Shown here one piece after another: positions 1 to 64,000 of a stretch of DNA of 64,000 nt. The DNA lies in the NCBI GenBank assembly GCA_947568835.1, contig OX387602.1, positions 27,021,021 to 27,085,020 of the forward strand. The letters are read 5' to 3'. The translations under genes and the position numbers were made by a program. The stretch's first letter is position 1. Every line of letters begins with the position of its first letter. The notes below the pieces were generated by a model, which did not search any database, was not told the DNA's origin, and worked only from the letters and a program-made list of their open reading frames with translations. The DNA is from Protonemura montana. Taxonomy: Eukaryota; Arthropoda; Insecta; Plecoptera; Nemouridae.

Positions 1-626
1 AAGAGTCGATTATTATAAATGCAAACATACTCAGAAGTAATATCTGTTGGCAGCATTGTTGCTGCTTTCTGCAGTGTTGTTTCAATAAAGTGAGTCTGTT
101 GGAATTTGATAGATGTTTTGCGATCCAGATTCCTTTGGGACCAAGACGACACAATTGTAATTCCATTGTTGATGCCAGAAGCATTTAGAGTACGTAGAAC
201 TCTTGCCGAAGTCGGTGATGGAAACTGAGAGACGGCTTTGAATACTTTGACGGCTTTATCTACCTAGAAATTGAAGGGCACACAAGAATTACTGGTTGTG
301 GTTCTATCGACACGTAGCTTTTTTAAAATTTTCCAAATGATTTTGCATCGAACAGTTCTGCTGTGTAATAACACAAAATTAAAAAAACAAAGTATGGCAG
401 TAAAATGAAGAATTATCAATAACTTTATTCAAATTTAACAGACGTCAGAAAAAAATGCTATGATCTGTTTTAGTTCAGGAGTCAATCAAAGACTATAGAT
501 AGTCAATGCTCCAAAATGTTTGATAATTAGACTCCTACTTAAAGCTTACCTGATTGCTCATTTTTCCAAAGCGGGACTTCCCTCTAATGATTATTTTCGG
601 TGATTTGAAGGCTTCCTCACACACAC
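1..626 (-). CDS. Two exons of an unidentified gene, running off the left edge
   Basis: Two minus-strand exons are visible, 626-550 and 263-1. The first follows a pyrimidine-AG acceptor and ends in CAG|GTAAGC. The second follows a pyrimidine-rich acceptor ending CTAG and stays open for 87 codons to the window edge. They join in phase 0 (MSNQ|VDKAVKVF) and give about 112 residues. The peptide is rich in Lys, Ser and Thr, has no obvious membrane segment, and includes FPSPTSARVLRTLNASG and ITSEYVCIYNNRL. I do not recognise the family. The start codon and upstream exons were not located, and the C-terminus lies outside the window. Codon openness plus two well-formed splice sites in matching phase is the support; this could still be a decayed gene. 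Confidence 0.5.
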
Positions 627-720
627 CTGTACTCAAACATATGTGAAACCGGTTGTAGTAGGTAAATTGCCTAGTACAAATAGCATCTAAACCCGAACGT
701 GATGAAGTGTTTTTGAGCAA

Positions 721-2590
721 TTGAAACTATTTTTAACCTATTCAAAGATCTTGCCAAGATCAGAGTATCTAGAAAGTAAATACTCGTTGCGTCAGAAGCA
801 ACAAATATTTAACAAATACACAAATAGTGACGTTCCCCTAACCTACACAGACTTTGACCAACGAGCTTTATGCCCATTGCCCATGACGTATTATCAGCGC
901 GCCTGGTTGTGCCTGTGAGAACTATCAGATTTTGAAGTGTCCAGCTCAGTCCACCCTTGTATGGCTGGCGGGAGGGGAGTTTCATGTCATTTTTCGTCAA
1001 TTCAATCCGAATTTACGTCATAAAAAAAAAATAAAAAAAACCCACGAGAAAAGCTATATCTGCTAATCGCAATCAGTTCCATCTGTAATCAAATTATTTT
1101 AGAATATCATCGAATAATTACCATTTTGCTGTAGTGAAAAACAATATTTTTTTGCTACAAAAAAAAACACCACCCAAATCCATTTCACAGCCCTCTACAT
1201 GATTTTTTTCTAGTAGCTCTAATGGCAAAAATATAGCGGCTCTCAAAGTCCAAGTCCCTCCCAGGGCATTTTTGCATTACTCAAGAAGTGATTTTTTGCC
1301 TTTCCACACTAAAAAATAGGATCCTTCTTTCATGGGATGGACACTTTCCGATACTAACTAGTCGGTCAGTAATCTTATCTTACTAAATCCATTCCGTAAC
1401 TGCAACAATGTAATATACTGGGTGTTTTGAGACCTAATGCTACATGGGAGTAGCTGGACAGATTTTACTGGAATTTGAATTCCTGTTAGTAGACGGGCAT
1501 TGATTTCTAAAATTTGAAGAATGCTGGCATGATTTCACAAAGGATGAAGATTTTCAGTAATTAGACGAGTGGAGGCGAGTCAGTGGCCTTCTATGCTCGG
1601 CACAGGTCTCTTAAAAGTTCTGGGATTGGGATTGCTTTGAAAAATCCTTAAGCATCCAGCTATTTTTTGGTTCAACACGTTTCTTACGCCCAAATATACC
1701 GGCACTCCAGCGGCGTTCCAGATGAATATCAGGCTGGTTGCTAGCAGTGAACATTTTCGAACAATTCAAGTTTTCAAGCAAGTGTTTTTTTACTTGCTTC
1801 TTTGCTCCTTTCCAACCTCTTAAGCTCAAATGTGATATTTTCTCGACTTCCTGTTTGCTGTCTCCCTTATCATGCTTTAATGAAAAAACCACTTGCACGT
1901 TGACCCAGTTGGTGGTGGAGATGACGCTGTTTCTAGGAATGCAATTAATGAACAAAGATTAAAAAAAGCTTTAAAAAAGCTTAAAAAAGCAGCTATAAAA
2001 AAAGCTTAAAAAAATTCCTTTGGATGCCTTGCTTTGCCTCAAACATGTTGGTGCAGTATGTAGTATTGGGCGTTAAGCACTCAACGGTAGTACTTAACTT
2101 CTAACCACAGGTGAGGTTTCTAATTTTTTTAAGCTAAAACTTATTCTCATATTTAAACACCTTGTTTGAATAATTTGAAAGCAATTCTACATAAAAGAAC
2201 TGGCTCTGGTATTAATGACCAATAAGAACAACCAATAAATTAACTACAGGTCAATGAATCCTGAAACCTATATGGCTATTATTGTACCAATAATGGAAAA
2301 ACACCAAAGTATGCCAACTCCATCCAAACCAGAACCATTCAATTAAGAATTACTTTTCAATTACCTATTTTCTTTTTTTTTGTATCGGGCTTTGACCTAT
2401 GCTAAGTAACCGTCTATTGTGACAGCTGGTGCAATAAAATCAGCAGCCAATCGCAAGCAAGAAAGGTTTTTAAATGTTTCTATTACATTTCATTTTATTT
2501 TCCTCGTAATCCTCACATTTAAATGTAGATACTATTAAGAACTATCATAGATATATTATAAGGGTAAAAATGTTGACTAATACAATGGTA
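721..2590. other. Gene-poor stretch with an unassigned open frame
   Basis: No recognisable gene. The stretch has many A/T homopolymers, including repeated AAAAAGCTT blocks at about 1960-2010. A 114-codon open frame on the minus strand (1955-1611) overlaps a 74-codon frame on the plus strand. Neither shows a known motif or convincing splice sites, so they are not called as genes. Upstream exons of the left-edge gene could lie here unseen. Confidence 0.4.
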
Positions 2591-5500
2591 TCATTCCTTA
2601 AATATTTCCCTAGCACTAAAACTTGAATTGCTGCCTGATTTTGCATTCTGTGCTTCTTGAAATGAAGAAGCCAAGCTTTTTACAGGTTCTTTTTTTTCTT
2701 CCTGAGTAATATTCCATCGCTCTCTTGCAAGTATTCCTTCTGCTGTTATCTTTTCCAGTGCTGCATCATAAATTTCCTGTTGCATCAAATTCCCTTCCTC
2801 TGCCAGCTTGTTGCAGGCGCTGAGAAATTTCTGAGTTGCAGTTTGCGTTTTAAAATCATTCAAATTGATTGTACCAATGCTTGTGTTTCTCTTGTGAAAC
2901 CATCTGAAAAAATCAAAAGTACCAGCTATACATTTAGGGGCCAGTGATAACTACCTCTATGTAAAATAACATTTTAATGAAAGGTTTTCAAATGTTGGCA
3001 CAGATTAAAGAGTATTCAGATTTTTCATATCCATGTTTAACTCGGGGCGCGCAATGGAGGCTGCCATTGGCCAAGTTTCGCATCTTGTTGTGTCATACGC
3101 TAATCTTGCACGGTCGCAAGATCACTGCACACGGGTAACCTAGTGGGGTAAATGGAAACTTCTAGCAATTCAATCGATTTGAAACAATCGTTAACTAACC
3201 GCATTTGCGACAGATGCAGCGTTGCAATTGATTGGGACAAATTGACTCGGGCACATGACAAGTCACTACGTGTTGTGGGTCTAAAACTCCTTCTCATAAA
3301 GCTGTTTTGTTATCAGTAGCGGGCTTGCTCAGTAAAATATCTTTCCAGGTCATTCCAATTGTAAAAAATATGTCATTTTGATGATACAAGAAAAACTCAA
3401 AAACTTCCTTTGTTGTCTTTTCACAAAACACACTTCTCTGTTACTACTATTCCAATATCAAGAAAAAGAAGTTTTCTTAACTCAGCTTTATCTTCTAACC
3501 ATTAATGGTTTTTTTTTATCTCCCAAACAAGGTAGTCGATCGACCAAACTCCCGACCTTTTTGGTGGGTGACTTGTCCAGGCAAGTCGGAAATAACAAGT
3601 ATGGGAAATAAGCTAAGTACCAATGTCGATTGTGGTGCAGCAGCAAAGATTTCAATGGCCAAAACAGCAACCAAAGTATCACGAGGACATGCAGATATGC
3701 TGCCATCGTAACGTAAAATGACACGCTTACAAACGTAAAGCTTGTCGCTGTGTATTTGATGCATTTTTTATGGCAAGACGCCACTGATTAGGCAACTGGC
3801 TTGTTTTTAGGCAAGCGCATGGCATGTGCTCGGTACCTATCTCTCCTAACAAAATGAATGTGTTCTCTACCTGTCATCAAAATTAAAACTATGATAGTGA
3901 AGGTCTGGTGATTACACAAATCGATTAAGAGTACATGATATTGCAACATTATACATATGCAAATCAGAATAAGTCACTAGTAATTAAACAACGCGGGTTT
4001 TCGATGACCGATTTGAATTGACTACATTGCAAGAAGTTTCAATTTCCTCCTTAGGGTAACCGTGTGCAGCGAGAGTGAGACTAGCGTTGGGACTCAACAT
4101 GATGCGGAACTTGGCCAATGGCAGGACTCCACTTCGCGCCATACGTTTAACATAGACTAAAAATATCTGTACCGTATTAATTTATCATGGCAGTAAACGC
4201 TGCTAAAAAATCAAGGCTTACGCTCTGGCTTCGTCTTCAGGGTAGAAAATGTTCCTCACAGGAATGTTTGGTACTGGGCGGTCGTATTTGGGCTCATATT
4301 GTGGAGGGAAAGCTTTGTAGACATTATACCAAATAGGAGTATCTTCTTGCTTCATAGCACCAGACCTCAATAGACCAGTTAGCCTGAAATAAAACATGCC
4401 AGAAGGTAAAGTTTTCATTTGGAACCGATTCAATTAAAAACTATAAAATCATCAATCGATGTTTTAATTTTACGATACTCTGCTGTTTTCATGTGGTGCA
4501 CTGAAGTGCACTTTGAAAGAGAGAAGACCCGGTGTTTTAATAGCCCCCATGAAATGTAAATTATAAAAGCAACATTTTAAATCATAGAAGTTTGTAACTA
4601 GTTAAGCCTTTTAAATTACATTCAGGGGTCAGAATCAGAATAATCTGCGTTGAAATAAAAATAATCCGTATCTTTTGGAATTGGTATTTTTGTTGTCAGC
4701 CAGCTAGTATATTGGAATTTTTGTTCTAGAATGAAATTTTTAATTTTAAGCTGTTGGATCAGTTGTTGTAAATTGTCTAACATAAGGCCACACACGCAAA
4801 TGTTCTTATATCTCGAGATATCGTGTGATCCTTTCAGCAGTCAGCATTAGAATATGAATCGGAAAATCAGAACTGAAATTAGAGGTGGTCACCTGCGTGA
4901 AAACCCATTCATGCCAGGTTACGACTCATGAACATTTGTTTTTGTCACGCATGCAATTTCTTAGCAATTCACACTCACGCACAATAAAATTTCATAAAAT
5001 TTTTAAAATAACAGTCATAACCATTGACGTCACTAATGGTGCTTCGTGTAAATAAAAAAACAAAATCTTGTCTACTGATACTATTTGAAAATATACTTAG
5101 ACAAGTACACCAAAAACAACATCTTAATGCAAAAACTGATTGATAACCATTAAGCAGTGTCAGAACTTTATTTCGAAAGCTTGCCAACCAATTTTTATGA
5201 TCTCCATCTTAGCTGAATGTTGTTCACTTTGTAAGAATTTGATTCAGGGCCATCCTCACCATGTGACACATGCGATTCACGCGTTAATGAATGCCCTGCA
5301 CGATTAAGGTGCGTGCACATTCACACTTAATGTCGTAAATCACGCAACCACCTCTAACTGGACTAGCAGGCTGAAATCGGAACCAAAAGCTTAGCCAAAC
5401 AATAAAATTAACAAAACAAGAATAAAACCAAGTTTACATTGATCAAGACCTTGATCAATGTCTTGAGCTCAAGATCTGCACTTCAAGGAGTTGATCAACA

Positions 5501-6530
5501 GACCACTGCATTGTGGAAACTTTGCGCATGCATTTCAAAGTGGGCAAGATTATAAAATTGGAAACAAATGAACCTCCCCGAAGAAAGATTGCTGTCAAAA
5601 AAAACCATTAACATTGCGTTCATCACAAAATTGATTAAATACCTGTAATTTCAACCACGTAATTTTACGGTAAACAGAAGAGAAAAACACTGAGAGACCG
5701 ACACTGAGATACTTTGTATTGACTTATCATATTTTGTGATCCCGTTTGGAAAGTGTCAAAATCTCACTTTTATCTCCGTAAGGAATAAGGAAGTTGTCTA
5801 AGCTTAAACTCACTAATAATTAAAATATTAAAACTATTTTCAGTTGTTTTTAAGCAACTTTCTAAATTTCGAGAAAGGTGTACATTTCCTATTTTCCGAG
5901 TTGGGAGTTCGCTCAGGTAGCCTCTGATTGGTTCGTTTCATTCAAAATTGAACGAAAAATAGGATTTGTTCTTGTTGAGAAAAATGGGGCTCTCTTGCCT
6001 TGATTAAGACTTTTTTTCTCAATTTTACCCCTTATCACAAGACAATTCCTTGATGTGTACAATTGAGCTCAAGGTATGATCCGTGTAAACTGTGTCTGTG
6101 TCTGTGTTAGCTAAGGATAAATGTAATATGATTTTTTTGAACTTTCTGAATTATATCTGGCACAAGTAATGGCTTAAGCGGAAAGAAACATAACTTAACG
6201 CAAACGAAAATTCCAGTTGCAATAGATGTCCATTGAGCGCTACATGGCGCTACCAAAGCAACAGCTGAAAAGTTCTCACACAGCATCCAAGCATATTTTT
6301 TTTTTGGTAAGTAGTCTTTCGTTTCATCCTCTTCTCCATGCAGCAGCACTGAATTTTAAATAGGATTTGAAAGGGTATTTTCGGTTTTAGTGAGTATTTA
6401 TACCAACCTCTCTTGGCATGGCACTCTGACCAATTGAATTTTTCGAATTCAATGGCAAAACTATCCCCAACTAGTTGATCACTTACCTGGTGTAAATAGT
6501 TCCAATCTTTTCAAGTCTACTACTTGCCAT
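2591..6530 (-). CDS. mRpS23: Mitochondrial small-subunit ribosomal protein S23
   Basis: Three coding exons on the minus strand: 6530-6487, 4383-4222 and 2903-2591. Their 519 nt give 172 residues. The start MASSRLEKIGTIYTR aligns with the conserved MAGSRLETVG-type N-terminus of MRPS23. Exon 2 carries the family block with WYNVYKAFPPQYEPKYDRP followed by a PVRNIFYPED segment. Exon 3 matches the C-terminal helical part (DFKTQTATQKF, EGILARER). Donors GTAAGT and GTAAGC and pyrimidine-AG acceptors are all present. The product belongs to the 28S subunit of the mitoribosome and is nuclear-encoded and imported. Length is close to the human protein (190 residues). Intron 2 contains an inverted-repeat transposable element and intron 1 a MITE-like element. 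Identity is firm. Confidence 0.9.
3017..4169. mobile_element. Non-autonomous DNA element with about 165-bp inverted termini
   Basis: The segment from about 3017 reads rightward much like the reverse complement of the segment ending about 4169. Both arms share CAGAT near the end, then GGCGCG, GCCATTGGCCAAGTT, GCATC, CTGCACACGG and GAAACTTCT in order, over roughly 165 bp with moderate divergence. The interior has no long coding frame. This is the structure of an old terminal-inverted-repeat element inserted in intron 2 of mRpS23. I see no clear target-site duplication and cannot assign a superfamily. Ends are accurate to about 10 bp. Confidence 0.65.
5432..6091. mobile_element. MITE-like element with AGTTTAC termini
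   Basis: Left end AGTTTACATTGATCA and right end, read in reverse complement, AGTTTACACGGATCA are related. The similarity continues through CTTGAGCTCAA and CTTCAAGGA blocks for about 60 bp with small indels. The interior of about 540 bp has no coding capacity. It lies in intron 1 of mRpS23. Superfamily not determined. Confidence 0.5.
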
Positions 6531-6965
6531 ATCAACGAGAAGTATTTACCAACGCTGCAGAAACTTATTTGAAATCCTCTTATTATACAAAAACAAATTT
6601 GCAGCTGCACTTTAGTTTTAAGGTTAGCTCAAGTGAGCAGCTGACCACTCAAATCCCGCGCACAAATTTAAAAACTAGTTTGGATTTTTTTTAGGAATTA
6701 CCACTTGTATAAATGATTACTAACCACATAATAACTATGTCAGTCATATATCAGTGACAATAATAATGCATTTTTTAATTGCTATGTATTTTCCTGTATA
6801 TTAGGATCTGGTATGAGCTGTAAATAAGTACTTATTCAAAAATTACAATGGTTTCATTGTTGGTTTCATCTTGCACTAGAAGAAAAGTTGCACAAACAAT
6901 GATAGCCTGGTGATCAAACAAAATGCAAGCATGAATTCATTTCAGTCGCTCTCAGATAAGTATTT
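6531..6965. other. Spacer between mRpS23 and the DNAJB13-like gene
   Basis: About 435 bp between the mRpS23 start codon and the stop of the next minus-strand gene. It must hold the mRpS23 promoter and the J-protein 3' UTR. AT-rich; no specific element recognised. Confidence 0.5.
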
Positions 6966-8818
6966 CTATTGAGGCATTCTTTCCGCTTCTGCAATTCGTG
7001 CCATTTTGTCTGCAAGTATCATCTGGTTGATCCATTCTGGTGAACCACTTCCCCCTGCCTGTTTGGCCACTTTAAATGCTTTCTTGACCAAATCCTTGCT
7101 CGTTTTTGGAAGGTAGTCTGGAAACTCAATCTTAAACTTGATAATGAGGTCTCCTCTAACTCTTGGGTCCTCCATTGTCGGCATCCCTTCTCCCTCGACT
7201 ATCTTTTCGTAGTCTACTCTGTTGAGTGAATTTATTACACATTACAAAGTGTTTCTTAGGTTCAGTATGAGAGTCAATGTGACTAAAATAGCAAATTACT
7301 AACGTAATAATCTCGGTGATCGGAATCCTCAAAGTACGCCCATCCAGCGTGTCAACGACCACTGTTGTCCCCACTAACGCCTCAAGTAATGACACTTTTA
7401 GGATAGTCACTAAATTGATGCCATCACGGTAAAACCTTTCGTGAGGCCTATCTTCAATTACGAAGACGACATCAGCTAAAATGAAGCAAACATTGAAGAA
7501 ATTATTAGGGTTTTCACTTTTTAGACTCATGTCTACTTTATCTACCTTAGCACTAGTTTTGACAAACACTTTTTAAAATGGGTTTTGTCATTGAAGAAAT
7601 TAATTGTACTTATATACAAATACAAATACTTTGCAATACTATTTAATTTGGTTGTTTAGTTCTGAATTCCATAGCTTGTGTTGAAACCTATTAGTACCAA
7701 TCATGCAGTGGAATGCTTTGCAAAATTGTCAGCTGCAGCTTCATGAACCTACCTGCAATGATTGTGGGTCCTTGGTCTCCCTCCTCAACAAACCTAAATT
7801 CTTCCCCCTGCAGTATGCCAGGCTTTATAGGTATTGTTAAGATTCTTTCTTGAAGCTCAGTTGTTGCATAATCATCTCCCATAAGCACCAAATGCTGTAT
7901 TTTTAGTTTTTTAACTCCTCCTTGAAATATCTAAAATTGGAAATAAAAAACGATTGAAATTTGAAGTTAATAAAATAGAAATTGTGATTGATCTCCCAAT
8001 TAATGTAGGACAGATACTGAAGGGTTACAAGCTTTTTTCTCAATCTTACTAGCTTTCTCGTTTGGACAGCTCGAAAGGAAAAATATTTTACCCGTAAAAG
8101 TCAAAACCTGGACCTTTTTAAAGCACTTTTAAACAAATATGAGAAGAATCATGGTTAGGTGCTTTTTTAAGATCTAACACTCATTACCTCATTTAGTGTC
8201 AAAAGGAGTGGTTTCACTAATGGGGGTTCTTTGCGTTTCACACCTTTTCCTTCAGGCAAGTCATAGAGCGGCAGTGGTCTAATTAAAACGTCTAATAAAT
8301 CTGCATAAGGACTTTCAGTTCCAAAAAATTCACTGAAACATAAAAATTGTTTTATAAAATGGTCGGCACACATAGTTTAGGTATACCTTTCTATAAGGTT
8401 GACTGTCTAAGCACTCATAGGTCTAGGTAAACTTGAGTGTCTATTACCGGTATGTTCTTAGTGGATCTCCATGGTAGACATAAGGTTGAATGTAGTCTTG
8501 AGGCCCAGGAACACCTTTTTTTAAGCCCTTCTCGCCGTATTGATCATACACAGCTCTTCGAAGTGGGTCACTTAACACTTCATATGCCTCAGCAGTTAGA
8601 GCAAATATTGCCATCAAGGATTCATCCTTTTGTCGTTCTGGATTATACTGAATGACCAAACGCCGAAAGCTAAAATGATTAAAAAAATTTTCAATGCACA
8701 AATTGTAACTGTAAGTCTTAACATAAGGCTCAGAAATAGTTATATCATACGCTTGTTTGATCTCGTAGTCATTGCACTTTCGCTGGATGCCCAAAACACC
8801 ATAGTAGTCAATTTCCAT
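6966..8818 (-). CDS. DNAJB13-like type II J protein
   Basis: Six minus-strand exons: 8818-8751, 8669-8448, 8332-8188, 7930-7753, 7475-7304 and 7218-6966. Their 1038 nt give 345 residues (human DNAJB13 has 316). The N-terminal J domain begins MEIDYYGVLGIQR, continues KQAFRRLVIQYNPE, and ends AEAYEVLSDPLRRAVYDQYG. There is no cysteine-rich zinc-binding region. The C-terminal substrate-binding half has ERILTIPIKPG, FVEEGDQGPTIIA, EDRPHERFYRDG, DGRTLRIPI and the RGDLIIKFKIEFPD strand. The canonical HPD triad that stimulates Hsp70 reads NPE. DNAJB13 of other animals also deviates here (HPL in human) and works in radial spokes of motile axonemes, so a sperm-flagellum role is inferred. Alternative: another divergent DNAJB paralogue. 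Confidence 0.82.
7517..7590. repeat. Dispersed repeat copy in J-protein intron 4
   Basis: Begins TTTTTAGACTCATGTCTACTT and runs through CTTAGCAC and TGGGTTTTG. The same order of blocks occurs at 52370-52440, next to the hairpin at 52409-52529, so this is an interspersed repeat. It falls between exons 7753-7930 and 7304-7475. Confidence 0.5.
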
Positions 8819-9144
8819 CGCTAATATAAAAACCGTTTAATGCTGCTTTCTAACAAAGAAGAAACACCTATCTAAAGAAACATGAAAATTTGCTAATTTG
8901 TGTTTTATCATTTTGTAGGGGTATTCTTTAATTAAGTTGACAGCACTAAAACAAATGGAGATCAGAATTTCACTGCCTCAGAGATTATCGGAAGCTTTGA
9001 AGTGCACTCTCATAAAAAATACACAATTTTACATTTTTATTGTAACTCTTGTGATTTTTTTTAACACTATTTGTGTGCTGATACATGACCCAAAGAATCA
9101 TGTGGTTGGAATAAAAATTTCCTTCCACACCCAAAATATAAAAA

Positions 9145-9205
9145 ACACAGAAAACACAAAAATTACAAAAACACAAAACACAAAAAACAAAAAACACAAA
9201 CGTGC
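9145..9205. repeat. A-rich ACAAAA-type low-complexity tract
   Basis: Repeated CACAAAA/AAACAC units over about 60 bp, directly before the LINE-derived segment. Confidence 0.7.
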
Positions 9206-9214
9206 AGGAAACTA

Positions 9215-9760
9215 AACCTACCCACTGTCTCACAGCAGAGGGAGCTGACTGACCTCACATTCCTACACAAACTTCTCAACATATTGACACCCCTAGACTG
9301 CTATCTAAAATCTGCTTCGAAATAACATCCAGGAAAACTCGAAGCTATCATCCCTTCAGGCCACCAAAGAGTAGGATTGACATCCACAAGCACAAGTTCA
9401 TCAATGAACTAATGAGAATAGAATTACAAAAACCTGCCTTTCAGACTCCTTCATGACTTACAAATCACGGCTTGGACATCTTGATCAAACTGCTACCCAT
9501 GAAAACTTGTAAATATATCGTTTACCTACTGCAGTTTCTCGTTGCGTGTTGCGTCTTAATTTGAGCTTACGTTTTGTAAATAGTCATGTTTGTAACCGTT
9601 CATGTTTCGATGTTAAATTTTCAGCATGTTAAATTTTTTATGTTTTTTATGATTTATGTCCTGTTCTGTACTGTTTGTAATATCCCTGTATTTTTCTACA
9701 TTTGTGGACTTGCCTCCGTTGTTGATCAATAAACAATAAATAAACAATACATAAATAGAA
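9215..9760 (+). mobile_element. 3' end of a non-LTR retrotransposon (LINE)
   Basis: Plus-strand translation gives a broken but recognisable C-terminal tail of a LINE ORF2: RELTDLTFLHKLLNIL in one frame, then ICFEITSRKTRSYHPFRPP and IDIHKHKFINELMRIE in another frame. This fits the leucine-rich segment followed by R-(T/S)-R-S and FRPPK seen at the end of many arthropod LINE polymerases. A stop then precedes about 300 bp of 3' UTR ending in a repeated AATAAACA tail near 9730-9755. One frameshift is evident and the copy is 5'-truncated and dead. Clade (CR1, Jockey or similar) not resolved. Confidence 0.6.
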
Positions 9761-10338
9761 ACGCTTCAAATGTGCAATTATTATTCTTCCTCATTAAGCA
9801 TTTTTAAATGATAAAATAGTTACCATTATTCAGCCTTATTAGATCTTTATGCTGTAATCTGAATAGAATCAGTATTTAAAGTTCATTGATATCTAAAATG
9901 TATATATTTTAATTATTTTCCTACGAATTATGTTTAAAATAATACCGCGACACAAAACTTCTCATTCGCCAAATATTCACTAACTATTCAGAAAACTCTA
10001 GGGCAAGTATTGTCTTTGCTCTAGGGTCCCTAGAGAAACCAGATTCGATGTGACAACAAGTCAGAGTGGAATATTCAGCAATATTCATCAGGGTGGAATA
10101 TTCAGGGTGGAAGTGAGAATTTCCAACCACTATCAACGCTATCAACAATGAAAATTTGTGCGTTTTGGTGTTGTTCATTTTGTATACATCATTTTTGTTG
10201 CGGTTTGTTAACTTAGATCGTGAAGCTAACTTCGCACGAACGCATAACGTGTCAAGCAAGTGAGGTTAGGTATTTGTTCACGTTTGTACCAAACTGTTTG
10301 ACTTGTCTGTGCTTCACTGTAAAAATAATTTTAAAATA
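9761..10338. other. DOHH upstream region
   Basis: About 580 bp of AT-rich DNA before the DOHH start. Around 10060-10110 short GGAATATTCAG-type units repeat three times. No TATA box recognised. Holds the DOHH promoter by position only. Confidence 0.4.
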
Positions 10339-11335
10339 ATGGCTCTTGTTCCTGAAGAAACAATCCAGGCTATTGGAAAAGTTTTAAATGATACAAACCG
10401 GCCTCTTAAAGAAAGATTTAGAGCTTTGTTTACTTTGAAGAGTATAGGTGGACCAGTAGCAATCAAGTGCATCGAAGATTGTTTTCAAGATACATCTGCG
10501 TTGCTCAAGCATGAGTTGGCGTACTGCCTAGGGCAGATGCAAGACAGGGAAGCGATTCCACTTCTGACAGCGGTACTGAAAAACAGCAACCAGGAACCCA
10601 TGGTCCGTCACGAGGCTGGTAAGCTGAACATGCAACTGTAGTCGTCTATGCTGCTAAGTGATAAGTCTAGCAAAATTTAAAGGGATTAATTAATCAATTC
10701 CAGGAGAAGCTCTTGGTGCTATTGGAGCAGAAGAAGTTTTCCCTATTCTGCAGGAGTATTCAAAGGATCCAGTTGTAGAAGTAGCAGAAACATGTCAGCT
10801 GGCACTTGACAGAATGAAGTGGTTGGCGGATCCAAATCATAGTATCGAAAGGCTATCCAATAATCCCTTTGCATCGGTAGATCCAGCACCACCTGCTTTA
10901 GAAACTGACGTTCATGAATTGGAACTGATTCTTTTTGATGAGAGTCGCTCGTTATTTGATAGATATCGAGCCATGTTTTCCTTGCGAAATTTGAGAACTG
11001 AAGAGAGTACAAAAATACTTTCGAAGAGCTTAAAAGCAGGCAGTGCATTGTTCCGCCATGAGGTAGCTTTTGTGCTTGGACAACTTCAGGAGGCTGCAAG
11101 CGTTCCCTACTTAAAACTATCGTTAGAGGATTTAACTGAGAATGAGATGGTACGTCATGAATGTGCTGAGGCTCTTGGAGCTATAGCGTCACCTGATTGC
11201 CTCGAGGTGTTGACCCGTTATGTTGCAGACTCTAAGCAGGTGGTTAGTGAAAGCTGTGTAATTGCTTTGGATATGTGTGAATATGAGAATAGCCCTGAGT
11301 TCCAGTATGCTGACACTCTTCTTAAAGTAAAGTAA
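10339..11335 (+). CDS. DOHH: Deoxyhypusine hydroxylase (HEAT-repeat iron enzyme)
   Basis: Two exons, 10339-10618 and 10704-11335, give 303 residues (human DOHH has 302). The enzyme hydroxylates deoxyhypusine on eIF5A, the last step of hypusine formation, in the cytosol. HEAT-like repeats fill the protein. All four His-Glu iron-ligand pairs are visible: [33 protein letters not shown] and [11 protein letters not shown]. The linker carries FASVDPAPP, and the second half has [14 protein letters not shown]. The start at 10339 ([13 protein letters not shown]) is preferred over an in-frame ATG at 10303 because it matches the family N-terminus. The intron is only 85 bp (donor GTAAGC). It faces protease 1 tail-to-tail, with about 170 bp between stops. 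Identity is firm. Confidence 0.95.
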
Positions 11336-11502
11336 ATAAATATCTATTTACAACCATTATGATATCTAAAATTTAACTTTTATCATAATTGTTTTAAATT
11401 ATCTTCTTTCTTCGCTTGGAATTGATTTGTAATTTGATGACAACAAATAAATATTCTTTTGAGGGCAGTTCAAAATTTTATTTCTTAGTGAAAATTTATG
11501 AG

Positions 11503-14269
<2,767 letters not shown>

Positions 14270-15284
14270 TGCTGTTCGGGAGACTCACTGGCATCCATGT
14301 CTTACCCGCTACTTATATTTATATTTTTGGCCCTGGCTTTGTTCCAGATAAGACGTGTTCTTGAAGACTTGTTTTTATATTCAAGTGGGTTTTGATAGTT
14401 CTAGATTTTATTTGAATTAGAGGTTGAATCTGGTCATCAATTGTGTCCGTGATCCTATCTTTCTTATCACGGACAGGTGAATGCATTTATATCCTAGAGC
14501 AACCTACATTTGTTTGATAGCAACAATCTCAAGCTAGCTAATTAATCACTTGAGGTTCAGAAATAATTAATTGACTGAGTCTTTCTTCAGCATTCCTGGG
14601 TTTTCCATTGTTTGAGAATAAAGAATAAATTCCATAAAGGTGTTCCGTGTTATTTTTAACTGAGTGTTGCCAACATTGAATTTTGCTAGAGCTTAAGACT
14701 ATAATTTTAAGTATACCAGAGGTTAAATAATTTGACAAGAAGTGTAAAGAATTTCTCAGACTCAATGCACCAAAAGAAAGTTGTGAATGTTTTGTACAAC
14801 TAAAAAAATTATTAGGTTTTTAACTTTGTATGTTGCTTCAGTGGCATAGCCAGACAGAACAGCAGAATTTTTCCATCCTTACTCCTATACCATTCTTGAC
14901 ATTGAAGCTCCAAAGAACTTCAAATGTTTGCTCCAAATGATTAGATTTGCAACAAATTTTGACCTTGATGCAAATTGGCTTCCAAACCCCCCAGACCAAA
15001 GACCCCCCAGACCAAGACTCATTCTCTCAAACTCATGACATGTCATGTCTCATTCTGTATGGTCAACTGGTACAGATAATACAGATAAACAAAATATATT
15101 GTCATTATAAGAGAGAATATCTATTTACAACCATTATGATATCTAAAATTTAACTTTTATCATAATAGTTTTAATTTATCTTCTTTCTTCGCTTAGAATT
15201 GATTTGTAATTGATCTTGATGACAGCAAATAAATATTCTTTTGAGGGCAGTTCAACCTTTTATTTCTTAGTGAAAATTTATGAG
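14270..15284. other. Spacer between proteases 1 and 2
   Basis: About 1 kb holding the protease 1 promoter, then AT-rich DNA matching the spacer upstream of protease 2, and from about 15118 the duplicated strip of DOHH 3' flank. No gene. Confidence 0.6.
14308..14326 (-). promoter_or_regulatory. TATA box of protease 1
   Basis: On the minus strand TATAAATATAAG lies about 45-55 nt before the start codon at 14269. That spacing suits a short 5' UTR. The equivalent site in copy 2 is at 18077-18087. Confidence 0.65.
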
Positions 15285-18033
<2,749 letters not shown>

Positions 18034-19080
18034 TGCTGTTCGGAAGACTCACTGGCATCCGTGTCTTATCAGCTACTTATATTTATGGCACTGGCTCTTC
18101 ACATGTGATAGTCTTTAGAAAATACTTGTTCTTGAACACTTGTTTTTATATTCAAGTAAGTGTTGATAGTTCTAGATTTTATTTGAACTAGAGGTTGAAT
18201 CTGGTCATCAATTGTGTCCTTGATAAAAAAAAGATTCTATATTTCTTATCACGGACAGGTGAATGCATTGATATCCTAGAGCAACCTACATTTGTTTGAT
18301 AGCATCAATCTCAAGCTAGCTTACTAATTTCTTGAGGCTTAGCAATAATTAATTGACTGAATCTTTTTTCAGCATTCCTGGGTTTTCCATTTTTCAAGAA
18401 TAAATAATAAATTACATAAATGTTTTATTTTAAACTAAGTGTTGCCAACATTGAATTTTGCTAGAGCTTGAGACTATATTTTAAAGTATACCAGAGGTTG
18501 AATAATTTGACAAGAAGTGTAAAGAATTTCTCAAACTCATTGCACCAAAAGAAATTTGTGAATGTTTTGTACAACTAACAAAATAATTAGGTTTTTAACT
18601 TTGTATGTTGCTTCAGTGGCATAGCCAGACAGAACAGCAGAATTTATCCATCCTTACTCCCATACCATTCTTGCCATTTATTTATGGGTCTGAGAAGGCT
18701 CCAAAGGACTTCAAATATTTTCTTGAAATTATTAGATTTGCAAAAAATATTACCTTAATGAAAATTGGCTCCCAACCCCCACAGACCAAGTTCTCTCAAA
18801 AACTCATGACATGTCTTGTCTCGTTCTGAATGGTCAACTGGTCCGGATAAACAAAATATATTGTCATTAATAGAGAAAATATTTGGTGCCCCAATATTCT
18901 CCCCCATCCCTCCCCAGCCAGAAGTCTTGGTTACACCACTGCGAAGCTTAAGTAGTGCAGTGTTCTCTATTAAATATCATTCCATACCATAGATAGTTTC
19001 AAGATATTCTTGAAAAAGTTACATCTAGTTAAAATCCAATTCTGTAATGGATAAATAAACTTGTGCCAGCGATCGCAGAT
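18034..19080. other. Spacer between proteases 2 and 3
   Basis: Protease 2 promoter and duplicated spacer up to about 18895, then single-copy AT-rich DNA. No gene seen. Confidence 0.55.
18077..18087 (-). promoter_or_regulatory. TATA-like box of protease 2
   Basis: Minus-strand CATAAATATAAG about 45-55 nt before the start at 18033, equivalent to the protease 1 TATA box but with the first T changed to C. Confidence 0.5.
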
Positions 19081-21667
<2,587 letters not shown>

Positions 21668-23387
21668 TGCAGCGTCGTTTGCCAGGGTGACTTACAGGTA
21701 TTTACTATTTGTTGATGAGAATTGCTAAAGTATAGGAAGTGCACCAATTTTCAAAAAAAAAAAAAAAAACCTCTAACTGAGAGAAACTGCCACCAAAAAC
21801 AACAGCACCAAAGTTGTATCTCACTGCAGAAAGTACTACCTTTTTGGAGTGAGGATAAACAATGGCATCAACAAAGCTGAGCTACGAGAGCTATGACGTC
21901 TCTTTAAAGATTACAAAACATTGACAAAACATTGACTTTATGACAAATCAAAATTTGAAATAAATAATCCAGACAACTGCAAAATAGCCAGGTGCTACCA
22001 GATGGACATTGTGTGTGTCGCAACTTTGTAGAGGATGGGGTGAAACATATAGGGACCAGGAAGCCTTTCAGAAGGATGACTTCTTCATCAGCATTCTTTG
22101 AGTGCTTTGAAACTCCACTCAGCCGGTGACCGAGTGACCGAACATTTAAGGAGATAGCATCAAACACATAGCTGCCTGGGAGCTTCCCATGCAGTTGACA
22201 CTTGTAACAGGTTCCTCTGATACCTTTGCTGTCTAGCGATGACTTGGCGGCAGTTCTGAGAAATGATTGAACATTAAAATTTACCCCAGAGTCAACGTGT
22301 TTAAGGTAAATAGTACATTTAAAGTGCCGTCATGTTCACACTGTTGTTGATTTATTTGTTTATCCCCTCTACAAATCTATTGTACATTTCACATTACGAT
22401 ATGGTTAGGTGCAATTTTTTTGGGAGGTTTCATTTTTTTTGCTCAGTTTAACTTTGGAAAAGTTATTGTATGGGCAATTAGATGCCAGTCTCGAAGGCAT
22501 ACAATTTTTTTTATATATAACCTTGAGATTTTTCATATCAAAAAATTACACAAATGCAAAACCTATGGTAGTAGGTACTAACTTACTTGCACTTTGAATT
22601 TTTTTTCATGCCTTTTTTTTTGTGGCGTAACTATATGGTTGGGTCATGGAATGCTTTGAATAGAACCAGAGAAAATCAGAGAAATCATAGAATCATAGAA
22701 TCAGAGAAAATCTGGGAAAGAGAAAAAAAGGAAAAAAATACTCACCAAAGAGTGAAAGGGGTTGCAAAAAATGCAAACCAGAATCATCGTTTGCAACCCT
22801 CCCCCCCACCCTCTAGATATTATATAATTGAAATTTTTATTTGAATGACACCTGCATTTGGATTTTAATGGGTGTGATAAGGTGGCAATGGACCACACTA
22901 TTCTGATTTTGCTGCAACTGCGTGACTATGGCATCAAATAATTATATGATGGATTCACCCTTTTTCAATCAGACTGCAAACACCATAGTGATTGTTGGAC
23001 CAAAAGGTTGTGTACCTAAAGGTATCTAAAAGAGATTCTCAGCTGATATTATTTTGCCAGCTTTAAACTTAGCACCAAAGATTGAAAAATAAAGCAAACA
23101 CTATGTATAGTTTTATTTTTTATTTTTTTATTACATAACTGCATATTTAAGAATGCCATAATAATATTTAAACAAAAGTTAACATCACTTTATGTCAATC
23201 TCTGTAGTCATAATATGCACAAAGATGGATAACAATATGTCCATGTACAGTTTTTCAAAAATAGCACAATATGAAAAATCAATAGAAACTTTTAATTGTG
23301 AAAAAATAAGTAACTCTTTGCTTTAGATCTAAAGCAAAGAGTGGGGACGTAATTGACCCACTGATTGCATCATTACGATAGTGGGAC
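21668..23387. other. Spacer between proteases 3 and 4
   Basis: About 1.7 kb with several poly-A/poly-T runs. A minus-strand frame open from about 22265 to 21904 encodes GTCYKCQLHGKLPGSYVFD and nearby residues. It has no recognised homology and no clear exon ends, so it is not called as a gene. Confidence 0.4.
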
Positions 23388-25283
<1,896 letters not shown>

Positions 25284-25331
25284 CGTTTTGAATGTAGAAA
25301 GTAACTGTGCCCTTAGCTCTATTGCATCTGC

Positions 25332-25339
25332 TATTTATA
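25332..25339 (-). promoter_or_regulatory. TATA box of protease 4
   Basis: TATAAATA on the minus strand, 49-56 nt upstream of the start codon at 25283. Confidence 0.65.
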
Positions 25340-26493
25340 CTAACCTGGACCTTATGAAAATAGCTAAACTAATGTACAAACATTCTTAGGGAAAAAATCA
25401 TTTGGGATGACTGATTGTGAACAAATGCAATTCATTTTTATTGGCATTTTATTGATAAAGTTTCCAGAAAAACACTTGTTTGCCTACAGCAAAATAGTGA
25501 ACAAAAGATTGTTTTCAAGTTCAGTGTCCTGCTAGCAAAAGAATCGGCACCAAATCTGCATGAGGGAGCATCCACTCTAGTGTATAACTATTATTAGAAC
25601 TTTTCTCTGCCTGAGCTTTGTTTGATTATCTCTGTGCCATGTGTGTGACTCATCCAAGAAATTATAAAAATGGTTTAAAAGAAGAAAATTACCATTTCAA
25701 TTGTTCTTCATTTTTATTATTTCACAGTTCATACAATCAATTAAAATGGTTAGAAAAATGAATAAATCTTTCATCATGATAAGCAAATAACTTGATATCT
25801 ATTCTAGACTAGATAGCATTTTTGAGACATATTTGATTTCATCATGTTTCGGCCTCACAACTTTCAATGCCATACTATTTAGCTGCATCTAAGAACCATT
25901 GCATTCACTCTAGTATATTTTTTGTGTTGTTGAGAGTTGGTTCCTGTCTTTGCCGTTAGGCACCTTACTTTTGTGTTCAATAGAAACTCACTGGCAGGCA
26001 AGATACAAGCAAAATCTCGATTCAGGTATATATTTAAAAAAGCACTGGTAATGATTTCTTACTTCTACTTCAACACACAGTTGTTCTCCACTCAAAGGAT
26101 TAGTAACTTTCCTAACAGCAAAAAAAATGTGAATCTAAAACTACATAATCCAGAACTATTTTTGCCATCAGCTTGTAACAAAAATGTGTTAAATAGCACA
26201 CTGCACAAGAAGCAGGTGATTGATTTGATGAAGTATTTTTAATACTTTTTTACTAAAAAAAAAAATCCAAAGTGAGCAAGAGGTTGGAGTTTTATTTCTT
26301 TTCACCTTTTAATGATATCACATGTAAATTGACTAACGACTAAAAAAGCCATCTACTATTACTATATGCTGATAAATAAGTAGTACAGCACTTTAAATAT
26401 AGGTACTTAAGTCCTGCCTATCACAAAAGGATACGTACAATTCATCGAATCTCAAATAAGTTGTGCATTATAATGCAACCCTTAAGGACTATA
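25340..26493. other. Spacer upstream of protease 4
   Basis: About 1.15 kb of AT-rich DNA. A 101-codon plus-strand frame (25937-26242) has no recognisable motif and low complexity, so it is not called. Confidence 0.45.
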
Positions 26494-26934
26494 AGCATTG
26501 AGTGTGCAGATTATAGGTAGAGGCAGAACGTTAATTTTTAATTTTCTGCGTGAAAGATGGCCGCCAAATGACTACTTTACCGACAAAAATGCTGAGTACC
26601 GGAACACCCCGTTAAGTGGAGCCACTGTCGTGTGAAATTTAATTTAGATATTTCTCGTAGGTTATCAATGTATATAAATGTATATTAACGTAATCAATGT
26701 ATCAATTGTTGAGGTAAACATTGATGGAGATCTTTTGAGCATGAAAAGTCTCAAAAGCGAGTAAGCCTACGAGAAATATTGAAATTAAATTTCATACGAC
26801 AGTGGCTCCACTTAACGGGGTGTTCCGGTACTCTGCATTTTTGTCGGTAAAGTAGTCATTTGGTGGCCATCTTTCACGCAGAAAATTAAACATTAACGTT
26901 CTGCCTCTACCTATAACCTGCACACTTAATGCTA
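26494..26934. mobile_element. Foldback/MITE element with about 170-bp inverted repeats
   Basis: Left arm about 26494-26662 and right arm about 26764-26934 are inverted copies with only scattered differences. Shared blocks include AGGTAGAGGCAGAACGTTAA, CGTGAAAGATGGCC, ACTACTTTACCGACAAAAATG and TTAAGTGGAGCCACTGTCGT. The central spacer is about 100 bp. The arms occupy about 80% of the element and nothing is coded. Low arm divergence suggests a fairly young insertion. It lies between protease 4 and the HPS4 3' end. Confidence 0.8.
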
Positions 26935-27088
26935 TAAGTAAATTAATATTGATTAAGTGGGAAAATTTGCTGTCACAACCTAGCAAAAGCACATTGTTTA
27001 GCAAACAAATTCTGTAGTTGTTTACAAAAAGTTCACCAAAAAAGAGTGATTTATCACGTTACGTGTTCAGGATCCACAATCACTTGTA

Positions 27089-30000
27089 TTATAGAAGCAC
27101 GATGCCATGGTCGCGTTCCAATCTTCTTCTGGCCTTTAATGGAGCAACACCCATGAGGTCAGATGGTACCGGAAGGCCGATGTTTGAGTTTGAAGACTGC
27201 TGGTAGAATACTTCTGTTTTTCCACATTGGTACCCATAAATAGTGCTGTCTTCACACCTGAAAATAAAAAACTGTTTTTGTAACACGCCTAGGAATCCAG
27301 GAACTGTATTTTTTTCTGAACCTACACCTAAATCTACCAGAAAGTTGCTTTTTAACTGAACAGTTTGGCATGCTGGAAACACTGGTGGCAGCACCAAAGT
27401 GAAGGATATCTGTGATTTTTCCTCTAGGAAATGCTTATGTTTTTCAGAACACCAATCAATGAAATATTCCGTTTATGGAAAAATTCTAAAAAATTGTGGG
27501 GCAGCACAGTCGCCTATTTTCTATTTGGCGGTAAGCTCCTTGAGTTACGTCAGTCATGGTAAGCTGCCTACGGTACTATGGAAGCACTATGCGCTCAGTC
27601 GGATGGCCGCTCGCCGAGGCTGCTGGCAATTAGTTTGCATGAAACCTTCTTGCGAGTAGCAGTGTATATCACGGGGGTATTTTGTCTCATGTTTGTGCTT
27701 TTTCATTTGTCGAAGTGTCTTTTTCAGTGTCGTTTGAATTGTAAACTGATTGCAGGATAATGGGGATAATATTGTTGTGGGTATAAGTGTTTGAATGTGT
27801 GACCCAACAAAACAAACTTGATATCTTTCCACTTGTTCCCGAACAAGAATAAGTTTCTGCAAGTGTGTCGGCAATGGTTGCATAAAGTTAATCGTAAAGA
27901 TTTTATTCCAAGCAAATATTCCACTGTGTGTTCCGTACACTTCCTGGAAGATGACTTTAAAATTCGCAACAAACTAAAACATCAGTTGATAGGTGGTTCC
28001 ATGAAATCAAAACCTATTTTGAAGTAAACAGCTGTCCTGCTGTTACTGTTCTCTGGTGCATCGATCGCTAAAGTTCGTTCTCCACTAAAAAAGCTTAGCA
28101 AATCCATTAATTTTTTTGATAAGGAGAAAGAGGAGTTGTTGAACTACGTTCCAGAGGATTTTAATGAGTTGTCAACGAGCAAATCACACCCGAAAACAAG
28201 AGTCAAGGCCATTGCTGCAGCTTCCAGAAGCCAATCACCGTGCAATCAATTTTCATGGGAAATGGGCACGTAATGCGAGTTCGGCAATGAAACATTGCGT
28301 AGAGCTGAATTCAAAGTACGAGAGAGTAGTGAAACGGATTCCAATGATAGTGAATCACATAATTTAGGCGAATCATTCAGACTTGAGCAGTGAGGACGAT
28401 GATAGCGACTCTGTGGATTCCGAAACAGATGAGACGGGCGACGTTGACCACAATGTTTTCCTTGTGTTTTGGAAAAGCATGTCTTTGTTATTTGTCATGT
28501 GCCAGATTTGCGGACGGTCAGTAAGCGAATTATCTCAAACATGCCGAGGATCGTTGCAAATCTTCTGAGTATACCTTTAAGCATAACTGTGATGGGTCAA
28601 GTTTTGGATGGGTGACCACCACATACATGACCAGTTATGTTTACAATAGAGGTGGGAGGTATGAAAGTTTGTATGTATTAATATATTTTAGATTGTATAC
28701 CTCACAGCGATTTCTGTCAATCCATTGTCCTCCCTGAAGGCATAGTGCAAGCTCCCCACTGTTTCCAGCTCCAAACACCCCCAAGGCCCTCCTCGCTTCA
28801 CCATGTCCCAGTCGGGATCCATGCATATATAGCTGTAAGAATCAGCTTCCGTGTTCTGCGTGCCTTGCTCCAAGCACTGCCGGAGATGTTCTTCCAATTT
28901 GTTCAAACTGCCAACACTTGTTTCCCACTGTGAATGCAACATAATAAATTACCCCCAGGCTTAAGACGTAAAGTATGTAGGTACAATTTAAAGTTAGACC
29001 AATTTCTTAAACTTACCAAGGAATGTATAAGTTCTGGATTGAGACTAGATTCTTCTTCCAACAGTAAAATGAGAGCCATACTCTGCTGACCAAAGATGTA
29101 CAAGGAAACTCTTTCCTGGGCTTTGTCTGCTTTTTTTTCCAAATCAGATTTAACTGTGTTGGCATTATTTTCAATTCCATTTTTAATCTTCAATGACTGG
29201 TTTTTAACGTCCTGCCCAAAATCTCGGAACTCACTCGGAGTTGTGTCACGGCTGGTAAAACTCCCCGATGCTTCTTCAAATGCTAGAGAGCTTAGTTTAG
29301 CCATAAGAGGCGTTAGAGGAAGGCTGCCTATCATTCTTGTTCGTACCGATGGCGATTCGAGTAGGCCAGCAGGGAAAGTAGTCGATTTCCTGCGTGAATC
29401 TTCACTGCAAGACGTAGTTTCAGTCGTTAGGTTTTTTAGCGGAAGGCTAAGTGAACGGCGGTATAGCTCTTGCTTCGAAGGTGTATCACGCCGTGGATTT
29501 TCATCTAACTGCAGGGAGGTTGGCGTTTTTGACCTTCTTTTTGGAAGAGTTTTGGACAAATCGTTTTTGTAGCTATCTAATTCAGTTGACAAAGGCTGTG
29601 GCACTGATTTTGTCTCTGGTAATTCAACATTGCTTTCATTTGTACTTGCAGCTGACTTGTCCTTTTCTTTGTCAAGCAATTTATAATGATCAGCCAACTG
29701 CTTATCAAAGAGTGATCGAGATATTGGGCGTCCATCACATCGAAACAGGGGGTGGAGCGGGTCAGTAATTGTATTGTAATAATGTTTACTCAAAGGAGAA
29801 GTTGAGACTGAAAGCTTATCTGGCTCTTCATCTAAAAGTCCTTGGGATAGTTTTGGAAGGCCAAAGCTATAGGCTCGCAGCGGGATTGTACTCGATGACA
29901 ATTTGGTACGTTGCCGCACATCGATGGTGCTCTGGCTCTTCTGCAGTTTGGCATCGGAATAGTTAAGCAAAAAATTATGATTTTTCTTTGTGAGAGGAAT

Positions 30001-32504
30001 GCTTGACAATTCAGTTTTTATTGCATCTTTAACAACATCAGGAGGCAAATCAGTTTCTGTTTTGCTCGGCTTATCATCCCCTGAAGAATTTTCACCGCTC
30101 TCCGAGACTCGGCAAATAGACAGCACTCGTTCATGAAGCACTCTGGTCACGTTGACCTCTTTCAGAGGAGTTGTGCATTGGCTTGAAGAGGTGAACTGGT
30201 CCTGCTTCTTCTGACCAGTGACTGGAGATGCATCTATTGCCAACCCATTCTTAGGAGGTGATGCAATTTGTTCACCTTCTCCTTCTTCTTCGTGGACTGT
30301 GAATATTCTCGAAACGTCCCTTTTCATTCCAGAGTGATCTTTTGTAGTATTTACAGTCTTCCCTATTGGAATGGGTACTCTCTTCTGCAAATGCTTCCTT
30401 TTTACTAAGCTTTCAAATGAAATTCGCGCCGCCTTAGCTTCGTTAAATAGTTTCAAAAATTCTTTGTGTTTAATGTAGACTACCAGTAATTGAACCCCTA
30501 CTGGTAGGTGGAATGGTGTAGACACGTTCTCAGACTGAGACTAAAAGAAAAAAAGAACACAAATAAATGAAAATTATGAAAGTGGTAGGTAATTATTTAA
30601 CATAAGTACATATTTCACATGTTCTACCTCCATGCAGAGTTGTTAAAATGTAGGTAGGTTACCTATATTCCTACCTTAATTCGATACGGGTCTGTCGAGA
30701 CAAGGCTTTTCGTGAGATTGGCACATAATTGGGTGGCAACAACTCGATTCTGATAGAGAACCATGCCTCCAAGCACTCCCTTTTTTTCTTGACTGCAATG
30801 GAGTATCTGAATGGCCTCCAGGAACACATTGCTTGCGCTCTGAAAGTAGTAATTTGGCAAATATGTTTACTCAATTTTAATTTATCTACTCTGTAATATG
30901 AATATGGCAAAGAATTCAGGTTCTACACAATCAGTGACAAAGCAGCCAAAATGTAAAACAACATGATGATTTCTTGCAACACCATTTCTTAAACCCTCCC
31001 CAACTCCCACTGTCTTTCCTAATGAACTTTTCTATGTTTTTTGATAGATTTGCCCACTGCAATGCTACATATTCAAAAAATGGGCATACTTACTTTTGGC
31101 AGCCGTATTGTCGGTATGGTACAAAATATATCCACTGCATATTGTAAAATAGGAAGAAAGGTTTCGAATATTTGGCTAAGTTTCTCTCGAAAATGTATCC
31201 CTATAAGGTTTGCATTTTTCGAAATAGTGTGAAGATCCTTGTGGTATAGTTGCAATAAGCGGTGAAGAATTTCGGCACGATGCTGTATTACCCAGTCTGG
31301 AATGTTCCGATCTGTTCCTACGGCCTGTAAATAAAATGAAATATGTCAGAATTTTCAAAATTAATTCTGCCAGGTGGATGAGCAAAAAATATTTTTTATT
31401 TCTTCTAATTCTTCTAATTCTTTCATACTTTTAAAAGCTGGTAAGGGCTTTTCAGAAGCTTACCAAGTGATTTTTTTCTCTTTTTTTACAACTAGAGCAT
31501 GTTGCATGAAAAAAATCATCTTTATAAACAAAATTAACTACCATAACTATTTCTTCTTTAAAACCGGGTTATCAGGCCTTCTGCCGCGTAACCTGGTTTT
31601 ACCTTGTAACCATCACACACACCTCAAGACACATTACTTGTGTAACTGATTCAGGATTCACGATTATTAAACGCTCGTTACTTACGATTATATATCTACT
31701 GTAATTAAGGATGGCGAATTTGCCGCTATTCAGAGAAATAATGCGTGGGCAACTGAATAAAGATATGCTGAACTGAGTGGCTCCCATGAGCTGCCCACAA
31801 AGAGCCAATCGCTGTTGTTCTGTAACCCATTGAGGGTAAAAATATAAGACAGCATCTTGTGGGTCATCCTCTTCTTTTTGACAAAGTTGAGTATCGTAAA
31901 CAAATAGAATGAAAAGCTCTCTGAAAAAAAAAATCACGTATGTAAAACAATTTTGGTGAAAGTTCAATTTCAGACAGGTACTAGAAGCTCTTTTAACATT
32001 ACGGAGTAACACAGTCGAAGAGACATCTAATTTTGATTTTGGGTTTAAATGTCTTACTTTGACATAGCGGGGGAGGGGCAGTGTGCGACGTTCCAGTGTG
32101 TTTGTATTTTCTTTCTTCAGTTAAACACAAAATATTCCTTCCTGAAACGTTGGCGTTCAAAGTTTCATAGCTTCTATACAAACTGAGCTCTAGAGGCTTA
32201 CGTAACTATTTCTAAAACCTGAATGTATGCTAATTTATTAATTAGGTTAAGACCTTGTCTGACAACCTGTAAGACAGCGCCATATTGCAAATAACGATCC
32301 TAGCGCCTCTACATGGGTATAGGAAAATCAAAGGAAAATTCACAAGAATATGTACCCTGCTGCTGCTGCTTTCTAGATTCAACTACAATAATACACCGTT
32401 CAAAGATAAAAAGCGGGGTGAAAATGAATAGTCTATTGTGAAGGTGTATAAATATCGTTTGGTTTGTCCGAGGTCTTACGAAGTACGGATACATTTACTG
32501 GCAT
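27089..32504 (-). CDS. HPS4: Hermansky-Pudlak syndrome 4 protein homologue (BLOC-3 subunit)
   Basis: Seven coding exons: 32504-32480 (tentative), 31918-31686, 31324-31094, 30839-30675, 30540-29017, 28927-28701 and 27257-27089, about 857 residues (human 708). HPS4 pairs with HPS1 as BLOC-3, the exchange factor for Rab32/38 in making lysosome-related organelles. The N-terminal longin segment matches: LFILFVYDTQ, DDPQDAVLYFYPQW, QQRLALCGQLMG and a KFAI-type strand. Exon 4 has GVLGGMVLYQNRVVATQL, like the human GCILYKG-VSTQLPP segment. The C-terminus (GYQCGKTEVFYQQ, KARRRLERDHGIVLL) aligns with the human end. The 1524-nt exon 5 encodes a long, Ser/Lys-rich, probably disordered linker. The first exon MPVNVSVL|Q is chosen for its GTAAGA donor and frame fit and is the least certain part. 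Confidence 0.85.
27740..28570 (+). mobile_element. Decayed THAP-domain DNA transposon fragment
   Basis: Inside the last HPS4 intron, on the opposite strand, a THAP zinc-finger-like segment can be read: ISFHLFP, CRQWLHKVNRKDFIPSKY, then VCSVHFLEDDF, which has the spacing of the second zinc pair (Cys-x2-His). A candidate first Cys pair (CCGYKC) precedes it with a TGA stop between. Downstream are an acidic stretch (SSEDDDSDSVDSETDETGD) and FLVFWKSMSLLFVMCQICG, similar to a motif in THAP-bearing transposon proteins. Several stops interrupt the frame. Best explained as a fossil of a THAP-type (P or Kolobok-like) cut-and-paste transposon. A dead host THAP gene is the alternative. Confidence 0.5.
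28575..28680 (+). mobile_element. 5S-like SINE, fragment a (HPS4 last intron)
   Basis: TTTTGGATGGGTGACCACCA, TACATGACCAGTTATGTTT and GGTGGGAGGTATGAAAG occur in the same order as in the longer copies at 51742 and 55322. Only the second half of the 5S-like head is present; the front is diverged or missing. Confidence 0.55.
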
Positions 32505-32957
32505 GTCGTTAAACTAATAAGAATTGATCTAAATTATTCACGTGATTACTCTTGGATGTACCTTTGGGTGTACCTGAGGTCAGTTCGTGGACTTTTTTAA
32601 TTGATTTTGGGATTTTGGTTTATTAAGGCTGTAACTTTGGCTGTCAGTATCGATAAAAGAACATAGTTTTTGATGTTATCGATTAAAGGTATCGATCAAA
32701 GGTATCGAGGTCCGTGGGTCACTTCGTAGACTTATTGGCTGTTTTGGCAAAAGGTACACAATTTCCATTTTTTTTAAATTGGTGTTAGATACGTTAGATA
32801 TTCAAGCAAAGCGCCGCTTCATGGCTGTTATCATACTTCCTGTCGTCTCAGTCCCTACACTGTTGTCAAGTTTAGTTGGTCATATCGTTGGGCTAAACTA
32901 CTAAACCAAACCAAGACTTATCCAAGTTGATTTTCCGTTGATTTTCTACTGTTCGCA
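32505..32957. promoter_or_regulatory. Bidirectional promoter of HPS4 and TRIAP1 with DRE-like cluster
   Basis: The two start codons are 453 bp apart and point away from each other. Between 32648 and 32707 four copies of a TATCGA core occur: TATCGATA (a perfect insect DRE), TATCGATT, TATCGATC and TATCGAGG. In Drosophila the DRE binds DREF and marks housekeeping core promoters. Whether this species uses DREF here is inferred. Confidence 0.6.
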
Positions 32958-35057
<2,100 letters not shown>

Positions 35058-35533
35058 CCAGTCATGGTTTGTAAATTTGGGAGAGGCGCAGACCAGCGTT
35101 CAAAATTATTGGCGTTATATCCTTTAGAAGGTACCAATAACAATATGTGCATGAAACATCATGCATTAGGGTTATTCTGTAGAATAGGGTTAACTGCCAT
35201 TATCAAAGTAGTTCCATGTAGAGCTGACTCAACTAGTCTTTTAGCACCGAGCATAGATTACATTTAATGCACATATTGGAAAAGGACTTAACACAAAATT
35301 CTAAGTTACAGACACGCTTTGATAGTTTGAAAGAAGTGCATTCCAAATTGACAGGGAAACAAGAAAAAGCAATGCAAAATGTATAATGAGACTAATTTTT
35401 AATTTGAGTTCCAATACATGTATTTTTTAAATTATGGTAATTTAAATAATAATCTTAATGAAACATGGCTTGTACTGAAAACTTGATTTCACAAATATGA
35501 GTAAACCACCCGATCGTTACAAACTAAAGACAA
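35058..35533. other. Convergent 3' region of TRIAP1 and C1QBP
   Basis: About 475 bp between two stop codons of facing genes. AT-rich, holding both 3' UTRs. No other feature seen. Confidence 0.5.
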
Positions 35534-36935
35534 TTATTTACCAGCAGTGAACTTTTGCAAGTTTTCAAGCAAGGCAATATAAGCACTGTGTTCGTAGGAT
35601 GTGCTAAGGCTAGCTAGTTTCTCAGCAAATTCGTTGGAGATTCCTTTTTCTTCAAGCAGATTCATTAGCAAGTCGTAGAGATACTGAAATATAAATAAAT
35701 GTTATTAATTGTTACTTAACACAATGTGTGATATTTTAAACCGGCTGGATCCAGAACTAACCCCATCCAGTACATCCCCGGCAACAGCGTACACTTTCTC
35801 GTTCCATTCTCCTTCATACATGGTGATCTCATCGATGCCAAATACGTCATCTGCAAAAAAATGTTAACAGTTGACTTAAAAAGAATCTGTACTTAGCTGG
35901 TGTAGCAATTACTAAATATTCAAACTTACTGAATCCCTCTGCATCTTGAGATTGTTCTGGAGCTGGGTCAGTGACAAAAGAGCAGGTGAAACTGAGGGTT
36001 TTTCCTCCTCGTATGATGTCAATTTCGAAGCTGGGCGACGATTTCATCTCGACGGCATCAGATTGCTTTTCATTTGGGTTTGCCTCGTCATCATCTCCGT
36101 CTGCGTCTACCGTGTGGTTGACATTGAAGTTCACCGAGATTCTGCCAAATAATGCACATGGATAGGTGAACAAGATGCCATACATTAGTAAAACATAAAA
36201 CCTTCAAGTGCATTTGAGATCTGCAAACGGTCTGCTGCATTAAGCCAGCAATAAGCCATTAAGAAAGGCAGTGATGTATGATGTAATTAATTAAATTGCG
36301 TTGAAGGGAGGTCCCATAGTAGAGGTTTTAGCAATCTAGTTGCCACAGTAAGACAAGGTAATATGAGCATGGCATGGCCAACTGAATGGCTTGCGGTAAT
36401 AATCATTGCGTTAACATATTTTTGCAATGGAAATTAAAATTAGTATATATTCAAGTTGGATACTCATTGGTATATAATATTTTTTTTAATTGGAAGCAAA
36501 ATCTACAATATGCATCACGCGAGAAGCTTGAGCAACAGGATAAATAGTTTGTGCTTACGTTTCATCGCCGGATTTTTTGGTCAAAGTTACTTCTGCACCA
36601 TCTAGGCTGACTTTGAAGCCATCGACTTCCGTGGGAATGGTTGTGATCTTGCGTGTCTTGCGCTCGGCAGCTATTTCTTCGGTCAGGAATTCAACAAGTT
36701 CCTTCTCGCCTGATGTGTGAATTCTTTGGATTCCACACCCACATCCACATACATTGCTTGGTTTTGATAACTTCCAATCAATTCCTGCAGGCTTGGAACA
36801 CATGTGCGAGAGGGTTCTGGTGAATTGCTGTTTAGACAGACTAAGCAAACCCCCAGTTGAAATAGATTGGCGAAGAGGGTTAGCTAGACTTTTGAAGGAT
36901 GACACCCTTAACGCACATTTAATAATTCCGTTCAT
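35534..36935 (-). CDS. C1QBP: Complement C1q-binding protein homologue, mitochondrial p32 (MAM33 family)
   Basis: Four exons: 36935-36559, 36141-35930, 35850-35762 and 35683-35534 (828 nt, 275 residues; human 282). A basic, Ser/Arg-rich presequence (ALRVSSFKSLANPLRQS) suits mitochondrial import. The mature start IHTSGEKELVEFLTEEI matches the family LHTDGDKAFVDFL segment. Further blocks: EVDGFKVSLDGAEVTLTKK, the acidic DADGDDDEANPNEK loop, SPSFEIDIIRGGKTLSF, and the C-terminal helices LYDLLMNLLEEKGISNEF and YIALLENLQKF. p32 forms an acidic doughnut trimer in the matrix that supports mitochondrial translation and ribosome assembly. It is head-to-head with Prp8. Confidence 0.93.
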
Positions 36936-37655
36936 ATTTGTTATGTGTTACGCAATAATCACAATAACAGCTAAATTCACCGGCGACCTATGCAGCGCAA
37001 CACTCAATGTGAGTAAAACGGGTAGTGCTCCTTTATGAAACATTAGGAGAGTGGAGTGGTCGAGTGGAGCACCAAAGTGAAACGGGTAAAAGTACAAGAA
37101 CAAACGAACAAAAAATTTAAGTTTTCTTAATTAAGGTTAACTCAGAAAATGTGTTAAAATTAAAAAAATATTTTTTCCGTACAAACTAATGAAAGAAAAT
37201 AATCAACTGGAGGGAAAAATGATTAAGCAATTCTATTTTCCGCTCACAGCCGTACCGCTCCGCACGCTCACTTCCTTGACCGATATCCATCTTGAATTAA
37301 GTTGCAAGCTCCGCAATGAACGTAATGTGAACGCTACAAAAATGGGAACAAAATCTGCAAATCTTCATTTTTTATCGTTTTGTAATCTAGACTAAGCAGA
37401 ACGTACATCAGGTAACTTTATATATTATATCCCATATTATTTTTAACATACATTTGAGTGCTCAATTCATTCGGCTTCGTGCCTGAGCAGTCGGACGCTG
37501 CGGTCATAACCTACACAACATGACGATGGCCGCTCTGCTCTGGATAAAGCGCGGTAGAATCTTAGATTATTACAATTGGCTTGGTTCGATGGAAGCTACC
37601 TGGTATAGGCTCAACATTAATCAAACTCCAAATTCAATTGCAGATCTAAACCACC
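36936..37655. promoter_or_regulatory. Shared upstream region of C1QBP and Prp8
   Basis: About 720 bp between divergent start codons. An AG acceptor-like site (ATTCAATTGCAG) at about 37632-37643 lies just before the Prp8 start, so a non-coding first exon of Prp8 is likely further upstream. No TATA box or DRE seen. Confidence 0.5.
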
Positions 37656-50538
<12,883 letters not shown>

Positions 50539-50724
50539 TACTTACTCGTATGAAGGGTCACTTGTGCCGAAGAACTCCATCCTGGTGAATCTGTTTGAAG
50601 ATAAGTGTGACAGCAAACATTTTTGGTACATTACCAATACTCTGTCAATCTAATCTGGATGTATCGTGTACATATATCATAAGTTTTGGCTCTGGCAACA
50701 TTGTTTGAACCAGCTGTCAAGTTT

Positions 50725-50731
50725 AATAAAC
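50725..50731 (+). terminator. Polyadenylation signal of Prp8
   Basis: AATAAA about 190 nt past the stop codon, the first such hexamer on this strand after the gene. Confidence 0.6.
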
Positions 50732-51741
50732 ATTGCTACTTATAAGTTTTAAATTAGTTTCTCATTTTTCTGGATGGTATGTATTTTTAACTATTTGACT
50801 TGTGGTTATATATTTGTATTACTCCACCATCTCTAATAGTTTCTGCCAATGTTTCTGCAAAACCTTTTATACTGCTTCTCTACATAAAAAGGGAAATTAT
50901 GTGGGAAGCAGCCAATATAAAGAAAATTACCTATGTGATCTAATTTAACTTTTAATTTTTTTTGTTTAGCTTTTATGAAGCAACCTTTCTGCCACAAATA
51001 TAGTGCAAGAGTTATATTTAGTAGGAATTAAACATTTTACATTTAATTGAAAATACAGCAACTTTATAACATACATTTTTACCTGTTAATCAATAGCTTT
51101 TTGATTATCCCTTCCTTGTTAGGTACTAACTCTGATAAGGAACTTAATCTAATGTAGACACCAGTCATCTATTTTATAGCTTGACATCTGCATTATGGTT
51201 AGACAGCCACTCATATCACACAAAAGTGTGTCAGAGAATAAAACAAGCCATTGACTAATATTGTACACATTCAGTATTCTACTTATGACTTATATGAGGC
51301 AAGTATTCAAAACTGGCAAAATGTAGCAGAGGAAGTGTTACACATATTCAGCCAAGCAAGAGGTAATATAATAATGATCCATACTCTTTTTGATCCATCC
51401 TTTTCTTACCTATTCTGTTAGAGAGCATCTGCATTAAAACACTTTCTGTTAAAAAGCAGTATTTCTGATCTGCTACCCTATGTTAACATAACACACAGAA
51501 AGTCTTTGTCTGGTGTTGCCAATTCTTTAAAATATTTTGCTTAAATTGCCTTCTGAAATCGTTCCTGCTCATTTTGTAAGCTTAAAGCAGTTGGTTTGTT
51601 TCTTACTAAGGTCAGTGTGTACAAATGTGTAACATTAACTTATGGCAGTGAGTATAAATCCAAACACAAAATCACACACAATATTTAATCAGTACTAGAG
51701 TCAATGGATTCATTGCAGGGATTAATTTCTTGGATAATTCT
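50732..51741. other. Intergenic DNA after Prp8
   Basis: About 1 kb of AT-rich sequence. No gene or repeat family recognised. Confidence 0.5.
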
Positions 51742-52165
51742 TATTACCGAACGGTTTGGCAAATTGGAAACACCGGTTCTCGTGAGTTCACTGAAGTTAA
51801 GCAACACTGCACTGAGTCGGGTATTGGATGGGTGTCCATCATACACATGACCAGTTCGGTTTGGGAGAAAGGTAGAAGGGATGTTAGTTAGTGCAGCAAG
51901 TTCACTCGCCTTGCTTATCAACTTCTCGACAGCATGGATTTGTGGGAATCCTGATTTTCGCGTTGTACCGTCCTTCAGAAGGGACGTTAAGCCGGTGGTC
52001 CTTTAGATGCTATTTGATAGGAGTAGACTACGTGCTGGCACTGGGTTTCCCCTCCTCCCTTCTATGCTAGGTCAGGTTTATCATCATCCTCATAAATCAT
52101 AATCATTAGCTCATTCACCGACGCCATTAGACCAGGGCCAGTTGTCAAAACAGTGCCCCAATAAT
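51742..52165 (+). mobile_element. 5S-like SINE, copy b (longest)
   Basis: Head: GAAACACCGGTTCTCGTGAG, GTTAAGCAACACTGC and GGGTATTGGATGGGTGTCC in the order and spacing of a 5S rRNA internal promoter (box A AGTTAAGC, box C TGGATGGG). Body and tail follow: TACACATGACCAGTTCGG, TTCAGAAGGGACGTTAAGCC and a 3' region to about 52165 with CATCATCCTCATAAATCA. No coding frame. This is the SINE3 class layout (5S-derived head, LINE-derived tail). Confidence 0.75.
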
Positions 52166-52408
52166 CATCAATCAATTCTTAATTATCTGACTAGAATCTA
52201 ACTCGGTGTTATTATTGTAATTACTATTTACTTTCTTGGTACTTAGGTATGTACAATGACTTAGCATAGAATTGGCATAGCATATACGTATTAGCTTAGG
52301 TACACATAAACACTCAATAGATGAGAGTAGATTCGTGGTTGGAAAACAATATAATTTCTTTATGATGGTTTTTAGACTCATGTCTACTTGATTTATCCTT
52401 AGCACAAG

Positions 52409-52529
52409 TTTTTAGAAAAACTATTTGAACTGGGTTTTGAATGCTAAGTAAAGGGCTACTAAATTTACTAGAAATTTAGTAGCCCTTTACTTAGCATTCA
52501 AAACCCAGTTCGAATAGTTTTTCTAAAAA
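52409..52529. repeat. Near-perfect 58-bp hairpin
   Basis: Left arm 52409-52466 and right arm 52472-52529 are complementary apart from one position (TATTTGAAC against its partner TATTCGAAC), with a 5-base loop ACTAG. The arms include GGGTTTTGAATGCTAAG and GTAAAGGGCTACTAAATTT. The left arm continues directly from the dispersed repeat at 52370-52440. Confidence 0.9.
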
Positions 52530-53982
52530 ATATAATTTCTACTGATAAAAAATCCAGGTATGGATGGCCCTTACTCGATGAGCATAGCGAGCAAAGTGAG
52601 AAAAAAATCCAGACCCCAGAAAAAAATCACTGGTGTGTTTGTGCGTGTGTGAATTTTTGTTTAGCAAACAAATACCTGATCCTATTTAAACGGAATTTGC
52701 AGGGTTTATTTTTGTGCTATCAACTTGGACCCCCTGCGTTTTTCAGCAAAGTCGGTCAAATAATTTTGAAACTATTCAAAATTTACAAAATTGTTCAGAT
52801 TTTGTATAACCGTTTTGCAGTTGCACTGCCAAAAGTGTTTGATTTTTTTTCACCAAACTTTGCAAAGATGTGATATATATTAAAATTAAGTAGTTGTGAA
52901 GTTTTTGAGCCCATTTGTGTTTTCTTTCTCCTTTTATTCAAACATTTCTGGCTTCATTTTCTCAATTTTGGCTTTTGCTATGGTAAAACATGTCAACAAG
53001 GGCTTGACAACTGTTTGGAAAATTATGACGGCACACAGCCTTCTGTTATGTCCCATCTGGCGACGAATTAATCATCCTAGTGGCCGAAACTTGGTTCAAA
53101 TATTAATCTAGATTTGTTTAACTAGAACAACTAAAGAAAGTTTCAACTAGAAGAAAACAAGAAGGCAAGAAGATTGTGGTGAAAACATTGTGTTGAATTT
53201 ATCATTTATTTCTTGTTAGTCCTGTCCACGAGTGAATCATTGTGGAAACTAATTCTGACGTAGTTTTTGTGAATTTCAGCTGTTCAGCATTGATCTATAC
53301 TAAGGAACGGCTTCTCATTTTTTCATCCCAAAATATCGCTTCGCTCATCTTACTACGCAGCTCAATTATGCTTGCGAAGCCCTAGTTATTTGAAATGGAA
53401 AATCCAATGGCCATTAACCATGATAATGTTTGGTTTCCAGACTCTCCCTATTCAATGTTTCTGATTATGCATTGTTTCCTATTTTTTAAATAGGATTTGG
53501 TACAAAAAATGGCTGCAGAGATTCCAGCTGTGAGGTCCAGCTTGTCTGTGGCTGTATCAATCAAGTTTCATGAGAGAGGCTTGTTTATATGACTAGCAAT
53601 TTGCACCTCATTCCTTTAGGTGCCAACAAGCCAATATTTTTGATAATAGTCTCAGCTTGCTGTAAACTAAAGAAAGCATGTAGCTCGAAAGGATTTGTTG
53701 ACCTTAATCCAAATTGAAAATACCCCAAACCTGGCAAATGCATTACTATTTTCTAGCAACAATTCTGCTTATGCAAGAACTGGTGGATTAGGGAGAATTT
53801 TTTTTTGCAATTCTAAGAAAATGTTCAGCATTCTCATGGTGTCCCTTGGTGCACCATAAGAAAATGGTATGAATTAGCAAGTTTTCAAACTCCATTTAAA
53901 TGAAGTAATTGTTAAATAAACTCAAAAGACTGGCTTCATGCCGTGGTCCCCTTTAGCGTTGTGATAGCCAGCGTCAACTGGT
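52530..53982. other. Intergenic DNA between the hairpin and the Methuselah-like gene
   Basis: About 1.45 kb of AT-rich DNA with several T-runs. No gene recognised. Confidence 0.5.
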
Positions 53983-56900
53983 TCAAGCATTTCGCGCGAC
54001 TGGCGACATGTTGAAGTCGTTTTGGCTGGCATTGGCGGACGTGTTGCGCAGCGAGGAGCGTGTTGAGCTAAATACTCGAGTCGATTTGCTCGCAGTGCTG
54101 TACTGTTGCGACTTGCTGTCCGCGGAGTCGCTAAAACGCTTGCGAAGTAGTTTGCGCACCTTGTCCTTCCACACGAAGATGATGAAGATGAGTACGCCCT
54201 GCAGCGTGTTGCCCATGTCGGTGACGAACCAGATGTATTCGGGCCCGCCCACAGCCCAGGAAATCACCTCCATCACCCAGTTGACACCCATTACCACAAA
54301 CAGCTTCAGGTAGAGACTGAATCTGAAATTAAATTTTCGGTTTTAGGAGTTGGGAAGCGTTCATGCATCTTAACGAACCAAGTTACAGCTAGCGTTTTGT
54401 GATCACAGTGGGGCTAATTTGAGCTACGTTTGTCAGGTTTTTTTAATAAATTCATTTTTAAGTGTCAAAAACCACTCCCAAGGGGTTGATTGTGTTAAGA
54501 TATCAAATGAGTGATGCCATGTTATCTATGGCATGGCCCAGTTGAAACCCCTTGAAAATGCTATAGAGCAACAAGTTATTGTAAGAAAACTTTTTGACAA
54601 TTTCCACTCTATCGCTCTTCGAAATGCATTACCTTAATCGGAACCTGAGATAAACTACTACATGGACTTGTTTTTGCAGCTACACTAGAGTAACAAGACA
54701 TTTTGAGACAAAGGTGGGCTTAAAAGAAGGTATTTAAAATTCCTACCTCTGGTTGTTATCCTCGTCGTCGTGGCGCTTGCTCTCGGTGCTTGTTTGCAGC
54801 ATCGCTGTCTCCTTCTTGAGCTTAACGATCTTCACCGCAGTTGTGATGAACATGAGCATGTTGGCGGTGAGGATAATGGCCACAGGTCCATAAAAGTAAG
54901 CCCACATCGCACCGGCATTTTCCTCTGAAAGAGTGTATCGAGTTACGCAACACTCTTAACTTAAGAGAGATCTCCACCCCTATGTGAGCAGAGATTCACG
55001 TGGTCAGACTTTTAGGGGTTCAAAATTACCCAAAAATATCTGAAAAAAATCAGTGTATAGAGGAAAAGTGTGTCTGTGGATGAAAAAAACGTAGACGGGG
55101 CGAGGTATTGAAAAAGAGCTAAAATACACATATTTGATGAATTTGTGTGATGACACCATAGGTTCAATTAAAATAATGAAAGGGTGGCAAACATGCCCGC
55201 AGTCTCCCTATGCACTATTTTTCTTTTTAGATTATTTTGAACAAGTTTAGACCCCCAAACGTTTGACTGCGTAAGGGTGTGCATGCTCAGTTTTGTATAG
55301 AAACCGGGCTGCTTAGTCTGAAAACCGAACGGTTTGGCGTGTTGGAAACACCGGTTCTCATGAGATCACCAAAGTTAAGCAACACTACGCTGAGTTAGGT
55401 ATTGGGTGGGTGACCATCATACATATGACCAGTTCTGTTCGGCATAGGTTGGAGGGATGAAAGTTAGTACAACAACTTCATTCGCCTCCGGGCGAGGGGT
55501 CCACGGAAGAAAACAATTTGGGAACCTACGGCCTGAATGGTCCTCATATGATATATATATTTTTTTTATTTCTTTTGGAAAATATCTCGTAGTAAGCGGT
55601 TAGTGTAACAACTAACAAGAAAAAATTTGAATTTCTAAAGTCTTGCTTTTTCCAGCAAAATGTTTTAAAAGAGTTTCGCGTGCATGACCTTAAGCCAAGA
55701 AAAACTAATTTATGCTGATGCCTCTTGTGCGTGTGAGAAGAGTCTGAGGTATTTCGAGCTCATATTCCTGAGTGTATGAATTGAAATGGTTCCAGAATCC
55801 AGATCATTATAGTGGCTTCTGCTGAGGAATAATCCTCTCGGGAGGGTGATCGGTTGGGTGTGGCACGTTACTGTCAGCATTCACATAGAGTTTATTCAAA
55901 TTGGTTATCGCGTTTCGTGTTAGACCGCTATGTTCACATGTTTTGGCTAGTTGTATATTTAGAAGGTAGCAACGTCATATAGGGACCGACAACGATCCCA
56001 TTAAAATTGCGCTTATCATGTAGTTAAGCCGGCCTTTATCGTGACCCTCGTCATATATATTTAGACCCGTTTTGACCGTATTAACCTTTTTAATCATTTC
56101 TTCGTAATGTGACTTTTTTTAAATATTTCATTGCGCTCTATTTCAAGCGGGTAAAACTAGCTTTCTTTCAACTGGACCATGTTCCTTTTAAACGCCACTA
56201 ATAACTGCAGGTAAATTCAGTTAATTGCACTCTCCCTCCCCCAACACTCCTTCCACAAACACTTCGTGCCCGATTAGATTATTTTATTTGACAATTGAGT
56301 TAGCTATCTCTCGTTTATTTCAAGTTTCAGCATTTCAGGAAAAAGTAAGCATGAGTGTCATGTCATTGTATTATCATTGTGTATTTTCACAGTCTATTTC
56401 TTAATCTTCGGCATTAACCAATGTCTGGTCAAGCGTATTTTAGAACATCTGTTTGCACCTTCTGAACCAATCGAATGTGATAGAATGTATGAATTGTTAC
56501 TTATTGTATTAATATATGCATTAGTATGAACACTTAGATAAACCTGAAACAGGGGCGAGACCCGACAGGAGGCTAAATTGGCCAGAATACTGCTGATCCC
56601 AGTTTGGGTGCGGTACTATCTCTTTGATCAGCATGACAAACCACGTTCACTGTGTGACCTTGTTTGAATACTTTGCTACTACTTTTGAGGAGCATATCTA
56701 AACGTCAAGGGGTTCCCATGATTCATTTATATGATGAGTAAATGTTTTGACGCACTGTTTTGAAAACTGACACTCGGGCACTCAGGCACTGAAGGCGTCA
56801 GTGATGATGGACAGACATGAGTCTAGGTGATGACGATTAACCTAACCTAGCCTAAAAGGGAGGAGAGGAAACTCGGTATCCGCACGTAGCATACTATTGT

Positions 56901-59900
56901 CGAAGAGCACCAAGAGGATCACCGGCTTAACGTCCCTTCGAAATGGACGACATGATTTCTTCACAAATCCATGCTTGGTAATCAAGGCGAATGAAGTTTA
57001 TGCATTTCCATCCCTCGAATCTCCCTCCCGAACAGAGCTGGTCATGTGTATAATGGTCACCCATCCAATACCTGACCGACCGGTTTGATATGGTTCCCAT
57101 TTCACACTGCAAAGTACGCAACAAGAAAAAAACTGAACCTAGTATTGCTTACTCTGGAACCAGCAGCGACCGTTGCCGAACTGGGGCTTTGCGTATTCGT
57201 CGGAGATGTTTGGCGACAAGTCCATGACCATGGTGACAATCAGGATGATCAGCGGACAGCCCCACGAGTACATCGAGTAGATGATGAACTTCTTGTGATC
57301 CCTCTCACGCACAGACCCTCGCATGGGCCGGCAACCGCTGCGGGGAAATCGGAAAATTTAAGTCTCAGAGAAAATATTTGCACGTGTCTTTTGAAGAATG
57401 TTGTGTGTTGAGTGTGTAAGCACATCGTAAAACTACTTAAATGGACTAAATTATAATTTCGTAACATTCTTGACTTGACAAACCATAAGAACTGTATGCA
57501 CGTCCTAGTTAGAACTGTGCCCGATGTAAAGTCGGATAAGGAAATATCTAGGGGTAAATCTAGATGCTAGATAAACTGATACCTGTGCGTGGCATGGATT
57601 GCGAGTGCAGCATGGGAGTTGGCATGGGTGCGCAAGGCTCAAATTGTGTCGCGCACAGGCGAATAACACAAACTCACAATTCATCGAACTAGAAGAACTC
57701 AGGATTTCTGTGTCCACCCCCAAATCTGCTTTTCTATCGGATTTGATACAGGCAGCTCATTCAAATATAAAACCTTTGATTGTTCGTTAGATGTGGTTTC
57801 ACGGTGGTGGACACATTATTTTGGGGTGTGAAATCGACCCCCTCCCCATCCCGTTGTGACGCCAATGCTCCAAATATACGTCATTCGAAATGACATCATC
57901 TTTGGACATGCCAATTTGGCAAGGTGCGTAAAGTGTGCTGATCGAGATCCAATGGTTTATCTATGAGGAAAGCGAGCGCTTTGCGCTTGATTATGTTCGG
58001 CAAATATTTGTTTTTTGAACACGTCCTTGATTAGTTGGGTTAGGTTGACTATGGTTCAGAGCGTCGAAATTACCACGACTTTCCTGTCGGTGTCTGTTTT
58101 ATGGTTTTGTCGTTCGAGTCGCGACAAGCCTTGTTTTTACGTCTTCGGGCACGTTCAAATATGAACGTTGGACGTGTGTCAACATCTATTTGCACTCAAT
58201 TCTTCGAATGTGACCCGAATCGATGACGCCAATTCTTTGAAAGGAAATACAGAAACGATGCTAACCATGTGCATGGTTTTAAATCTTGTGCCTGATTAAC
58301 ATTCAAGCAATCGCTTCAAACTCCCGTGAGACAAAAGTGACATATTTGCTTTATGATTGCTATCCATATTAACAGATTAAAAATCATAATGCAAGGTAGC
58401 GAATTAATTTGTTAAATGCAACTACATTCCGAGCTCTATGCTGACATACAACTTCATATTTATCCGCTAATTAATCTCCAATTCCAAAGTAGGTAACATA
58501 CACGACGTTGCTGTAATGTCAGTGCGTCTAGGAGTAATTACGCTAATTGTCTGATAATTACGCTTATGCTTCTCGTGAATCTGCCATCATTTGAAAGATA
58601 TTTGATATACAGAAAGTAATGACTAACCGCGATATCCGGCTGTTTTGCGGTCTATTCATCAGCACTCAAAACCATACTAATCAGACTAATCACAAGTCAC
58701 AACGGAACAAAAGGCACATTAAATTAGTCTCAAGTTTCAGTTCGGCATTATCAAATAGCAAACCACAATTTTTAATGAATACAAAGCATCGGGTCTTGCT
58801 GCATAACGTTTTCGGATGAAATCGTGAAGGACCATCCCGAGCATTTTAAGCAAAATAAAGACGTACATGGGCGCGACACTAGAAATAAGAACAACCTGCG
58901 TCCAGGAAACTGTAAAAGCACCATCGGGAGTCGAGACGCGCATCACATGGGGCCTGTCCTTTACAACAGCCTGCCTCATTGTCTGAAGAATGAAGATATC
59001 AAAAGGTCCGATTTTAAAACTAAGGTCAAATGCTTTTTAATCCTGCATTGTTTTTATAGCATAGACGAGTTTTTAAATAGGGGCATGTGCACTTTTAAAT
59101 GTATATACTGTTTGGGGAAATAGTTCTAATATAGGTTTTATTTTTTGACGAACTTCTATGCTCGCAAGATAATGTTTTACTTTACCTTATTGAAAAACTT
59201 AGTACTTGCCTTAAAGAGCGTGTATGTAATTATGTACAATGAATGTGATATTAATAAATAAAAAAAAAAATCATCTAAACTTAATAAACAGTGTGCACAT
59301 ACTCATGCAGAGACAAATTAGGAGTAGGTACACCCTTATCCAGCTACAAGTACTTTCAGAAGAGGCTCGCAACTCCGGTGCATTAAACGTGCACCCAATT
59401 ATATCATCCTTTGCTTACAACTACAAAGTAGGATACTCTAAGCAATTAATTCATCCATACAGAAAGTATTTGTGCGTATCGTTCCTGGCACGATATGGTG
59501 AGATATGTAAGCAGATGTGGGTAGGGTTGTTAATTTTCTTGTGAACCATGTGATCCAATGAGTATTTGAGTTGGATGTCGCCTCACCTGAACGTCCACCA
59601 CAGGTCAAAGCACATGATGTTCAGCCAAAAGAAGCTCGCGAGAAACGAGAACTGAATGATGAATGCTAAAACACACAAACAAAAAACAGATTGATATCGT
59701 CTTTCTTAGACAAACTTAGCTTAACGCCACGTGACTGGAAGGAAACCCCTTCACAAACATTCGAACAAGTGGTTGGACGAAAATACGTTGGTCCAATTTA
59801 AAAAAATAGCCAAAAATTAGATTGTTGGGTTTTTATTTGGTTAACGTTCAATCGGAAAGTATCGTTTCGAACTTCGATCACATATTACTCAGCACTGAAA

Positions 59901-62900
59901 TAGGTCAGAGCTGTGGAGATCCTAGATTTTTGTAGTGAGATATTGAATTTGTTGTCAAGATAGGTATTCATAATTTCATATCTCTTATTGGTGCCGCTTC
60001 GTGTGTCAAATGATAAATCTTGAATCAATAAAGAAAATATACGTTTGCTCAACACAATATTGGTCGTACCCAGATATTGGCAAATAGATAAGATTGTACA
60101 TTATATTGATAAAGGTGCATTTCTTGGTAAGAAACATAGGACATGTGCTTATAACATTCACTATTTGCTGTTGCAACGTCTACAAACTCAAATAATAATA
60201 CGGTCTAACGAGGCCTACATGGTCTAACCACACGCTGTCATGTCACTTTGTGTCCAAATACTGCTCGCGAAATTTCCCATGTGGCGTCTCATCCATTCCT
60301 CGTCGTTACAACAATTGACTGTGTTTATTTTCCCAGCTCTTTCCCGCTGCTTTCTCATGGAGGAAATTAAATTAAAGGATGTTTACAAAGATCTGACAAG
60401 CTCGCCGGGGAATCTTTTTGTATCAACTCTAAAGAAACAGTTGTTCAAATAATGGGGAAATAAAGACTCATATGTTGCATTTCACTCCGAAATAAAGAAG
60501 ATTGTTCTGCGTTGTGGCGCAGGCTATCAGAGACAGCGCTCCGTCAATTGCTGATTAGCCACATGTTGATGAGATGTCCAAATAAACAAGCATCCACTGC
60601 TTTCGTCTTCATCGATTGACAATCTGCAAACACTCCGCCAGTGCCATCATGCCATCGTGAAAGATTTAATTCTGAAAGATTTAGGGGTTTAGCAATCCCA
60701 CTCTTTTTTGGCCGCTCGGGAATGCATAAGTAATATGCACATCGCCCCGTCTTCACATTCGGTAACAATGGCAGGGAGTCGTACGGTAGTTGATTGGGGT
60801 TTACTTCCCTATCTAATTTAGGACATCTCCTTTATAGGAGTGGGTTTAATAACCATCCATGGGGCTCTCAACTTCGACATCCAATTGTTTGAAACGGGCG
60901 CGTGGGAGGGCAGAGACCGCATGCGAGTCGTCCTAACCGCAGTAAGAAAAAGCAACGTCGTTTTCACTTTTCAATTTCAACCGTCTTTTATGCAGCTCGC
61001 ATTGCAGCATGCCGCCGCATACTGATGGCATTTGACAAAACCGAACAGCATCGTCATTCTAACCGCGCTTACAGCTCACTACTCTTATGTCAAACTTGCT
61101 AGTTTGACTAAACAAACTTACCGCACGCAATGCAGAATTCCATGGATATACTATTGGTGCCCAACTGAACGATCGCCAGGAACAAATAAGCCACGATCAA
61201 ACTCAAGACATGGCTCATCAGACTTTTCCCGTGGAGATTCCGCAGCTCAGGAATGATCGCATAGACGACGAACGTGGCGATGAGGAAGGGTTCCGACACC
61301 AGCATCCCAAGCGGGTACAAAATACCAGAAGCGACGTTAACGTGTGGCGTCTCGATTCCTTCGGGGAAGCAATGAAATGGCACGATATCGACATTGTCAG
61401 GGTCATTGATCACCAATTCATGGCAGTAAGATGCCGGACTTGCCGTAATATTGCTGGCTTCGATCATTATGTGTAAATACCCTTTTTTGTCGATGACGAA
61501 ATTGTCCGTAGGTTCCAACATGTATTTACCATGTTTACACGAGTCTCCGTAAAGAATATGGAAGGAAGGATATTCTTCGGTTACCCCTAGGTCGCTAATA
61601 TTTGGGCGAAACGGGTCAAGCATCGAATGATTCGAATACACACAACCACTTCCTGTCATGTCAATTCGATGATCTTTCTGACAACACTTCCTGATGCATT
61701 CTTTCAGTCTACAAACACATCCCCTAAGCACACGCGTCCGGTTTTCTGACTCTTCCTCCCAGAAAAATCCCGGGGGATAGACGATACCGTCATCCGCCAG
61801 AAGGCTGCCATTGGGGAGATGCCGACCTCCTGAAATTTCCATGCTCAGCTCGATTTCACACGGGGCCTGTGTCACGGAGAGGAGATCTGACGAGCACGCC
61901 ACCGGGCACATACAGAGGGAACACAAGAGCGCGACGAGGACGGCGGCGGCGCATCCTTCCATGCTGCAGGATCCACACACGACGAACGCCACAATGCTAC
62001 TGCTCGATAGAGCGAAACTCTCTCCCGCTCATTGTAGAGCGGCCCTTATCGCACAGCCTTGACTGGCAGACTATTGTATGAGGAGATGGTCGCAAATCGC
62101 AAAGCTTACTTGGACAACACCTCCGTTGCTTTCATACCGGTCTGCCTACTTACCTGGATGGCTCGGACGAGCAGTTGGTATCTTCAGTTTGCATTCCATC
62201 TTTTATTACATGTTATTTTGATCGATCGTGTCATTTCCTCAGTCATAATGATGCCGTGGTGCCGACAGCGAGCGGCAAGTAGTGAATGGCATGTAGTGGG
62301 AAACCCTAACAGGCGAGGAAAAGCGCTAACTGGCCAGTGAAAATCACGACCTATGCCAATGTAACGAGACCGCGTGTGAGAGTGTGGGGCGGAGCGCCGG
62401 GGGACTGAACTCACGACCAGCGGACTAGATGGGAAGATCCATAATAGATAGCGTGTAGACAAGTGGACGGGCAGTAAATCGCATAGGCACACCGCGAGCG
62501 TGCCAAAATTCAGCACCCCCTCCTGCTGAGGGGGTATATGTTCATTCACTCAATAGCATGCTGCTTCAAGCTCCATCAGTGCGTCAAGCATATTTTTTCA
62601 GCCTTCAACAAATTATTCGAGTTATGCATTCTATGTTTCTGTAAAACTTAGTATTTTAAAAGTACACATGCAGTGAACTCTACGCTACCGTATTAATAGA
62701 GTTGCGAAAATTCAGAAAAATGTCCTTGGTGTGGGGCTCTCACTAGCCCTGCAGATTCTCGCGATACCATCGAGCGATGTCTGACTTTGCGGGGATGACA
62801 ATTTGCATTCTTAACTCGAATGTCTTTCCGGTAAGCCGAGTGCCAACTTACCCGCGGAAACGCAGAATGCGTTGTTGTCTACGATGTCCAGCTGCACGAT

Positions 62901-63683
62901 GGCTAAGAAGAAGTAGGCGATGAAGATGCTAGTGCAGTGGCTCATCAAGTTCTTGCCGTGGATGTTGCGCAGCTCGGGGACGATGCCATACACGAAGAAG
63001 GTGGCAATGAGGAACGGTTCTGAAATGATCATGCCGATCGCGAACACGGAGTACGTCCAGTGCCTTTCCTCGGGCACCGGCTGCGGGGGAATACATTGCA
63101 GCATAGCTACCCTTGCACTTTCATTCTGGACGACCAAGTCCACGCAAAAGTCGTCTGCAACCGTCTTGTAGGTGAAGTTAGTCTCCTGGTCCAAGTAGTG
63201 CCACTCTCCCTGCTCGTCAACGTGAAAGATCTCTTGGGGACCCAACGGGAACATGCCGATGTTGCCGCACATGTGCCCGAACAACATATGATGCTCGGAA
63301 AATTGCTCATCATCCTGGACTCTAGTCACATTGGCCAGGTGTTCTTGCAGAGCTGGGTGCTTCGTTGACGCACACTCGTAGCCGTTCACTTTGTAGACGT
63401 GGTCGTGAGGACAACACTTTCGTATGCAGCTCTTAACGCGACACACGCAACCACGCGCCACGTTCGGCGATAACGTCTCCCAGTACAGATGTGGCGGGAA
63501 TAGGAGTCCGTCAGTTGACAGGAGACTGCCGTTCTCCAACCGCGTCCCGCCGCGAATTTCGACGGTTGACGCTTCGTTGCAAGGCCTCGTAGGTTCTGTG
63601 GTCCTAGTGGTTTCTTCGTAGGATGCCGTTGACAAGAGCGTTACGATGAGCAGCACGAGGACGGGGTGTCTTCGGCGGAGCAT
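53983..63683 (-). CDS. Methuselah-like family B GPCR with alternative first exons
   Basis: Shared downstream exons: 59665-59587 (TM3, [15 protein letters not shown]), 57337-57153 (intracellular loop 2, TM4, extracellular loop 2), 54924-54747 (TM5, [19 protein letters not shown]) and 54322-53983 (TM6, TM7, Ser/Asn-rich tail ending VARNA). Either of two first exons (63683-62852 or 61992-61122) joins in phase 1. Totals are 1614 nt (537 residues) or 1653 nt (up to 550). Each first exon carries signal peptide, Methuselah ectodomain, TM1 and TM2. The cysteine block GCVCR-K-CIRKCC is diagnostic of the Methuselah ectodomain. Methuselah-type receptors signal at the plasma membrane in stress, ageing and development; the ligand is unknown here. 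Large introns hold two 5S-like SINEs and a LINE fragment. Whether both first exons are used needs transcripts. Confidence 0.88.
55322..55575 (+). mobile_element. 5S-like SINE, copy c
   Basis: GAAACACCGGTTCTCATGAG, AAAGTTAAGCAACACTACG and GGTATTGGGTGGGTGACCAT reproduce the 5S box A and box C spacing. TACATATGACCAGTTCTG and CATTCGCCTCCGGGCGAGG follow. It lies in the intron between the TM4 and TM5 exons of the Methuselah-like gene, on the opposite strand. Confidence 0.75.
55576..56870. other. Intron of the Methuselah-like gene
   Basis: About 1.3 kb between two SINE copies. No gene or further repeat recognised. Confidence 0.5.
56871..57092 (-). mobile_element. 5S-like SINE, copy d (reverse)
   Basis: Read on the minus strand: TATTGGATGGGTGACCATTA, TACACATGACCAGCTCTG, then a tail with AGGGACGTTAAGCCGGTGAT, the same tail block as copy b. 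The 5S box A part of the head is lacking or diverged. Same intron as copy c. Confidence 0.65.
57338..58823. other. Intron between TM3 and TM4 exons, first part
   Basis: About 1.5 kb with no recognised gene, RNA or repeat. A LINE remnant follows at 58824. Confidence 0.45.
58824..59130 (+). mobile_element. LINE ORF2 C-terminal fragment
   Basis: A plus-strand 99-codon frame reads [12 protein letters not shown], then [20 protein letters not shown] and [10 protein letters not shown]. This is the R-(N)-T-R-N-xNL, GxRSxxYxGPxLWNSLP and FKxxLKxxLL ending of non-LTR retrotransposon polymerases. It is 5'-truncated, opposite in direction to the Methuselah-like gene, in its intron. It differs from the LINE end at 9215-9760, so a second LINE lineage is present. 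Confidence 0.65.
59666..61121. other. Intron between the proximal ectodomain exon and the TM3 exon
   Basis: About 1.45 kb. No gene, repeat or RNA recognised. Confidence 0.5.
61122..61992 (-). CDS. Alternative first exon 1b (proximal) of the Methuselah-like gene
   Basis: The open frame starts at 61992 (MAFVVCGSC); a second ATG at 61962 ([19 protein letters not shown]) begins directly with a good signal peptide and is the likelier start. The ectodomain runs from [12 protein letters not shown] through [18 protein letters not shown], with further cysteines and N-glycosylation sites (NRT, NHS, NIS, NIT). TM1 ([19 protein letters not shown]) and TM2 ([16 protein letters not shown]) close the exon. 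It ends TGCG|GTAAGT, phase 1, matching the TM3 exon. Confidence 0.87.
61993..62851. promoter_or_regulatory. Upstream region of exon 1b, with a CpG-rich part
   Basis: About 860 bp between the two first exons. The 62250-62500 part is noticeably richer in C, G and CpG than the surrounding introns, as expected of a separate promoter for exon 1b. No TATA box recognised. The promoter call is positional. Confidence 0.4.
62852..63683 (-). CDS. Alternative first exon 1a (distal) of the Methuselah-like gene
   Basis: Starts [20 protein letters not shown], a clear signal peptide. The ectodomain has [33 protein letters not shown] and several N-glycosylation sites (NGS, NVT, NFT, NES). TM1 is [20 protein letters not shown] and TM2 [16 protein letters not shown]. 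It ends GCGG|GTAAGT, the same phase and protein position as exon 1b. The TM1-TM2 part is close to 1b, while the ectodomain is much more diverged. Confidence 0.87.
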
Positions 63684-64000
63684 GGTCGGTGGACGGCGAG
63701 TGGCCGGCCACTGTGACTCTTCTAGCTCTCGGGGCTAACACCTTGGCCGATCACCCATCCACGAGAGGCGATTGGAGGATAGAGCGCCACACGCGCCGAA
63801 CGCCTCGATGTCACCGGGGCGCCGCTGCTGTGGGTGGAGGGTTGGTCGCGGTGTCGGCGTCGGCGTCTGGAGCAAGCGGCGACCGCAGAAACACTGGCAC
63901 GCTAGGGGACGGACGCGTCAAGGGAAACGCATTTCCGTGGGCCACGTTAGTAAAGGCACTAGATTATAATTAGTAAAACAAATGTTAGCATAATATTTAT
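63684..64000. promoter_or_regulatory. Region upstream of exon 1a, CpG-rich
   Basis: About 280 bp directly before the start codon are rich in CpG, in contrast to the AT-rich surroundings, then AT-rich DNA to the window end. Likely 5' UTR and promoter by position. Confidence 0.4.

Follow-up and report, generated by a model that had tools for sequence, protein, structure and literature searches.

Methuselah receptors influence lifespan and stress resistance in Drosophila, and their ligands are disputed. As described in the available sections of the literature, Drosophila Methuselah/Mthl receptors join a ten-cysteine Methuselah_N ectodomain to a secretin-class 7TM domain (PMC4768249, PMC3655951, PMC3510462). 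According to the accessible text of one review, the cognate ligand of Mth is uncertain and unrelated peptides elicit a response; a second Mth splice variant with a different EC50 is also mentioned (PMC3510462). Large alternative coding first exons are described for Drosophila Gr39a, where, in the portions of the article at hand, any one of several large first exons, each encoding the bulk of the receptor with six TMs, is joined to three small shared 3' exons, the exon copies having arisen via duplication and diverged like genes (PMC2204066). For the chelicerate sDscam genes, the accessible part of the source describes alternative promoters before duplicated 5' cassettes, which widen extracellular diversity (PMC5775551).

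The 64,000-nt stretch of DNA analysed here (hereafter the window; C1:27021021-27085020) contains a Methuselah-family locus in which two large coding exons, distal (D) and proximal (P), are followed by exons E2–E5 (Table 1). We read this locus, with considerable confidence, as a single gene that has two large, alternative coding first exons and one shared core. The same arrangement had been proposed in the original prediction, and it is well supported by the anatomy and by whole-genome comparison.

Table 1. Exons and candidate promoter regions of the Methuselah-family locus (window positions)
Feature	Position	Strand	Content or remarks
Candidate promoter / 5' leader of D	63684..63983	(-)	GC 0.61, CpG o/e 1.19
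Distal first exon D	62852..63683	(-)	Signal peptide, Mth-type ectodomain, TM1, ICL1, TM2
Candidate promoter / 5' leader of P	61963..62262	(-)	GC 0.49, CpG o/e 0.95, close to background; weak candidate
Proximal first exon P	61122..61962	(-)	Modules as in D
Shared exon E2	59587..59665	(-)	TM3; no further E2-type exon found 3' of D or P
Shared exon E3	57153..57337	(-)	ICL2, TM4, ECL2 start
Shared exon E4	54747..54924	(-)	TM5, ICL3 start
Shared exon E5	53983..54322	(-)	TM6, TM7, C-terminal tail, stop

D opens with ATG and has the predicted length of 832 nt, while P measures 841 nt from its ATG; the 871 nt originally given for P would begin at a GTG (61992). Stops in frame precede each ATG, and both exons end, as had been claimed, in the donor G/GTAAGT (exon/intron) in phase 1 at an equal protein position. 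The ectodomains of D (residues 35–208) and P each contain ten cysteines, all of which fall in shared alignment columns when counted by hand. PF06652 (Methuselah_N) scored 46.3 and 35 bits for D and P, respectively (cut-off 21.5), these being the scores of the best partial stretches (profile positions 1–109 and 44–179 of 179), and the top PDB match for both was the Drosophila Mth ectodomain (2pzx, 1fjr; E = 3e-10 and 4e-8). Each first exon encodes, as predicted, a signal peptide, the ectodomain, TM1 and TM2. An AlphaFold2 model of the D exon product, computed from a two-row alignment, had a mean pLDDT of 37.4 and was set aside as a basis for any reading.

The E2–E5 introns are all GT-AG, and E5 ends in TGA. 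Splicing in silico yielded receptors of 537 aa (D and core) and 540 aa (P and core), both open to the stop. On these spliced receptors, Pfam detected Methuselah_N (3.5e-11 and 1.1e-7, respectively) and 7tm_2 (2.5e-20 and 4.6e-20), and PF00002 (secretin-class 7TM) scored 73.2 and 72.4 bits against a cut-off of 20.6. A tblastn search of the window and 40 kb upstream for a second core retrieved this core only, all other matches being weak (best E = 1.0), and no trace of another core was detected in the 889-nt D–P interval (best E = 2.3). The claim of a single downstream TM3–TM7 exon set therefore holds over the window and the 40 kb, and a separate set for D, which had been named as one observation that would speak against a single gene, was found neither in the D–P interval nor in the 40 kb. 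Upstream of the window, in the adjoining 10 kb, all seven frames of at least 110 codons, a size at which small exons would be missed, lie on the other strand; nothing there suggested that D belongs as an internal exon to a gene further upstream. Visual inspection had suggested a P450 and an MSH4-like protein among plus-strand frames upstream, but neither name found support, 4 of 4 frames tried (L034) having no Pfam match at 1e-3. Two 5S-rRNA-like elements, 85% alike, are present on the plus strand at window positions 55325–55443 and 51746–51861 (Rfam, 59 and 43.9 bits), one copy within the E4–E3 intron; they are probably 5S-derived SINEs.

The window's own assembly (258,480,905 bases, 34 contigs) was searched for relatives, with only the best candidates scored, so that the TM1-2 and core tallies below are among the matches listed. 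The Methuselah_N family matched three places: D, P and C1:7377089. P had 16 matches, 15 of them covering TM1-2, and the remaining one (C2:20102540, residues 52–112 only) was dropped from the tally. Each TM1-2 segment was assigned to the closest core that follows it on the same strand. Of the 15 listed, 13 had their own core at 201–2218 nt, whereas D and P alone, at 3327 and 1591 nt, respectively, reached one same core; three of those 13 segments are weak (E = 0.22, 1.28 and 2.4) and credible mainly through the adjoining core, which is partly circular. The core list comprised 17 places, one per locus, out of 73 matches, the others having been set aside by eye as further exons of listed loci or as long-frame, low-identity GPCRs. 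Three of the listed cores (C4:25.38, C2:12.62 and C13:5.01 Mb) had no TM1-2 match. By core-search E-value, the closest core exon elsewhere in the genome was 58% identical and adjoins its own TM1-2. D and P were mutual best genome matches after self (41 and 39%), and D paired with P in a TM1-2 tree of 8 sequences (support 0.77). Relatives were also sought in viral contigs (51 pattern stretches) and in non-animal genome contigs (29), and none was confirmed there.

A phase-1 donor of the form G/GTRAG was present at the corresponding place after TM2 in 5 of 5 paralogs fetched (C1:7.377, C1:7.388, C16:6.443, C1:32.08 and C1:12.68 Mb). The common phase and position in D and P are an inherited old family intron and no special sign, and their equality counts less as evidence because the intron is common to the family. 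First exons of this kind are consequently joinable, in principle, to any core, which makes a two-first-exon arrangement easy to evolve. The paralog ectodomains at C1:7377086, C1:7387672, C16:6442521 and C1:32082565 are longer than those of D and P, with an additional upstream cysteine-rich stretch that resembles a second CC-motif lobe.

The D and P proteins are 38% identical over 274 aligned codons. By NG86, dS was not computable overall and was 2.5 in TM1-2, versus a dN of 0.35, and among 31 fourfold-degenerate codons for identical residues, the third base agreed in 5. Synonymous sites thus look saturated at 38% protein identity, indicating that both exons have long been maintained as coding. 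Both are under long coding constraint, protein constraint having outlasted neutral memory, as two unselected copies of such age would not both have remained open with their ten cysteines. This long constraint on both exons, combined with the lack of another core for D, gives good support to the one-gene, two-first-exon reading. The family includes complete tandem genes (two on C1, at 7.377 and 7.387 Mb, and three on C2 close to 25.1 Mb), and whole-gene duplication followed by deletion would be an easy path to a D that is the dying leftover first exon of a tandem gene, its own core lost only recently. We regard such an orphaned D as very improbable, given its undamaged frame and donor, the absence of a core remnant in the 889-nt interval, and a synonymous saturation implying that D was selected through most of its long life; the date of any recent core loss cannot come from one genome.

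The D–P interval also bears on two other uses of D. The frame read past the D donor meets a stop after 13 codons, and the only AATAAA on the gene strand between D and P (62207) would permit a truncated D transcript; D might then yield its own two-TM product, a membrane-anchored or decoy ectodomain ending within the interval, with the core used by P only. This is unlikely in our judgement: a single AATAAA per 889 nt is near chance, D keeps the family consensus donor and phase, which would be needless in a terminal exon, and its TM1-2 conservation (55%) is as in full receptors. Of the 92 AG sites scanned from the D donor to where P ends, 17 would preserve the reading frame across P to the core. 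Among these, the sites at 61545 and 61359 have 15/20 pyrimidines, matching the count at the E2 acceptor, so a D-to-P splice would be allowed by this crude pyrimidine count. That D is spliced onto P in a single transcript, or serves as a mere leader for P, is nevertheless extremely improbable, as the receptor would carry a second TM1-2 pair, seen at no other locus examined, and the signal peptide and in-frame upstream stop of P would have no use. The rivals account less well for the kept D donor and the long constraint than does the two-first-exon reading.

Because D and P each possess their own signal peptide and start codon, two promoters are the natural reading, and choice of first exon by promoter is likely, if unproven. 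Among 300-nt windows over 104 kb (median CpG o/e 0.76), the 300 nt before D ranked at the 99.5th percentile for GC and the 92nd for CpG o/e, and those before P at the 86th and 73rd, respectively. The CpG-rich DNA predicted before each exon was thus evident at D and hardly so at P. A scan before both ATGs for Inr (TCAKTY), DPE and TATA revealed no convincing core-promoter element; each exon had one Inr-like site, far from the ATG and without a DPE (-444 for P and -396 for D), and the scan was rejected as evidence for or against promoters.

Under the two-first-exon reading, a transcript initiated before D would be spliced from 62852 to 59665, skipping P, and one initiated before P would be spliced from 61122 to 59665. 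Both transcripts would use E2–E5, giving receptors with TM3–TM7 and the cytoplasmic tail in common, and different ectodomains and TM1-2. With this shared part, G-protein coupling is probably common to both receptors. We infer the two junctions, two promoters and two ligands of this gene from sequence. The pair would have arisen through an ancient duplication of exon 1 at this locus, or through a gene duplication with loss of the inner core; afterwards, the ectodomain's most variable part would have diverged, with TM1-2 and the first ectodomain segment held.

The ectodomains had been predicted to be far more diverged than TM1-TM2, which is correct for the whole ectodomain (35 versus 55% identity) and for D residues 96–208 (23%), but not for residues 35–95 (57%). 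Other paralog pairs are 15–26% identical in the C-terminal ectodomain, a range that includes the 23% of D and P. The tandem pair C1:7.377/7.387 Mb, by comparison, shows 40% identity in this part and 56% in TM1-2. TM1-2 identity is equal in the two pairs (38/69 for D/P and 38/68 for the tandem pair), and C-terminal ectodomain identity is lower for D/P (25/110 versus 38/95; Fisher p = 0.0097), the reference being one of 15 pairwise comparisons, chosen as a tandem pair. With the p value resting on one picked pair, this difference is no more than suggestive of special selection, and ectodomain divergence was set aside as a mark of it. Alternatively, the shared core may have slowed TM1-2, D and P being merely older.

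The divergence of the C-terminal ectodomain makes different ligands for the D and P receptors plausible, although unproven. The original prediction had treated it as established that Methuselah ectodomains determine ligand binding; in the accessible review text, which credits Mth with no certain cognate ligand, this stands on weaker ground (PMC3510462). A further proposal, which we advance tentatively as possible rather than probable, is an old, selected GPCR with 'two sensors, one engine', in which the ligand-facing lobes diverged to the family background and TM1-2 were kept matched to one TM3–TM7 core that accepts both.

Several other features were observed in the window and genome. A SNORA36-like H/ACA snoRNA (window 45238–45363, plus strand, 47.3 bits) is flanked on its own strand by PRP8-type coding frames and is thus probably intronic. 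At window positions 52409–52529, two 58-nt arms, 98% complementary and spaced by 5 nt, form a near-perfect palindrome. Nuclear contig C4 carries mitochondrial-like sequence around cox1 (5760925–5762262) and a second partial cox1 ~16 kb away (5776811–5777755). The stretch around cox1 is 99.84% identical to the mitochondrial contig C34 over 4338 nt (7 mismatches), and represents either a very recent large insertion or an assembly artefact. In C34, TGA is read as Trp, and a tRNA-Leu(TAA)-like segment lies between cox1 and cox2, the order typical of insects and crustaceans.

The predicted isoform pair, with identical TM3–TM7 and tail and different ectodomains, would constitute a natural domain-swap experiment, in which any difference in response must stem from the ectodomain or TM1-2. 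As the examined paralogs have the phase-1 intron after TM2, this route to receptor diversity would be open to the whole family. If the 'two sensors, one engine' proposal is true, the locus would be the first case in the Methuselah family, and perhaps among secretin-class receptors, of exon duplication replacing gene duplication for a second ligand specificity.

Variable first exons with their own promoters, spliced to a constant set, are found in vertebrate UGT1A and the clustered protocadherins, which differ from the D/P gene in being enzymes or cadherins with many first exons. The chelicerate sDscam genes, as far as the available text describes them, encode Ig-superfamily adhesion receptors with many cassettes, not GPCRs. 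The D and P receptors resemble Drosophila Methuselah/Mthl in their ten-cysteine Methuselah_N ectodomain and secretin-class 7TM domain, but the accessible portions of the Drosophila sources describe diversity as whole-gene duplication, without a second ectodomain exon (PMC4768249, PMC3655951, PMC3510462). No Methuselah gene with alternative first exons appeared among the matches listed in the literature searched, as far as the text of these sources was available and subscription papers and database annotations aside; a silkworm study (PMC3426547) contains both terms, but in its available text the alternative-first-exon genes CUFF.6110 and CUFF.6350 are not tied to Methuselah. Gr39a, in the available account, likewise places large alternative coding first exons before one shared set of 3' exons, but belongs to a gustatory receptor family without a large N-terminal ectodomain and switches after TM6 rather than after TM2. 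Unlike Gr39a, the D/P gene exchanges a folded extracellular domain together with TM1-2 and keeps TM3–TM7 constant. Judged against the available descriptions, the layout is thus known from Gr39a, and what is new here is the Methuselah receptor family and the cut point after TM2.
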